Both the position numbers and the translations under genes were made by a program. The notes beneath the pieces were generated by a model, which saw only the letters and a list, made by a program, of their open reading frames with translations, did not search any database and was not told the DNA's origin. From an uncultured Bacteroidota bacterium (GTDB taxonomy: Bacteria > Bacteroidota > Bacteroidia > AKYH767-A > OLB10): a DNA stretch of 64,000 nt. Where the stretch lies: NCBI GenBank assembly GCA_900696575.1, contig CAADHD010000025.1:149753-213752 (forward strand). The letters run 5' to 3'. Position 1 is the first letter of the stretch; the number at the start of each line of letters is the position of its first letter. Below are positions 1 through 64,000 of the stretch, one piece after another.

Positions 1-805
1 TCAGAGCCGGAAAAGATTTTATCAGGAAAGGATTGTTTTCATAAATCAGAAAGTTAAACGGGTAGCCGGGACGCGGGTCGTAATGTAAAGGATGAATGAT
101 ATCATTGGCTCCGTCATAAAAAACAATCATGTCAGGCTGAAGAACAATAGCTTCATTCATTACGGTTATCCATTGCATGGAAGAATTAGCTCCTACCACT
201 CCGAAATTGTAAACTGATGCAGAAGGAAGATAATGGCTTTTTAAGCCGGTTTCCAGAAAATCTGAAATCGTGGTATCTCCTTCCCAGACAGCCGAGCCGC
301 CCAGCATAATAATCCGGAATTCATCGGATAATTTTGGTACTGAGGGATACTTGCCTCTGTAGCCATGTTGATTGTAAACTTCATTACCGTAACCGGTAAG
401 TGAACCAGGCTTTCCTTTAAACATTACATAAGGCGAAGGATGCCGGGCAATCTCTGCCGGATAAATCCGGTCAAATGTTCCTTCGGAAGGAGCAATTATT
501 CTTGACATCAGTTCGGCAAGCAGAAGTACAACTATTGTGTAAATCAGGAATAAAAAAACTTTGCCAACCTGGGCCATGATTCCTTTTTCATTACTGAAAA
601 GATGAAAAACCGATTGACGGAAAAAAAGAATTACTGCTATGGAAAACAGCACAAGCTGGATGCTCAGAATGATGCTGTGAAGGTTGTATTGAGTAATGCT
701 GCCATCGCCATCGCCAAACCATAAATCAATCAGAAACTCAGCGGCAAACAAAAACAAAGCAGCCGCTAAGCACAAGATTAATATCCGGTTAAACTTTTCT
801 TTCAT
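1..805 (-). CDS. SGNH/GDSL-type hydrolase-like membrane protein (C-terminus cut by window edge)
   Basis: Reading the minus strand from an ATG at 805-803 gives 268 uninterrupted codons that run off the left end of the window. The N-terminus has three hydrophobic segments (about residues 6-26, 45-65 and 85-105). A globular part follows with GGSAVWEG (about residues 182-189), which resembles SGNH block I, and YDGANDI, which resembles the GxND block III. The serine of block I is present; the C-terminal Asp-x-x-His block would lie outside the window. The fold suggests an esterase or acyl-transfer enzyme anchored to the inner membrane with its catalytic part outside the cytoplasm, but the substrate is unknown. 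The start overlaps the last 17 bases of the upstream pseudouridine synthase gene, so the two are probably co-transcribed. Confidence 0.7.
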   Translation of the reverse strand, partial: MKEKFNRILILCLAAALFLFAAEFLIDLWFGDGDGSITQYNLHSIILSIQLVLFSIAVILFFRQSVFHLFSNEKGIMAQVGKVFLFLIYTIVVLLLAELMSRIIAPSEGTFDRIYPAEIARHPSPYVMFKGKPGSLTGYGNEVYNQHGYRGKYPSVPKLSDEFRIIMLGGSAVWEGDTTISDFLETGLKSHYLPSASVYNFGVVGANSSMQWITVMNEAIVLQPDMIVFYDGANDIIHPLHYDPRPGYPFNFLIYENNPFLIKSFPAL

Positions 806-1490
806 CTTTTAATTGACCTGCAAAGTAATTCCAGAGTGGCTCATCCGGTGGCGGACAGGTAATTTGAACCGGTTCATTTTTTACCGGATGAATAAAACGC
901 ACTTCACGAGCATGCAGGTGAATACTTCCGTCTTTATTACTACGGTTAAAACCGTACTTCAAATCGCCTTTGATGGGCATTCCTTGCGAAGCTAATAAGG
1001 CCCTTATCTGATGATGACGGCCCGTAACAGGATTTATCTCCAATAAAAAATAATTGTCAGAGACACAAAGCAGTTTGTAATGCAATATACTGTGTTTACC
1101 GCCTTTGGAGCCATCCTTGTCAACATAACTTTTATTTTTCGCTTCGTTTTTCTGCAGGTAACCTTCAAGGGTTCCTTCCTCTTGCTGAGGCTTAACACCG
1201 GTTACAGCCCAATAAATTTTTTCAAATTCTTTCTTCTGAAACAGTTCATTCATGCGTGCAAGGGCTTTGCCTGTTTTAGCAAAAACCACAATGCCACTTA
1301 CCGGCCGGTCGAGCCGGTGAACCACACCGGTAAAAACATTGCCCGGTTTGTTATATTTTTCTTTCAGGTATTTCTTTACTGTTTCGCTCAATGGAACATC
1401 ACCGGTTTTATCGCCCTGCACAATTTCGCCCGGCAGTTTATTAATAACGATCAGGTGGTTATCTTCAAATAGAATTCTGCTGCCGGTCAT
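789..1490 (-). CDS. RluA-family pseudouridine synthase
   Basis: This 233-residue protein probably isomerises uridine to pseudouridine in rRNA or tRNA. The family signature HRLDRPVSGIVVFAKT is present, with the catalytic Asp of HRLD, as is the C-terminal TGRHHQIRALLA segment typical of RluA/RluD-type enzymes. No S4 RNA-binding domain precedes the catalytic domain, as in the short RluA/TruC-like forms. The frame stays open upstream to a TTG at 1508. I prefer the ATG at 1490, because the TTG lies inside a probable -7 promoter box (GATATTTG, 1506-1499). The target base cannot be read from sequence. It is divergent from fmt and overlaps the downstream SGNH-like gene. Confidence 0.9.
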   Translation of the reverse strand: MTGSRILFEDNHLIVINKLPGEIVQGDKTGDVPLSETVKKYLKEKYNKPGNVFTGVVHRLDRPVSGIVVFAKTGKALARMNELFQKKEFEKIYWAVTGVKPQQEEGTLEGYLQKNEAKNKSYVDKDGSKGGKHSILHYKLLCVSDNYFLLEINPVTGRHHQIRALLASQGMPIKGDLKYGFNRSNKDGSIHLHAREVRFIHPVKNEPVQITCPPPDEPLWNYFAGQLKDERKV

Positions 1491-1563
1491 GATCCGGACA
1501 AATATCAAGCATTGAATTTTAATGAGGGAAACTATGCAAGCTAAAAATCATGACCTGCTAAAC

Positions 1564-1571
1564 TACATTTG
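1564..1571 (+). promoter_or_regulatory. Probable -7 promoter box TACATTTG upstream of fmt
   Basis: Exact match to the Bacteroidota consensus TAnnTTTG, 33 bases before the fmt ATG in a 114-base divergent gap. No clear -33 TTG is visible at the usual spacing. Confidence 0.45.
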
Positions 1572-1604
1572 CCTTTGGAAAACTTTCTTCATTAAATCGC
1601 TTCC

Positions 1605-2561
1605 ATGAAAATCATTTTTGCCGGCACTCCTGAATTTGCTGTTCCATCACTTGAAGAAATCATAAAGGCTGGGCATGAAGTTGCTGCTGTAATAACCGCT
1701 CCTGATAAGCCTTCCGGCCGGGGATTGAAACTGCAACCATCGCCCGTAAAAACAGCAGCTCTGCATTATGGGATTCAGGTATTTCAGCCCCACAACCTGA
1801 AAGACGAAAACTTTTTACGGCAAATGGAAGGTATTAATCCCGATGTAATAATAGTGGTTGCATTCCGTAAGATGCCGCAATCGCTTTGGAGCATACCGGC
1901 AAAAGGCACCATAAATCTTCATGCCTCGCTGCTTCCACAGTACAGAGGTGCTGCGCCTATCCATTGGGCAATTATAAACGGAGAAACCGAAACGGGATTA
2001 ACCACTTTTTTCATCAATGAAATTATAGATACAGGAGCCATTATCCTTCAGAAAAAAATGGGCATTGGCGCTGAAGAAACAGCCGGTGAGTTGCATGACC
2101 GCATGAAAGCCGAAGGCGCAGCACTGATTGTTGAAACATTACGTTTAATAGCTTCCGGAACAGTAGAAACAACTGCACAGGACCTGACCGGTGAACTGAA
2201 ACCGGCTCCCAAAATTTTTAAACATCATTGCCGTATTGACTGGAATCGTCCGGTTCAGAAAGTTTATAATCTCATCCGTGGACTAAGCCCCTACCCTGCC
2301 GCGTTTTTCGAATTAACCAACAGCGAAGGTCAATGCATACAATGTAAAGTATTCCGTTCAAAACCTGTTTATCTACCTGCTGAAACACCTGGAAAATTAA
2401 ATACAGACGGAAAATCATTTTTGCACATCTGTTGTATGGATGCATGGCTAAGCATTGAAGAAATGAAGCCGGAGGGAAAAAACAGAATGACCATAGCTTC
2501 ATGGCTTAACGGAATCCGACATGCTGCAGAGTGGGAAACGGCTGGAAACGAAAAGACATGA
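1605..2561 (+). CDS. fmt: Methionyl-tRNA formyltransferase
   Basis: Transfers a formyl group from 10-formyl-tetrahydrofolate to initiator Met-tRNA in the cytoplasm, allowing translation initiation. The 318-residue length is normal. The N-terminus FAGTPEFAVPSL is characteristic, and the formyltransferase active-site block HASLLPQYRGAAPIHWAI carries the catalytic His and the Arg-Gly-Ala-Ala-Pro stretch. The C-terminal tRNA-binding barrel follows from about residue 205. The ATG at 1605 directly begins the conserved N-terminal strand. It is not beside def or rsmB, with which it is paired in many other phyla. The next gene on the same strand is a sirtuin, 74 bases away. Confidence 0.97.
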   Translation: MKIIFAGTPEFAVPSLEEIIKAGHEVAAVITAPDKPSGRGLKLQPSPVKTAALHYGIQVFQPHNLKDENFLRQMEGINPDVIIVVAFRKMPQSLWSIPAKGTINLHASLLPQYRGAAPIHWAIINGETETGLTTFFINEIIDTGAIILQKKMGIGAEETAGELHDRMKAEGAALIVETLRLIASGTVETTAQDLTGELKPAPKIFKHHCRIDWNRPVQKVYNLIRGLSPYPAAFFELTNSEGQCIQCKVFRSKPVYLPAETPGKLNTDGKSFLHICCMDAWLSIEEMKPEGKNRMTIASWLNGIRHAAEWETAGNEKT

Positions 2562-2635
2562 ATTAACAACACATTTGCTGAAAACTTAAGGACTATGTCC
2601 TGATTAGGCATTAAACAGGCCGGCAACTTTGTGCC

Positions 2636-3325
2636 ATGCAACGAGTGGTAGTTTTTACAGGAGCCGGCATTAGCGCTGAAAGCGGCATCAACACCTTTCG
2701 CGATTCAGGCGGGCTTTGGGAAAAGTATGACATCAGCGAAGTAGCCACTCCCGAAGCGTTTGCACGAAATCCGAAATTAGTGATTGATTTTTACAATGCC
2801 CGAAGAAAGCAGGTGCTGGAAGCAAAACCAAATGCAGCGCACCACGCATTGGTAAAACTCGAAAACAAATTTAAAGTTCAGATTATCACTCAGAATATAG
2901 ATGACCTTCACGAGCGGGCAGGCTCAAAGAATGTGATGCACCTGCATGGAGAAATAAGGAAAGTAAGAAGCACACGGTTTCCTGAACTGGTCTATGAATT
3001 AGATAATGCAGAACAGCCTTATGATACCGTGTGCGAAAGAGGATTTCCATTGCGCCCGCACATTGTATGGTTTGGCGAGATGGTTCCTTTAATGGAATTA
3101 GCAGTTGAACATGTGGCCTCAGCCGATATTTTTATCATTATCGGCACTTCGCTTGAAGTATATCCGGCTGCTTCACTCATTCATTATGCCGAAACGTCTG
3201 TTCCTAAATTCTACATAGACCCCAATGCCCGTTCCATTGAAAAACTACCTGAACTTACTATCATCCGTGAGCAAGCCGGCACCGGAACTCCTGCCCTGAT
3301 AGAACAATTACTAAAAACCGAATGA
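2636..3325 (+). CDS. cobB: NAD-dependent protein deacylase of the sirtuin (CobB) family
   Basis: Removes acyl groups from lysines using NAD. The 229-residue protein has the Rossmann NAD motif GAGISAESGINTFR, the TQNIDDLHERAG segment and the catalytic HLHG (His104). Tyr53 and Arg56 in FYNARR match the YxxR pair of class III sirtuins, which prefer succinyl or malonyl lysine; the preference here is inferred from family knowledge. The region between His104 and LRPHIVWFGE normally carries four zinc-binding Cys but has only one (Cys133), so the structural zinc is probably absent. The stop overlaps the next ATG by four bases (ATGA), implying translational coupling to the membrane protein downstream. 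The sequence CAACTTTG ends four bases before the start and may be its -7 box. Confidence 0.93.
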   Translation: MQRVVVFTGAGISAESGINTFRDSGGLWEKYDISEVATPEAFARNPKLVIDFYNARRKQVLEAKPNAAHHALVKLENKFKVQIITQNIDDLHERAGSKNVMHLHGEIRKVRSTRFPELVYELDNAEQPYDTVCERGFPLRPHIVWFGEMVPLMELAVEHVASADIFIIIGTSLEVYPAASLIHYAETSVPKFYIDPNARSIEKLPELTIIREQAGTGTPALIEQLLKTE

Positions 3326-3924
3326 ACACGGCTGCCTTCATAGATACCCCGTTGTTTAGCTGGGTTATCCTTCCGATGCTTATTTTTATAGCACGTACAT
3401 GTGATGTAACCCTGGCTACGCTGCGTAATATCTTTCTCTCCAAGAACATCAGAACCATTGTTCCTTTTCTAGGTTTTTTTGAAGCGCTGATATGGTTGAT
3501 GGCCGTAAGCCAGATTGTAAAAAACCTGCATCATCCCGTATCCTACCTTGCTTTTGCTGCCGGTTACAGCATGGGCATGTTTGTAGGAATTAAAATAGAA
3601 GAACGTCTGGCCTTGGGAAAACAGATGCTTCGCATCATCACCCATAAAGACCCTTCCGGCCTTATTGAAAAGCTCAAAGCCAACAGTTTCGGCTCCACTG
3701 TTATAGATGCAGCCGGTGGCACAGGGCCGGTTAAAATCATTTTAACTGTCATTAACCGTAAAGACCTTCCCCTGGTGGCCGGCATTATCCATGAGCATAA
3801 CCCTACTGCCTTTTATTCAATTGAAGATATAAGAACAGCCAATCAGGGTATCTTTCCGAGAACCGCTAATGAATCAAAGCTTCAGTATCTGAAAAGAATT
3901 TTTCCCGGTACAAAATTATTTTAG
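3322..3924 (+). CDS. DUF2179/DUF5698-type membrane protein (UPF0316-like)
   Basis: A 200-residue inner-membrane protein with three hydrophobic helices in the first 95 residues (starting near WVILPMLIFIA, IVPFLGFFEALIWLMA and YLAFAAGYSMGMFVGI). A soluble C-terminal domain of about 100 residues ends the protein. The motif TLATLRNIFLSK after helix 1 and the mixed alpha/beta tail fit the UPF0316 arrangement, a family of unknown function. It overlaps cobB by four bases, so it is made from the same transcript. No catalytic motif is visible. Confidence 0.75.
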   Translation: MNTAAFIDTPLFSWVILPMLIFIARTCDVTLATLRNIFLSKNIRTIVPFLGFFEALIWLMAVSQIVKNLHHPVSYLAFAAGYSMGMFVGIKIEERLALGKQMLRIITHKDPSGLIEKLKANSFGSTVIDAAGGTGPVKIILTVINRKDLPLVAGIIHEHNPTAFYSIEDIRTANQGIFPRTANESKLQYLKRIFPGTKLF

Positions 3925-3934
3925 CAATATCCTC

Positions 3935-3964
3935 TTGCCATTCATGCTGCACGCTTTATTTTTG
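3935..3964 (+). promoter_or_regulatory. Promoter with TTG -33 and TATTTTTG -7 boxes
   Basis: TTG at 3935-3937, a 19-base spacer and TATTTTTG at 3957-3964 match the Bacteroidota primary-sigma consensus in both boxes and in spacing. The ATG of the COX3-like gene begins 11 bases after the box, so the leader is a few bases at most. Confidence 0.7.
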
Positions 3965-3974
3965 TTTTCTCATT

Positions 3975-4607
3975 ATGCGTCCCGAAAAGCTGAAGAAACA
4001 GAAAACAGGAAATGAGCAGCTCTCCTCTATTGAGAAACTGCATCCGCATAAAACACTTTTATTTTTTGCCCTGCTCGGAAGCTCATTGCTCTTTATGAGC
4101 ATTTCCTTTCTCTTCCTTGTCAGTATCTCAAGACAGTCTCCATTGCAGCATTTTGTTTTATCAAAATGGTTTTTTATCGGTTCTCTGGCATTACTCATCA
4201 GCAGTTTCAGCCTATCAGGAATTAAAAACGCTTTCAAAAATGACCACTATGCTGCTATTCGTCAAAAACTGATTTTTACATTAGTAATGGGCAGTGTGTT
4301 TATTTTCTGCCAGTTGGCAGGATGGTATGAAATGCTTCGCTCCGGTTTTGAAATACATGCTCACCCGCTGCTTTCCTTTTTTTACATACTCAGCGGAATT
4401 CATTTGCTTCATGCTTTGGCAGGACAGGCTGTTATCTCAGTCATACTAATTCATGCCTCCAGACAAAACAGCGATCCGGTTAAAAGTCTGATTTATTTCA
4501 GTAATCCCATTCACTGCTTAAGGCTTGAAATGAGCGTTATCTTCTGGCATTTTGTTGATTTTCTCTGGCTGGCATTATTCATCATGTTTCTTTTTACGCT
4601 CGGATGA
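3975..4607 (+). CDS. Cytochrome c oxidase subunit III-like membrane protein
   Basis: A 210-residue protein with five predicted membrane helices, the topology of the short bacterial heme-copper oxidase subunit III. Subunit III signatures near the end are SGIHLLHALAG and FWHFVDFLWLALF. Subunit III stabilises the catalytic subunit and carries no metal. What is odd is the context: no subunits I or II, no heme O/A synthase and no assembly factors are nearby. It forms a two-gene unit with a beta-propeller lipoprotein (four-base ATGA overlap) under its own promoter. It may be an accessory COX3 paralogue, as found near denitrification or alternative oxidase genes in other bacteria, or simply a dispersed subunit gene. 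Confidence 0.82.
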   Translation: MRPEKLKKQKTGNEQLSSIEKLHPHKTLLFFALLGSSLLFMSISFLFLVSISRQSPLQHFVLSKWFFIGSLALLISSFSLSGIKNAFKNDHYAAIRQKLIFTLVMGSVFIFCQLAGWYEMLRSGFEIHAHPLLSFFYILSGIHLLHALAGQAVISVILIHASRQNSDPVKSLIYFSNPIHCLRLEMSVIFWHFVDFLWLALFIMFLFTLG

Positions 4608-5572
4608 AAAGGCTTTATCCGCTTTTTCTTGTATGCTTTATTTGTACTTCCTGCAAGAAAGACACGGCCGATAAAATTCCTTTTAAAAAAATCGAAACCG
4701 GCATTCAAGGAAAACTCCATGTGCTTTGCGCACTAAATGCAACCACGCTTATTGCCGGTGGCGAGCACCATGGAGAAGGCGCAGTTATCCTTTCAACTAC
4801 CTCAGGCAACAGCTGGAAAATTTTACCTGCACGTACTGAAGGTGCCATTACTGCATTACTGGCAATTGATTCGGTTACCTGGTATGCCGGAACTGCTTCA
4901 CCGCATGCTTACAAAACTATGGATGGAGGAATTACATGGGAAAAACTCTGGGTTAATACCGACTATCCTCCTAATTACCGTAAGCCGGTAAGAAGAATTG
5001 TGAAAACAAATGATACCACTGTTTACTTTGCTATTGGGGGTGATTTTGAAGCTGGCGGAATCTGGAAAACGTATGATGGAGGAACCACATGGAAAGCGCA
5101 TACTTTTAACTTTGAACTGCGGGATGTGGTTTTTAAAAATGACGATATCGGTTATGCCTGCGGATACGGAAACATGATTCGAACTTTAGATGGCGGTGAA
5201 ACATGGACATACAGCCCGTGCAGTAATGCTTATTTTATGAAATTGCACTTTGATAACAGCAACAACTGGTGGAGCGTTTCGTTTAATGGCGGAGTTTATT
5301 CAAGCAATGACCCTGCATCAGGCTGGAATGAAATACTGAATGCTGCCAAAGTTTTTTCAGGCAGAAAAAATTTTAACGGATTTTACCGAGATGATAATAA
5401 ATCCGTTTTGTTTGGAGAAAAAGGGCTACTGGTAACCGGTAGCAGTTCCGGAAATAACTGGCACGAAGTATCATGCTGTAACGAAAATTCCATTCGTGAT
5501 TTAACCGTATCAGGCAATCATTACGCTGCCTGCAGCCGGAGCGGAGAAATTTACCTGATTGACAGAAACTGA
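4604..5572 (+). CDS. Ycf48/BNR-type beta-propeller lipoprotein
   Basis: A 322-residue exported lipoprotein. The signal peptide ends in CTSC followed by KK, a good lipobox (Cys at about residue 16). The rest contains repeated Asp-box-like turns (TTSGNSWK, TMDGGITWEKL, TYDGGTTWKAH, TLDGGETWTY) spaced about 45-50 residues apart, the layout of sortilin/Ycf48-type propellers. Ycf48 proteins assist photosystem II assembly in cyanobacteria, but in Bacteroidota such propellers are common and mostly uncharacterised. The overlap with the COX3-like gene hints at a role in assembling or decorating that membrane complex; this is inference. The stop codon is immediately followed by the stop of the convergent nusB, with no gap. 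Confidence 0.8.
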   Translation: MKRLYPLFLVCFICTSCKKDTADKIPFKKIETGIQGKLHVLCALNATTLIAGGEHHGEGAVILSTTSGNSWKILPARTEGAITALLAIDSVTWYAGTASPHAYKTMDGGITWEKLWVNTDYPPNYRKPVRRIVKTNDTTVYFAIGGDFEAGGIWKTYDGGTTWKAHTFNFELRDVVFKNDDIGYACGYGNMIRTLDGGETWTYSPCSNAYFMKLHFDNSNNWWSVSFNGGVYSSNDPASGWNEILNAAKVFSGRKNFNGFYRDDNKSVLFGEKGLLVTGSSSGNNWHEVSCCNENSIRDLTVSGNHYAACSRSGEIYLIDRN

Positions 5573-6511
5573 CTAATCAATAAGACCACGACCGGTTTTT
5601 ATGATCTTGTTTTCGTTTCGCAGATCAATCACCACTTTATCAATCACACCATTAATGAAGAGATTGCTCTTAGGTGTACTGTACTCTTTACTTAACTCAA
5701 TGTATTCGTTAATAGAAACTTTAACAGGAACAGTTTCAACATATACAATTTCGGAAAGCGCCATTTTCATAAGAATAAAATCTACAAGCGCTACGCGGTC
5801 GGTATCCCAGTTTTTGAGACGTGAAGTAATGAGCGACTCCCAATAAGCATCATTTCTGATAGTTTCGAAAACGAGTGTATGAATAAACTCACGGTCTTCA
5901 GCATCATCGCGAAACTGATCATGTATAACAGGTTCGGGTTCATTGACACATGACTTGAAAGTTTTTAAAGCCATTTCGCAGCAAAACTGGAATCCATCTG
6001 CCCAGTAAATATTCTTTTCTTCAAGATAATTGACAAACAACTCATTTTTGATAGCGAATTTTTTAAACATTTTCAAAAAAAAGTCAAGCTCATCTTTTGG
6101 AGTAACATTTTCTGCTATTAAAAATGCATTGTATTCTACCGACTTCCTGATTTTGTAAAAAATCTTTCTAATAATGTCATTATCATTCTGCCAATTCAGT
6201 TTTTTCTTTTTAATAAGTCCGGTCAGCTTTGAGTTCTCCTTCAGCTTCCTTAATACCAGATTTCCTTCAATGGAATTTGGAGATACATCTGTATTCTTTG
6301 TAAGAAATTTTGCCTGTACATCTGTTCTGTAAAGATGTTCTTCATGGGCAAATTCTTTAAAAAGGATGAGCAACAGCAGGTACAGATCATAAATCTTCTC
6401 TACAGCATGAACAATATTCTTCTCGGTTTGAGCGGGGCTCGTTTCTTCCGACTGATAATAGGAATACAATCCCTGTAAAATACGCTGTCGTAGCTGATGG
6501 CGGGAGAACAT
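5573..6511 (-). CDS. nusB: Transcription antitermination factor NusB, long Bacteroidota form
   Basis: NusB binds boxA RNA together with NusE (ribosomal protein S10) and promotes antitermination in rRNA operons. The recognisable NusB helical domain occupies roughly residues 185-305, including VDFILMKMALSEIVYVETVP and VSINEYIELSKEYSTPKS. Typical NusB is about 140 residues; this one has 312, because about 170 lysine-rich helical residues precede the core. The start FSRHQLRQRILQGLYSY looks like a diverged first NusB helix (compare RRKARELALQALY), so the extra material may be an insertion within the first half. Transcribed convergently to the propeller gene with zero spacing and 21 bases after the leucine dehydrogenase gene. 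Confidence 0.88.
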   Translation of the reverse strand: MFSRHQLRQRILQGLYSYYQSEETSPAQTEKNIVHAVEKIYDLYLLLLILFKEFAHEEHLYRTDVQAKFLTKNTDVSPNSIEGNLVLRKLKENSKLTGLIKKKKLNWQNDNDIIRKIFYKIRKSVEYNAFLIAENVTPKDELDFFLKMFKKFAIKNELFVNYLEEKNIYWADGFQFCCEMALKTFKSCVNEPEPVIHDQFRDDAEDREFIHTLVFETIRNDAYWESLITSRLKNWDTDRVALVDFILMKMALSEIVYVETVPVKVSINEYIELSKEYSTPKSNLFINGVIDKVVIDLRNENKIIKTGRGLID

Positions 6512-6532
6512 GAGAGAAATAATTCAGTAAAA

Positions 6533-7624
6533 TCAGTTGCCTGAAGCTTTATTAAGTCGTTGCTCTGCCAATAAGGTAGCCGCTTTATGAGAAGTGATTT
6601 TTTCTTCAGCCGCTTTTTTCAGAATGTTCAGTGTTTGCTGGTAAATCGTTTCTGTTTGCTTAAGGGCGCTCTCGCGGTTGTATCCATTCAGCTCGGAATA
6701 CACATTAATTAAACCTCCTGCATTGATTAAGAAATCGGGGGCATAAATAATTCCGCGGTCAAGCAGCATCTGTCCATGCAGATTTTCATCAGCCAATTGG
6801 TTATTGGCAGCACCGGCAACAATAGCGCAACGCAGTTTATGAATGGTGTTGCTGTTAAGGGTGGCACCTAATGCACAAGGCGAATAAATATCTACATCGG
6901 CCTCATACACATCTTTCGGATCAACCACCCCGGTTTTAAATTTCTCGCTTACATGTTTTACTGATTCCTTATTGATATCCGAAACGAAAACAATTGCATT
7001 TTCTTTGGACAGATAACCGACTAAGTTTTCGCCAACATGGCCAATACCCTGAACAAGTACTTTCTTTCCGGTCAAATCATCGCTTCCCCACAGATGTTTG
7101 GCTGCAGCCTTTAAACCCATGAAAACTCCGTAGGCAGTAACCGGAGAAGGGTCGCCACCACCGCCCATACTCTGAGGCAAGCCGGTTACATATTTGGTTT
7201 CTTTTGAAATATGCACCATGTCATCGGTACTGGTTCCTACATCTTCGGCAGTAATGTATTTGCCGCTCAGCGTATTGACAAACTTTCCGAATCGCCTGAA
7301 CATGGCCTCGGTTTTTTCTTTTTTCGAATCACCGATTATAACTGCTTTCCCGCCTCCCAGGTTTAACCCGCTGATGGCTGCTTTATAAGTCATACCGCGC
7401 GATAGGCGCAGTACATCGTTTAAAGCATCGGCTTCGTTTTGATATGCCCACATGCGCAATCCGCCTAATGCCGGCCCAAGGCTGGTATTATGGATGGCAA
7501 TTATTGCTTTGAGATTCGTTTTTTTATCATGACAAAAGACCACCATTTCATGGTTCATTTCGGTTATCTGCCCGAAAACCGCCCCTTTGGCCTGGTCAAT
7601 AGGCAATACATTCACTTCGGTCAT
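6533..7624 (-). CDS. Leucine/valine-type amino-acid dehydrogenase
   Basis: A 363-residue member of the Glu/Leu/Phe/Val dehydrogenase superfamily, which deaminates branched-chain amino acids to 2-oxo acids with NAD. It has the substrate-binding GPALGGLRMW, the catalytic lysine segment NLGGGKAVIIGD, and the ITAEDVGT loop. The nucleotide-binding motif is GIGHVGENLVGYL. The length fits octameric leucine dehydrogenase rather than the longer glutamate enzymes. In Bacteroidota it usually feeds branched-chain fatty-acid precursors, which is family knowledge. It lies upstream of nusB on the same strand, with its own promoter box. Confidence 0.9.
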   Translation of the reverse strand: MTEVNVLPIDQAKGAVFGQITEMNHEMVVFCHDKKTNLKAIIAIHNTSLGPALGGLRMWAYQNEADALNDVLRLSRGMTYKAAISGLNLGGGKAVIIGDSKKEKTEAMFRRFGKFVNTLSGKYITAEDVGTSTDDMVHISKETKYVTGLPQSMGGGGDPSPVTAYGVFMGLKAAAKHLWGSDDLTGKKVLVQGIGHVGENLVGYLSKENAIVFVSDINKESVKHVSEKFKTGVVDPKDVYEADVDIYSPCALGATLNSNTIHKLRCAIVAGAANNQLADENLHGQMLLDRGIIYAPDFLINAGGLINVYSELNGYNRESALKQTETIYQQTLNILKKAAEEKITSHKAATLLAEQRLNKASGN

Positions 7625-7682
7625 TGGCTTGTGTTTAAACTGTTTAAAGCTGTGTTTTAATTATGCCCGATGGCAAGGTGGG

Positions 7683-7690
7683 CAAATGTA
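7683..7690 (-). promoter_or_regulatory. Probable -7 box TACATTTG for the leucine dehydrogenase gene
   Basis: Exact TAnnTTTG match on the minus strand, 59 bases upstream of the ATG. The surrounding bases GCATACATTTGCCCACC recur almost unchanged at the osmC promoter (53569-53576). No clear -33 TTG was found. Confidence 0.45.
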
Positions 7691-7777
7691 TGCTTTTAAA
7701 ACTTTTTACAGCCTTCTCGCTACTTCAAATTTAAAAATCGCTGATAACTGAACACTTGTTTACTTCGCTGCCTTACA

Positions 7778-9547
7778 ATGAAAGAACTTTATACCCTCAA
7801 ACGCTTTTTCATTAAGTATAAAACAAGACTGCTTCTCGGGGCGCTTTTCGTAACGGTTGCCAATCTGTTCGGAATTATTCCTGCTAAACTGATTCGCGAA
7901 GCGGTTGACAGTGTTGCTTTCTATCAAGCATCTGAAAAAACCATAACCGATACTTTGCAAAAGGAGAACCTAAGCAAGCACCTGTTATTGCTCACTGCTC
8001 TTATTATTCTCTTCACGTTGCTTAAAGGCGTGTTTATGTTTTTAATGCGGCAAACGCTAATCGTGATGAGCCGTTGGATTGAATTCGATCAGAAGAATGA
8101 GATTTATAATCATTACCAGAAACTCGGCAACCGGTTTTATCATTCCGAATCAACAGGGGATATGGTAAACCGGATAAGTGAAGATGTAAGCCGTGTGAGA
8201 ATGTTTACCGGTCCGGCCATTATGTATTCGGTTAATCTTACCGTGATGTTTATTATGGTGATTGCAGCCATGATTCAGGTAAATGCAAGGCTTGCTTTGT
8301 TTGTTGCCGTGCCGTTGCCGCTGATGAGTTTACTGATCTATTACATCCATGAAATTATTCACCGGAAGAGCGAACTTGTTCAAATAAAACTTTCGGGAAT
8401 TGCGACTTTGGTTCAGGAATACTTTTCAGGCGTAAGAATACTGAAATCATTTTCTGGCGAAGCACAGGCCATAAGGATGATGAATACCTCTGCTGAAGAT
8501 TATAAGACTCATTCGGCAGAACTAAATCGCGTTAATGCATTGTTTATGCCTTTGCTTTTTCTGCTGATTGGTTTAAGTATTATTCTTACGGTTTACGTTG
8601 GCGGAATGGAAGTAATGGCGGGCAGGGCTACTGTGGGTAATCTGGCCGAATTTGTGGTTTATGTAAACATGCTGACATGGCCGGTTGCTTCCTTAGGTTG
8701 GGTGGTTTCACTTGTTCAGCGTGCTGCTGCCTCGCAGAAAAGAATTAATGAGTTTCTGTTGTTCACTCCTGATATTATTCCGGGAAATGATTTCATGGAA
8801 AGTTTTAATGGCCACATAGAGTTCAAACAGGTTTCCTATCAATATCCCGGTACTGAAGTACACGCTTTGGAAAATATTTCTTTTGACCTTAAGCCCGGAA
8901 AGACATTAGGTATAACCGGAATGACGGGTTCAGGAAAATCAACGCTTGCAATGCTTCTGCTCCGGCAGGATGATGTAAACCGTGGAGAAATTTTTATTGA
9001 CGGAAGAAACCTAAAAAACATCCATCTGCAGCAATACCGGAGTTTTACAGGTTATGTGCCTCAGGATGCATTTCTGTTCAGCGATACAATCATGGCCAAC
9101 ATCCGGTTCGGAGCTGCCGAAGCCGATGATGATTCTGTAATGGAAGCAGCCCGGTTGGCTGAAGTACATTATGAAATTGTACAATTTGCGCAGGGGTACG
9201 AAACGGTAATTGGCGAAAGGGGAATTACTTTATCGGGCGGACAAAAACAGAGGATAGCCATGGCACGTGCCTTTTTAAGAAAACCAAGCCTGCTCATTCT
9301 GGATGATTGCCTGAGCGCTGTGGATGCAAATACTGAAAAAGCAATCCTCAAAAACATTAAAAGAATAAGTGCAGGAGTTACTGCGATCATCATCAGCCAT
9401 AAACTTTCGGCTATTCAACATGCCGATGAAATCATTGTGATGGATCATGGAAAAATTGCTGAAAAGGGAAAGCATTACGATTTGATTAAAGCCGGAGGCA
9501 TTTATGCCGGCATACATCAGCTTCAGCAAATGGAAGTCTTTGCCTGA
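7778..9547 (+). CDS. ABC exporter half-transporter (MdlA-like)
   Basis: A 589-residue fused membrane-plus-ATPase protein of the type I exporter fold. About six helices lie in residues 1-310, and the nucleotide-binding domain runs from about 335 to the end. Walker A (GMTGSGKST), signature (LSGGQKQR) and the switch His (IIISHK) are all intact. Walker B reads LLILDDCLSAVD, with Asp509 followed by Asp510, where the catalytic Glu is expected. Family knowledge says such Glu-to-Asp half-transporters (MdlA, the degenerate half of heterodimers) usually pair with a second half. No partner gene is adjacent, so it may be a homodimer or pair in trans. The substrate is unknown; lipids or drugs are typical. 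Confidence 0.9.
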   Translation: MKELYTLKRFFIKYKTRLLLGALFVTVANLFGIIPAKLIREAVDSVAFYQASEKTITDTLQKENLSKHLLLLTALIILFTLLKGVFMFLMRQTLIVMSRWIEFDQKNEIYNHYQKLGNRFYHSESTGDMVNRISEDVSRVRMFTGPAIMYSVNLTVMFIMVIAAMIQVNARLALFVAVPLPLMSLLIYYIHEIIHRKSELVQIKLSGIATLVQEYFSGVRILKSFSGEAQAIRMMNTSAEDYKTHSAELNRVNALFMPLLFLLIGLSIILTVYVGGMEVMAGRATVGNLAEFVVYVNMLTWPVASLGWVVSLVQRAAASQKRINEFLLFTPDIIPGNDFMESFNGHIEFKQVSYQYPGTEVHALENISFDLKPGKTLGITGMTGSGKSTLAMLLLRQDDVNRGEIFIDGRNLKNIHLQQYRSFTGYVPQDAFLFSDTIMANIRFGAAEADDDSVMEAARLAEVHYEIVQFAQGYETVIGERGITLSGGQKQRIAMARAFLRKPSLLILDDCLSAVDANTEKAILKNIKRISAGVTAIIISHKLSAIQHADEIIVMDHGKIAEKGKHYDLIKAGGIYAGIHQLQQMEVFA

Positions 9548-9624
9548 GTTTGAACTACCGATTTTATCTTCGTGCCGCAACACAGCTAACATATTTTTTT
9601 TGAATCATTAAAAAACAAAAATTC

Positions 9625-10383
9625 ATGCGCAAAAAAATTGCAGCCGCCAACTGGAAAATGAACCTTAATATGTCTGATGCACTGCAGCTTACCCATGATG
9701 TAATGAAGGGCTTTAATGCCGTTGCCAGAAATTGTGAAATTATCTTAGCCCCCTCCTTTCCTTACCTGAGCTACATAGCAGGATTGACAAAAGAAAATAA
9801 CTCTATTCATGTGGCTGCTCAGGATTGTTCGGCTCATTCGCATGGAGCTTATACCGGTGAAGTATCGGCACAACAATTAAAATCTGCCGGAGCAACCCAT
9901 GTCATTCTCGGCCATTCGGAACGGAGAACATATCATCATGAGCAAAGCGAAATTCTTTATGAGAAAATTAAACAGGCATTAAGCCATAACTTAAAAATAA
10001 TTTTCTGCTGCGGTGAAACTCTTCAACAACGAAATTCAGAAAAACACTTTGCAACCGTAACACAGCAACTGGAAGAAACAGTTTTTAAGCTTGACCCGAA
10101 AGAACTGAGCCAGGTGATTATTGCTTACGAACCGGTATGGGCAATAGGTACCGGCATAAACGCAACGGCAGCACAGGCTCAGGAAATGCATCAATGCATA
10201 CGTAAGGAAACGAGAAACAAATTCGGAAACGAAGCAGACCACTTGCCTATTCTTTATGGCGGGAGCTGTAACGAGAAAAATGCCGCTGAATTATTTGCTC
10301 AACCTGATATTGACGGTGGGTTGATTGGAGGTGCTTCTCTGAAAACAGAAAGTTTTCTGGCCATTGCTGATGCTTTAGGGTAA
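9625..10383 (+). CDS. tpiA: Triosephosphate isomerase
   Basis: Interconverts dihydroxyacetone phosphate and glyceraldehyde 3-phosphate in glycolysis and gluconeogenesis. The 252-residue length is standard. All active-site elements are visible: Asn-Trp-Lys in AANWKMN, the electrophilic His in ILGHSERR, the catalytic Glu in AYEPVWAIGTG, and the phosphate loop near GGSCNEKNA and GLIGGASL. It follows the ABC exporter by 77 bases, and its last nine bases overlap the end of the convergent transporter gene. Confidence 0.98.
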   Translation: MRKKIAAANWKMNLNMSDALQLTHDVMKGFNAVARNCEIILAPSFPYLSYIAGLTKENNSIHVAAQDCSAHSHGAYTGEVSAQQLKSAGATHVILGHSERRTYHHEQSEILYEKIKQALSHNLKIIFCCGETLQQRNSEKHFATVTQQLEETVFKLDPKELSQVIIAYEPVWAIGTGINATAAQAQEMHQCIRKETRNKFGNEADHLPILYGGSCNEKNAAELFAQPDIDGGLIGGASLKTESFLAIADALG

Positions 10384-12147
10384 GGCTGCTTTCAACGGCC
10401 AATAATATGGCGTAACCATAAGAATAATGATTACAAGCAGGATGGTAAGCGGCAAACCGATTTTTATAAAGTCAATAAATTTATATTTACCCGGGCCGTA
10501 AACAAGAATGCAGGACGGTTCAAACGGAGTTATAAAAGAGATGGATGCACAAAGCATAATACAGATGGCAAATTCACGCGGGTTGGCATTCATCATTTCA
10601 GCAGCTTGTAAAGCTACAGGCAGTACCACCAGTGCAGCAGCAGCATTGCTTAAAGGCTGAGTAAGCACTACAACCAGAACACAAAAGGCCGCCAGCACGG
10701 CATTAGGCCCGAAACCGCTTACTAACTTGATTATTTTTTCTGCAAGCAAAACCGAAGCTCCTGTCTTTTCCATGGCAATTCCGAAAGCACTCATGCCGGC
10801 AATTAAAATAAGCAACCGCCAGTCAATAACCTGATAAAGTTTTTCTGTGCTGATGGCACCAATTAAAACCGTCATTAACGAGGCAGAAAGAAAGGCCATG
10901 GAAAGCGGTATTACCTTTAAGGAACCAAGTAACACCGCAGCTATGAAAAACAGCGCGGTAAAAATACCTTTACGTTCCTTAAACATGTTCACTCTGAAAT
11001 CACCGAGTACTGTAAAATCAGGAGAATTACGCAGCGCATCAATGTTGTCCTTATGTCCTTGCATAAGCAGCAGATCTCCGGTTTTGAGTTTGATGTCGCC
11101 AATTTTCATTGCCAGATTTTCATTAAACCGGTGAACGGCAAGAACTATTACATCAAAATTCAGCCGGAAGCGCGATTCTTTCAAAGACTTGTTTATCAAA
11201 GCTGAATTGGGAGTAATCAGCACTTCGGCCAATTTTATTTTATTGGTCTGAAGTTCGGTATCGGTAATTACATCCCCCAGAATTTCGATTCCCTGACGTT
11301 CTTTAATTTTCATCAGCTCCTCTATATTGCATTCCACCAGCAGTATATCTTCGGGTTCAATTACTGAAGAGCGTACCGGAATTGTGTTCTCCTTATTTCT
11401 GAGCAGTCTTACTATGTTCACATTGCTTTTGGCAAGGTCAGAATCGAATACCCTCTGCCCTATCAGTTTTGAATTTTTGGAGATATAAATTTCCGTAAGG
11501 TATTGCCGGATTTCATATCCTTCAGTAAAACTTTTGGTTTCGCGCGAAGGAAGCAGCCATCTGGAAAAAACAAGGATGTAAACGATTCCGACAGCCGTCA
11601 GGATAATACCTATTGGAAGTATTTCAAAAAATCCAAGTGGTTCCATTCCCTGCTGTTTTATAAACCCGCTTACTGCCACATTGGTTGATGTGCCGATAAG
11701 CGTACATGTTCCGCCAAGCATGGAAGCAAAGGCAATGGGAATCAAAACTTTTGAAGGAAGCATTTTAAGCTTTCTGCTCATGGCTATGGCCGGACCGATA
11801 ACCAAGGCCGTAACGGTTGTATTATTCATAAAGGCAGAAAGCAAAGCAGTTATCAGCATCATGTTAATCAGAAACAACCACTTATTTTTTCTGACAATTT
11901 TTACAAGATAAGAACCCACTTTATCAAGTACCCCGGTTTCGTTCAGAGCACCGGTAATGACAAAGATGGAAGCCAGTATTACCATAAAATCACTGCTGAA
12001 GCCTATAAAGGCTTCTTCAGGATCAATCAATCCTGTTAGTACCAATATCAGCAATAATCCAATGGTAATTACATCAACCGGAAGTTTCTCGGAAGCAAAA
12101 AGCAGAATTGCCAGCACTAACAAACCAATAACCAGATACGCTTCCAT
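10375..12147 (-). CDS. SLC13/DASS-family transporter with two RCK_C (TrkA-C) domains
   Basis: A 590-residue inner-membrane transporter. The SLC13 repeats are visible as NNTTVTALVIGPAIAMSRK and GTSTNVAVSG in the first half, and as SNAAAALVVLPVA near the end. Between the two membrane halves lie two soluble RCK_C-like modules (about residues 210-290 and 305-390) with the typical pattern ending in GDILLV or GDLLLMQG. Such SLC13-RCK hybrids (SAC1/YfbS-like) are usually thought to move sulfate, other anions or dicarboxylates under ligand control; the substrate cannot be read here. The gene end overlaps the tpiA end by nine bases. Confidence 0.88.
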   Translation of the reverse strand: MEAYLVIGLLVLAILLFASEKLPVDVITIGLLLILVLTGLIDPEEAFIGFSSDFMVILASIFVITGALNETGVLDKVGSYLVKIVRKNKWLFLINMMLITALLSAFMNNTTVTALVIGPAIAMSRKLKMLPSKVLIPIAFASMLGGTCTLIGTSTNVAVSGFIKQQGMEPLGFFEILPIGIILTAVGIVYILVFSRWLLPSRETKSFTEGYEIRQYLTEIYISKNSKLIGQRVFDSDLAKSNVNIVRLLRNKENTIPVRSSVIEPEDILLVECNIEELMKIKERQGIEILGDVITDTELQTNKIKLAEVLITPNSALINKSLKESRFRLNFDVIVLAVHRFNENLAMKIGDIKLKTGDLLLMQGHKDNIDALRNSPDFTVLGDFRVNMFKERKGIFTALFFIAAVLLGSLKVIPLSMAFLSASLMTVLIGAISTEKLYQVIDWRLLILIAGMSAFGIAMEKTGASVLLAEKIIKLVSGFGPNAVLAAFCVLVVVLTQPLSNAAAALVVLPVALQAAEMMNANPREFAICIMLCASISFITPFEPSCILVYGPGKYKFIDFIKIGLPLTILLVIIILMVTPYYWPLKAALP

Positions 12148-12197
12148 AAAATTGACGGGGGTAAAAATAGGAAAGCAATACTACGCTGATGCGCAAT

Positions 12198-12650
12198 TCA
12201 ATCTGCTTTTTTCAGCATGATAGTATGCGGAATGCCATCTTCCAGATAATCTCCGAGCGGCTCAAAACCAAACGAGCGGTAAAATTCAATCAGATAAGAT
12301 TGGGCACCAATCCGGACAGGCACCTTTCCATAGGTTGACCTGATAAACTCAAGCGCAGCCTGCATTATCATTTTTCCGGCTCCGGTACCTCTGGATAGGG
12401 ACGAACTCACCACCCTTCCTATGGAAACTTCCGGATAGCTGATTCCCTGAGGCAACACACGCGCATAAGCTATTAAAGTTTTTTGTGAATCATATAACAT
12501 CAAATGATGGCTTTTCTGATCCTTACCATCGCAGTCAAGATAAGGACAGTTTTGTTCTACAATAAAAACTTCTTGTCTTAGCCTGAGCATTTCATAAAGT
12601 TCAGTGGATGTAAGCGCTGAAAAAGGTTTGATAATTAATGCCGTCTGCAT
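12198..12650 (-). CDS. GNAT-family acetyltransferase (ElaA-like)
   Basis: A 150-residue single-domain acetyltransferase. LRLRQEVFIVEQNCPYLDCDG near the N-terminus is the typical ElaA opening. The acetyl-CoA loop is represented by SRGTGAGKMIMQAAL, and FYRSFGFEPLGDYLEDGIPH forms the C-terminal strand-helix unit. The acceptor is unknown. It sits upstream of the SLC13 transporter on the same strand, 50 bases apart. Confidence 0.88.
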   Translation of the reverse strand: MQTALIIKPFSALTSTELYEMLRLRQEVFIVEQNCPYLDCDGKDQKSHHLMLYDSQKTLIAYARVLPQGISYPEVSIGRVVSSSLSRGTGAGKMIMQAALEFIRSTYGKVPVRIGAQSYLIEFYRSFGFEPLGDYLEDGIPHTIMLKKAD

Positions 12651-12758
12651 ATTTCCGGCAATAGTAGTACACAGATAAAAAAGAATAATTTTACATTATC
12701 CATTTCGTTCAGCTAAATGTTAGCTTAAAAATTCAGTCTTTTGCAACACTCATTTCTC

Positions 12759-13679
12759 ATGATTGAATCCGCGCAAACGCATGGCCTCTCGCATCTTGAA
12801 TTATATGCAAGGCAGGTAGTTGAAGGTTTTATAACAGGACTTCATAAAAGCCCGTTTCATGGTTTCTCAGTTGAATTTGCCGAACACCGCCTTTACAATA
12901 CCGGTGAGGCTACCAGGCATATTGACTGGAAGTTATTTGCCCGCACCGATAAACTTTTTGTAAAGCGTTATGAAGAAGAAACCAACCTGCGTTGTCAGTT
13001 GGTGATTGATAATTCTTCAAGCATGCATTATCCGCCTGCAGAAAAAAACAAGAAGGAAGTGCAGAATAAAATCACCTTCTCAGTGTATGCAGCCGCTTCG
13101 CTCATGTACCTTCTAAAAATGCAGCGCGATGCAGCCGGGCTTACTGTCTTTACTGATAAAGTTGATATACATACACCGGCACGCTCTACTGCTGTACATC
13201 ATAAACTGATGATGCATAAACTGGAAGAAATCATGATGGAGGCTTCAAGGCCTGTGCGTACCAATGCTGCTGCTGCCTTGCATGAAATTGCCGAAAACCT
13301 GCATCGCAGAAGCATGGTCATCCTCTATAGCGATATGTTTGACAATATGAGCGATTCTGAAAATCTTTTTGATGCACTCAAGCACTTGCGCTATAACAAA
13401 CACGAAGTAATACTTTTCCATGTTACCGACAGACAGAAAGAAGAAGAATTTGATTTTGAAAACCGTCCTTACAAATTTGTAGATGTCGAAACCGGTGAAG
13501 AAGTAAAAGTGCATAGCCACTTAGTGCGCGATGCCTACCAAAAATCCATGCAGTCGTTTAAAAAAGAACTGATGCTGCGCTGCGCCCAGTACCGTATTGA
13601 TTTTGCCGAAGCCGACATACACCGCGGCTTTAACCAGGTGCTTATGACCTATCTTGTTAAACGCGCTAAACTTTTCTGA
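12759..13679 (+). CDS. DUF58 domain protein (vWA-like)
   Basis: A 306-residue cytoplasmic protein of the DUF58 family. The hallmark stretch RHIDWKLFARTDKLFVKRYE is present at about residue 50, followed by a von Willebrand A-like metal site (DNSSSM; Asp-x-Ser-x-Ser). DUF58 proteins are usually linked to MoxR-type AAA ATPases and envelope or stress functions; no MoxR gene is in this window. The frame is open up to a TTG at 12741, but that TTG ends a promoter-like GTCTTTTG (12736-12743). The ATG at 12759 is therefore the likelier start. Its stop overlaps the next ATG by one base (TGATG). Confidence 0.85.
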   Translation: MIESAQTHGLSHLELYARQVVEGFITGLHKSPFHGFSVEFAEHRLYNTGEATRHIDWKLFARTDKLFVKRYEEETNLRCQLVIDNSSSMHYPPAEKNKKEVQNKITFSVYAAASLMYLLKMQRDAAGLTVFTDKVDIHTPARSTAVHHKLMMHKLEEIMMEASRPVRTNAAAALHEIAENLHRRSMVILYSDMFDNMSDSENLFDALKHLRYNKHEVILFHVTDRQKEEEFDFENRPYKFVDVETGEEVKVHSHLVRDAYQKSMQSFKKELMLRCAQYRIDFAEADIHRGFNQVLMTYLVKRAKLF

Positions 13680-16600
13680 TGATTCGTATAGCTCTTACTC
13701 TTGCCCTGCTTTTCCTTCTTTTATTCAATTTAAATGCTCAGTATTTCCAGCAGGAGGTTCATTACAATATTACCGTCAGCCTGGATGATAAAAACCGTAT
13801 GCTTTATGGTGAATTGACGCTTGATTACTCCAATCATTCACCGCAATCGCTTGCCTTTATTTGGTTTCATCTATGGCCGAATGCTTATAAAAATGACACC
13901 ACGGCTTTGGCAAAACAATTCCTGAAAAGGAATGATCTTTCCTTTCATCATACATCCGATGAAAATCGCGGTTTTATAGATAACCTTCAATTTGAAAGCA
14001 ACGGAAAGAATTTGAAATGGAATTACCACCCGCAGCATATTGACATCTGCAAAGTTGAACTGGCTGAGCCATTACTCCCCGGCCAATCCATCACCATTAA
14101 AACACCCTTCCGTGTTAAAATTCCTGTTGCTCCGCTTTCGAGGCTTGGCCATGCTGGCGATGCCTTTTATATTACTCAATGGTATCCCAAACCGGCAGTA
14201 TTTGATAAAGACGGATGGCATACCATGCCTTACCTCGACCAGGGCGAATTTTATTCTGAATACGGAAGTTTTGAAGTAAGCATTACCCTTCCTCAAAATT
14301 ATGTAGTTGCGGCTACCGGTATTCTTCAAACCGAAATTGAACAACACTGGATGGACAGCATTGCCGCTGCCACTTCTTCACTTAACGAATATCCAAAATC
14401 AAATGACTTTCCTGAATCGTCTTCAACTTTAAAAACACTTACTTACAAGCAAAACAACATTCACGATTTTGCATGGTTTGCCGATAAACGATTCCACATC
14501 ATGCAAAGCAGCGTTACACTTCCGCATTCCAGACGTGAAGTAAAAACGGCTGTTTACTTTACCAACGACAGGCCTGACCTCTGGAAAAAAGCGGCTGATT
14601 ATGTTGACAGCGCACTCTATTATTATTCGCTCTGGAATGGCGACTATCCGTATAACTATTGCTCAGCCGTAGATGGCGTGGGTTCCTGGGGCGGCATGGA
14701 ATATCCCATGGTAACTATTATCGGAAAAACAAACAGTGATTTAGCGCTGGAAGATGTAATTGTTCACGAAGTAGGCCACAACTGGTTTTACGGTATTCTC
14801 GGAACCAATGAGCGCGCTCATGCCTGGATGGATGAAGGTATAAACACGGCAAATGAATTACGCTATTACAGCCGCGGATTGAAAGAACATGAAAATGCCG
14901 GCTCAGTCATTTACGGTTTAAAAGGTTTGCCGAAGTTTTTAGGCCTGCATTCGTTGAGCATGGAAGAATTAGGAAGGTTTGAATACCTGATGAATGCACG
15001 TCAACATACCGATCAGCCTGCTTCTCTCAGCTCCGAAGAATTTACTGGTTCAAACTATGCTGCCGTTGTCTATATTAAAACTGCCCTGGCTTTTGATTAC
15101 CTGAGGCAATACCTTGGCAATGCACTTTATGATACCTGCATGCATGCTTATTTCAATCAATGGAAATTCAAACATCCCGGACCTGATGATCTCAGAAAAA
15201 CATTGGAAGAACTAACCGGAAAACCATTAGCCTGGTTTTTTGACGGAATGATAAACAGCGATAAGAAAACCGATGTGGCCATCACTTCCATCAAGCCGCT
15301 ACGGGCCGAAAACCTTATCAATCCGAGCGGTCATAGTTTCGGAATTACATTGAAAAATAAAGGAGGAATTGCATTGCCGGTTCAGCTTTCCGCTTTTAAA
15401 AACGGAGAATATCAATCTTCAAAATGGATTGGCGGATTTGAAGGAAAACAGAAAATCAGTTTCTCCTGTGCTCATTGCGATGAAATAAAATTGAATGCCT
15501 CTTCCCTCGATTTGTTTGAATGCAACAACCGCGTAAAAACCAAAGGCGTTTTTAAAAAAGCACGCCCGCTCAGATTCCGATGGTTGTTCGGTAAAGAAGA
15601 TGAGCGATACCACGAAATCTTTTTCACTCCGCTGGCCGGATGGAATGAATACGATAAATGGATGCCCGGTGTGGCTTTTCACAATCGGGTACTTCCGGGA
15701 AATCCTTTTGAGTATTCGCTCCTGCCACTCTATTCATCAGGCACAAAATCTTTGGCAGGAAATGGAAACTTTGACTGGTCTTTCTTTCCTTCTTCCGCTT
15801 TCATCCACAAAATAGTTTTTTCGGCAGAAGTCACACGATTTACTTTTTACAGGCAAAAGAAAAATGATTTTACCGATGCTTTCAATCTGCAATACTCTGC
15901 AATTCCCGTTTCGTTGCAATTTAATTTTAAAAAGAAAGATGCCTTATCGCCCCAGTCGTCTTCCATCCAATTTAGAAACATCAGCACACTCGTGGATGAG
16001 CGTGTATTTAATGGAACAACTTTATTGACCGAAACTGCAAAACTGCATTATCAGCAGGCACATTTTAATTTTAAGAACAGCCGGTTGTTTGACCCATTCT
16101 CCTTAACCGCAGCTCTCGAAAACGGAAAGAATTACACCAAGGCACAGGCAGAGTTTAATTACCTCATTTCGTACCGCAATCCGGGAAAGGGAATCCGTTC
16201 GCGGTTGTTTGCCGGTGTATTTCTGCGCAATGATGAAACAATACGCAATTACAAATTCCGCATGAGTGCCTGGAGCGGTTATCAGGATTATCTGTTTGAT
16301 AACTGGTTTATCGGAAGGTCGGAAATTGATGGTATTCTTTCGCAGCAAATGGAAATGAATGATGGTGGATTTAAATCATTCTCTTTTGCCGGACAAAGCG
16401 ATAAATGGCTCACAGCCTTGAATTTTACCTTTGATTTTCCGGGAAGATTGCCGATTGCCTTCTTCTTTGATGCAGGCATGGTTCCCAAAGAAAAATTTGG
16501 CGATTTTGAATCAGAATCATTTTACTACGATGGCGGCCTTTCATTCTTCCTGATGCGTAATGCTCTCGAAATTCATGTTCCGCTTTTCCGTTCCTCAGCA

Positions 16601-16711
16601 ATACGTGATGCACAGGAAGTGAATGAAAAAAAGTTTACTGACAACATCCGTTTTGTTGTTTCCATCCGCAAACTTGGTATTAAAAGCTTGCGAAGCAACA
16701 TGAGTTTTTAA
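13679..16711 (+). CDS. M1-family (gluzincin) metallopeptidase-like exported protein
   Basis: A 1010-residue protein with an N-terminal signal peptide (cleavage likely after LFNLNA). The M1 zinc site is complete: HEVGH at residues 363-367, then 18 residues, then Glu386 in WMDEG. The exopeptidase motif appears as GSWGGMEYP, in place of GAMEN. The N-terminal beta-sandwich (residues 25-240) is typical of aminopeptidase N. The last 400 residues are beta-rich, with alternating aromatic strands resembling an outer-membrane beta-barrel or surface domain. A periplasmic or surface aminopeptidase is likely. Translationally coupled to the DUF58 gene upstream; lpxH follows after four bases. Confidence 0.87.
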   Translation: MIRIALTLALLFLLLFNLNAQYFQQEVHYNITVSLDDKNRMLYGELTLDYSNHSPQSLAFIWFHLWPNAYKNDTTALAKQFLKRNDLSFHHTSDENRGFIDNLQFESNGKNLKWNYHPQHIDICKVELAEPLLPGQSITIKTPFRVKIPVAPLSRLGHAGDAFYITQWYPKPAVFDKDGWHTMPYLDQGEFYSEYGSFEVSITLPQNYVVAATGILQTEIEQHWMDSIAAATSSLNEYPKSNDFPESSSTLKTLTYKQNNIHDFAWFADKRFHIMQSSVTLPHSRREVKTAVYFTNDRPDLWKKAADYVDSALYYYSLWNGDYPYNYCSAVDGVGSWGGMEYPMVTIIGKTNSDLALEDVIVHEVGHNWFYGILGTNERAHAWMDEGINTANELRYYSRGLKEHENAGSVIYGLKGLPKFLGLHSLSMEELGRFEYLMNARQHTDQPASLSSEEFTGSNYAAVVYIKTALAFDYLRQYLGNALYDTCMHAYFNQWKFKHPGPDDLRKTLEELTGKPLAWFFDGMINSDKKTDVAITSIKPLRAENLINPSGHSFGITLKNKGGIALPVQLSAFKNGEYQSSKWIGGFEGKQKISFSCAHCDEIKLNASSLDLFECNNRVKTKGVFKKARPLRFRWLFGKEDERYHEIFFTPLAGWNEYDKWMPGVAFHNRVLPGNPFEYSLLPLYSSGTKSLAGNGNFDWSFFPSSAFIHKIVFSAEVTRFTFYRQKKNDFTDAFNLQYSAIPVSLQFNFKKKDALSPQSSSIQFRNISTLVDERVFNGTTLLTETAKLHYQQAHFNFKNSRLFDPFSLTAALENGKNYTKAQAEFNYLISYRNPGKGIRSRLFAGVFLRNDETIRNYKFRMSAWSGYQDYLFDNWFIGRSEIDGILSQQMEMNDGGFKSFSFAGQSDKWLTALNFTFDFPGRLPIAFFFDAGMVPKEKFGDFESESFYYDGGLSFFLMRNALEIHVPLFRSSAIRDAQEVNEKKFTDNIRFVVSIRKLGIKSLRSNMSF

Positions 16712-16715
16712 TGAC

Positions 16716-17468
16716 ATGAGTAACGGAAAAAAGATTTATTTCCTCAGTGATTTTCACCTTGGCGTGCCTGATGCCAAAGCCAGCCGCGAACGTGAGCTTA
16801 GAATTGTACGCTGGCTTGACTCGGTTAAAAACGAAGCTGCTGAGATTTACCTGCTTGGCGATGTGTTCGATTTCTGGTTTGAGTACCGTCATTCCATTCC
16901 GAAAGGATTTATCCGCTTGCAGGGCAAACTGGCTGAGCTTTCCGATTACGGTATATTAATTCACTACTTCACCGGCAATCACGACATGTGGGTGTTTGAT
17001 TACCTGCCTTCCGAAATAGGAATGAAACTATACCGCAAACCGATTGTCAGAGAAATAGATGGCAAGAAATTTTTTATTGGCCATGGCGATGGACTCGGCC
17101 CGGGCGACTATAAATACAAATTCATCAAAAAAATTTTTGCAAGTAAAATTTGCCAATGGTTGTTTGCGCGTATTCATCCCAATGCCGGAATTGCCCTTGC
17201 AAACTACTGGAGCCGTAAAAGCCGTATTGCCACCGGAAACTATGATGAAGTTTATAAAGGTGACGATAAAGAATACTTAGTTGTATTTGCCAAAAAAGAA
17301 TTGCAGAAACAGCATATTGACTATTTCATTTTCGGCCACCGGCATCTGGTGATTGACAAGAAAGCAGGAGAAAATTCGCGCTACATCAACCTGGGTGATT
17401 GGATTAAATTCAATACCTATGCCGTGTGGGACGGAAAGGAGCTTCAACTATTCACCTTTAGTCCTTGA
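16716..17468 (+). CDS. lpxH: UDP-2,3-diacylglucosamine diphosphatase (LpxH-type)
   Basis: A 250-residue calcineurin-like phosphoesterase. The metal-ligand blocks are in order: SDFHLG, GDVFDFWFEY, GNHDMW, GHGDGLGPGDY and FGHRH. The FDFWFEY variant and the overall length fit LpxH, which hydrolyses UDP-2,3-diacylglucosamine to lipid X in lipid A synthesis at the inner face of the membrane. The start lies four bases after the M1 peptidase stop, so both are in one transcript with DUF58. The frame overlaps no other gene. Confidence 0.92.
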   Translation: MSNGKKIYFLSDFHLGVPDAKASRERELRIVRWLDSVKNEAAEIYLLGDVFDFWFEYRHSIPKGFIRLQGKLAELSDYGILIHYFTGNHDMWVFDYLPSEIGMKLYRKPIVREIDGKKFFIGHGDGLGPGDYKYKFIKKIFASKICQWLFARIHPNAGIALANYWSRKSRIATGNYDEVYKGDDKEYLVVFAKKELQKQHIDYFIFGHRHLVIDKKAGENSRYINLGDWIKFNTYAVWDGKELQLFTFSP

Positions 17469-17532
17469 CCTTCGGCATATTACCCTCCAATCAAATTCCT
17501 TTTATTTGCACCGCTTTTCCGAAAAACAATTC

Positions 17533-18660
17533 ATGATTATAGGAATACCCAACGAAACCAAACCCGGAGAAAACCGCGTAAGCATTACACCTGATGTAGT
17601 AAAGCAATTCATCAAAGCAGGCATGCAGGTAATAGTGGAAGACTCTGCAGGCTTGCGCTCTCATTTCAGCAATGAAAGTTATACGGCTGCAGGAGCTGTT
17701 GTAAAATCAAAGGATGAAGTGTTCAGTAAGGCAGATGTTATCTGTGCAGTCAATGCCCCTGCGGTTCATAACATCGGTTTAATGAAAAAGGAGGCAGTGC
17801 TTATCAGTTACCTGTTCGCATTGAGCAATCCTCAAATTGTGGAAGCATGCACATCAGCAGGCATTACCGCATTCAGCGTAGATGCCATTCCGCGAATTTC
17901 GCGCGCACAGAAAATGGATGCCCTCAGTTCGCAGGCTAATCTTGCCGGTTATAAAGCGGTCTTGATGGCTGCCAATGCCATCGGTAAAATTTTTCCGATG
18001 ATGACAACAGCTGCCGGAACTATTCGGCCCTGCAAAGTGGTGATTTTCGGAGCCGGTGTGGCAGGTCTGCAGGCCATTGCCACAGCCAAACGCCTTGGTG
18101 CAGTGGTTGAAGTAACCGACATACGTCCCGAAACCAAAGAGCAGGTAGAGTCGCTTGGCGGAAAATTTATAGTGGTAAAAGGCGATGACAGTGTAAAAAT
18201 TGAAGGCGGATATGTTAAAGGGGTTTCCGATGATTTTCTGAAACGTCAGCAGGAGCTTGTTGCCAAACATGTTGCCGATGCCGATGTGGTTATTACCACA
18301 GCATTGATTCCAGGCAAAAAAGCTCCGCTTCTTGTTACGGATGAAATGGTAAAATCCATGCGCGATGGTTCTGTCATTGTGGATATGGCTACCGAACAGG
18401 GAGGAAATGTGCAGGGAAGCAAAATGAACAAGACGGTTGTGAAACACCATGTTACCATTATTGGTGAAGCAAATATTACCAGCCAGTTGCCATCGGTTGC
18501 CAGCGATTTGTATGCACGAAACATTTTTGCATTCCTTACTCATCTGGCTACCAAAGATGGGTTCAAGTTTGAAATAGAAGAAGAAATAACCAAAGGAAGT
18601 ATGATCACTTTTAAAGGACAGGTAGTTCATCCCTCCTTACAAAAACCCGTAAACGCATAA
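17533..18660 (+). CDS. pntAA: Proton-translocating NAD(P) transhydrogenase, alpha subunit part 1 (NAD(H)-binding domain I)
   Basis: A 375-residue soluble subunit that binds NAD(H). It opens with MIIGIPNETKPGENRVS, the classic AlaDH/PntA start. It contains the RISRAQKMDALSSQANLAGYKAV segment and the Rossmann motif GAGVAGLQAIATAKRLGA. The frame extends upstream to 17353 inside lpxH, but similarity begins exactly at the ATG at 17533. Here the alpha subunit is split: this domain and the next gene (membrane part) are separate, as in Rhodospirillum rubrum. A TTTATTTG box at about 17501-17508 may be the -7 element. Three genes follow each other with gaps of 2 and 21 bases. Confidence 0.96.
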   Translation: MIIGIPNETKPGENRVSITPDVVKQFIKAGMQVIVEDSAGLRSHFSNESYTAAGAVVKSKDEVFSKADVICAVNAPAVHNIGLMKKEAVLISYLFALSNPQIVEACTSAGITAFSVDAIPRISRAQKMDALSSQANLAGYKAVLMAANAIGKIFPMMTTAAGTIRPCKVVIFGAGVAGLQAIATAKRLGAVVEVTDIRPETKEQVESLGGKFIVVKGDDSVKIEGGYVKGVSDDFLKRQQELVAKHVADADVVITTALIPGKKAPLLVTDEMVKSMRDGSVIVDMATEQGGNVQGSKMNKTVVKHHVTIIGEANITSQLPSVASDLYARNIFAFLTHLATKDGFKFEIEEEITKGSMITFKGQVVHPSLQKPVNA

Positions 18661-18662
18661 CT

Positions 18663-18971
18663 ATGATTGAACAGATTTTTGAATTTATCGGAAAACATGA
18701 AGAGATGATCTTCTTTATACTGCTCTCTGTTTTTGTTGGAGTGGAGGTGATTGGCGGAGTTCCCACTGTATTGCACACACCATTAATGAGCGGAGCCAAT
18801 GCCATACATGGGGTTGTAATCGTAGGAGCCATCATCGTTATGCTCAACCTCGAACCGGATAACCTTACAGGGCTGATACTCGGATTTCTGGCTGTTGTAC
18901 TTGGTACACTTAATGTGGTGGGCGGTTTTGTAGTAACCGACCGCATGTTGGAAATGTTTAAAAAGAAATAA
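18663..18971 (+). CDS. pntAB: Proton-translocating NAD(P) transhydrogenase, alpha subunit part 2 (membrane domain)
   Basis: A 102-residue protein with three membrane helices (starting near FFILLSVFVGVEVIG, AIHGVVIVGAIIVML and LILGFLAVVLGTLNVVGGF). The segment GGVPTVLHTPLMSGANAIHG is the family signature. It forms part of the proton channel together with the PntB membrane helices. The start is two bases after pntAA. Confidence 0.96.
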   Translation: MIEQIFEFIGKHEEMIFFILLSVFVGVEVIGGVPTVLHTPLMSGANAIHGVVIVGAIIVMLNLEPDNLTGLILGFLAVVLGTLNVVGGFVVTDRMLEMFKKK

Positions 18972-18992
18972 CCCGGCTCTCAGAAAAAATTT

Positions 18993-20432
18993 ATGACTCC
19001 CGATACGCTTTATCACCTTCGGACTTTTGTGTATTTATTCGCTTCGGTAACTTTTGTTATCGGCCTAAAACGAATGGGCAATCCGGCTACGGCCCGAGGT
19101 GGAAATCTTTTTGCAGCTGCCGGAATGATTTTAGCCATCATCGCTACAATTTTTATCAATGTCAAAAAGAATGTATTGGCCGATGGTACCATAGCATACA
19201 TTCAGTCGCAACCGGCATCCATCATTTACATTCTCATTTTTGTTGCCATTGCTCTTGGCACTGTCATCGGCTGGACAACTGCGAAGCGCGTACAGATGAC
19301 ACGTATGCCTGAGCTGGTGAGTATGTTTAACGGTATGGGTGGTGCCTGCGCGGCTTTAATAGGATTAATGGAGTTTCATCACAATACCGGTAATACCGGA
19401 GCCTTGATTGCCATCATTCTCGGCATGATTATCGGCAGCGTATCTTTTTCAGGTTCGGTCATTGCATATTTAAAACTTAACGGAACCATGCAGAAACCGG
19501 TAAGGCTTCCCTCTTACAACATCATCAATTCGGTTTGGATGCTGGCTATGTTTGTTTTTGGCGCGTACATGATTTTAGGAGGAACCGACAGCATGTTGTT
19601 ATTATACCTGCTCTTTGCTGTGGCCCTGGCTTATGGAATTTTATTTGTCATCCCCATCGGTGGCGCTGATATGCCTGTGGTTATTTCTTTGCTCAATTCT
19701 TTTACAGGATTAGCGGCTGCCTTTGGCGGATTCCTTTATGGAAACAAAGTAATGCTTACCGGAGGAATATTGGTTGGCTCTGCCGGAACACTGCTGACCA
19801 TTGTTATGTGCAAGGCCATGAACAGGCCGCTTTCCAACGTAATCTTCGGAGCATTTGGGGGAAGTACAGATGCCGGAAACACCACAGATGTAAAAGGCTC
19901 CATTAAAGATATGAGTGTAAGCGATGCTGCTGTTCTTCTCAATTATTCAAAGAAAGTGGTGATAGTTCCCGGTTATGGATTGGCAGTGGCACAGGCACAG
20001 CATGTTATTCATGAACTGGAAATGCTGCTGGAAGAAAGAGGTGTTGAAGTGAAATATGCCATTCATCCGGTGGCAGGCCGTATGCCCGGCCACATGAATG
20101 TATTGCTTGCCGAATCAAACGTAGATTATTCCAAATTAGTAGAGATGGATGACATTAATCCGGAATTAGAACAGACTGACGTTGTGCTGGTGGTAGGAGC
20201 AAATGACGTGGTAAATCCTGCCGCAAAAACGGACCCCTCCTCGCCTATCTACGGAATGCCGATTCTTGAAGTTGATAAAGCGAAAAACATCATCGTTAAC
20301 AAACGCAGCATGAGTGCCGGATATGCAGGCATAGAAAACCTGTTATTCTATAATCCGAAAACAAGCATGTTGTTTGGTGATGCCAAAAAAGCATTGTCTG
20401 AATTGGTTAATGAATTAAAGACGCTGGGATAA
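18993..20432 (+). CDS. pntB: Proton-translocating NAD(P) transhydrogenase, beta subunit
   Basis: A 479-residue subunit with about nine membrane helices (residues 5-290) and a C-terminal NADP(H)-binding domain III. The domain III signature is VVIVPGYGLAVAQAQH, then GRMPGHMNVLLAE, and further on VLVVGANDVVNPAA. Together with PntAA and PntAB it couples proton entry to NADPH formation from NADH and NADP. The gene ends 14 bases from the end of the convergent histidine kinase gene, with no clear terminator hairpin between. Confidence 0.97.
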   Translation: MTPDTLYHLRTFVYLFASVTFVIGLKRMGNPATARGGNLFAAAGMILAIIATIFINVKKNVLADGTIAYIQSQPASIIYILIFVAIALGTVIGWTTAKRVQMTRMPELVSMFNGMGGACAALIGLMEFHHNTGNTGALIAIILGMIIGSVSFSGSVIAYLKLNGTMQKPVRLPSYNIINSVWMLAMFVFGAYMILGGTDSMLLLYLLFAVALAYGILFVIPIGGADMPVVISLLNSFTGLAAAFGGFLYGNKVMLTGGILVGSAGTLLTIVMCKAMNRPLSNVIFGAFGGSTDAGNTTDVKGSIKDMSVSDAAVLLNYSKKVVIVPGYGLAVAQAQHVIHELEMLLEERGVEVKYAIHPVAGRMPGHMNVLLAESNVDYSKLVEMDDINPELEQTDVVLVVGANDVVNPAAKTDPSSPIYGMPILEVDKAKNIIVNKRSMSAGYAGIENLLFYNPKTSMLFGDAKKALSELVNELKTLG

Positions 20433-20445
20433 ATCACCGCAGCCA

Positions 20446-21840
20446 TTACTGCATTTCGGCAGAATCGAGAACCCGGGCGGGTAAATCAATAATAAATGAC
20501 GCTCCTCCCAACCTGCTTTTTGAAATGGAGATTTTTCCTCCTTCATCATCAATCAGTTTTTTCACAATAGCTAAACCTACTCCGAGACTTTCAAAATCGT
20601 CTCGTGCCTTTAAGGTTTGAAAAATCACGAACACTTTTTCATAAAATTTTTCATCAATACCGGGGCCGTTATCGCAAATCTGAATTTGTATTCCGCTGGC
20701 CGATTCTCTTACATTGATCTCAATTTTCACCTCCGGTTTGTCGCAATGCTTGATTGAATTACTAATGATATTAAGAAGAATCTGCTGAAATTTCACTTTA
20801 CAAAGCTTAACATTTTCAAGATTGTCTTTAATGAAAATGTTGGTCAGTGAAGCAGCGTTGAGTAATTCAATACTGTCAAGAATAGCTGCTTTAAGATTAA
20901 AAGTTACAGGCTCTTCATGCTGTCTTCCGGTTTTTGAATATGTAAGTATTCCGTTAATAAGGCCTTCCATTCTGACAACACGCGATTTAATGGTCTTCAG
21001 ATGGCTGTCCGCCTCAGCCTTCATGCCATGCACGAGTGCTTCTTCAATAAAATCACTCAGGCTGCCTATGGCCCGTAACGGAGCTTTCAGATCATGTGAA
21101 ACTACATAGGCAAACTTATCAAGCTCTGCAATAGTGCGTTCCAGCGACAAATTAGCCTGCTGCAATTGAATGTTTTTATAAGCCAACTCATCGCGCTGTT
21201 CTGTTACTCTTTGAATAATGATATTTCTTCCGCTGTTAACATACCGGCCATGCACAATCAATAAAAAGAATACAAACAACGCATTGAATAAAAAATCTTC
21301 CTCTATGTGGGCAATGTCATGATTGAGAAATGCAAAGGAAGTAAGATCAGAATGACGGGTGATGAAAAAAATGGCTAACACATGAATGGTAAAGATTGCT
21401 GTCATGTACTGCCCTCCCTTTTTTCCCAGTAACATAAATGCATACAATATCAAAACCGGGAAGTATAAAATATTTGCCGATCTTATGCCACCGGTACTGT
21501 AAGCTACAATATGAAGCAAAACAAAAGCAGAGAGCAAAACAACCACATATCCTGAAAACAACTGCTTCACTTCCCGTATCCGGTAAAAATTAAAAAGCAT
21601 AACAACCGAAAGGGCCGGCAGCAACCAGTGCAAGCTGTTAAGAGATTCAAACATCACACACATTTTGATAAAAACGCCTAAGCTGACCAGTGACCCTGTA
21701 ACAGAAAAAATTCTGAAAAGCGAAAAACGCTGCAACTCCAGTATATCAGCCTTATCAATAGACTTATACATGCTTTCCCTGCCAATGCATAGGCTCAGCT
21801 TTTTCAAACCCAAGAAAAGAACCCGCACGAAGCGCTTCAT
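20446..21840 (-). CDS. Membrane sensor histidine kinase
   Basis: A 464-residue kinase. About six membrane helices occupy residues 38-198, so the sensor is within the membrane rather than in a large periplasmic domain. A short coiled linker (about 205-240) leads to the H-box VVSHDLKAPLRAI with His249. ATP-binding blocks are the N-box (NSIKH at 361), the G1 box (CDNGPGID at 389) and the G2 box (GVGLAIV at 420). No receiver domain is fused and no response regulator gene is adjacent, so it is an orphan; the signal is unknown. The start could also be the Met at residue 24. Divergent from ligA. Confidence 0.92.
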   Translation of the reverse strand: MKRFVRVLFLGLKKLSLCIGRESMYKSIDKADILELQRFSLFRIFSVTGSLVSLGVFIKMCVMFESLNSLHWLLPALSVVMLFNFYRIREVKQLFSGYVVVLLSAFVLLHIVAYSTGGIRSANILYFPVLILYAFMLLGKKGGQYMTAIFTIHVLAIFFITRHSDLTSFAFLNHDIAHIEEDFLFNALFVFFLLIVHGRYVNSGRNIIIQRVTEQRDELAYKNIQLQQANLSLERTIAELDKFAYVVSHDLKAPLRAIGSLSDFIEEALVHGMKAEADSHLKTIKSRVVRMEGLINGILTYSKTGRQHEEPVTFNLKAAILDSIELLNAASLTNIFIKDNLENVKLCKVKFQQILLNIISNSIKHCDKPEVKIEINVRESASGIQIQICDNGPGIDEKFYEKVFVIFQTLKARDDFESLGVGLAIVKKLIDDEGGKISISKSRLGGASFIIDLPARVLDSAEMQ

Positions 21841-21948
21841 ACCGGCATTTATACCTCAACCTCTATAATTGGTTGCATTTGCTAAGAGATCACCTCACCC
21901 CATCAAAAAACGGCAGCACCTTTAAGGTCAACTTTTTCATAGTAAGAA

Positions 21949-21956
21949 TATATTTG
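21949..21956 (+). promoter_or_regulatory. Probable -7 box TATATTTG of ligA
   Basis: Exact TAnnTTTG match ending eight bases before the ligA ATG, so transcription would begin at or next to the start codon. A well-placed -33 TTG is not evident. Confidence 0.55.
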
Positions 21957-21960
21957 CTGA

Positions 21961-23970
<2,010 letters not shown>

Positions 23971-23990
23971 TTTTTTCATCTCTTTGCATC

Positions 23991-24551
23991 ATGCCTGTCA
24001 ATAAAAAACTGAGATCAGCCATTGCATCTTACCTGCTTTCAAGAGAGATTAAGCTCAGTAAACGAAAAGGGGTTTCGGTTTCACTTGAAGCGGCTTCTAC
24101 CATCGGCATTGTGTATGATTCATCCAGCGAAAAAGTTTATGAGTTGATTAAAAAGACAGTGAAAGACCTGCGCGCCATGCAGAAAGATGTGCTTGCTTTG
24201 GGATATTACAATAGAAAAGAATTGCCGCCAATGCGTTTTGCAAAACTGGGTATGGATTTCTTCACGCGCAAAGCGCTCAACTGGCAGATGAAACCATCCG
24301 GAACAGTAGTTTCTAACTTTATTGCCCTTCCTTTTGACATTCTTATCATTCTGCACAGTGAACAAATCATACCTATCCGGTTTATAGCAGCACACTCGCA
24401 TGCAAAATTTAAAATCGGCAAATTTGATTCGCGCAATGAACAGGTGTGCGATATGATGATTGATACAAGAGAGGAATCCTCTTCAGCCAGACTTCTGGAA
24501 CAAATTCTCAAATACTTAAACATGATTAAAAATGACTACCAGAAAATTTAA
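23991..24551 (+). CDS. Conserved protein of unknown function between ligA and dapA (DUF6913-like)
   Basis: A 186-residue soluble protein without a signal peptide or membrane helix. I recognise no enzyme motif. It resembles the small family found beside dapA in Bacteroidota (I recall it as DUF6913), with segments such as GIVYDSS near residue 40, FDILIILHS and KFKIGKFDS. The predicted pattern is alternating strands and helices. The ATG is five bases after a TCTCTTTG box (23979-23986), so it may have its own near-leaderless promoter as well as read-through from ligA. Its last 20 bases overlap the dapA start in another frame, which suggests translational coupling to lysine/peptidoglycan precursor synthesis. 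Confidence 0.7.
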   Translation: MPVNKKLRSAIASYLLSREIKLSKRKGVSVSLEAASTIGIVYDSSSEKVYELIKKTVKDLRAMQKDVLALGYYNRKELPPMRFAKLGMDFFTRKALNWQMKPSGTVVSNFIALPFDILIILHSEQIIPIRFIAAHSHAKFKIGKFDSRNEQVCDMMIDTREESSSARLLEQILKYLNMIKNDYQKI

Positions 24552-25434
24552 AGGGACCGGAGTTGCATTAGTTACTCCTTTTCATAAAGACGGAAGTATT
24601 GATTTCAAAGGTCTTGAAAAACTGATTGAGAGCCTCATTGCAGGCAAGGCTGATTATCTTGTAGTGATGGGAACAACCGGTGAAACTCCGGTTTTATCAA
24701 AGGATGAAAAAAATGCACTGCTTTCTTTTACCAAAGAAATCAATAACGGCCGACTGCCTTTAGTACTGGGCATAGGAGGAAATAATACACGCGAAGTGGT
24801 GAATTGCATTCGCGAAGCTGACCTTGACGGGGTAGATGCCATTCTTTCCGTATCACCTTATTACAATCGCCCCGGACAAAAGGGAATTGTGCAGCACTTC
24901 AAAATGGTAGCAGGCAATTCGCCTGTTCCGGTTATTCTTTACAATGTGCCCGGTCGTACCGGAAGCAACATGTTAGCTGAAACAACACTTGAACTTTCTG
25001 CAGCTTCTGATAACATCATCGGCATCAAAGAAGCTTCGGGAAATCTTGATCAGGTTACTCATATTTTGGCTCACCGACCGAAAGATTTTCTGGTGATTTC
25101 CGGTGATGATAATCTTACTTATCCTTTGATGGCACTTGGGGCTGACGGGGTTATTTCCGTAGTGGCCAATGCCTTCCCGCGTGACTATGCCGCAATGGTG
25201 AGGCTCTGTCTGAAAGGTGAATTCGAAAAAGCATGCAAGCTGCATTTCCGGTTTCTTGATATTTATAAATTACTTTTTGCCGAAGGTAATCCTGTAGGAG
25301 TTAAAGCTGCTCTCTCCGCATTGAATATCTGCTCCGAACAGGTACGCCTGCCTTTGGTACCCGCTTCGAAAAACCTGATGAATAAAATTTCGGAATTAAT
25401 TGACCGCGATTTTGAAATAATCAGCGAAAAATAA
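24532..25434 (+). CDS. dapA: 4-hydroxy-tetrahydrodipicolinate synthase
   Basis: Condenses pyruvate with aspartate semialdehyde, the first committed step to lysine and diaminopimelate. The 300-residue protein shows VALVTPFHKDGSID at the N-terminus and GTTGETPVLSKDE for substrate binding. The catalytic Tyr is in VSPYYNRPGQKG and the Schiff-base Lys in GIKEASG. The start overlaps the preceding gene by 20 bases; the ATG at 24532 is fixed by the conserved N-terminus. The end is three bases from the end of the convergent glycosyltransferase. Confidence 0.96.
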   Translation: MTTRKFKGTGVALVTPFHKDGSIDFKGLEKLIESLIAGKADYLVVMGTTGETPVLSKDEKNALLSFTKEINNGRLPLVLGIGGNNTREVVNCIREADLDGVDAILSVSPYYNRPGQKGIVQHFKMVAGNSPVPVILYNVPGRTGSNMLAETTLELSAASDNIIGIKEASGNLDQVTHILAHRPKDFLVISGDDNLTYPLMALGADGVISVVANAFPRDYAAMVRLCLKGEFEKACKLHFRFLDIYKLLFAEGNPVGVKAALSALNICSEQVRLPLVPASKNLMNKISELIDRDFEIISEK

Positions 25435-25436
25435 AA

Positions 25437-26834
25437 TCACATCTCCGTAATCAACGGTACAAATGGAATTTCAGAAGCCATGTTGCTTGCTTTGGTTACC
25501 GTTGCTTTCATTTTCTGATTGTCATAAACCGCTCTCAAAGCTGTGTTGAATGATAATAAGGCCATGGCGATTCCCGAAACCAAAGGATTATTAGTAGCTT
25601 TCTGAGGTACATCGCTGAGATTTCGAACCATTCCATACAAATCATCCATCACCTGTGAAGTATGCTTTACATCAAAATGATTCTTTACATGCACACGGGC
25701 ATTCCGGGCAAAACGGTTATAATCTTCTCTTCCCATTTCATAAAATGTACGGATGGATTGAGCCAGATTATCCGTATCGCGCTCTTCGGAAAGTATTCCG
25801 GTAACTCCATGTAATACTTCCTCCGGAATATCGCAATGGCGGGTTGAAATAACCGGCATGCCTGTTGCCTGCGCATCCAGTAACACAACAGGCGCTCCTC
25901 CCTCACAATCGCGGTTGGAGGCATAAGTGCTCGGCTGAATCATTACATCAAAGTCTTTCAGAAACTCATACATGGTTCCTGAATCAATCTGTTCAATAAA
26001 CCGAACCTTTGAAAGAATGTCGTATTGAATGCAATAGTCAATTAAATACTTTTTCAATTCATCATTACCGGCACCTACCAATGTCAGAGTCATATTCGGA
26101 CATTGTGAATGCGCTTTCACAAATGCCTGCAGTGTATAAATATGGCCTTTCTTCTCTGCCATGTTACTCATCTGTATCAGATTAAGTCTGCCCGGCTCTT
26201 TCACCCGTGCAAAATAGGGAGCCTTGATAAAATCAATTCCGAGATGGACAATCAGAATTTTCTCTGCAGGGCAACCATATCTTTCTAGAATAGAGGCTCC
26301 ATGGCTTCCTTCACAAATAAATAAGTCGGCTTCATTGAATATTGTCTTATACCGGTCTAACCATTTTGGATATGTGAACGGAAGGCTTTCATAATCGAAT
26401 CCGTAGAAGGAAATAATAAATGGCCGGCCTGTAATTTTTTTCAACGGAAGGAAATACCAGGCTGTGTGAGCAAAGTGAGCGTGCAATATGTCAATCTTAT
26501 GCAGATTGATCTGTGATGCTAAATGAGATAAGTATTTTGAGAAAAGTATATTGTTTTTTAAACGTGAAAACAGTTTTGACCACAAACCGGCTTCTTGTTC
26601 TTCTGCGCGTTCCAGCATTTTATGGCCGGCATAATCCGGATTCTCAATAAAAGTAAACTCAGGAACCTTAAATTGATTATTCACATAATGAAGGGCAGCA
26701 ATGTAAGTGTTTGCCGATGGAAGATTATGCAACATTCTGAATGCCCAGTTTTGGGAATGAGGAAGGTATGACTCAAATAAATGAAGGACTGAAGGAACTG
26801 ATTTATTCATCGGATTCTCAATACATAACGGCAT
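25437..26834 (-). CDS. GT4-family glycosyltransferase
   Basis: A 465-residue GT-B fold enzyme. The N-terminal half has HLFESYLPHSQNWA and HAHFAHTAWYFLPL, typical of exopolysaccharide-type acceptor domains. The donor half carries IQMSNMAEKKGHIYTLQAF and the nucleotide-sugar block GGAPVVLLDAQATGMPVIST, with the downstream Glu in PEEVLHG. It probably adds a sugar to a surface glycan at the inner membrane; donor and acceptor are unknown. An internal ATG at residue 9 is an alternative start. Last gene of the ispF-led minus-strand operon; the annotated start lies two bases from the YigZ stop. Confidence 0.88.
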   Translation of the reverse strand: MPLCIENPMNKSVPSVLHLFESYLPHSQNWAFRMLHNLPSANTYIAALHYVNNQFKVPEFTFIENPDYAGHKMLERAEEQEAGLWSKLFSRLKNNILFSKYLSHLASQINLHKIDILHAHFAHTAWYFLPLKKITGRPFIISFYGFDYESLPFTYPKWLDRYKTIFNEADLFICEGSHGASILERYGCPAEKILIVHLGIDFIKAPYFARVKEPGRLNLIQMSNMAEKKGHIYTLQAFVKAHSQCPNMTLTLVGAGNDELKKYLIDYCIQYDILSKVRFIEQIDSGTMYEFLKDFDVMIQPSTYASNRDCEGGAPVVLLDAQATGMPVISTRHCDIPEEVLHGVTGILSEERDTDNLAQSIRTFYEMGREDYNRFARNARVHVKNHFDVKHTSQVMDDLYGMVRNLSDVPQKATNNPLVSGIAMALLSFNTALRAVYDNQKMKATVTKASNMASEIPFVPLITEM

Positions 26835-26835
26835 A

Positions 26836-27414
26836 TCAAGAACTGTGCAAAAGTTGGTATTTTCTCAACTCTTTGCTAAAGGATTCGAAAAAGTTTTTTT
26901 TCAAGGTTACGGAAAGAAGGGCAGGATCTCCATTGGCAACTATGTTCACTTCTGCATGGTGTCTTTTAGCCAAAATAAATACTTCATTAATCAGTATAAA
27001 CGGAACCCTGATTTCAATCTGTTTAACGGGAATAAATGCTTTCAGTTCAGCATGCATTAAAGCACTTTCACCGGCTTGTTTATACGCATCTATCAAACCC
27101 GGAACACCTAATTTCTTACCTCCGTAATATCGGGCTACAAATATGGCTGTATTAACCAACTGATGCTTTAATAACAGATTCATCAGAGGCTTACCGGCTG
27201 TGCCTTTAGGCTCTCCCGCATCGGTACTGAAAACCGCTTCCGGATTTGCAAGGCGATAAGCATAGCAGATATGGGTGGCTGAATCATGCTCTTTTTTAAA
27301 TTCGTTCCGCCTTGCGGCTATCTGTTCTTGGGAATGGACAGGAAGAATCATGGAAACAAACCGGCTTCCCGACACTTTAAATAATCCATAAGCAGCATCA
27401 GATACTATTTTCAT
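26836..27414 (-). CDS. YigZ/IMPACT-family protein
   Basis: A 192-residue protein with the UPF0029/Impact N-terminal domain. Visible are KVSGSRFVSMILPV, ATHICYAYR, the signature DAGEPKGTAGKPLMNLL, and VARYYGGKKLGVPGLIDAY. The C-terminal DUF1949-like domain follows. YIH1/IMPACT proteins in eukaryotes modulate GCN2; the bacterial role is unsettled, possibly linked to translation. Member of the minus-strand operon; it ends two bases before the glycosyltransferase and starts four bases after the permease. Confidence 0.9.
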   Translation of the reverse strand: MKIVSDAAYGLFKVSGSRFVSMILPVHSQEQIAARRNEFKKEHDSATHICYAYRLANPEAVFSTDAGEPKGTAGKPLMNLLLKHQLVNTAIFVARYYGGKKLGVPGLIDAYKQAGESALMHAELKAFIPVKQIEIRVPFILINEVFILAKRHHAEVNIVANGDPALLSVTLKKNFFESFSKELRKYQLLHSS

Positions 27415-27417
27415 TTC

Positions 27418-28638
27418 TCAATCAAAACGCAGAACAGAAACAGGATTGATGTTACGGATGATGGCCGAAGGTATGATTAAAATCAACATGGCAACCAGAA
27501 GCACTCCTCCATTAATTATCAGCAATGAAGCCGGACTCAGACTTACAGGCATTACACTCATATAATAAGAATCTTCGGGTAAGGTAATCAACTTAAATCT
27601 GTATTGAAGAAACATCAGAAATCCGGCCAAAACATTTCCGGCCGCCATACCTATCAACAAAATATAACCGGTAATAAGGATGAAAACCTTCCGAAGACTT
27701 GCATTGCTTGCACCAATGGTCTTCATTACCCCCGTAAAGAAAGATTGTTCAAGAATAAGTATGAGCAATACAATAATCAGGTTGATAACAGCCACCGCAA
27801 CAATGAGAGTAATGATGATGATGGTATTTAAATCTATCAAATGAAGCCAGTTAAATATCTGCGGGAATAAATCATAAATGGTTTCGGCCCGCCATAAAGG
27901 CGGAATTATTGTTTCAATTCCTTCCTTAACACGATTGATTTGTGAGAAAGAATTTACTTCTGTTTCATATCCCGTAACCTGATCTTGACTCCATCCGTTC
28001 AGCTTCTGAATCAATGAGAGGTTGCAGAAGGCGTACAGCTTATCAAACTCTTCCATTCCTGTATCATATATTCCTGTTATTTTCATTTTCCTTACACGGG
28101 GAGGATCCTGAATAAAATAAACAAGCAGTTCATCATCCGTTTTTTTATTAAGCATAGACGAAAGCCTCCGGCTAATCAATACCGGCTGCTTACCTTCCGA
28201 ATTAAAAAATTGCAGACCCCCATCGCTTATGCTATTCTGAAAACTTGAATTGTAAAAAGAAGAATCCACTCCCTTTAACACAATACCCTGAACATCTTCA
28301 TCTGTTTTTATGATTCCGTTTTTGTAAGCAAAAGGATAAATGGACTTTAAACCCTTTACCGCCCGTACCTTCTTTTCAAAGGTTATGTCTCTTTCAACCG
28401 GTTGAGTTTCGAATGAGTTGTTCATATCAAAGCGTGAAATGCGCAGATGTGCCGTAAAGCCTGTCAGTTTTTCGGAAATGCTCTTCTTGAATCCGCCAAC
28501 AATCATTACGGATAATGCTATAGCGGCCACTCCGAGCATTACTGTAATGACAGCAATAATGACAGCAGGCCGTGACAGCAGATTTTTTCCATCTGCGCCT
28601 TTAATCAGTTTGCGGGCAATGAAAAACTCTAATTGCAT
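27418..28638 (-). CDS. LolC/LolE-like FtsX-family ABC permease
   Basis: A 406-residue inner-membrane protein with one helix at the N-terminus (PAVIIAVITVMLGVAAIALSV), a large periplasmic MacB-like domain (about residues 50-260), and three helices at the end. The start FIARKLIKGADGKNLLSRPAVIIA is typical of Bacteroidota LolE homologues. Family knowledge points to lipoprotein release toward the outer membrane, or to related envelope export. The ATPase partner (LolD) is not in this window. Within the operon, cdd ends seven bases upstream. Confidence 0.85.
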   Translation of the reverse strand: MQLEFFIARKLIKGADGKNLLSRPAVIIAVITVMLGVAAIALSVMIVGGFKKSISEKLTGFTAHLRISRFDMNNSFETQPVERDITFEKKVRAVKGLKSIYPFAYKNGIIKTDEDVQGIVLKGVDSSFYNSSFQNSISDGGLQFFNSEGKQPVLISRRLSSMLNKKTDDELLVYFIQDPPRVRKMKITGIYDTGMEEFDKLYAFCNLSLIQKLNGWSQDQVTGYETEVNSFSQINRVKEGIETIIPPLWRAETIYDLFPQIFNWLHLIDLNTIIIITLIVAVAVINLIIVLLILILEQSFFTGVMKTIGASNASLRKVFILITGYILLIGMAAGNVLAGFLMFLQYRFKLITLPEDSYYMSVMPVSLSPASLLIINGGVLLVAMLILIIPSAIIRNINPVSVLRFD

Positions 28639-28644
28639 GAGGTT

Positions 28645-29136
28645 TTATTTTTCCTTCAGGCTGTCACTGCTGAAAAGAAAAGGAAGCAACGCTTTTACAC
28701 TGTTTAAAATTACATACTGATCTTTTTCAGTCATCATTATGATCCGGATAGGGTAACCATACCGGTGTTCAAACTCGGCCATTACCTGGCGGCAGTCGCC
28801 ACAGGGGCTGACCGGATGAGGCTGATGATGATTATTTAAAACAGCACTAATGGCAACGGCTATTATTTTTTTTCCGGGACAGGCAGATCCCGCATGGAAG
28901 AATGCAACCCGTTCGGCACATAAACCCGATGGGTATGCAGCATTCTCCTGATTGCTTCCTTTTATGATGGTTCCGTCATCCATCAGTAATGCAGCACCCA
29001 CTTTAAATCCTGAATACGGTGCATAGGCATTACGGCATGCTTCCATTGCAGCATTCATTAACATGGCATCCTTTTCAGGAAGTTCTTCTTTGCCGGAACA
29101 TGTGCTGAACGTTATCCGAAGTGTATTTTCTTTCAT
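28645..29136 (-). CDS. cdd: Cytidine deaminase
   Basis: Deaminates cytidine and deoxycytidine to the uridine forms in pyrimidine salvage. The 163-residue length and the motifs fit the small tetrameric type: CAERVAFF gives a Cys zinc ligand and the catalytic Glu, and PCGDCRQ gives the other two Cys. FKVGAALLMDDG with NQENAAYPSGLCAER forms the nucleoside site. An N-terminal extension of about 25 residues precedes the core. It is four bases from ispF in the same operon. Confidence 0.95.
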   Translation of the reverse strand: MKENTLRITFSTCSGKEELPEKDAMLMNAAMEACRNAYAPYSGFKVGAALLMDDGTIIKGSNQENAAYPSGLCAERVAFFHAGSACPGKKIIAVAISAVLNNHHQPHPVSPCGDCRQVMAEFEHRYGYPIRIIMMTEKDQYVILNSVKALLPFLFSSDSLKEK

Positions 29137-29140
29137 AAGA

Positions 29141-29620
29141 TCAAATGCTTTGAATCAAAGCAACAGCATAAGCACATACACCCTCTTCGCGGCCAACATA
29201 TCCTAATTTCTCATTGGTGGTGGCTTTTATGCCTATGTCATCAGCGGTTATATTCAAAAGCGGGGCAAGCACTGATTTTATTTCCGCAATATACGGATTA
29301 ACTTTGGGTTGCTCAAGCACCAAAGTGGCATCAATGTTTGAAACAGTAAATCCCTTTTTACCGATAAGGTCAACTACTTCTTCAAGCAAAACAGTACTGT
29401 CTATACCGCGATAAGCTTCATCGTTATTAGGAAAATAAAAACCAATATCGCGCAGGCCGGCAGCTCCGAGCAATGCATCGCACATGGCATGAATCAATAC
29501 ATCGGCATCGCTGTGACCATAAGGGCCTTTATCACTTGTAATAATCACTCCGCCCAATTTGCAGGTTCTGCCATCCTGCAACCGGTGAACATCATATCCG
29601 AATCCTACTCTTATTTTCAT
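29141..29620 (-). CDS. ispF: 2-C-methyl-D-erythritol 2,4-cyclodiphosphate synthase
   Basis: Forms the cyclic diphosphate in the MEP pathway of isoprenoid synthesis. The 159-residue protein has the zinc-binding Asp-x-His in GYDVHRL, the SDADVLIHAMCDALLGAAG motif, and the family end motif NEKLGYVGREEGVCAYA. First gene of a five-gene minus-strand operon (ispF, cdd, permease, yigZ, glycosyltransferase). The 142-base gap upstream separates it from the divergent exonuclease gene; I see no strong promoter box in it. Confidence 0.97.
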   Translation of the reverse strand: MKIRVGFGYDVHRLQDGRTCKLGGVIITSDKGPYGHSDADVLIHAMCDALLGAAGLRDIGFYFPNNDEAYRGIDSTVLLEEVVDLIGKKGFTVSNIDATLVLEQPKVNPYIAEIKSVLAPLLNITADDIGIKATTNEKLGYVGREEGVCAYAVALIQSI

Positions 29621-29762
29621 TGATTTGTTTTGGGGTAAAATTAATCACAGCATGCCTTACATTTCTTATTCAGTCAAAGCTGTTTTTAACAGGCAGATGT
29701 TTTATGCTTACCGGTAATTCTGCTGTAATTATAAACGATAAAATGTTTACGAACTTAGCGGC

Positions 29763-31157
29763 ATGTTTTCAATAATTGATGTAGAAACAACCGGAGGCAG
29801 TTTCAGGCAGGCTAAAATTACAGAGATTGCTATTCTGCTGCATGATGGAAATAAAATTACCGACAGGTTTGAAACTCTTATTAATCCAGGCATGGCGATT
29901 CCATGGTTCATAACACGGCTTACAGGAATTGATGACAGCATGGTAAAAAACGCACCTAAGTTTCATGAAGTGGCAAAGATGATTGTGGAGCTTACAGAAA
30001 ACAGAATTCTGGTGGCGCATAATTCGAAATTCGACTACGGATTTCTTCAGCATGAATATCATGCATTGGGTTATAAATTTCTGCGTAACACGTTTTGCAC
30101 CTGCACAGTAAGCAGAAAGTTGTTTCCCGGTTTGCATTCATACGGACTGGAAAACCTCAGCAGGCATTTCAATATTGAAAACAAGAGCAGACACCGTGCT
30201 GCTGGCGATGCAGAAGCCACTTCTGTACTGCTTGAAAAAATAATTGAAGTTTCAGGACTTGAATCGGTCAACAGTTATTTAATTCCATGGAATCGTAATA
30301 ATAAATTGCCCGCTTCCATTACGCCTGATGAGCTTCACAGCCTTCCCCATACTGCCGGTGTTTATTTTTTCAAGGACGAGTCAGGTAAAATAATTTATGC
30401 AGGCAAAGCCGTAAACCTAAACCGCAGGGTGTTATCTCATTTTTCGAATACGCGCACCGGAAAAGTCTCTAAAACTGCTGCACACGCTCATTCATTCAGT
30501 TATGAAGTAACAGGCAGCGAGTTAATTGCCCTGCTTCGCGAAACAGAAGTGATAAAAAGTGAAATGCCCATTCTTAACCGTGCGCAGAAGAACACCAATG
30601 CTCCCATCGGTATTTTTAAATCGCTGCATAACGGATACCTGCATCTTGAAACCGGAAGCGTTTTTGCCGGGAATATGGAGGAACCCGTATTGCAGTTTTC
30701 GAAATCTGCTCAGGCGTTGCGTACGCTTGAAAAGATGGCACAGGAATTTGAATTGTGTGCATCACTTTGTCATCTGGAAGAAGAAAAATCTTCGGGATGT
30801 TTCGGCTATCAGATCAAACAATGCCGGGGCGCCTGTGCCGGAAAGGAAAATGCCGGTGTTTATAACAAAAGGGTTGAACGGGCTCTGAATGCTTTCGCAT
30901 TTTCTATGAAAGATTTGTTGATAATTGATGATGGCAGAACCCCTGATGAAAAATCAGCAGTGTTAATACGCAACGGGAAGTATGAAGGGTATGGCTTCTT
31001 TAATCCCGAATTCTCCAAATCTGTTTATGAAATTATAGATTGTATTAAACCACATACATTCTATCCTGAATCGCTTTCTATCATACATTCATTCATCAAA
31101 AAGAAAAAAGTGAAAGTGATAGAACTTCAACAAGAAGCATCCTTAAAACTTCTTTGA
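29763..31157 (+). CDS. DnaQ-type 3'-5' exonuclease fused to a GIY-YIG (UvrC/Cho-like) nuclease
   Basis: A 464-residue two-nuclease protein. Residues 1-165 form a DEDDh exonuclease: DVETTG holds the first acidic pair, HNSKFDYGFL the third block and HRAAGDAEAT the His and last Asp. Residues 195-275 form a GIY-YIG endonuclease (GVYFF, then IYAGKA, then NRRVLSHF). After it comes a Cys-rich stretch (CFGYQIKQCRGACAG), as in the UvrC middle region. Such fusions resemble E. coli Cho and mycobacterial exonuclease-Cho proteins, which cut on the 5' side of DNA lesions. No UvrC RNase H-like domain is present. A GNAT gene follows, with start and stop almost touching. Confidence 0.9.
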   Translation: MFSIIDVETTGGSFRQAKITEIAILLHDGNKITDRFETLINPGMAIPWFITRLTGIDDSMVKNAPKFHEVAKMIVELTENRILVAHNSKFDYGFLQHEYHALGYKFLRNTFCTCTVSRKLFPGLHSYGLENLSRHFNIENKSRHRAAGDAEATSVLLEKIIEVSGLESVNSYLIPWNRNNKLPASITPDELHSLPHTAGVYFFKDESGKIIYAGKAVNLNRRVLSHFSNTRTGKVSKTAAHAHSFSYEVTGSELIALLRETEVIKSEMPILNRAQKNTNAPIGIFKSLHNGYLHLETGSVFAGNMEEPVLQFSKSAQALRTLEKMAQEFELCASLCHLEEEKSSGCFGYQIKQCRGACAGKENAGVYNKRVERALNAFAFSMKDLLIIDDGRTPDEKSAVLIRNGKYEGYGFFNPEFSKSVYEIIDCIKPHTFYPESLSIIHSFIKKKKVKVIELQQEASLKLL

Positions 31158-31159
31158 CT

Positions 31160-31606
31160 ATGAATGAAGTGAATAACTTGCAGGTAACCACTCCACAAAC
31201 CCCAAACGACTGGGAGGAATATTTTGATTTACGCTGGAGAATTCTTCGCGCGCCATGGAATCAGCCCAAAGGCAGCGAGCGGGTTGAGGATGATAACACT
31301 TCCTTTCATGCCATGATCAGGAATGATGAAAAGGTTATTGCCTGCGGTCGCATTCACCCGGTTGATGATCAAACAGCACAGATCAGGTTTATGGCTGTTG
31401 ATTATGCGTATCAGGGAATGGGAATTGGCTCATTGGTGCTCAGGTATCTTGAAGAGTATGCCATTAAGAAAAAGATAAAAAAGATCATCCTGCAAGCGCG
31501 CGAAGAAGCAATTTCATTTTATGAGAGAAATGGTTATTCAATGGTGAAGAAAACCGATTTGCTTTTTGGAACCATACAGCACTACCTGATGGAGAAAAAC
31601 ATTTAA
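31160..31606 (+). CDS. GNAT-family acetyltransferase
   Basis: A 148-residue acetyltransferase with DWEEYFDLRWRILRAPWNQP at the N-terminus. The acetyl-CoA loop is YQGMGIGSLVLRYLEEYA and the last unit is FYERNGYSMVKK. A TTG at 31154 overlaps the previous stop, but the ATG at 31160 is the better start. It shares a transcript with the exonuclease fusion, though a DNA-repair link is not evident. The acceptor is unknown. Confidence 0.88.
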   Translation: MNEVNNLQVTTPQTPNDWEEYFDLRWRILRAPWNQPKGSERVEDDNTSFHAMIRNDEKVIACGRIHPVDDQTAQIRFMAVDYAYQGMGIGSLVLRYLEEYAIKKKIKKIILQAREEAISFYERNGYSMVKKTDLLFGTIQHYLMEKNI

Positions 31607-31619
31607 AGCGCACCGGTAT

Positions 31620-32810
31620 TTACAAATCAGACAAGAATCTAAGCACCTTATTACCAAGCACGGTATTATCGTATTTTTCTTCAATCAGCTTGCGGGCATT
31701 CAGGCTGATGGTCTTTCTTAACTGAGAATCTGATTTTAATTGAAGAATAGCCGTGCAAAAATCCTGAGCGGTATCGGCAATCAGAATATTTTTTCCGTTC
31801 ATGTATTCAATTCCTTCAGCACCTATTAATGTGCTTACAATGGCTTTGCCTGCAGCCATGCCTTCAATAATTTTAACCCTCATTCCTCCGCCCGACAACA
31901 ACGGCACTATCATAACAGGTTTATCGTGCATAAAAATTTTTGCATTTTCAACTCTTCCAACAACAATGAGGTTTTTGCTCGCAAGCTTAAAAATTCGCTC
32001 AGGCATATCCTTTCCGGCAAGAATTATTCTTATGTCAGGATCGTTTTTTAATAGGCAGGGATACACTTCCTTTAAAAACCAGTCAACAGCTTCGAGGTTA
32101 GGCATCCAATCCATAGAGCCCAAATGAAAAGCACTGAAACCAGTATCAGGATTTCCGGCAGGGTAATCTTTTGCATCCACCCCGATTGGAAATGTAAGCA
32201 TTGGAATGCTGCAACCCAGCTTTCGGTAATGCAACTCGTCAACCGGAGTGATAGGAAGCATGGCATCAAATTGATTTAGCAGTTTCAATTCGTAATTCTT
32301 AAGCCTTTTGGCCAACAAACCCAGATACCATTTCTTAAGTGGCTGCTGGCATGACTGTGCTAACCTTTCCCAAATGACAAATTCCACATTGTGTGAACGC
32401 ATGATAGCTTTGGCTTTTGAATGCTTTCTAACTGTATCAAGATAAGTCGCCATGAACAAGCCTTCAAACCATACGGCATCGTACTCTTTCTCTCTCAATG
32501 TACGGATAAGGAGTTTCTCAAATTCAGCAGATCTGAAACGTATTACATGCAACGATTCTTTTGTAAATAAATTGAGAAATGCCTGTAATGGACGAACCGA
32601 CAAATCAAGAGGTATGGTTTCAAGGGCTGTTGACTTCAGAACTTCAGGATTAATTTTATCTAAAGCAATAAAATTTTTATTGGTATTAAATGAAAGTGAT
32701 TTGAGAGATGCCCCGCAAGCCATCAAAGCTCTGGCAGCATTGTTCATGGCAATGGTAGCTCCGTCATTAGGAAGAAACGGAACACGGATGCACAGTTGTA
32801 GAATGTTCAA
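31620..32810 (-). CDS. GT4-family glycosyltransferase
   Basis: A 396-residue GT-B enzyme. RVPFLPNDGATIAMNNAARAL at the start forms the acceptor-side glycine-rich loop. FHLGSMDWMPNLEAVDWFL and MRVKIIEGMAAGKAIVSTLIG are the donor-side blocks of PelF/WsbE-like family 4 enzymes. No membrane helix is seen, so it acts at the cytoplasmic face. It overlaps the LptF/G permease gene by four bases, which ties it to lipopolysaccharide or other surface glycan export; the sugar is unknown. Confidence 0.87.
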   Translation of the reverse strand: MNILQLCIRVPFLPNDGATIAMNNAARALMACGASLKSLSFNTNKNFIALDKINPEVLKSTALETIPLDLSVRPLQAFLNLFTKESLHVIRFRSAEFEKLLIRTLREKEYDAVWFEGLFMATYLDTVRKHSKAKAIMRSHNVEFVIWERLAQSCQQPLKKWYLGLLAKRLKNYELKLLNQFDAMLPITPVDELHYRKLGCSIPMLTFPIGVDAKDYPAGNPDTGFSAFHLGSMDWMPNLEAVDWFLKEVYPCLLKNDPDIRIILAGKDMPERIFKLASKNLIVVGRVENAKIFMHDKPVMIVPLLSGGGMRVKIIEGMAAGKAIVSTLIGAEGIEYMNGKNILIADTAQDFCTAILQLKSDSQLRKTISLNARKLIEEKYDNTVLGNKVLRFLSDL

Positions 32811-34237
32811 GAGTGGCGGGGTTTAAAAATTCTTTTCAAAGTATTCCGGTAAGCGTCAACATCAAAAATCACGGAATCGTGAGTAGCCTTATACATTAAG
32901 ATTAATCCAATGGGCAGCAATGCCAGCGGAGCAATCCACATACCGTTGGCAGGATCAATCACATTTTCTTTGGCAAACTTTTCACCGGTAATGCTGATGA
33001 TGTGAAAAAGCAGAAAAAACAAAACAGATACAACCAGGGGCAAACCAAGTCCGCCTTTTTTTACAATAGCTCCGAAAGGAGCGCCAATCAGGAATAAAAT
33101 AATGCAGGCAATAGAAAGCGTGAATTTACGATGCCATTCAATGCGGTAACGGGTTATAGTACGGTTCCGTGCTTCCATTTCGTCTTTGTTGTTATTCACA
33201 AAAATTTTTGAGTTGCGTGCCAGCGAAAGTGCATTCTCAAATACGCGGTTCCTATCCCGGCCAGTTAGTAATGCTTCAGGATTGCTTTCCGGAACGCTTT
33301 CTACTGATGATGCTTTAAGCATTTTAGCGGAATCGCTCATAAAATTAAGGTAAGTAACTGAGGATGCAATTAATTCATGCGCCCTTTGGTTATAATTTTT
33401 CTCAAGACTGTCAATGGCTTTGGTGAGCTGACTAAAATTGAGCATTTGCCAACTGTCGCGATACCAGTCTTCAGGAGTACGTTTCAGATTAAAGATGGAA
33501 AGATCGAAACGGAGTTGCTGTTCTTTAAAAAATGCCTGAGTAAAGGGACGGGTGTTTACTCCGTTTACAAATTTAACGCCTTCTTCGTAACTCTTGCCGT
33601 CATACAAAGTGAGCAGCATGAATTGTTTATCATCAGTCAGTTTCATTTCACCATGATCAGCAAGAATGACTTTGTTGTTGCCCAGTCCTTGTGTATGATC
33701 GTAAATCATGATACTGTAAAGCCTGTCAGAATTTTTGTCTTTATTGCCGATGCGTATGGAATACCCGTCAATACCGCTGTAAAAAACACCTTCGCGAATA
33801 TCGAGTGCAGGTTTCTGCTGCCTTACATCATACAACAGCACACCGCTTTTAAGATTGGCAACCGGCAGTACATAATTGGAAAAAAGAAATGCAATAACGC
33901 TGATAAGTGCTGCTGTAATTAATAACGGGCGAAACATTTTGGTTAATGAGACACCGGAAGCTTTGGCGGCAGTTAACTCCAGATGCTCGGCCAGGTTGCC
34001 ATACGTCATAATGGATGAAACCAGAATAGCAAGCGGCAAAGCAAGCGGAACAAGTGTAATGGAGGTATAAAAAATCAGTTTGGCAAGGATGAACCATTCC
34101 AGGCCTTTGCCAACCATATCATCAATGTACTTCCAAAGAAACTGCATGATGAGTACAAACAAGGCAATGAAAAATGTGGCCATGAATGGTCCGGCAAATT
34201 CTTTCAGTACCAACAGGCTCAGTTTTTTTATTCTCAC
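32807..34237 (-). CDS. LptF/LptG-family lipopolysaccharide transport permease
   Basis: A 476-residue YjgP/YjgQ-family protein, longer than the usual 350-370 because the periplasmic beta-jellyroll between the helix groups is enlarged (about residues 125-370). Three helices precede it (starting near PFMATFFIALFVLIMQFLW, VPLALPLAILVSSIMTYG and PLLITAALISVIAFL). Three follow, including FTLSIACIILFLIGAPFGAIVKKGG, a strong family signature. It would extract LPS from the inner membrane with LptB2. The start is a GTG at 34237; a TAACATTG box lies 23 bases upstream on the minus strand (34267-34260). Confidence 0.9.
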   Translation of the reverse strand: MRIKKLSLLVLKEFAGPFMATFFIALFVLIMQFLWKYIDDMVGKGLEWFILAKLIFYTSITLVPLALPLAILVSSIMTYGNLAEHLELTAAKASGVSLTKMFRPLLITAALISVIAFLFSNYVLPVANLKSGVLLYDVRQQKPALDIREGVFYSGIDGYSIRIGNKDKNSDRLYSIMIYDHTQGLGNNKVILADHGEMKLTDDKQFMLLTLYDGKSYEEGVKFVNGVNTRPFTQAFFKEQQLRFDLSIFNLKRTPEDWYRDSWQMLNFSQLTKAIDSLEKNYNQRAHELIASSVTYLNFMSDSAKMLKASSVESVPESNPEALLTGRDRNRVFENALSLARNSKIFVNNNKDEMEARNRTITRYRIEWHRKFTLSIACIILFLIGAPFGAIVKKGGLGLPLVVSVLFFLLFHIISITGEKFAKENVIDPANGMWIAPLALLPIGLILMYKATHDSVIFDVDAYRNTLKRIFKPRHS

Positions 34238-34336
34238 TAAATGGATGGTATGGGGAGTGCAATGTTAGTCATTGAAACCTAAATTGATTTTGTTGAAAAC
34301 GATTTAACAATACAAAGAATTATTTAAATGTTCTCT

Positions 34337-34367
34337 TTGCTTGGTAAGCTTCATTCTCATATTTTAG
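34337..34367 (+). promoter_or_regulatory. Probable promoter of the lysyl oxidase-like gene
   Basis: TTG at 34337-34339, a 20-base spacer and TATTTTAG at 34360-34367 (one mismatch to TAnnTTTG). It lies 29 bases before the ATG in the 159-base divergent gap. Confidence 0.4.
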
Positions 34368-34396
34368 CGCTCGAAAAAAGCACCTCCATCTCGTTT

Positions 34397-36439
34397 ATGA
34401 AGAAAATTTACGGATTGATAGCAGCCATACTGCTTCCATTCATTGGTATTAGCCAATGTACAACCACCAATGCCACAAGCTGTGTATGCCTTGACCTTAC
34501 ACAAAGCAATTGCGACCTGTTACCTGATATTAAATTAGGTCCTCCGCCCTTTTATGCTCAGGGCAACAATGGAATAATTGAGTACCCTCAAATCTGCAAT
34601 CCTCCCTGCCAGGGAAATGACGGAAGATTGAGAATTTCGGTAAGCACTCCGAATATCGGGGTAGGTCCGTTAACCGTTCGTACTACTACTACGTTTGTAT
34701 GCGGTCAGGATACATTTTATGGTGCCTCACCCGGTATTTGCCCCAATGGCGATCCGCCAAAACAATTGATTGTACAGCGTGTGTATCATAAAAACGGAAA
34801 CACCATGACATATTACGACCGCGCTGCCGGATCTATGACTTACCATCCCACTCATGGCCACATGCACGTGGATGATTGGGGAATTTATACTTTACGAGAT
34901 AATAACGGAGACCCTGATCCGCTTAACTGGCCTATCATTGGCACAGGAGCTAAGCTTGCTTTCTGTCTGATGGATTACGGCTCCTGTTCCACCTATAACG
35001 GACATTGCCTCGATGACAACGGAAATGTTTTAGTAAACGGTAATTTTCCTAACTGGGGATTAGGCGGTGGCAATTACAACTGTTCGGCTACAGAACAGGG
35101 TATCAGTTCAGGATACACAGATATTTATTATCAATACTTAGATGGAATGTGGATTAACTTACCTCCGGGTTTGTGCAACGGACAATACTGGATTGTTGTT
35201 CAGATTGACCCGTACGACTACTTTCTTGAATCTAATGAAAATAATAATGTCTATGCATTTCCGTATGCACTCACTCAGCAAAATTCCGGAGGCACCGCAA
35301 GTATTACTGCTATAGGGCCAACAACTATTTGTCCGGGAGAAACAACAACACTTTCGGCCAATAGCGGTACTTCATATCTTTGGTCAAACGGTGCTACTAC
35401 ACAAACCATACTGGTGAATACGGCCGGAACTTATACTGTTACGGTAAGCTCAGCCTGCGGAACAGCAACTTCACAACCGGTTTCAGTTTCTTTAACCTCC
35501 ACTCAACCACCTTCCACAACAGACGACTCCGTATGCTTTGTGGGTTCCGGCATTTTAACCGCTTCCGGAACAGGTGATATTAACTGGTACGATGCTCAAA
35601 CAGGTGGCAACCTGGTTGGAACCGGAAGTTCATTTACAACTCCGGTACTTACAAGCAGTACAACCTATTATGCTGACAATACCGATACTTTTTTAGGACC
35701 GGTGAATTTTGCACCGCCTCACAATAATTTAATAGGTAACGGTGGCAATCATACCGACCCGACACGCTATCTCATTTTTAATGCATTAACTGATTTAACG
35801 CTTGTTTCCGTTAAAGTCTATGCCCAGGGTGCCGGCAACAGAATCATTGAACTTAGGGATAACAACAATGCCGTACTTCAATCGGTAACTGCGTTTGTTC
35901 CTGATGGTGAAAGCCGTATAACACTTAACTTCAACATCATGGCAGGTACTAATTACAGACTCGGCACAGGCAATACTCCTGATATGTTCAGAAATAACAG
36001 CGGGGTTCAGTATCCTTATGATGTAAATGGTTTTGTTTCCATTACCAGTTCATCGGCAGGAGCACAGTTTTATTATTTCTTTTACGATTGGGAAGTGAAA
36101 GGACCTGATATGGTTTGCACCAGTTTGCGCTCACCAGCAACCATGCATGTGCAGAATTGCCTTGGCATTGATGAAAACGAAACTTCATTAATTGCTTCGC
36201 TGTTTCCAAACCCGAACAAAGGATTACTTTCCGTTCAGTTGAAGAATACAGCCAATGCCGATATTAAACTGAGTATTACCGACCTCAGTGGAAAAATAGT
36301 AATGCAGCAATCGTTCAGCAAAGTTGCTGCCGGCTTTAATACTTCGTTGAATCTGGAAGGAACTGCTTCAGGTACCTATTTGTTAAAGGCCGCTGTAAAC
36401 GGAACAGAAAGCATTCAGAAATTTACAATCATTGAATAA
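34397..36439 (+). CDS. Secreted lysyl oxidase-like protein with T9SS sorting domain
   Basis: A 680-residue exported protein. The signal peptide is MKKIYGLIAAILLPFIGISQ, and a frame-open Met 23 codons earlier is less likely. Residues 75-290 resemble the lysyl oxidase catalytic domain: a copper-site block HPTHGHMHVDDWGIY (His153, His155, His157, with His150 nearby). Next come GAKLAFCLMD, where Lys186 matches the quinone-forming Lys, and a Tyr-rich GYTDIYYQY. IVVQIDPYDYFLESNENNN matches the family end. Two Ig-like segments (about 305-450), a beta-rich region and a type A T9SS sorting domain (from LFPNPNKGLLSVQL) complete it. It probably oxidises amines or lysines outside the cell; activity is inferred. 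Confidence 0.85.
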   Translation: MKKIYGLIAAILLPFIGISQCTTTNATSCVCLDLTQSNCDLLPDIKLGPPPFYAQGNNGIIEYPQICNPPCQGNDGRLRISVSTPNIGVGPLTVRTTTTFVCGQDTFYGASPGICPNGDPPKQLIVQRVYHKNGNTMTYYDRAAGSMTYHPTHGHMHVDDWGIYTLRDNNGDPDPLNWPIIGTGAKLAFCLMDYGSCSTYNGHCLDDNGNVLVNGNFPNWGLGGGNYNCSATEQGISSGYTDIYYQYLDGMWINLPPGLCNGQYWIVVQIDPYDYFLESNENNNVYAFPYALTQQNSGGTASITAIGPTTICPGETTTLSANSGTSYLWSNGATTQTILVNTAGTYTVTVSSACGTATSQPVSVSLTSTQPPSTTDDSVCFVGSGILTASGTGDINWYDAQTGGNLVGTGSSFTTPVLTSSTTYYADNTDTFLGPVNFAPPHNNLIGNGGNHTDPTRYLIFNALTDLTLVSVKVYAQGAGNRIIELRDNNNAVLQSVTAFVPDGESRITLNFNIMAGTNYRLGTGNTPDMFRNNSGVQYPYDVNGFVSITSSSAGAQFYYFFYDWEVKGPDMVCTSLRSPATMHVQNCLGIDENETSLIASLFPNPNKGLLSVQLKNTANADIKLSITDLSGKIVMQQSFSKVAAGFNTSLNLEGTASGTYLLKAAVNGTESIQKFTIIE

Positions 36440-36456
36440 TAAAAGTCTTTAAGTTA

Positions 36457-36484
36457 AAAAAGGTCTGCTCATGCAGGCCTTTTT
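36457..36484 (+). terminator. Rho-independent terminator after the lysyl oxidase-like gene
   Basis: A 12-bp stem (36457-36468 with 36473-36484, one G-T pair), loop TCAT, followed by a T-rich tail, 17 bases after the stop. Confidence 0.85.
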
Positions 36485-36509
36485 CTTTTTGTAACATTGC
36501 CCTGCAATT

Positions 36510-36719
36510 ATGACAAACAGAAGAAGAGCTATTCTGACAGGTGTTTCTCTGAGCATTGGTTTTCTGCTTAGCATCCTGCTCTTCTATTTCAAGAAAGGTC
36601 AATTTGACCAGCAGTCATTGTTTTTTCTCGGAACTGTCATGGCCTATTCAATTCTTATTGTTGTAGGTATCGGCTGGTACCTTCAGCGAAATTCGAAAAA
36701 GAAAGACGGGATGATGTGA
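36510..36719 (+). CDS. Small two-helix membrane protein, function unknown
   Basis: A 69-residue protein with two hydrophobic helices (starting near ILTGVSLSIGFLLSILLFYF and LFFLGTVMAYSILIVVGIGW) and basic ends. I recognise no family. The codons look genuine and the ORF is isolated between a terminator and a minus-strand gene. Such short membrane proteins are common and poorly known in Bacteroidota. Confidence 0.55.
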   Translation: MTNRRRAILTGVSLSIGFLLSILLFYFKKGQFDQQSLFFLGTVMAYSILIVVGIGWYLQRNSKKKDGMM

Positions 36720-36791
36720 GGAGTGGATGTAGAGTGAATAGCTAAGAGGCTTCTGCATCAACCCTAATCCTTCATCATTCAACTCTTTACG

Positions 36792-37103
36792 TTACACAAA
36801 ATTGTAATTCTTCTCCTTTTGCCAAAAATCACCCAATGGTTTTCCCGGATAGTGTTTATCCACTTTTTTGCGATGCTTTTTCATCCGCTTGCGGGTTTTT
36901 TTATCCTGCAACATAAAATGTCTTTTCTTCCCTTTCAGTTCTGCTTTACGGGCTTTTTTCTCCTGCCGCACCTTTGCTTTCTCGGCTTTGCGCTGTGCTT
37001 TGGTCGGCTTTGAACGTTTGCTGTTGCTCTCCTGGGCAGAAACAGAATGACTGATTGCAAAAGCAAGAATAAACAAGATGATAATTTTCAGAATGCTGCG
37101 CAT
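36792..37103 (-). CDS. Exported lysine/arginine-rich small protein
   Basis: A 103-residue protein with a clear signal peptide (hydrophobic IIILFILAFAISHSV, cleavage near SAQ). The mature part is extremely basic, dominated by Lys and Arg with Gln and Glu (for example KKARKAELKGKKRHF). It ends in a less charged YPGKPLGDFWQKEKNYNF segment. No known domain. The charge suggests binding to an acidic partner outside the cytoplasm, such as LPS, DNA or RNA, but this is only inference. Confidence 0.65.
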   Translation of the reverse strand: MRSILKIIILFILAFAISHSVSAQESNSKRSKPTKAQRKAEKAKVRQEKKARKAELKGKKRHFMLQDKKTRKRMKKHRKKVDKHYPGKPLGDFWQKEKNYNFV

Positions 37104-37144
37104 AAAGCAAATGTAGCAGTGAGATAACGCCTTCGGTCAAAGGT

Positions 37145-38497
37145 TTATTTTTTTATTCCGCTTTCGAGGTTAATAAGTTCATCGCCTTCTTCATAAGGCA
37201 AATACTGAAAAATAAACTGAAACATCTCATCCGTAGTTTTCATACTGGTGGTTTTCTCATTGATGGCGCGAGGCGGATGAAACGGATTATTGGGATTATT
37301 AACCGTATTATCAAACGTTCCGAAAGCCCAAATAACGGAGCCGCCCGGTATGCGTACAGGATTCTTAAAAATATAAGTGTATTGCCAACGGAAATCCCAC
37401 CGAGGAATAGAGACCAACGGAATTGTATCATTAGTCGGAGTAACGGCAAAAGCTTTATATGTCTTGCCAAGAAGATGCATGTGCGGATTAACGCTGATCA
37501 GAGAGATGTCGCTTTTTATCAACGCCCTTGTATGAAATGTTTTGACTGCATTGGCCGGAATATCAAACTTCGGAACAATGTCGGAAACGCCCAGCGTTCC
37601 CAACTGGGTTTCGAGCAATGGCCTGAGCGGAGGCTTTTCCATAAAAAAAACATTGAGATAAGAATTATCGGTTGTATCAACCGGTGAAGGACCATAATGC
37701 TGATCATTGAGAAGAAAAGCACCTTTCTTTTTTACTTTAAATCCCCCGATACCTTCGGGAAAAACAAGAGGATTCATGCCGGGCAGATGATTAAAAGCAG
37801 AAACTGTTAGTAAAGGATAACTTCCATCATCCTGAATTAAAGTAATGAAACGGAAAAGAGCATCCATGTTTTCAAAACTGTCGCGCACGGCATAAAATGG
37901 AGGTGTAAAAACATCTTTCTTTTTGTCAGCATCGTATTGAATGATATGTCCATTGGTGTGATGCACCAAAGCACGGTTGCCCGGAACATATTCAATAGCA
38001 CGAATGAAAGTATCCTGAGGTAATTCAAACGGAACTTTTACCACCATAAAACGATCGGTATTATCGCCCGGAAGTTTTACAGGCTCCATGAATCGGACAA
38101 CTAAATCAGGCGTGCCTAACTGCGAACCGGAAGAAAACTGTGGATACCTAACAGACAAAGTATCACCGGCAGGGCAGTCATCATCCACCCATTGGGCAAT
38201 CATGCTTATTTCATCCTCGGTAAGTCTTTTCTCTCCGATAAAAGAACGGTAATCAGGATCAGCAGGCCAGGGCGGCATAAAGCGCGACTGAGTAACGCGC
38301 TTTATTGTTTTGGATTTCCTTACAACATCATGATAGGTTATTAATGGAAAAGGTCCTGCCTCCCCTGCCCTGTGACATGGTGTGCAGTTTTTATGAATCA
38401 CCGGTGCAATATGTTCAGCAAATTCATACACTGTTTTTTTGCGTTTGCACGAGACCACTGCCACAAAAGCAAAAAGAAATAAAACTGCTTTTTTCAT
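37145..38497 (-). CDS. Cytochrome c / PHM-like type II copper monooxygenase lipoprotein
   Basis: A 450-residue lipoprotein (lipobox VVSC, Cys17). Residues 30-110 are a c-type heme domain with CTPCH (Cys38, Cys41, His42) and a likely distal Met in RFMPPWPAD (Met74). The rest resembles the peptidylglycine monooxygenase (PHM) fold: His179-His180 in HHTN and His267 in QHYG match the CuH ligands. HMH (339-341) and Met425 in DEM match CuM. PHM-type enzymes hydroxylate carbon with O2 and an electron donor; the heme could supply electrons. The substrate is unknown. The ATG overlaps the redoxin stop by four bases, so the two are coupled. Confidence 0.85.
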   Translation of the reverse strand: MKKAVLFLFAFVAVVSCKRKKTVYEFAEHIAPVIHKNCTPCHRAGEAGPFPLITYHDVVRKSKTIKRVTQSRFMPPWPADPDYRSFIGEKRLTEDEISMIAQWVDDDCPAGDTLSVRYPQFSSGSQLGTPDLVVRFMEPVKLPGDNTDRFMVVKVPFELPQDTFIRAIEYVPGNRALVHHTNGHIIQYDADKKKDVFTPPFYAVRDSFENMDALFRFITLIQDDGSYPLLTVSAFNHLPGMNPLVFPEGIGGFKVKKKGAFLLNDQHYGPSPVDTTDNSYLNVFFMEKPPLRPLLETQLGTLGVSDIVPKFDIPANAVKTFHTRALIKSDISLISVNPHMHLLGKTYKAFAVTPTNDTIPLVSIPRWDFRWQYTYIFKNPVRIPGGSVIWAFGTFDNTVNNPNNPFHPPRAINEKTTSMKTTDEMFQFIFQYLPYEEGDELINLESGIKK

Positions 38498-39066
38498 TTC
38501 CTTCTCTCAATAAAACATCCAACAGGTTTTGTTTTTTTAACGCTGACGTATTTATTGTTCAGCATACTTTCCACTGCATCCTTCAGATAATGCTTACTTA
38601 CCACCTGACGTTTTACCGTTAAATCAACAGCAGCATCATCAATGGCTCCTGAATAAATTACCTCCATATTTTTATTCAAGAGAAAAACTTCGGGAGTAAT
38701 GGCAGCTTTAAGTTTCCGGGTGAGTTTTAATTCTTCATCATACAGCAAATCAAACGGAATGTGATAACGGCTTTTATACTGAAGAACTTCTTCCATACCT
38801 GAATCCTTCCCCGGAATTATTCCGATAAATGCTATTAATTCAGAATAATCACCAAATAAATTTTTCAGTGGCAGCGTGTAATACTGCGAAAGCGGACAAT
38901 CAGGAGCCAGAAAGATGATTACCATTCCCTTTCTTCCGTCCATGAATTTATTCAGACTTACCGGTTCTCCGGATAAATTTCTTAGAGATAAATCCATGAT
39001 GCTCTCCTGCATACAAGATATCAGCATTGAAAACAAAATGAAATTCAAAAGCAGCAACCGTTTCAT
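38494..39066 (-). CDS. Redoxin (AhpC/TSA-Redoxin fold) lipoprotein
   Basis: A 190-residue thioredoxin-fold protein. A hydrophobic start ending LISC (Cys18) makes it a probable lipoprotein. The active-site position reads APDCPLSQYY, with one Cys instead of Cys-x-x-Cys. A second Cys occurs in the tail KPVGCFIERRK, a C-terminal motif that I associate with redoxins encoded beside cytochrome c/copper monooxygenases. It may reduce or load copper on its partner downstream. The gene overlap of four bases supports this pairing; the exact role is inferred. Confidence 0.82.
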   Translation of the reverse strand: MKRLLLLNFILFSMLISCMQESIMDLSLRNLSGEPVSLNKFMDGRKGMVIIFLAPDCPLSQYYTLPLKNLFGDYSELIAFIGIIPGKDSGMEEVLQYKSRYHIPFDLLYDEELKLTRKLKAAITPEVFLLNKNMEVIYSGAIDDAAVDLTVKRQVVSKHYLKDAVESMLNNKYVSVKKTKPVGCFIERRK

Positions 39067-39147
39067 CGGTGGCTAATTTATCCAACTATACATCAACAAA
39101 AAACCTGATTTATCAGATGCCATCATTTCTCCTTTCGTTTTGAATGC

Positions 39148-39155
39148 TAATTTTG
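39148..39155 (+). promoter_or_regulatory. Probable -7 box TAATTTTG
   Basis: Exact TAnnTTTG match with TTT at 39126-39128, 19 bases upstream. It ends four bases before the next ATG, so the mRNA would be leaderless. Confidence 0.55.
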
Positions 39156-39159
39156 GCAA

Positions 39160-39582
39160 ATGAAATTTTTACCGCTGATTTTACTTATGCTTACTGCCGC
39201 ATCGTGCAAGAAGAGTAAGGAGCAGCCTGCGGGAGCCTATGTGGACGTATATCTGTATGCCAACGACCCGAGTTTTTTCCCGCTTCAGGTAGCCGGTGGA
39301 TGGATGTATTATCCTGCCAATAACAATTCAGGCCTGAAAGGTTTGATCATTTACAGAAATTCAAACGAGCAGTTCTCGGCATTCGACCGTGCCTGCCCTT
39401 ACCACACCAACGAATCGTGCGCACTAATTCAGGTTGAAGCTGATAATGTTTCGGCTGTTGACTCCTGCTGCGGCTCCCGTTTTCTGATTATTGACGGACA
39501 AATTATCAATGGGCCTTCCACCTCTCCTCTCATAGGTTACCGCACTACTTTTAACGGAACTGTGCTGCATATTTTCAACTGA
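39160..39582 (+). CDS. Rieske-fold lipoprotein with degenerate cluster ligands
   Basis: A 140-residue lipoprotein (lipobox AASC, Cys16). The fold pattern matches Rieske proteins: AFDRACPYH at the first ligand loop and DSCCGSRFLIIDGQIINGPS at the second. A true Rieske 2Fe-2S site needs CxH and CxxH. Here the first loop keeps Cys and His, with two residues between them. The second reads CCGSRF, where the His of CPCHGSRF is missing, so ordinary cluster binding is doubtful. The ATG at 39160 sits four bases after a promoter box. The stop overlaps the meaB ATG by one base. Confidence 0.68.
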   Translation: MKFLPLILLMLTAASCKKSKEQPAGAYVDVYLYANDPSFFPLQVAGGWMYYPANNNSGLKGLIIYRNSNEQFSAFDRACPYHTNESCALIQVEADNVSAVDSCCGSRFLIIDGQIINGPSTSPLIGYRTTFNGTVLHIFN

Positions 39583-40493
39583 TGGCCATCGAAAATTTAA
39601 AAAACTGTGATATGCGTACGCTGGCGCGCATCATCTCTGCTGTTGAAAACGATGAGCCGTCAGCCCAAACCATTCTTGAAAACCTGCAACCCGATTTATT
39701 AATTCCGGTAATTGGTATTACAGGCCCGCCCGGTGCAGGCAAAAGCACCTTGATTAATGCACTGACAAGTTCTATTCTTTCAAAAGAAAAAGAACTGATT
39801 AAAGGACGAGGAATTGGAATCTTAGCCATTGACCCCTCATCACCATTTACCTATGGAGCTTTACTTGGAGACAGGTTAAGAATGAGCAGCCATTTCAATC
39901 ATCAGAAAGTGTTTATCCGTTCATTAGCAACCCGCGGTTCTTTAGGCGGACTATCGGCCAAGACCATTGAAATTACAGACCTGATGCGCTCGGCAGGCTT
40001 TGATTTTATCTTTATTGAAACCGTAGGCATTGGTCAGAGTGAGGTGGAGATTGCTTCTTTAGCTGATATAACAGTTCTTGTACTGGTTCCCGAATCAGGC
40101 GATGAAGTGCAGACTATGAAAGCAGGTGTCATGGAAACGGCTGATGTTTTTGTAGTTAATAAATCAGACCGAACAGGTGCAGATACAATGGTACAGTCTA
40201 TTCACTCAGCCGCATTGATTTCCGGAAAAGAAAAGCCTGAAGTTGTATTAACGGTAGCCGGCACGGGAAAAGGCGTGGATAAACTTCTGAATATCCTTCT
40301 GGCAAAAGCAAATGCTATTGACCATAAAAAGAAAGCTGACCTGCTGCTTGAAAAGGCGTTACAAATCATCAGGCAGTGGATGCTTTCTGATGAAGATATT
40401 CTCCACCTACGGGCGCAGTTGAACAATTCAAATGGCAATATGAACATTTACAGAATCGCTTCTGATTTTATCCGCTCAATCAGAAAAAACTGA
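39582..40493 (+). CDS. meaB: Methylmalonyl-CoA mutase-associated GTPase MeaB
   Basis: A 303-residue G3E-family GTPase that guards cofactor loading and repair of methylmalonyl-CoA mutase. Visible motifs are Walker A (GPPGAGKSTL), the Asp switch regions (AIDPSSPF and ETVGIGQSEVE), and VVNKSD as the guanine-specificity loop. It starts on the last base of the Rieske-like gene. The mutase subunits are not in this window. The stop is directly followed by that of the convergent thioesterase. Confidence 0.95.
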   Translation: MAIENLKNCDMRTLARIISAVENDEPSAQTILENLQPDLLIPVIGITGPPGAGKSTLINALTSSILSKEKELIKGRGIGILAIDPSSPFTYGALLGDRLRMSSHFNHQKVFIRSLATRGSLGGLSAKTIEITDLMRSAGFDFIFIETVGIGQSEVEIASLADITVLVLVPESGDEVQTMKAGVMETADVFVVNKSDRTGADTMVQSIHSAALISGKEKPEVVLTVAGTGKGVDKLLNILLAKANAIDHKKKADLLLEKALQIIRQWMLSDEDILHLRAQLNNSNGNMNIYRIASDFIRSIRKN

Positions 40494-40901
40494 TTAACTG
40501 AAATATGGCCGCAACCTGCTCAATAACGATTCAGGTGCAGCACATGGCTTCTTTGTTTCTTTCCTGATAAAAACCAGGGAGGTGGAAGCGATGTTTACCC
40601 TTACATTCTCATTATTAAAAGTTTCATATTCAAATTGAATACGTGCAGCCGGCAAAACCGGAATAACAGTTTTAACCGTAATCATTTCATCATAGTAAAC
40701 CGGCTTTAAAAACTTAACCTGGTACTCAAGCACCGGAAGCAGAATTCCTGAATCTTCCAGTTCGCGATACGTAATTCCAAGACTGCGCAGGGTTTCCACT
40801 CTGGCAATTTCAAAGTACTCGGCATACCGGCCGTAGTAAACATACTCCATTCTGTCGGTTTCTGCATACCGTACCCTGATGCTGACTTCTGATTGAAACA
40901 T
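40494..40901 (-). CDS. YbgC-type acyl-CoA thioesterase (hot-dog fold)
   Basis: A 135-residue 4HBT-family enzyme. The active-site region VRYAETDRMEYVYYGRYAEY carries the conserved Asp and the tyrosine/helix segment. It hydrolyses acyl-CoA thioesters in the cytoplasm; chain length is not readable. Convergent to meaB with zero spacing, divergent from the 5'-nucleotidase pair. Confidence 0.9.
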   Translation of the reverse strand: MFQSEVSIRVRYAETDRMEYVYYGRYAEYFEIARVETLRSLGITYRELEDSGILLPVLEYQVKFLKPVYYDEMITVKTVIPVLPAARIQFEYETFNNENVRVNIASTSLVFIRKETKKPCAAPESLLSRLRPYFS

Positions 40902-40965
40902 CCGTCAAAATTAATTTCTTATTCCTCATTCGCATCAGCCTTGATTTTTACTAACCTTGCCATTG

Positions 40966-41712
40966 ATGATTTCTAAAGTCAAAATTTTACTGCTGCTGCT
41001 TTTTATTTCTTTTAATTCCTGCAAGAGCGGATATCAGTTTACTGCCGACAAAAAACCTCAGTATAAAATAACCTCAAATGACACATTACCACCAGAGGCA
41101 TCTGTAATTGCATTCTTACAACCTTATAAACTGAAGCTCGACAGCAGCATGAACATCCGCTTAGCCTCCAGCGACATGGAAATGGAAAAAGGGCAGCCCG
41201 AAAGTTTGCTTGGCAATTTTGTTTCGGATTTATGCATGAATCAGGTTAAACCATTCGCCATAGAAAATAACCTGAATATTGACTTTTGTTTTTTTAACAA
41301 TGGCGGGCTGAGAAACTCCCTTCCGAAAGGTGATATTACCATGAGAAACATTTTTGAGCTGATGCCTTTTGATAATGAATTAGTCATTCTGATTATTGAC
41401 GGAAAAACCACAGAAAAATTAATCAAGACAATTATTGAAAAAGGCGGAGTACCTGTTTCGGGTATCCGCATAATATTGAATAAAGATGAAAAACCGCAGG
41501 CTACTGTTCAGGATAAACCTTTTGATACTACACGTGATTATGTGATTTTAACCTCCGATTACTTAGCCGGAGGAGGAGACCAATACGATTTTCTTAAAAA
41601 CAGAAAAGAATACCTTCAAACAGGATTACTGATGCGCGATGCCATCATCAATCATTGCCGCAAAGCAGGTAAAATTTCATCCCAACTTGATAACCGCATT
41701 CGCCATGACTGA
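40966..41712 (+). CDS. 5'-nucleotidase C-terminal (substrate-binding) domain protein, lipoprotein
   Basis: A 248-residue lipoprotein (lipobox FNSC) consisting only of the 5'-nucleotidase C domain. Substrate-pocket motifs are NNGGLRNSLPKGD and ILTSDYLAGGGDQY. In UshA-type enzymes this domain follows the metallophosphatase domain in one chain; here it is a separate gene placed before it. A TAACCTTG box (40952-40959) ends six bases before the ATG at 40966. An in-frame TTG at 40957 belongs to that box and is not the start. It overlaps the next gene by eight bases. Confidence 0.88.
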   Translation: MISKVKILLLLLFISFNSCKSGYQFTADKKPQYKITSNDTLPPEASVIAFLQPYKLKLDSSMNIRLASSDMEMEKGQPESLLGNFVSDLCMNQVKPFAIENNLNIDFCFFNNGGLRNSLPKGDITMRNIFELMPFDNELVILIIDGKTTEKLIKTIIEKGGVPVSGIRIILNKDEKPQATVQDKPFDTTRDYVILTSDYLAGGGDQYDFLKNRKEYLQTGLLMRDAIINHCRKAGKISSQLDNRIRHD

Positions 41713-42634
41713 CAGACGTGCATTTTTAAAAAAAGCTGCTGCTGCTACAGTTGCTGCCGGTACCTTCAGCACTCCTTATTATTTATATGCAGCTAAAAAC
41801 CTGACAAAGATTACCATACTGCATACCAACGATGTTCACAGCCGGCTCGAACCATTTCCTGCAAACGACTCACGTTATCCCGGCATGGGCGGAGTGGCTG
41901 CCCGCGCTGCCTTAATTAATGAGATAAGATCGCAAGAAGAAAACATTTTGCTTTTCGACAGCGGGGACATTTTTCAGGGAACACCTTATTTTAACTTTTT
42001 TGCCGGTGAACCCGAAATGAAACTGATGAGCATGATGGGTTACGATGCCTCTGCCATTGGCAACCACGACTTTGATAATGGTGTGGATGGCTTAGCCAAT
42101 CAATTGAAACATGCTTCGTTTCCGTTGATCTGCTCCAATTACAATTTTCATGACACAGCCATGGAAGGGAAAACTATTCCTTTCAAGGTATTCGAAAAAT
42201 CCGGACTCCGCATTGGTGTTTTTGGTTTAGGAATTGAATTGAAAGGTTTAGTTCCTGAAAAACTTTATGGGAAAACCATTTATCTGGATGCGGTAACCAT
42301 CTCTGCACAAACAGCCTATCATTTGCGACATAAAGAAAAATGTAATTTGATTGTATGCCTTTCTCATCTTGGTTTCAAATATGAAAATAATAAAATCTCT
42401 GATGTTCTTTTGGCTAAACAGTCATTAAACATTGACATCATTCTCGGAGGACACACACACACATTTATTGACGAGCCTTACACTTATTTCAATCGCGACA
42501 ACAAACCTGTAATGGTAGCTCAGGCTGGATGGGCCGGGCTACGGTTAGGACGAATTGATTTTTTCTTTGAACGGAAATCGAAATTATTCTCTGCAAATGG
42601 CAGCAGTGTAAAAATTTTTGAAAAATCAAGCTGA
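41705..42634 (+). CDS. 5'-nucleotidase N-terminal metallophosphatase domain protein with Tat signal
   Basis: A 309-residue calcineurin-like phosphatase. It begins MTDRRAFLKKAAAA, a twin-arginine signal followed by a hydrophobic stretch, so it is probably exported folded. Metal blocks are HTNDVHSR, FDSGDIFQG, GNHDFDNG and GGHTHTF. Paired with the preceding C-domain lipoprotein, it should form a split periplasmic nucleotidase that releases phosphate and nucleosides. The frame is open to 41639, but the Tat motif fixes the ATG at 41705. The AT-rich dnaA leader starts directly after its stop. Confidence 0.88.
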   Translation: MTDRRAFLKKAAAATVAAGTFSTPYYLYAAKNLTKITILHTNDVHSRLEPFPANDSRYPGMGGVAARAALINEIRSQEENILLFDSGDIFQGTPYFNFFAGEPEMKLMSMMGYDASAIGNHDFDNGVDGLANQLKHASFPLICSNYNFHDTAMEGKTIPFKVFEKSGLRIGVFGLGIELKGLVPEKLYGKTIYLDAVTISAQTAYHLRHKEKCNLIVCLSHLGFKYENNKISDVLLAKQSLNIDIILGGHTHTFIDEPYTYFNRDNKPVMVAQAGWAGLRLGRIDFFFERKSKLFSANGSSVKIFEKSS

Positions 42635-42668
42635 AAAAAATTTTTTTTAATTTTTTTTTCAAAAAATA
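42632..42668. other. A/T-tract block upstream of dnaA
   Basis: Consecutive homopolymer runs (A7, T8, AA, T9, C, A6 and more) between the nucleotidase stop and the dnaA promoter. It could bend DNA, act as an upstream promoter element, or end transcription weakly. No DnaA box matching TTATnCACA is visible in this gap. Confidence 0.5.
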
Positions 42669-42681
42669 TTTGCGCAAAAAA

Positions 42682-42711
42682 TTACCAATGCAGTTTCTGT
42701 GAATATATTTG
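42682..42711 (+). promoter_or_regulatory. Probable dnaA promoter
   Basis: TTA at 42682-42684, a 19-base spacer and TATATTTG at 42704-42711 (exact -7 match), 43 bases before the dnaA ATG. Confidence 0.6.
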
Positions 42712-42754
42712 ACCAATAAACAAATTGAACCTTTTAAACCCCGACACCGTTGAC

Positions 42755-44209
42755 ATGCAGACGAAGACAGCAGTAAAAAGTAATCATGAAAAAGTTTGGG
42801 ATAATTGCCTGAAAATTATCCGCGATAATGTAACCCCTCAAAACTTTAAAACCTGGTTTGAACCAATTAAAGCTGCGCGCCTTGAAGGAAATGTTCTTAC
42901 AATTGAAGTGCCCAGTCAGTTTGTTTACGAATGGCTGGAAGAACATTACATCACTCTGTTGCGCAAAACCATCAAAAGCCAATTAGGCAAAGACGGTAAA
43001 TTAGAATACAGCATCCTGATGGATACCAATACTTCTGCCGGACAGCCGATCTCTGTCAGAATTCCCGGTAAGAATGTAAACACGCTGAAGAATCCTCCGG
43101 TGCTTGCTCCGATAAATCTGAACAGTACCATCAAGAATCCGTTCATTATTCCCGGGCTTAAAAAGATTGATATTGATTCGCAACTCAACGCGAACTATTC
43201 TTTCGATAATTTTATTGAAGGCGATTGCAACCGCCTGGCACGCTCTGCCGGTTTTGCCGTAGCTAGCAAGCCCGGTGGCACCTCTTTCAATCCGCTCCTT
43301 ATTTATGGTAATGTAGGATTAGGTAAAACGCATCTTGCCCACGCTATTGGTGTAGAGATAAAAGAAAAATTTCCACAGCAGACAGTGCTTTATGTTCCGG
43401 CTGACCGGTTTATGAATCAATTTGTGGAGGCCGTAAAGAATAATTCATACAACGACTTCGTACACTTTTATCAGATGCTGGATGTGCTAATTCTTGATGA
43501 TGTTCAGTTCTTCGCCAACAAGGAGCGCACTCAGGATGTCTTCTTCCAGATTTTCAACCATCTTCATCAAAACAACAAACAAATTATTCTTACCTGCGAT
43601 AAACCTCCGGTTGATCTCGCAGGAATGGAACAACGGCTGCTTTCCCGCTTCAAATGGGGACTTTCTGCCGACCTTACCGCCCCTGAGTTCGAAACACGCA
43701 TTGCCATCCTGCGCAAGAAAATGTATATGGAAGGTATTGAACTTACTAATGACATCGTTGAGTACATTGCTCTTAGCATCACCAACAACATCCGCGAACT
43801 GGAAGGCGCTCTTATTTCCATCGTAGCTCAATCCTCTCTCAACAAAAAGCCCATTACCATTGAGCTTACCAAGCAGATGATTGACAAGTTTGTGAAAAAC
43901 ACCGTTCATGAAATTTCGATTGATTATATTCAGAAAGTTGTCTGCGATTATTTTGAATTACCGCTCGAACTGCTTAAATCTAAAACCCGCAAGCGTGAAG
44001 TAGTTCAGGCGCGACAGTTAGCCATGTTCTTCTCTAAAACATTAACCAAGTCTTCGCTTTCCCACATCGGATTGCACTGCGGTGGTAAAGACCACGCTAC
44101 TGTACTCCATGCCTGCCGCACGGTGAACAACCTTATTGAAACCGATAAAAAATTCAGGTCGTACGTAACCGACATCCAAAAACGGATTAACATACAACGC
44201 GAAGCCTGA
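42755..44209 (+). CDS. dnaA: Chromosomal replication initiator DnaA
   Basis: A 484-residue AAA+ protein that binds DnaA boxes and opens the origin. Domain I starts KVWDNCLKIIRDNVTPQNF. Walker A is GNVGLGKTHLAHAIG and Walker B is LILDDVQFF. The sensor and arginine region follows, and the DNA-binding domain IV contains CGGKDHATVLHAC, near the canonical GRDHTTV. The ATG at 42755 is chosen over a TTG at 42725. No cluster of DnaA boxes is visible on either side, so oriC is probably elsewhere. A terminator follows. Confidence 0.97.
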   Translation: MQTKTAVKSNHEKVWDNCLKIIRDNVTPQNFKTWFEPIKAARLEGNVLTIEVPSQFVYEWLEEHYITLLRKTIKSQLGKDGKLEYSILMDTNTSAGQPISVRIPGKNVNTLKNPPVLAPINLNSTIKNPFIIPGLKKIDIDSQLNANYSFDNFIEGDCNRLARSAGFAVASKPGGTSFNPLLIYGNVGLGKTHLAHAIGVEIKEKFPQQTVLYVPADRFMNQFVEAVKNNSYNDFVHFYQMLDVLILDDVQFFANKERTQDVFFQIFNHLHQNNKQIILTCDKPPVDLAGMEQRLLSRFKWGLSADLTAPEFETRIAILRKKMYMEGIELTNDIVEYIALSITNNIRELEGALISIVAQSSLNKKPITIELTKQMIDKFVKNTVHEISIDYIQKVVCDYFELPLELLKSKTRKREVVQARQLAMFFSKTLTKSSLSHIGLHCGGKDHATVLHACRTVNNLIETDKKFRSYVTDIQKRINIQREA

Positions 44210-44230
44210 TAACTAATCCCCTTACAGTAT

Positions 44231-44261
44231 AAAGCGCACACTTAACCGTGCGCTTTTTTTT
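44231..44261 (+). terminator. Rho-independent terminator after dnaA
   Basis: Perfect 9-bp stem AAAGCGCAC/GTGCGCTTT (44231-44239 with 44248-44256), 8-base loop and a T-run to 44261, 21 bases after the stop. Confidence 0.88.
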
Positions 44262-44300
44262 ATTCCTATTTTTCCATCCCGAAATCAACACTAATCCGCT

Positions 44301-44774
44301 ATGAAAATCCTGATGGTATGCCTTGGAAATATTTGCAGGTCTCCTATTGCCGAAGGAATTGTAAAACGGAAACTGCAGAGTGCCGGATTCGATGCCATAG
44401 TTGATTCTGCCGGCCTTCTCTCGTATCACTCCGGTGAACAACCCGACCACAGAGCTATGGAAACCGCTGCCCGTTTCGGAATTGACATTTCATACCAGCG
44501 TGCAAGACAAATAACCCGGACCGATTTTGAAAATTTTGATCTGATTCTTGCTATGGACAGCAGCGTGTATTCCGAACTGAAATCATTCCGTCAATCTTCA
44601 GGCATCAGGAAAATCCACCTCTTTCTTGAATATGCCGGATACCCTGCAGGAAGTGATGTTCCCGACCCTTATTACGGAACCATGCGCCATTTTGAAGAAT
44701 GCTTTAAACTCATAGAAAGCGCAAGCGTTGCATTGGTAACAAGAATTTTATCAGAAGCCGGAGTCAACGAATGA
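44301..44774 (+). CDS. Low-molecular-weight protein tyrosine phosphatase
   Basis: A 157-residue phosphatase. The P-loop is VCLGNICRSP (Cys-x5-Arg-Ser), and the general acid Asp is in DVPDPYYG. It removes phosphate from tyrosine residues, often on kinases controlling surface polysaccharide, or from small phosphate compounds. No tyrosine kinase gene is nearby. It follows the dnaA terminator, so it needs its own promoter; none is obvious. Confidence 0.93.
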   Translation: MKILMVCLGNICRSPIAEGIVKRKLQSAGFDAIVDSAGLLSYHSGEQPDHRAMETAARFGIDISYQRARQITRTDFENFDLILAMDSSVYSELKSFRQSSGIRKIHLFLEYAGYPAGSDVPDPYYGTMRHFEECFKLIESASVALVTRILSEAGVNE

Positions 44775-44848
44775 TTCTTACTTCACAAAGATGCCTCCCC
44801 TCTTAACCCGCCAATCTTCTATCTTCGCCCTCCTTAAAATTCTTGCTT

Positions 44849-46237
44849 ATGAGTTATGATGTTATAGTAATTGGAAGCGGCCCTGGCGGATATGTAGCTG
44901 CTATTCGCGCTTCGCAGTTAGGTTTGAAAGCAGCTATTGTTGAACGTGCCGAACTGGGCGGTATCTGCCTTAACTGGGGTTGCATCCCTACCAAAGCTTT
45001 ATTGAAAAGTGCTCAGGTTTATGAATACTTGCTGCATGCTCAGGATTACGGACTGAAAGCCTCCGGCATTGACAAAGACTTCAGCTCTGTCATTAAACGT
45101 TCGCGCGGTGTGGCTGATAAAATGAGCAAAGGCGTGCAGTTTCTCATGAAAAAAAATAAAATTGAAGTGATTGCCGGAAGCGGAAAAGTAAAACCCGGAA
45201 AAAAAATTGAAGTTACTTCTGCTGACGGAACAGTAAAAACACTTGAAGCCAGGCACATCATCCTTGCCACAGGAGCCCGCTCGCGCGAACTGCCCTCGCT
45301 CAAACAAGACGGAAAAAAAATCATCGGCTACCGCGAAGCCATGGTGCTGCCTCAGCAACCTGCCAGCATGATTGTTGTCGGCTCAGGAGCCATTGGCAGC
45401 GAGTTCGCTTACTTCTATAACGCCATGGGAACCAAAGTAACCCTCATCGAGTTTATGCCGAACATTGTACCCATAGAAGACGAAGAAATATCAAAAGCTC
45501 TCGAAAAATCTTTTACCAAACAAGGCATTAAAGTAATGACCTCTTCAGAAGTTACGGCTGCCGATACTTCCGGTGCAAATTGTAAAGTGACTGTTAAAAC
45601 TCCCAAAGGCGAAGAAAAACTCGAAGCCGAAATTATTCTGAGCGCTGTAGGCATTACCTCCAATATCGAAAACATCGGCATTGAGGAAACCGGAATCATA
45701 ACCGACAAAGGAAAAGTGATTGTTAATGATTATTACCAGACCAACATGCCCGGTTACTATGCCATTGGCGATATTGTAAAAGGACCTGCCCTTGCCCACG
45801 TTGCCTCTCACGAAGCCATTACCTGTGTCGAAAAAATTGCAGGCCTCCATGTTGAACCGATTGATTATAATAACATACCCGGCTGTACCTACTGCCAGCC
45901 CGAAGTGGCTTCGGTCGGATTAACCGAAAAAGCCGCACGTGAAAAAGGTTTCGAAATCAAAGTTGGCAAATTTCCATTCTCAGCTTCAGGCAAAGCATCG
46001 GCTGCAGGTAATAACGAAGGATTTGTAAAAGTAATTTTTGATGCCAGGTATGGCGAATGGCTCGGCTGCCACATGATTGGCGCTGGAGTAACCGAACTTA
46101 TTTCCGAAGCCGTAGCTGCTCGCAAACTCGAAACTACCGGCCACGAAATTATCAAATCCATTCATCCGCATCCTACCATGAGCGAAGCTATTATGGAAGC
46201 CGTTGCTGCTGCTTATGGCGAAGTGATTCATATCTAG
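44849..46237 (+). CDS. lpdA: Dihydrolipoamide dehydrogenase (E3)
   Basis: A 462-residue flavoprotein that reoxidises lipoyl groups of 2-oxo acid dehydrogenase complexes with NAD. The FAD motif is VIGSGPGGYVAA and the redox disulfide is in GGICLNWGCIPTKAL. The NAD motif is VVGSGAIGSEFAYFY, and the catalytic His-Glu end is HPHPTMSEAIMEA. The ATG at 44849 starts the FAD strand; a TTG two codons earlier is ignored. A TATCTTCG box lies at 44820-44827. No E1/E2 genes are in the window. The long gene-poor gap begins after it. Confidence 0.95.
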   Translation: MSYDVIVIGSGPGGYVAAIRASQLGLKAAIVERAELGGICLNWGCIPTKALLKSAQVYEYLLHAQDYGLKASGIDKDFSSVIKRSRGVADKMSKGVQFLMKKNKIEVIAGSGKVKPGKKIEVTSADGTVKTLEARHIILATGARSRELPSLKQDGKKIIGYREAMVLPQQPASMIVVGSGAIGSEFAYFYNAMGTKVTLIEFMPNIVPIEDEEISKALEKSFTKQGIKVMTSSEVTAADTSGANCKVTVKTPKGEEKLEAEIILSAVGITSNIENIGIEETGIITDKGKVIVNDYYQTNMPGYYAIGDIVKGPALAHVASHEAITCVEKIAGLHVEPIDYNNIPGCTYCQPEVASVGLTEKAAREKGFEIKVGKFPFSASGKASAAGNNEGFVKVIFDARYGEWLGCHMIGAGVTELISEAVAARKLETTGHEIIKSIHPHPTMSEAIMEAVAAAYGEVIHI

Positions 46238-46255
46238 TTTCTGTTACCGCTTCAT

Positions 46256-46504
46256 TTACCGGAAAGCATTCACTTTACTGCCATCAATGACGTTTCCGGA
46301 ATATGTTCCGGCTGACGATTGCATTACCTGAACCTCAAACCTGCTTGAAATCTGTTTATCTAATTCACTCGTTGCCTTATCCTCTGAAGGCACCGGAAAA
46401 ACATGCAAAATGTAGTGTTCCTTTTCCTTAAGCAGTGAAGTATTGTTTGCCGGCAAAGTATTGATGGCCGTATTAGTAGTAAATTGAAAATTGAAATCTG
46501 ACAA
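46256..46504 (-). pseudogene. Probable C-terminal gene remnant
   Basis: An 82-codon frame without ATG; it begins at a TTG two codons after an in-frame TAA. The peptide looks protein-like (LKEKEHYILHVFPVPSEDKA, ending SGNVIDGSKVNAF), suggesting the end of a once longer gene. The other frames just upstream contain stops within tens of codons. The bases GTGTCCGATAAAATT at the break could be a scar of an inserted element, but no terminal repeat is confirmed. I do not recognise the family. Confidence 0.35.
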
Positions 46505-46602
46505 ATTTTATCGGACACTCTCCTTTACACAGAATTGACAGCCACCGCGTTGTTTAAAGTATGAGTGCAATCCGGCTGTGTCATATACCTTCCCTCATTG
46601 TC

Positions 46603-46622
46603 ATTCCTGCGGAAGCAGGAAT
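46603..46622. repeat. Short palindromic repeat ATTCCTGC-GGAA-GCAGGAAT
   Basis: Perfect 8-bp inverted repeat with a GGAA loop, flanked by GTC and CTC as in the widespread intergenic element read as GTCATTCCTGCGGAAGCAGG. Only one copy was seen in this window. Confidence 0.7.
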
Positions 46623-46860
46623 CTCATTTCACATCCTTTTATTTTTCATTCCTAAAAATTTTCCCTTCGGATAGTATCTGCAACGGAAATCCCTCATTCA
46701 CATTCTTTTTGAAATAAATGTTTTTAAGAGGCAAATCTCTTCACTCTTCTTTCTGTTGCAATACAAAGAAGTCTTGCTTTTTTTGATTATACCTACTTTC
46801 TTCATTGTTAATCAATAATTTCTTATTACTATTTTGTATCTAAAAAATTCTGAAAACATC

Positions 46861-47007
46861 ATGTCAAGATCAACCGCCTTAAGAATTTGCATGCTTGCAA
46901 ACAGAAGCCTGAATCAACTTCGCAGGTTTATGCATGTAAGCCGGAGCATTGACAGTAAATTTTATTCTCAACCACTTCAAACCGGAGTTTGTAAAGAATC
47001 TAAATGA
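46861..47007 (+). CDS. Possible 48-codon small ORF upstream of pyrG
   Basis: ATG to TGA, encoding a basic peptide (MSRSTALRICMLANRSLNQL at its start) with several Arg and no similarity I know. A TTG at 46805-46807 and a TATTTTG sequence at 46830-46836 lie upstream at promoter-like distance. It may be a chance ORF. Confidence 0.25.
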   Translation: MSRSTALRICMLANRSLNQLRRFMHVSRSIDSKFYSQPLQTGVCKESK

Positions 47008-47099
47008 AAAGAAAACACAAAACCATTATTCAGGAGTTTAACACGGAAATACTGCATAGCGGCTTTTCAGTTTTTATTGCGCAGGCTTCAGTTCCATGA

Positions 47100-48785
<1,686 letters not shown>

Positions 48786-48801
48786 TAGAAATTGACTGAA
48801 T

Positions 48802-48834
48802 AAAAAAGCCGCTTATGTGAAAAGCGGCTTTTTT
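48802..48834. terminator. Bidirectional terminator between pyrG and gap
   Basis: 13-bp perfect stem (48802-48814 with 48822-48834), 7-base loop, with A-runs on one side and T-runs on the other, so it can serve both convergent genes. Confidence 0.9.
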
Positions 48835-48854
48835 TGTTGAACAAACTATTTTTC

Positions 48855-50327
48855 TTAATAGTAAGTAAGTCTTATTACATCCGCTAAGTATTTTGCATAC
48901 CGCAGGCACTGACGCGAATAGCCGTATTCATTGTCATACCACACATACAGCACCACATTCTTTCCATCTTTAGAAACAATAGTGGCAGGACTGTCAACAA
49001 TAGAAGCGCATGGATTGCCAACCAAATCAGTTGATACGAGTTCGTTTGAATAGCTGAATTGAATCTGCTCAATCAAATCGCCTTTCAATGCAGCATCCTT
49101 CAGGATTTCATTCACTTGCTCTTTAGTAACCTGTCTTTTAACGGCAAGATTGAGAATGGCAAGCGATACATCCGGAGTGGGAACACGCACCGCATTACCG
49201 GTTATTTTCCCTGCAAGCTGAGGCAAAGCTTTGGAAACGGCTTTATCAGCGCCTGTTTCGGTAATAACCATATTTAAAGCAGCCGAACGGCCTCTGCGAT
49301 ATTTCGAGTGAAAGTTGTCAAGCAGGTTCTGATCGTTGGTATAAGAGTGAATTGTTTCAATGTGTCCTCTATCAATACCTAAGGTTTTCTCAATGACCGC
49401 AAGCACGGGAACAATGGCATTGGTAGTGCAGGAAGCGGCAGAGAATATCTTTTCATCAGGCGAACTGCTATGCTGATTTACTCCATACACTACATTCGGG
49501 ATATCACCTTTACCGGGTGCGGTTAACAATACTTTATCAACGCCTTTTGCTTTAAGGTGCTTGCCAAGTCCATCGCGGTCGCGCGAGATGCCGGTATTGT
49601 CTATCACTAATGCATTGCTGATTCCATAAGCGGTATAATCAATTTCGGCAGGGTCTTTGGCAGAAATCATGTGAACTGTATGGCCATTGATGATGAGTTG
49701 TTGCTTTTTCACATCTTCAAGCACCGTACCCGGGAACGGCCCGTGCACGGAATCATTTCTGAGCAAATCAGCACGTTTGATGATGTCTTCAGGAGATTTA
49801 TCGCGGGTAATAATAGCTCTTAACCGTAGTTGTTCTCCTTTACCAGCCTGAGCAATCAATTCGCGGGCAATGATTCTGCCAATCCGGCCAAAACCATAAA
49901 GCACTACATCTTTAGGTGTAAGCGAACGTTTTTCTTTACCTATAAAATCAACAAGTTTTTTTGAAACAAAATCTGCAGCCGACCGGAAATTATTTTTCTC
50001 GGTAACCCATTCAAAAGTCAACCTTCCTAAATCAATACGCGAAGGGGCCAGATCCAGCTTGCATAATTCTGAGGTAAGTTCAAGCGAATCAAAAACAGTA
50101 ATCGGCTTTTTTACAATATCACAGGCGTATTGATGCAGTTGCAGAATTTCGCTGGAACTGCGGTCAATTAACTGGTTACGGAAGATGATAAGCTCTACAG
50201 ACTTATCGAACCATAATCCGCCAATGTGGTGAATGAGTTCAATGGCAGCTTTTTCCTGTTTGATGTAATCGGAAAGCTGCTCGGTAAATGAGTTTGATCT
50301 GGGTTTGCTGAGGGTTTCTGCTGACAT
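48855..50327 (-). CDS. gap: Glyceraldehyde-3-phosphate dehydrogenase, long form
   Basis: A 490-residue GAPDH. The NAD-binding motif YGFGRIGR starts at residue 144 and the catalytic Cys300 is in SAASCTTN. Normal GAPDH is about 335 residues and starts with the nucleotide fold. Here about 140 helical residues precede it. Long forms of this kind occur in Bacteroidota and gamma-proteobacteria and are thought to act in gluconeogenesis or to use NADP as well; this is family knowledge. A TAACTTTA box lies at 50355-50348 on the minus strand. Confidence 0.93.
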   Translation of the reverse strand: MSAETLSKPRSNSFTEQLSDYIKQEKAAIELIHHIGGLWFDKSVELIIFRNQLIDRSSSEILQLHQYACDIVKKPITVFDSLELTSELCKLDLAPSRIDLGRLTFEWVTEKNNFRSAADFVSKKLVDFIGKEKRSLTPKDVVLYGFGRIGRIIARELIAQAGKGEQLRLRAIITRDKSPEDIIKRADLLRNDSVHGPFPGTVLEDVKKQQLIINGHTVHMISAKDPAEIDYTAYGISNALVIDNTGISRDRDGLGKHLKAKGVDKVLLTAPGKGDIPNVVYGVNQHSSSPDEKIFSAASCTTNAIVPVLAVIEKTLGIDRGHIETIHSYTNDQNLLDNFHSKYRRGRSAALNMVITETGADKAVSKALPQLAGKITGNAVRVPTPDVSLAILNLAVKRQVTKEQVNEILKDAALKGDLIEQIQFSYSNELVSTDLVGNPCASIVDSPATIVSKDGKNVVLYVWYDNEYGYSRQCLRYAKYLADVIRLTYY

Positions 50328-50394
50328 ACGTTTAAAATTTCAGGCCGTAAAGTTAACCTGAAAAATAATAACGGGTCAAGCACAAGCTTCCCGA

Positions 50395-51258
50395 TTAACC
50401 GAGGTAAGAAAGCAAAAGTTTACTTTTTGATTTCTGTCTCATCTTTCGGATGGCTTTTTCTTTGAGTTGCCTTACGCGTTCGCGGGTAATGTCAAACTTC
50501 ATGGCTATTTCGTCAAGGCTCAATCCATGCGGAAAACCAATTCCGAAAAACATTTTTATGATTTCACGCTCACGATCGGCCAGTGTGTTCAGAATTCTGT
50601 CAATTTCCTGCTTTAATGATTCATACATAAGGCCGACATCCGTTCTTGGTGCATCGGTATTCTCAAGCACATCAATAAGGCAATTATCCTCTCCCTGTAC
50701 AAACGGTGCATCCATAGAAACATGTTTACCCGAAACTTTCATGGCCTCTGATAATTTATCAAGTGGCATTTCAAGCAGTTCGGCAAGTTCTTCAGCCGAT
50801 GGCTCTCTTTCATATTCCTGTTCCAGGCGGGCAAAGGCTTTCATTATTTTGCTTAAAGAGCCCACCTGATTAAGCGGCAGCCTTACAATTCGGGATTGCT
50901 CAGCCAATGCTTGCAGGATAGATTGACGAATCCACCAAACGGCATAGGAAATAAATTTAAAGCCGCGGGTTTCATCAAACCGTTTTGCAGCTTTTATCAA
51001 TCCCAAATTGCCTTCATTAATCAGGTCAGGAAGGCTGAGCCCCTGATTCTGGTATTGTTTGGCAACAGAAACAACAAACCGAAGATTGGCTTTGGTAAGT
51101 TTATCAAGCGCAACCTGATCGCCTTCGCGAATAAGTTTCGCAAGCCTTACTTCTTCTTCGGCATTGATCATGCTTTCGCGGCTTATTTCCTGAAGATACT
51201 TTTCAAGAGAAGCACTTTCGCGATTGGTGATGGAACGCGTGATTTTAAGTTGTCTCAT
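50395..51258 (-). CDS. rpoD: Primary sigma factor (SigA/RpoD, short Bacteroidota type)
   Basis: A 287-residue sigma factor that directs RNA polymerase to TTG/TAnnTTTG promoters. It begins [11 protein letters not shown] and has region 1.2 ([10 protein letters not shown]) and region 2 ([20 protein letters not shown] and [16 protein letters not shown]). Region 3 follows, and region 4 holds the helix-turn-helix [20 protein letters not shown]. It lacks the long region 1.1 of proteobacterial RpoD. Its own promoter box TAACTTTG lies 33 bases upstream. Confidence 0.96.
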
Positions 51259-51290
51259 AATATGTTTGGTTTAGGTTGATTACCGTATGC

Positions 51291-51298
51291 CAAAGTTA
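51291..51298 (-). promoter_or_regulatory. Probable -7 box TAACTTTG of the sigma factor gene
   Basis: Exact consensus match on the minus strand, 33 bases before the ATG. A GTTTTAC sequence about 17-20 bases further upstream may be the -33 element. Confidence 0.55.
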
Positions 51299-51373
51299 AG
51301 AATTAATGAAGTCGTAAAACCTGAAAAGGGTAACAGATCAATAAGTTATTAACAGGTGTTTGTAAAAACAACA

Positions 51374-51394
51374 GGGCCACGCTATGCGTGGCCC
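51374..51394 (-). terminator. Terminator hairpin after the DegP-type gene
   Basis: Perfect 9-bp stem GGGCCACGC/GCGTGGCCC with a 3-base loop. On the minus strand it is followed by TGTTGTTTTTAC. It separates the protease gene from the sigma factor gene downstream. Confidence 0.75.
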
Positions 51395-51441
51395 CAAAAG
51401 CTAACCTAACCCTATGTATGAAAACAAAAACTCTCTAAATT

Positions 51442-52878
51442 TTAAATTCCAAATGCATAATATGCTCTGATTCCGTTTTGATATATCCCTTCAACAAGTA
51501 TGCCGCCTCTTTTGTTTTGCAGAATCTGATTCATTTCGTCAGTTGAGGTTATTTCCATACCGTCAATTTTGGTGATGATGAATCCTTCCTTGATTCCCGC
51601 ACTGCGTAATTTACCGGGCATCAGCTTCGAAATTTTTACTCCTCCGTTAATGCCAAGCCTCTCCGCTTCCCTTTGATCAATTTCTGTAAAGTCGGCACCT
51701 AACTGGCTGTTGATCTCATTCTTTGCAAGGCGGGTATTTCCTTGCTTGTTCTTCAGAACAATTTTGGTGTTATACAATTTGTTGTTGCGTATATAAGTAA
51801 CCTCCAGCTCATCGCCCGGGCGATGCCTGCCAACCTGCTCCTGAAGCTGAGGTACACTTGAAACACTTACTCCATTAATCTTAGTTATAACATCACCCTC
51901 TTTCAGTCCTGCAGATTCTGCCGCTCCGCCTATGGTGGTACTTCTTACATAAACTCCGCTCATTGAGTTCAATTTCTTTTCATCAGCTACCTGCTGATTT
52001 ATATCGCTGATGGTTACACCGAGAAAACCGCGCTGAACAACACCAAACTCTAATAAATCCTGCGTTACTTTTTTTACAATGTTGGATGGAACTGCAAAGG
52101 AATAGCCAGTGTACGTGCCAGTATTGGAAGCAATGGCTGTGTTTATTCCGATTAAGTTTCCATTTAAGTCAACCAGTGCTCCGCCACTGTTGCCGGGATT
52201 TACGGCAGCATCGGTCTGTATAAAGGATTCGATCGGAAAATTTCTGTCATCCATTATTGAAATGCTTCGGCCTTTGGCGGAAATAATTCCTGCTGTTACT
52301 GTTGATGTTAAATTGAAGGGATTGCCTACTGCCAGCGCCCACTGCCCTATTTTAACTTCATCGCTGTTGCTGATAGTAAGGAATGGCAAATTCTTTTCTT
52401 CAACTTTCAGCAGCGCAATATCAGTGGAAGGATCTGAACCTACTACCTTGGCAGTGAAAGTACGTTTATCATCCAGGGTTACTTCAACATTAGTTGCATT
52501 ATTAATTACATGGTTATTGGTAACAATGTAACCGTCATCACTGATAATAACTCCCGAACCGGCAGAGCGCGCCTGCTGTCCACGCGGATTACCGAAGAAA
52601 TAATCTCGAAAGGGATCGAAGAAAAGAGACCCTGAACTAACCGGAGCCATTACCGTTTTAACGTGAACAACAGCAGGTACTGATTTTTCGGCTGCCAGAG
52701 TAAAATCGGAAGGAGCTCCCATGGCATTGCCATAATTAACCATCCTGATTTCCGGCTTTGCTGTTTCGTCTGAAGCCGTTTCATGTTGGCTTGATTTGTT
52801 TAAAACATTCACGCCTAAATATGCTCCTGCCACCGCAGCAAGCATGAGCAAAAACAATTGTTTGATCGTATTCTTCAT
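51442..52878 (-). CDS. Do/DegP-family periplasmic serine protease
   Basis: A 478-residue trypsin-like protease for misfolded envelope proteins. An N-terminal membrane or signal segment (about residues 7-26) is followed by the catalytic triad His123 (TNNHVI), Asp153 (STDIALLKV) and Ser231 (NPGNSGGAL). Two PDZ domains follow, at about residues 280-370 and 395-475. The first carries GFLGVTISD, and GLKEGDVITKINGV is typical of such domains. The gene ends with a strong hairpin terminator before rpoD. Confidence 0.94.
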   Translation of the reverse strand: MKNTIKQLFLLMLAAVAGAYLGVNVLNKSSQHETASDETAKPEIRMVNYGNAMGAPSDFTLAAEKSVPAVVHVKTVMAPVSSGSLFFDPFRDYFFGNPRGQQARSAGSGVIISDDGYIVTNNHVINNATNVEVTLDDKRTFTAKVVGSDPSTDIALLKVEEKNLPFLTISNSDEVKIGQWALAVGNPFNLTSTVTAGIISAKGRSISIMDDRNFPIESFIQTDAAVNPGNSGGALVDLNGNLIGINTAIASNTGTYTGYSFAVPSNIVKKVTQDLLEFGVVQRGFLGVTISDINQQVADEKKLNSMSGVYVRSTTIGGAAESAGLKEGDVITKINGVSVSSVPQLQEQVGRHRPGDELEVTYIRNNKLYNTKIVLKNKQGNTRLAKNEINSQLGADFTEIDQREAERLGINGGVKISKLMPGKLRSAGIKEGFIITKIDGMEITSTDEMNQILQNKRGGILVEGIYQNGIRAYYAFGI

Positions 52879-53086
52879 ATCGCTATGTGTTTTTGACGTT
52901 ACAAATTTGCTATCATAACTGTGAACCGGCTGTGAATCGGTTGCTTAATTTCTTGTTAACCTTTTATAACTCAATACAGACTTAAAAACGGAGCAACGAA
53001 ATAAAAAGTTTATTCGTCATGGTTAATAATAAGTTAAACCTAAAACCGAACCCTTGACTTAATTCATAGCAGAGTGAAATAAAAGA

Positions 53087-53112
53087 AAAAAGCCGGACAA
53101 GTCCGGCTTTTT
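53087..53112. terminator. Terminator hairpin after osmC
   Basis: 12-bp stem AAAAAGCCGGAC/GTCCGGCTTTTT with AA in the loop. It works for the minus-strand osmC gene. Confidence 0.85.
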
Positions 53113-53131
53113 ACTCCTTTAGTTTTCTGAA

Positions 53132-53542
53132 TCAGGCAAGTGCTGCATCCATGGTAATGTTCATGTTCAATGCTTTGCTTACCGGGCAATTTGCTTTGGC
53201 ATCCTCGGCACACTCCTTAAATTTTTCGGGGGTAATTCCGGGCACTTTAGCCCGAACTACCAGGTGGGAAGTATCAATAACTCCGTTGTCAATATTAATG
53301 CTGCAGGAAGTATTGATTTCATCAGGGGTAAAACCGGCAGCGCCAAGCACAAAACTGAGTTTCATGGAAAAGCAGCCGGCATGAGCAGCAGCAATCAACT
53401 CTTCAGGATTGGTACCTGATTGTTCGCCAAACCGTGTATGCCATGAGTACGCTTGATTTTCGAATGCTTTGCTTTGGGTGGACAGCTTTCCGCTTCCTTC
53501 TTTTCCGGAGCCGTTCCAAACGGCTGTAGAGGTACGTTTCAT
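53132..53542 (-). CDS. OsmC-family peroxiredoxin-like protein
   Basis: A 136-residue OsmC-fold protein that reduces organic hydroperoxides in characterised relatives. The two catalytic Cys are in HAGCFSMKLS and ANCPVSKALN, as in OsmC rather than Ohr. It begins KRTSTAVWNGSGKEGSGK, typical of the OsmC group. Its promoter lies in the 48-base gap after the thioredoxin gene, and a terminator follows. Confidence 0.92.
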   Translation of the reverse strand: MKRTSTAVWNGSGKEGSGKLSTQSKAFENQAYSWHTRFGEQSGTNPEELIAAAHAGCFSMKLSFVLGAAGFTPDEINTSCSINIDNGVIDTSHLVVRAKVPGITPEKFKECAEDAKANCPVSKALNMNITMDAALA

Positions 53543-53568
53543 AATTTATTGATTTTTATGGTGGTGGG

Positions 53569-53576
53569 CAAATGTA
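53569..53576 (-). promoter_or_regulatory. Probable -7 box TACATTTG of osmC
   Basis: Exact match on the minus strand, 26 bases before the ATG, in the same context (GCATACATTTGCCC) as the leucine dehydrogenase promoter. Confidence 0.5.
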
Positions 53577-53590
53577 TGCAGTTCAAAAAC

Positions 53591-54094
53591 TTACTTGTCT
53601 TTGTAATTTTCTGGATTCAGGGCTGATGTGTTCCAGTCTTTTAAAAAGGCTTTCACTTTTTCAACATCATAACTCTCTTTTCCGTCTTCAAGAAACCAGC
53701 TTGATTGCGTGTGAATTCTCTCACCATTGATATTGAATATCAAAAAAACAGGAAATCCGAACCGTTGCGGATAGCTGAAAGTCTCAAGCAAAGGAAGGTT
53801 CTTATTTTCTTTGCTGTAATTGATGTGAACAGTAACAAAATCAGCATTCATCAAGGAATCCAATTCAGGATTATTCTTTATGAAATCCTGAAAGCGGTAA
53901 CACCACTTGCACCAGTTGCCTCCAACCTGAACCAACACATGTTTTTTTTCTGTTGCCGCTTTTGATAGTGCTTCCGAAAACTGAACAACAGCATCAGCAT
54001 CGGGATTGTAAAGTTTTTCGCGCTGGGCAAATAACACGTTAACTGAAAACATCAGTGCGGTTATTGAAATGAGAATTTTATTTGTTTTGATCAT
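53591..54094 (-). CDS. Exported thioredoxin-fold protein
   Basis: A 167-residue protein with a signal peptide (cleavage near LFAQ) and the active-site motif NWCKWCYRFQDF (Cys-Lys-Trp-Cys), the pattern of DUF255/thioredoxin_7-type oxidoreductases. It likely works in the periplasm on disulfides. The start overlaps the NfeD stop by four bases (ATGA), so it is co-translated with that membrane protease. Confidence 0.88.
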   Translation of the reverse strand: MIKTNKILISITALMFSVNVLFAQREKLYNPDADAVVQFSEALSKAATEKKHVLVQVGGNWCKWCYRFQDFIKNNPELDSLMNADFVTVHINYSKENKNLPLLETFSYPQRFGFPVFLIFNINGERIHTQSSWFLEDGKESYDVEKVKAFLKDWNTSALNPENYKDK

Positions 54095-55449
54095 AATCTG
54101 TCTGTTACTGTAATTTTAATTCCATCAACCGCTACAATTTTCACCGTGGTGCCTTTACTTATAAAATGCGATTCTGCCACTGCTGTAAAAACTTTTCCAT
54201 TCTGAATAATTTTACCGGAAGGTCTCAGGTCGGTATATGCCGTAGCATGTGCACCTACGTTCAGCAAGGAGGTTTCGGTATTAGAAATATAGCCTTGTTG
54301 TGCAGTCATAGCATCCTGAAGAACCAGTTTACCGAAGAGTTTACTTTTCAACACACGACCTCCAAAAACAAACATCATGATGATGGCGAGGGTAATGGAT
54401 AGCAGCACTGTTAACATTGATTCAAGAATTGATTCATTGGGAGTAAAGGTGAAATCAAACCCGATGTTTGGCAACAGGGTAAGTACAAATCCGAAAATTA
54501 CCAGCGTAATTCCGGAAATGCCCGACACTCCGAAACCGGGAAAGACAAAAATTTCAAGTGCGATTAAAATAAAACCTGCCAGGATAAGAAGCACTTCCCA
54601 ATGCGAAGCCAAACCTTCCAGATACAAAGGAGCGAAATACAGCAAGGCTGCAACAGCAGCAGCCAACAACGGAAAGCCGACACCGGGGGTCTGAAGTTCA
54701 AAATAAATACCACCGATGATGATTAAAATTAACACACCGCTGATGGCCGGATGCAACAACCAGTTGATGAACTTATCAAGGGCTGTCGGTCTGTATTCTA
54801 TAATTTCAGAACCGGATAAGTTTTCTGATTTCAGGACCTCCTCCACTGTTTCTGCAATTCCATCACAGTAACCGTTGATAAACGCTTCATTAGCAGTAAA
54901 GGTGAGCACCTTGCCCGAGTCATTTATACCGGGTATGTATGTGCGCGGGTCAACCATAGCTTCAGCAATTCTGGGATCACGTCCGCGCTTCTCTGCTGTG
55001 CTGCGCATCATGCTTCGCATGTACGACTGGTACTTATCAGGCAATGGTTTTGCTTCCTGATCAACCACCGTAGCAGCGCCAATGCTGGCTCCGCTTCGCA
55101 TGTATATTTTATTGCAGGCAATGCTGATCAAGGCCCCGGCACTGGCTGCATTGTTATCAATAAAAACAATACTCGGAATGGGATTATTTAGAATGGCTGT
55201 ACGAATGGAATCTGCTGCATCCAGCATGCCTCCATACGTATTCATGTGAATGAAAATAACATCTGCTTTCTGTTCACTTGCTTGTTTCATCGCTTTGCTT
55301 ACCGAACGTGCAGCACCGGGCATTATTTCTGTTTTAATGTCGAACTTGAAAACCACTTTCAGTGAATCTTCAGCTCTGGCTGATGCATAACAACACAATA
55401 ACAGCAACACCATCAAAGTTTTTAATGCGTAATTAAAATAAAGAAGCAT
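54091..55449 (-). CDS. NfeD-family membrane serine protease (ClpP-like, long form)
   Basis: A 452-residue protein with a signal segment followed by a ClpP-class protease domain. HMNTYGGMLDAADSIR forms the substrate loop and NNAASAGALISIACNKIYM contains the nucleophile Ser. Four to five membrane helices (about residues 230-370) and a C-terminal NfeD OB-fold follow. Relatives cleave stomatin-like proteins; no stomatin gene is adjacent. The frame is open to 55554, but the ATG at 55449 gives a normal signal sequence. Divergent from the LysM gene. Confidence 0.88.
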   Translation of the reverse strand: MLLYFNYALKTLMVLLLLCCYASARAEDSLKVVFKFDIKTEIMPGAARSVSKAMKQASEQKADVIFIHMNTYGGMLDAADSIRTAILNNPIPSIVFIDNNAASAGALISIACNKIYMRSGASIGAATVVDQEAKPLPDKYQSYMRSMMRSTAEKRGRDPRIAEAMVDPRTYIPGINDSGKVLTFTANEAFINGYCDGIAETVEEVLKSENLSGSEIIEYRPTALDKFINWLLHPAISGVLILIIIGGIYFELQTPGVGFPLLAAAVAALLYFAPLYLEGLASHWEVLLILAGFILIALEIFVFPGFGVSGISGITLVIFGFVLTLLPNIGFDFTFTPNESILESMLTVLLSITLAIIMMFVFGGRVLKSKLFGKLVLQDAMTAQQGYISNTETSLLNVGAHATAYTDLRPSGKIIQNGKVFTAVAESHFISKGTTVKIVAVDGIKITVTDRL

Positions 55450-55545
55450 CCTGTCTATCCTGTTAATTATTTTGTTGATAATGACTGTGTGCAAATTAAA
55501 AGTGTGTATTGACTTAAAACTACTATTGTGTAAAATTAAATATCT

Positions 55546-56517
55546 ATGAAACAAACTGCCATCTTGCTGCTGATGATCTTTTCAATGAACTTTTTGTTGG
55601 CGGCCTCTCCGCCTGACTCTTTAAAGTACAAATGGATTAAAGGTGAGAAGTATCTCCTTCACAAGGTAGTTTCCAAAGAAACCTGGACAAGCATAGCCAA
55701 GAAGTATGATCTTGAAATGGAACAAGTGATGAAGGCAAACCAGGCAGTGATTGATTTGAAAGTAGGACAAATCATCAATATCCCTGTAAAACAGCAAAAG
55801 ACAAAAGAGCCGGCAGAAAGTCAACAGAAAACAAACGGAATGCAAGGCAACCGCTCCGCTGTTTACCATTCCGTTAAGCAAGGCGAAACCATGTTTTCCA
55901 TCTCAAAAACATATAATGTTTCTACCGATGAAATCAGAAAATGGAATGGAATGGAAGGCAACCATCTTAAATCAGGCCAGCAAATTGTTGTGGGATACAC
56001 TTCATCAACAGCCAATGAGGATTTGAAGAGCAGGATAGAAAATCCCGTTTCCATAAAACCGGAAGGCAAACTTCCAGTGTCAGCTAAAAACATAACCACA
56101 GTTTCAGATACAAAAGGATCGGAACCAGTAAATAAACAGGAGAAGCCTGTGCTTGCTTCTATCGAAAAAGGAGGTATGCCATTGCCGGAGCCGGTGATGA
56201 ACTCTAAAGAGATAAGTAAATCTGGCGGAAAAATCCTTTCCCAGATTACTGAATCAGGAGTCTGTGCCTGGATTACGGATGGCGATAATCAATCTTCCAA
56301 ATTCTTTGCACTTCACCGCACCGCACCGATGGGAACTATCATCAAAGTAACCAATAAAATGAACGGCAAAAGTGTATTTGTAAAAGTGGTGGGTGTACTA
56401 CCGGATACAGGAGAGAATGACAAAGTCATCATTAAAATTTCTGACACTGCTGTTGAACGGCTTGGTGCGCTTGACCAGCACTTTCAGGTAGATTTGAGCT
56501 ACGGTTTACTTAAATAA
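55546..56517 (+). CDS. LysM protein with C-terminal RlpA-like double-psi beta-barrel
   Basis: A 323-residue exported protein. The signal peptide ends near LLAA. Two LysM peptidoglycan-binding domains lie at about residues 37-82 and 107-150. A low-complexity linker is followed by a beta-barrel domain (about 232-322) with GVCAWITDGDNQSSKFFALH and GTIIKVTNKMNGKSVFVKVV, resembling RlpA. The RlpA catalytic Asp-His is uncertain. It probably binds cell wall, and may have lytic or structural use. A TTG at 55514-55516, 19 bases and TAAAATTA at 55536-55543 resemble a promoter close to the ATG. Confidence 0.85.
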   Translation: MKQTAILLLMIFSMNFLLAASPPDSLKYKWIKGEKYLLHKVVSKETWTSIAKKYDLEMEQVMKANQAVIDLKVGQIINIPVKQQKTKEPAESQQKTNGMQGNRSAVYHSVKQGETMFSISKTYNVSTDEIRKWNGMEGNHLKSGQQIVVGYTSSTANEDLKSRIENPVSIKPEGKLPVSAKNITTVSDTKGSEPVNKQEKPVLASIEKGGMPLPEPVMNSKEISKSGGKILSQITESGVCAWITDGDNQSSKFFALHRTAPMGTIIKVTNKMNGKSVFVKVVGVLPDTGENDKVIIKISDTAVERLGALDQHFQVDLSYGLLK

Positions 56518-56579
56518 AGTGGCTACTCTTGACTTCCTTTTTGTCATGTAACATAACCTTTTCATTACGGTATAACTAT

Positions 56580-56587
56580 TACTTTTG
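56580..56587 (+). promoter_or_regulatory. Probable -7 box TACTTTTG of the acyl-CoA dehydrogenase gene
   Basis: Exact TAnnTTTG match, 15 bases before the ATG at 56603. The frame-open TTG at 56585 lies in the box and is not the start. Confidence 0.55.
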
Positions 56588-56602
56588 AATGCAAATTATA
56601 CC

Positions 56603-58411
56603 ATGACAACCAAAACCATTGAACCGATTAAAGGAGGTGAATTTATTATCAAATCCACTGCTGCCGAAAATGTTTTTATTCCGGAAGAATTAAGCGAAGA
56701 GCAACGCATGATGGCCGATACGGCTCAACAGTTTCTCGAAACGGAAGTGTGGCCTATCCTCGATCGCATTGATGCGCTTGAACCGGGCCTGATGCAAAGT
56801 CTGCTTGATAAAGCCGGAGAATTAGGGCTGCTCAGCATTTCTATTCCTGAACAGTATGGCGGACTTGGAAAAGATTTTTTAACCGGAATGAGAATTACTG
56901 AAGTACTTGGCGCAGGCCATTCATTCTCTGTTGCTATGGCTGCACATACCGGTATAGGGACACTGCCAATCCTGTTCTTCGGAAATGAGAAACAAAAAGA
57001 AAAATACATTCCCAAACTGGCTACCGGAGAATGGAAAGCTTCTTACTGTCTTACCGAACCCGGCTCCGGTTCTGATGCACTGGCAGCAAAAACAAAAGCG
57101 GTGCTTACCGAAGATGGTAAACATTATGTTCTCAATGGTCAGAAAATGTGGATTACCAATGCAGGTTTTGCAGATGTATTTATCGTTTTTGCTCAGGTAG
57201 ATGCAGAGAGCACTCCTGATAAAAAAGGCGGGTTTACCGGTTTTATTGTTGATAAACAAACAGACGGTCTTTCGCTGGGTGAAGAAGAACATAAAATGGG
57301 AATTAAAGGATCGTCAACACGTCAGGTTTTTTTCACCGATTGTAAAGTGCCTGCCGAAAATCTTTTAGGCGAAAAAGGCAAAGGTCATTTGATTGCCTTC
57401 AACATCTTAAACATAGGCAGAGCAAAATTAGCTGCGGCTGCTTTGGGTGGCACAAAACGCGTTTGCACACTATCCGTTAAGTATGCCAACGAACGACAAC
57501 AGTTTAAACTACCCATTTCGAAATTCGGTGCCATCAGGTATAAATTGGCTGAGCAGGCTATCAGAACTTATACCCTGGAGTCGGCCCTTTACAGATTAAG
57601 TCACGATATTGATTTAAAAGAAAAATCATTGCTCGAGTCCGGAATGAGTTTTAATGAAGCCATTTTAAAATCGGCTGAAGAGTATGCTGTTGAATGCGCC
57701 ATTCTTAAAGTAGCCGGCAGCGAAACACTGGATTATGTAGCAGACGAAGGCGTGCAGATTTACGGTGGGTATGGTTACAGTGCAGAATTTCCGATGGACC
57801 GCGCCTATCGCGATTCGCGCATCAACCGTATTTTTGAAGGAACAAACGAAATCAATCGCCTGCTTTCGGTAGAAATGATATTGAAACGCGCCATGAAAGG
57901 CGAACTGGATTTAATGACTCCGGCTATGAATGTCCAGAAAGAACTGATGGGTATTCCTGATTTCGGAAATGGTGATGAAGCATTATTTACCCGCGAACAA
58001 AAGGCAATAGCTGACATGAAAAAATGTATTTTGCTTGTGGCCGGTGCTGCTGTTCAGAAACTGATGATGACCCTTGCCAAAGAGCAGGAGATTCTGATGA
58101 ATGCCGCTAACATGATTATGGAGACGTATTTAGCCGAATCTTTGCTGCTGCGCATTCAGAAATCGGTAACCCTGTATGGTGAAGAGGCCTGCAAAGAAAA
58201 ATTGGATATGATGCATGTTTTCTTTTACGATGCCATGAACAGAATTGCCAATGAAGCACGCACTGCCGTTAACTCTTTTGCCGAAGGTGATGAACAGCGT
58301 ATGTTGCTGATGGGTGTTAAACGATTTACCAAGTATGCCAACATTAATACCAAAGAGGCCAGGCAACGCATTGCTAAAAAACTGATTGAAGAAAACAGGT
58401 ATTGTTTCTGA
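56603..58411 (+). CDS. Acyl-CoA dehydrogenase, long (VLCAD/ACAD9-like) form
   Basis: A 602-residue FAD enzyme that starts fatty-acid beta-oxidation. The core has YCLTEPGSGSDALA, MWITNAGFADVF, and the catalytic Glu in IFEGTNEINR (about residue 420). A C-terminal extension of about 170 helical residues follows, as in very-long-chain enzymes that bind membranes as dimers. The ATG at 56603 is chosen because the TTG at 56585 is within a promoter box. DUF2723 follows after six bases. Confidence 0.93.
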   Translation: MTTKTIEPIKGGEFIIKSTAAENVFIPEELSEEQRMMADTAQQFLETEVWPILDRIDALEPGLMQSLLDKAGELGLLSISIPEQYGGLGKDFLTGMRITEVLGAGHSFSVAMAAHTGIGTLPILFFGNEKQKEKYIPKLATGEWKASYCLTEPGSGSDALAAKTKAVLTEDGKHYVLNGQKMWITNAGFADVFIVFAQVDAESTPDKKGGFTGFIVDKQTDGLSLGEEEHKMGIKGSSTRQVFFTDCKVPAENLLGEKGKGHLIAFNILNIGRAKLAAAALGGTKRVCTLSVKYANERQQFKLPISKFGAIRYKLAEQAIRTYTLESALYRLSHDIDLKEKSLLESGMSFNEAILKSAEEYAVECAILKVAGSETLDYVADEGVQIYGGYGYSAEFPMDRAYRDSRINRIFEGTNEINRLLSVEMILKRAMKGELDLMTPAMNVQKELMGIPDFGNGDEALFTREQKAIADMKKCILLVAGAAVQKLMMTLAKEQEILMNAANMIMETYLAESLLLRIQKSVTLYGEEACKEKLDMMHVFFYDAMNRIANEARTAVNSFAEGDEQRMLLMGVKRFTKYANINTKEARQRIAKKLIEENRYCF

Positions 58412-58417
58412 TAAGCA

Positions 58418-60340
58418 GTGAAGAAACACTGGTATAAACTTTTTGCACTCGCTTCATTCCTTATCCCTTTTGCTCTTTACTGGTTTACAAAAACCACTTC
58501 GCTCGGTTTTGCCGATGCCGGTGAATTTGCCATTGTAACCAAAATTGCCGGAATTGCCCATGCTCCCGGCTTTCCGGCTTATGTTTTATCAGGATGGCTG
58601 TTTTCAAAAGCTGCTTTAATTTTTACAGGCAATCATGTCCTCAGCATGGTGCTTTTTTCAACACTTTGCAATGCTGCCGCTTCCCTCCTGCTCTATCTTG
58701 CTTCTGTAAAACTTATTTCACATTTCGCAGGAATGCAGAAAGAAGTTTCGCTCAGTACTAGGCTGTCATCCTTCGGTGCTGCCATTTCATTTGCTACAGG
58801 ATATACAGTTTGGCACTGGGCCAACAGCGTTGAAGTTTATGCCTTTCATCTTTTTGCCTTTTCATTACTTATTTACGGACTTACATTTTACAATTTTGAG
58901 AAAGGTAAACTGTATTTGGCAATAGCTGCAACAGGTTTAGCCATGGCGCTGGCTAATCATCACCTTACCGTAATTTTCTTTCTTCCTTTCATCCCTTTTT
59001 TCTTCACAGAAAATTTTTTCAATCCTGCTCAGCCTGTTCAGAAATCAAAAAAAAACGTCATCAAAAAGCAAGGGTATTTTTCAGTCCTGCTCAGCAGGGA
59101 GTTCCGGTTTTTTATTCTGATTACTGCTGCAATTACAATTCTGTTTTACGGATGGATGTTTATCCGGGCCTCACAGGATATGGTCTTTCAGTTCGGGCAG
59201 CCTGATAATCTTTCTCGGCTCTTTTATCATCTGGCCGGTGGCGCCTGGCAAAAAAATACGGTTACCAGAACAGAGGGATTGGTAGCACTTCGGTTTCCAT
59301 ATTTCACCATGCTGCTGGTTAAGCATTTATTTCTGTTCATTCCTTTTGCAACAGCGGGTTTTGTTTTTCTCTTTCAGAAAAAAATGAAAACGCTTGCTTA
59401 TGCTGTCCTTGTTTATTTCTTATTGCTTTTTGTTTATCAGTTGCGGATAGACCAGACAGCCGATACTGATGCATACTTACTCCTTCCGTTTTTCTTTTTC
59501 GGGTTTCCGGTAGCTGCCGGTATTTATTTCAGCCTGCAGAAATTCTTCTGGATCAGGTTTGCTCTTCCGGTATGGGTTGTTGCACAAATTGCCTTTTATT
59601 TCCCGCTGCAGAATAAAAAAGATTTCAATGTAAGCGAAAGCCTGATGCGGCAATTGGATGAATGCACCCCGAAAGGAGCAGTGCTTTTAATTTCAGACTG
59701 GACATTGGTTAGTCAGTACAATTATTTCCGTTTCGGTGAAAATTTCAGGCCTGATCTTACCCTACTTAATTATGATTTGAAGTTTACCAATTGGAAACTG
59801 CTTCCTTTCAACTTTCCCCAGCTATATCAATACATCAAACCGGAGTATGACCGTTTTATTGAATTGCTCGGAATAACTCATCCTCAGGAAATTTATAATA
59901 CCGGCTGTACATTAAACACGCCTGAGTTGATGAACGCTTATATAAACACTGTTTTAAAAATTAAATCTTATTGCAGAAAAAGAAATTTGGCTTTCATGAG
60001 CGATCCTAAAGCCTATCTGTTTCTTAAGGAATACAAGGTTTACGGAAATGAGTCGCACATGTCGGGAATGTTTATATCTGACAAATCAACCACACTTGGA
60101 AAATCATTTCTCTCTTTACCCTTTAAATGGCTGCACAGCCGACAGCTTTTATCAGAGCCGGCAGCCACCGATAAAATAGTTGACTTTGAAGCAGCGCTTG
60201 AGTTTTCTAAAAGTTATTACAGGCTTTTAAATGATACGGCATCCTGCCAAAGTGCAGAAAAAAGCTATTTGTTCATCAAAGACCTGCAGAAAAAACTTAA
60301 AGCGAATATGCCTTTTGTTTACAGGTCAAAGGGGAAATAA
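58418..60340 (+). CDS. DUF2723 multi-helix membrane protein (GT-C-like)
   Basis: A 640-residue membrane protein starting at GTG. About ten or more helices occupy residues 5-420, followed by a soluble part of about 220 residues. The motif FADAGEFAIVTKIAGIAHAP near the N-terminus, with Asp-x-Gly-Glu, is the DUF2723 signature. It resembles the active site of GT-C mannosyltransferases, so lipid-linked sugar transfer outside the membrane is plausible but not shown. It is downstream of the acyl-CoA dehydrogenase and convergent with the amidase (two-base gap). Confidence 0.85.
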   Translation: MKKHWYKLFALASFLIPFALYWFTKTTSLGFADAGEFAIVTKIAGIAHAPGFPAYVLSGWLFSKAALIFTGNHVLSMVLFSTLCNAAASLLLYLASVKLISHFAGMQKEVSLSTRLSSFGAAISFATGYTVWHWANSVEVYAFHLFAFSLLIYGLTFYNFEKGKLYLAIAATGLAMALANHHLTVIFFLPFIPFFFTENFFNPAQPVQKSKKNVIKKQGYFSVLLSREFRFFILITAAITILFYGWMFIRASQDMVFQFGQPDNLSRLFYHLAGGAWQKNTVTRTEGLVALRFPYFTMLLVKHLFLFIPFATAGFVFLFQKKMKTLAYAVLVYFLLLFVYQLRIDQTADTDAYLLLPFFFFGFPVAAGIYFSLQKFFWIRFALPVWVVAQIAFYFPLQNKKDFNVSESLMRQLDECTPKGAVLLISDWTLVSQYNYFRFGENFRPDLTLLNYDLKFTNWKLLPFNFPQLYQYIKPEYDRFIELLGITHPQEIYNTGCTLNTPELMNAYINTVLKIKSYCRKRNLAFMSDPKAYLFLKEYKVYGNESHMSGMFISDKSTTLGKSFLSLPFKWLHSRQLLSEPAATDKIVDFEAALEFSKSYYRLLNDTASCQSAEKSYLFIKDLQKKLKANMPFVYRSKGK

Positions 60341-60342
60341 AA

Positions 60343-61704
60343 TTATTTTTCAAGCACTGCCGCTTCCTTCAGAGAGATTCGATTGCCTTTGTAATATGGA
60401 GTAACAAAAGCATCTTTAAATCCTTTACTGCGAAGTTCAGATTGTTTAGCCATGGCGTCTGAAAGCTTATTGAAATTGCCTACAGCATAACGCGTGTAAC
60501 CATCATTTCCTTTCAAAGCAACGGCATTAACCTCTTCAAATCGGGAGGTGTTGGTTGAGCTTCCTGACGGAACAGCACCAATCTGAACCGTATAAAAAAA
60601 ATCAGAAGATTCAATTTTTACGGATTCCGTTTTTTTAATCTCTGCTTTGGGTTTCTCAATGGCAGAAACATTCTCTTTTGCCGGTTTCAGAGAATCCACT
60701 GCATACATTTTAATCTCTTCTTCCTTTACAGGTTTCGGCTCAGGCTTTTTTGATACATTTTTTACAGTATCCCTTTTTTCTTCCTGAGCCGGCTCAGGTT
60801 TTTTGTTTTCTGTTTTCAATGTATCGCGTTTAACCTCTGCTTTAATGGAATCTTTTTTAATGGGAGATGCTGCCGGTTTATCACTGCTGAAATCGCCACC
60901 TGACGATTCCATATCTATTTTGTAGGAGTTAAAAGCACGATAAATACTCACGGCAATATCATGCTGCCCTTTTTCAGATAACAGGTATTTCTCTTCCGCC
61001 TTGTTAGAAAGAAATCCGGTCTCAATCAAAACTGCAGGCATTGCAGTACGGTAAAGCACAAGAAATCCGGCCTGCTTCACACCGCGGTTAAATCTTCCTG
61101 CATATTCTTCAAACTCATTCTGAATTTTGGCGGCAAACAAAAGGCTCTGCTCCATATAGGCTTTCTGAAACAGGTTGAAAATAATATGCGCTTCGGGCGA
61201 ATTGGGATCATAACCATCGTAACGCGTTTTGTAATCTTTCTCATAAAGAATGGCTGCATTTTCTCTGCGGGCAACTGCTAAATTTTCTGTGGTTTTATGT
61301 AACCCCATGACAAACGTTTCCGTGCCAAAAGCAGAGGGAGATTCTGAAGCATTGGCATGAATACATATAAACAAATCGGCTTTGGCACGGTTGGCAATGG
61401 CCGCCCGTTCATGCAATTCAACAAAGACATCTTTCGTTCGTGTGTAAATAATCTTTACATCGGGATAATTAGATTCAATATGTTTACCAAGCTTCAAAGC
61501 AATATCAAGAGCGATGTGTTTTTCCTTTGCCGAGGCTCCCAGACATCCTGCATCATGCCCGCCATGACCCGGGTCAATCACCACTGTCCTTATTCGGTAG
61601 GGAGTGGCCGCATCAGGAAAATCAACATATAATAACAGCAGTAAAACGGCTATGCCTCGCATCAAAAACCTGGTTTGATACATTAAAGAAACGGTTACCT
61701 TCAT
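60343..61704 (-). CDS. N-acetylmuramoyl-L-alanine amidase with SPOR domain
   Basis: A 453-residue exported amidase_3 enzyme. The zinc-binding blocks are VVIDPGHGGHDAG, KEKHIALDIAL (Glu), FICIHANA and the catalytic ETGFLSNKAEE. They are followed by a long Lys/Glu/Pro-rich linker (about residues 270-375) with imperfect KKPEP and KRDT repeats. A SPOR peptidoglycan-binding domain ends the protein (from FFYTVQIGAVPS). It cleaves the amide bond between muramic acid and the peptide stem during division. Upstream Met codons at residues 8 or 15 are alternative starts. Confidence 0.92.
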   Translation of the reverse strand: MKVTVSLMYQTRFLMRGIAVLLLLLYVDFPDAATPYRIRTVVIDPGHGGHDAGCLGASAKEKHIALDIALKLGKHIESNYPDVKIIYTRTKDVFVELHERAAIANRAKADLFICIHANASESPSAFGTETFVMGLHKTTENLAVARRENAAILYEKDYKTRYDGYDPNSPEAHIIFNLFQKAYMEQSLLFAAKIQNEFEEYAGRFNRGVKQAGFLVLYRTAMPAVLIETGFLSNKAEEKYLLSEKGQHDIAVSIYRAFNSYKIDMESSGGDFSSDKPAASPIKKDSIKAEVKRDTLKTENKKPEPAQEEKRDTVKNVSKKPEPKPVKEEEIKMYAVDSLKPAKENVSAIEKPKAEIKKTESVKIESSDFFYTVQIGAVPSGSSTNTSRFEEVNAVALKGNDGYTRYAVGNFNKLSDAMAKQSELRSKGFKDAFVTPYYKGNRISLKEAAVLEK

Positions 61705-61753
61705 AAGGCTGATAACAACCTGAAAAACTGAAAAATGATCTTATTCAATTACT

Positions 61754-61761
61754 TAGTTTTG
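61754..61761 (+). promoter_or_regulatory. Probable -7 box TAGTTTTG of lptD
   Basis: Exact TAnnTTTG match, 24 bases before the lptD ATG. No matching -33 TTG was seen. Confidence 0.5.
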
Positions 61762-61785
61762 ACCAATCAAAAATAGAGCTATTGG

Positions 61786-64000
61786 ATGCAACGGAAGTGG
61801 CGGTTTTATGAAGGATCATGTTTTTTATTAACGACTGCTTTTTTAAAAACCCTATGCTTCGTTTTGCTTGCTTTTTCTGTCAATGCACAGATAAATGATA
61901 CTGCGTCATCTGTTCAGACAGACACGCTTAAAATGGAGCAGCAGGCGAATGACCATGGTGATGATTTTAAATCAAAAGTAGAATACGCCTCGCGCGATTC
62001 GCTTTTTTTTGATGCTGAGAAAATGGTGGTTTACCTCTATGGTGCTGCTGTGGTAAAGCATGAAAACATGGAACTGAAAGCAGATTACATTGCCGTTGAC
62101 CTCGAAAACAAAACCCTGCTTGCCGCTTATGGAACTGACAGTGCCGGGAATAAAACCGGAGTACCTGAGTTCAGCCAGAACAGCGATAAATTTACAGCTG
62201 AAGAGATCAAATATAATTTCCAAACAAAAAAAGGTAGAATCAGAGGAGTTTATACCGAGCAGGGAGAAGGATTTATTTATGGTGAAACAGTAAAAAAACT
62301 TGATGACTTCGAATACATCAGCCGCGGTACTTACACCACCTGCAACCTTCCACATCCGCATTATGCAATTGCTGCACGCAAACTAAAAGTGATTAACAAC
62401 CGGAAGATAATTACCGGCCCGGCTTATCTGACTGTAGCTGATGTTCCCTTACCGCTGGCTATTCCTTTCGGCTATTTTCCAAATCGCAGAGGCCAGTCAT
62501 CAGGTGTCATTTTTCCGGCTTATGGCGAATCGGCCGAACTTGGCTTCTTTTTGAAAAATGGCGGCTACTATTTTGGCATTAACGATTACCTTGACCTTGC
62601 ACTTACAGGCGATCTCTATTCAAAAGGAAGCTATGCTGCACAATCTTTTTTAAGGTACGCCTGGCGATATCATTTTAACGGAAATCTTTCTCTGAGTTAT
62701 TCTAAAATTAAAACTGGTGAAAAAGAATTGCCTGACTTTTCGGAAAACCGCGATTTCTTTATCCGCTGGTCGCATACGCAAGACCCTAAAGCAAGGCCTA
62801 ACAGTATCTTCAGTGCCAATGTAAATGCAGGCAGCAGCCAGTACTTCAGAAACAACATTTCTACTCCTTCAAACTTTCTGACCAATACATTTCAATCTTC
62901 CATTGCATGGTCAAAATCATTTCCGGGAAAACCATTTAATTTTTCAGCTACTGCCAATCACAGCCAGAATACACAGACTCGGGATATGAGTATTACACTG
63001 CCTCAATTCACCTTCAGTGTAAACAGAATTTATCCATTTAAAAGAAAACTTACCTCCTTACAACCGAAATGGTACGAAAAAGCCGGGTTCAGCTATCAAA
63101 CCAACTTTCAAAATATCATCAGCGGAAAAGATACCTCCATTTTTAAAGGCGATTGGACTAAGCGGATGCGAAATGGCATACAACACAGCATTCCTGTCAG
63201 TACTTCGCTTCAGGTAATGAAGTATATCACTCTTACACCATCCGTCAACTATTCTGAAAAATGGTATTTGAGTACCATTGAAAAACGATATGATGCAACC
63301 ACTAACAGTTTGATAACCGATACTGTTAACGGCTTTAAAGCCGCCCGCGAGTTCAATGCAGGTGTTTCTATGAATACGCGGCTTTATGGTATGTTCCAAT
63401 TTCGCAAAACAAAACTGCAGGCCATCAGGCATGTACTAACGCCTACCCTTTCATTCTCTTATCGTCCTGATTTTGCAGACCCGTTCTGGAACTATTACAA
63501 AACGGTTCAAACTAATCCTGAAGGTGAAACAGTAAGCTACAGCATCTATGAGCAGGCGATCTTCGGTGGTCCGTCATCAGGAAAACAAGCTTTGATTGGT
63601 TTTGCCGTTGACAACAACCTGGAGATGAAAATAAAATCAAACAACGATACCGCAGAGACAATAAGCAAGATTAAAATTTTTGAAAGCCTTGCCCTTTCCG
63701 GAAACTACAACCTTGCTGCCGATTCTTTAAAACTCAGCATTGTAAGCCTTAATGCCAGAACTACTTTGTTTGATAATCTCAACCTGAACATTGCTTTGGC
63801 ATTTGATCCATACATTACAGATACCCTTAACCGTAGAAGAAATGTCTTTGAATGGAAAGAGAACAAACGGGCAGGCAGGTTAACCTCTGCCAACTTCACC
63901 ACCGGTTTCAACATTCTGCATAATCCGAAGTCATCCAATCAAAATCAGGTAACTGATTTGATTTCCTATGAAATTCCTTTTTCGCTTTATGTAAGTTATT
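61786..64000 (+). CDS. lptD: LPS-assembly protein LptD-like (3' end cut by window)
   Basis: The first 738 codons of a large outer-membrane protein; the frame is open to the window end. A signal peptide (hydrophobic core near LCFVLLAFSVNAQ) is followed by an OstA/LptA-like beta-taco domain (about residues 60-200; YLYGAAVVKHENMELKADYI is typical). Repeated beta strands of the LptD barrel begin about residue 210. LptD with LptE inserts lipopolysaccharide into the outer leaflet. It is divergent from the amidase. I found no frame break in the part present. Confidence 0.88.
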   Translation, partial: MQRKWRFYEGSCFLLTTAFLKTLCFVLLAFSVNAQINDTASSVQTDTLKMEQQANDHGDDFKSKVEYASRDSLFFDAEKMVVYLYGAAVVKHENMELKADYIAVDLENKTLLAAYGTDSAGNKTGVPEFSQNSDKFTAEEIKYNFQTKKGRIRGVYTEQGEGFIYGETVKKLDDFEYISRGTYTTCNLPHPHYAIAARKLKVINNRKIITGPAYLTVADVPLPLAIPFGYFPNRRGQSSGVIFPAYGESAELGFFLKNGGYYFGINDYLDLALTGDLYSKGSYAAQSFLRYAWRYHFNGNLSLSYSKIKTGEKELPDFSENRDFFIRWSHTQDPKARPNSIFSANVNAGSSQYFRNNISTPSNFLTNTFQSSIAWSKSFPGKPFNFSATANHSQNTQTRDMSITLPQFTFSVNRIYPFKRKLTSLQPKWYEKAGFSYQTNFQNIISGKDTSIFKGDWTKRMRNGIQHSIPVSTSLQVMKYITLTPSVNYSEKWYLSTIEKRYDATTNSLITDTVNGFKAAREFNAGVSMNTRLYGMFQFRKTKLQAIRHVLTPTLSFSYRPDFADPFWNYYKTVQTNPEGETVSYSIYEQAIFGGPSSGKQALIGFAVDNNLEMKIKSNNDTAETISKIKIFESLALSGNYNLAADSLKLSIVSLNARTTLFDNLNLNIALAFDPYITDTLNRRRNVFEWKENKRAGRLTSANFTTGFNILHNPKSSNQNQVTDLISYEIPFSLYVSY

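Follow-up and report, generated by a model that had tools for sequence, protein, structure and literature searches.

A type IX-tagged lysyl oxidase homologue of an uncultured Bacteroidota bacterium, putatively delivered to the cell surface

The 64,000-nucleotide stretch of Bacteroidota DNA analysed here (the window) contains a gene that raises the question of whether a bacterial protein with a type IX secretion system (T9SS) tail is a lysyl oxidase (LOX) and, if so, what it could do once exported. A sequence-only reading had described the product as a secreted lysyl oxidase-like protein with Ig-like modules and had named a profile search and a structure model as checks. The results indicate that the protein is related to the collagen-cross-linking animal enzyme and that it may modify proteins outside the bacterium.

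Gene, modules and export route

The reading frame is open from 34328 (703 codons), and the start at 34397 gives a product of 680 residues whose N-terminus, read by eye, is a Sec signal peptide (MKKIYGLIAAILLPFIGISQ) without a lipobox, the first Cys being preceded by Q. The features of the protein are collected in Table 1. The Ig-like module and the T9SS tag of the earlier reading are both supported by matches above the curated cut-offs, respectively to Ig_7 (PF19081) and to the sorting domains PF18962 (E 8e-13) and TIGR04183 of NCBIfam (E 3.8e-10), and the T9SS components SprA and GldL are encoded in the same genome; the combination of Sec signal peptide, sorting domain and T9SS genes is that of a T9SS type A cargo. 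Export of the LOX homologue would proceed in two steps, Sec followed by T9SS, and end with its release or anchoring outside the cell.

In the structure model, residues 368-592 form a single Ig_7 domain interrupted by a PHR-like insert. The Ig_7 part has its closest match in the Ig domains of GhpA, the grappling-hook protein of Aureispira (Z 12.1), and the insert, modelled at pLDDT 96.6 and present in most Ig-type relatives, resembles the PHR domain of human BTBD2 (VIA: Z 11.8, rmsd 2.9, 132 aligned residues, 8% identity); on the basis of the model it is a possible binding module. This module was given no carbohydrate-binding label because Foldseek gave no match at E<=0.001 and carbohydrate-binding (CBM) structures scored Z about 7.

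Table 1. Position and basis of the features of the lysyl oxidase-like gene and its product in the window.
Feature	Position	Strand	Basis
T9SS-tagged lysyl oxidase-like protein, 680 aa	34397..36439	+	ORF, Pfam matches
Sec signal peptide, residues 1-20	34397..34456	+	Direct sequence reading
LOX catalytic domain (predicted), residues 21-295	34457..35281	+	PF01186, profile to LOXL2 5ZE3, AF2 model
Putative copper-site motif H150-P-T-H153-G-H155-M-H157	34844..34867	+	Conservation; counterpart of the LOXL2 copper site His626-X-His628-X-His630 (PMC9694262)
Lys186, LOXL2 Lys653 counterpart (putative LTQ precursor)	34952..34954	+	Profile alignment; 128/128 relatives
Tyr244, LOXL2 Tyr689 counterpart (putative LTQ precursor)	35126..35128	+	Profile alignment; 128/128 relatives
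FLESNENNN closing motif, common to LOX and CARDB domains	35222..35248	+	Pfam
Ig_7 domain, first part; resumes past the insert at ~36110-36160	35498..35698	+	PF19081
PHR-like beta-sandwich inside Ig_7, residues 434-571	35696..36109	+	AF2 model, VIA match
T9SS type A C-terminal sorting domain, residues 602-678	36200..36430	+	PF18962, TIGR04183

Lysyl oxidase identity and conserved residues

The LOX profile PF01186 matches above its cut-off (33.9 versus 20.4 bits, E 3.3e-8) over residues 226-287 only and, since this is limited to the C-terminal part of the profile, further evidence was needed. A search of the PDB with the single sequence gave no LOX match and a profile was required; when a profile of 22 relatives (A1) was searched against all PDB sequences, the top match was human LOXL2 (5ZE3, E 1.7e-5). 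The main aligned piece sets DIY (Tyr244) on DMY (Tyr689), and a second, low-scoring piece sets GAKLAFC (Lys186) on GHKASFC (Lys653); the aligned pair is spaced by 36 residues in the LOXL2 chain, the spacing of Lys653 and Tyr689, and on this basis Lys186 and Tyr244 are assigned as the counterparts of the two residues. In the same alignment Cys190 and Cys229 correspond to LOXL2 Cys657 and Cys673, and the counterpart of Cys685 is Tyr240.

The AlphaFold model of the LOX domain, built from a 59-sequence alignment, is confident (mean pLDDT 91.9, pTM 0.88), and 5ZE3 is its sole Foldseek match under E 0.001 (E 1.9e-6). In VIA-align the model superposes on 5ZE3 with Z 14.7, rmsd 2.9, 173 aligned residues and 24% identity, the next entry reaching Z 6.8. 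The earlier reading had expected the His, Lys and Tyr to converge on one site; as Lys653 and Tyr689 are 16.6 Å apart in the crystal of the LOXL2 precursor (PMC9694262), convergence is an unfair criterion for an unprocessed model.

A further reading takes the LOX match as spurious and the domain as a CARDB-like beta-sandwich. CARDB has the same last strands and the ESNENN motif, its profile PF07705 matches the C-terminal stretch at 20.1 bits, and PF1109 CARDB matches the model at Z 6.7; for this reason the closing FLESNENNN, previously taken as a match to the animal family, is indeed found in LOX but is not specific to it, the same stretch being covered by the CARDB match. That match, however, lies below its cut-off of 22.7 bits whereas PF01186 lies above, LOXL2 exceeds CARDB in fold score by 14.7 to 6.7, and the His/Lys/Tyr pattern is present in the domain, so that Pfam scores, profile match to LOXL2 and fold all make a CARDB identity extremely improbable. 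With LOXL2 far ahead in the fold match and CARDB under its cut-off, the domain is, as judged from sequence, predicted fold and residues, a true LOX homologue, and the earlier assignment stands.

Conservation was evaluated on 128 distinct LOX domains obtained from 61 relative genomes and a GTDB-wide scan (80 loci). Lys186 and Tyr244 are found in 128/128, a degree of conservation well beyond chance, and Asp242 is also invariant; Lys186 is the sole invariant lysine and Tyr244 one of two invariant tyrosines, among 11 invariant positions of which the majority are non-catalytic. These results agree with the earlier placement of the quinone-forming lysine at Lys186 and of its partner tyrosine within GYTDIYYQY, where it is Tyr244; inspection of the sequence also located His153, His155 and His157 as first numbered. 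This HxHxH triad is intact in 119 of the 128 domains, the window copy included, and a fourth histidine, His150, which by spacing matches human LOX His289 and LOXL2 His623, is kept in 109. In LOXL2, mutation of His623 lowers the content of lysine tyrosylquinone (LTQ), and His652 is needed for full LTQ formation (PMC9694262); the counterpart of the latter in the window protein is Ala185.

The other nine domains have lost the triad (for example HGHMH to GGSLY) but retain Lys and Tyr, and the tree resolves these losses into two to three events; such copies occur at loci L026, L028, L029, L043, L046, L053, L138 and L149. A His directly before the lysine, at the LOXL2 His652 position, is present in 7/9 His-lost copies versus 3/119 triad-intact ones. 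Since Lys and Tyr survive in the His-lost paralogues, their conservation by itself is no proof of LTQ catalysis and, from the alignment, may be partly structural.

Distribution, paralogues and the propeller gene

The LOX family was found in 31 of the 61 sampled relative genomes, with up to 19 matches per genome. In a profile scan of 395 genomes sampled across the phylum the family was present in just 3 and PF01186 in 4, which makes it restricted to a clade rather than general. The 80 top loci of the GTDB-wide scan belong nearly all to Bacteroidota-named genomes, with one Sphingomonadales and one 'uncultured bacterium' record. A different Bacteroidota LOX, nearer to animal LOX (PF01186 E 9e-33, motif WDVCHNHWH), was observed within a protein longer than 1100 aa (L157:1-3342).

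A second architecture of the family, P_proprotein-LOX-PKD-T9SS, is about 614 aa long and occurs in the window's genome (C33:55058-55711) and in most matches of a 4.6 Mb genome, G041, which holds about 19, nearly all of about 614 aa (including loci L037-L042 and L142-L146); the single G041 protein scanned with Pfam was of this type. These paralogues share with the window protein a LOX domain of 40-53% identity, all the catalytic residues and the T9SS tail, and differ in having an N-terminal P-domain and PKD modules.

The recurrent neighbour in the 80 related loci is a Reg_prop propeller-repeat protein of 410-440 aa with its own T9SS tail. Of 77 triad-intact copies of the Ig type, 51 are followed immediately by its gene in the same orientation, usually within a gap of ~100 bp, whereas it is adjacent in 0/25 P_proprotein-type and 0/6 His-lost copies; these counts cover copies with enough flank, use crude architecture classes, leave aside one script-called 'lost' entry (a truncated locus that lacks the motif) and, because of shared ancestry, are not independent. 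No propeller gene was found beside the window LOX gene, either among the window ORFs or in the locus comparison. The pair is present in close relatives of the window copy in two other genomes (G002 and G011, 72-73% identical) and at a paralogue in the window's own genome (G000 contig C27:228893-233854, locus L162:2394-7355), in which a LOX protein of 1198 aa with PKD-like repeats and a 64% identical domain is separated by 102 bp from a propeller of 420 aa. A partnership in trans would be a possibility for the window copy.

Of the genes that neighbour the LOX gene in the window, only that for an ArgK-type GTPase recurs in the related loci, being found somewhere within 10 of the 80. Downstream of the LOX gene, a sequence resembling the C-terminal part of copper type II monooxygenases (37145-38497, minus strand; Cu2_monoox_C below the Pfam cut-off), whose N-terminal part bears a CxxCH motif, adjoins a gene of the AhpC/TSA redoxin family (38494-39066). 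A copper-linked neighbourhood was considered and rejected, the monooxygenase-like gene recurring in 1/80 related loci and the redoxin in none; both were therefore left out of the LOX system.

Proposed function and relation to known lysyl oxidases

The window protein is most likely a surface-delivered copper/LTQ amine oxidase, in which copper would be bound by His153, His155 and His157 with the assistance of His150, and the LTQ cofactor would form from Lys186 and Tyr244 through the action of copper and oxygen. Once matured, the enzyme would oxidize primary amines, yielding aldehydes and H2O2, the most plausible substrates being lysine side chains on extracellular or surface proteins; the Ig-like and PHR-like modules would place the enzyme and, in many relatives, the LOX would work with the co-encoded, secreted Reg_prop beta-propeller. 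Taken as a whole, this explanation (T9SS export, copper/LTQ amine oxidation, positioning by modules, propeller partner in relatives) is considered probable. It is favoured by the archaeal Haloterrigena HTU-LOX, which carries the same residues and is an active, copper-dependent and BAPN-sensitive amine oxidase of broad specificity (PMC6452851), and it is weakened by Ala185 in place of His652, by the invariance of Lys and Tyr in His-lost paralogues and by the lack of a partner gene beside the window copy. Protein cross-linking is one role among several that the window protein could have; the narrower proposal, that a T9SS LOX and its co-encoded T9SS propeller form a two-protein extracellular system that oxidizes lysines and cross-links the surface or matrix, is tentative.

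Secreted lysine epsilon-oxidases such as LodA oxidize free lysine and release H2O2 against competitors, and the window protein could likewise be an active copper/quinone amine oxidase acting on free amines (polyamines or lysine), for nitrogen or for anti-competitor H2O2, and not in cross-linking. The relaxed specificity of the archaeal enzyme, for which small amines and amino acids are substrates (PMC6452851), would fit this role, as would the multi-copy expansion if substrates have diversified, and the recurrent neighbours in the 80 loci included no conspicuous gene for a collagen-like substrate; the Ig-like and inserted PHR-like modules suggest instead targeting to a macromolecular surface, and free-amine oxidation is held to be unlikely. 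Alternatively, the LOX fold could have a structural or adhesive role without catalysis, copper being optional, as the nine His-lost paralogues with retained Lys186 and Tyr244 and the mostly non-catalytic invariant positions would allow. The exact H-x-H-x-H spacing held by the window copy and the other triad-intact domains, together with the propeller gene that accompanies intact Ig-type copies and none of the His-lost ones, argues against such a role, which appears quite improbable. The preferred reading thus remains that of an exported copper/LTQ amine oxidase.

The view of lysyl oxidases as mainly animal enzymes is out of date: a survey of 2015 recorded LOX genes in five bacterial groups, Bacteroidetes among them (Grau-Bove et al., PMC4448552), so the window protein is not a new family. 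The prokaryotic LOXs of that survey and HTU-LOX share with it the His triad, the Lys and the Tyr. In the survey, prokaryotic LOXs were single-domain in all but three cases and the first His (H289) was absent from bacterial sequences (PMC4448552), whereas its counterpart His150 is widely kept in the window family. T9SS export, the propeller partner and the large paralogue expansion are features of this family that are undescribed in PMC4448552 and PMC6452851. In the open-access literature searched no description of a T9SS-exported LOX or of a LOX-propeller pair was found, and the multi-module architecture of T9SS LOXs, the presence of ~19 copies in a single genome and the downstream Reg_prop gene are each apparently undescribed there; proteins of this kind may already be named in database records. 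The clade offers several handles on the role of prokaryotic LOX (export route, conserved partner gene, two architectures, paralogue expansions, His-lost variants), which bear on where the enzyme acts, with which partner, and which residues LTQ needs.

In comparison with LOXL2 (5ZE3) and animal LOX, the window protein shares the fold, HxHxH, the fourth His, the Lys and Tyr corresponding to the LTQ precursors, the Cys657 and Cys673 counterparts and the CARDB-like closing motif. It differs from LOXL2 in its low structural identity, in the replacement of Cys685 and His652 and in the greater length of the loops that separate His, Lys and Tyr; moreover, its LOX domain is N-terminal and is followed by Ig-like modules and the T9SS tail, whereas the animal domain follows SRCR domains or a propeptide. 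Should it prove active, the window protein would represent a bacterial enzyme that is exported and cross-links proteins or produces H2O2, and engineered LOX might be derived from it; if the two-protein cross-linking proposal were true, the system would be a bacterial counterpart to the cross-linking of the animal matrix.
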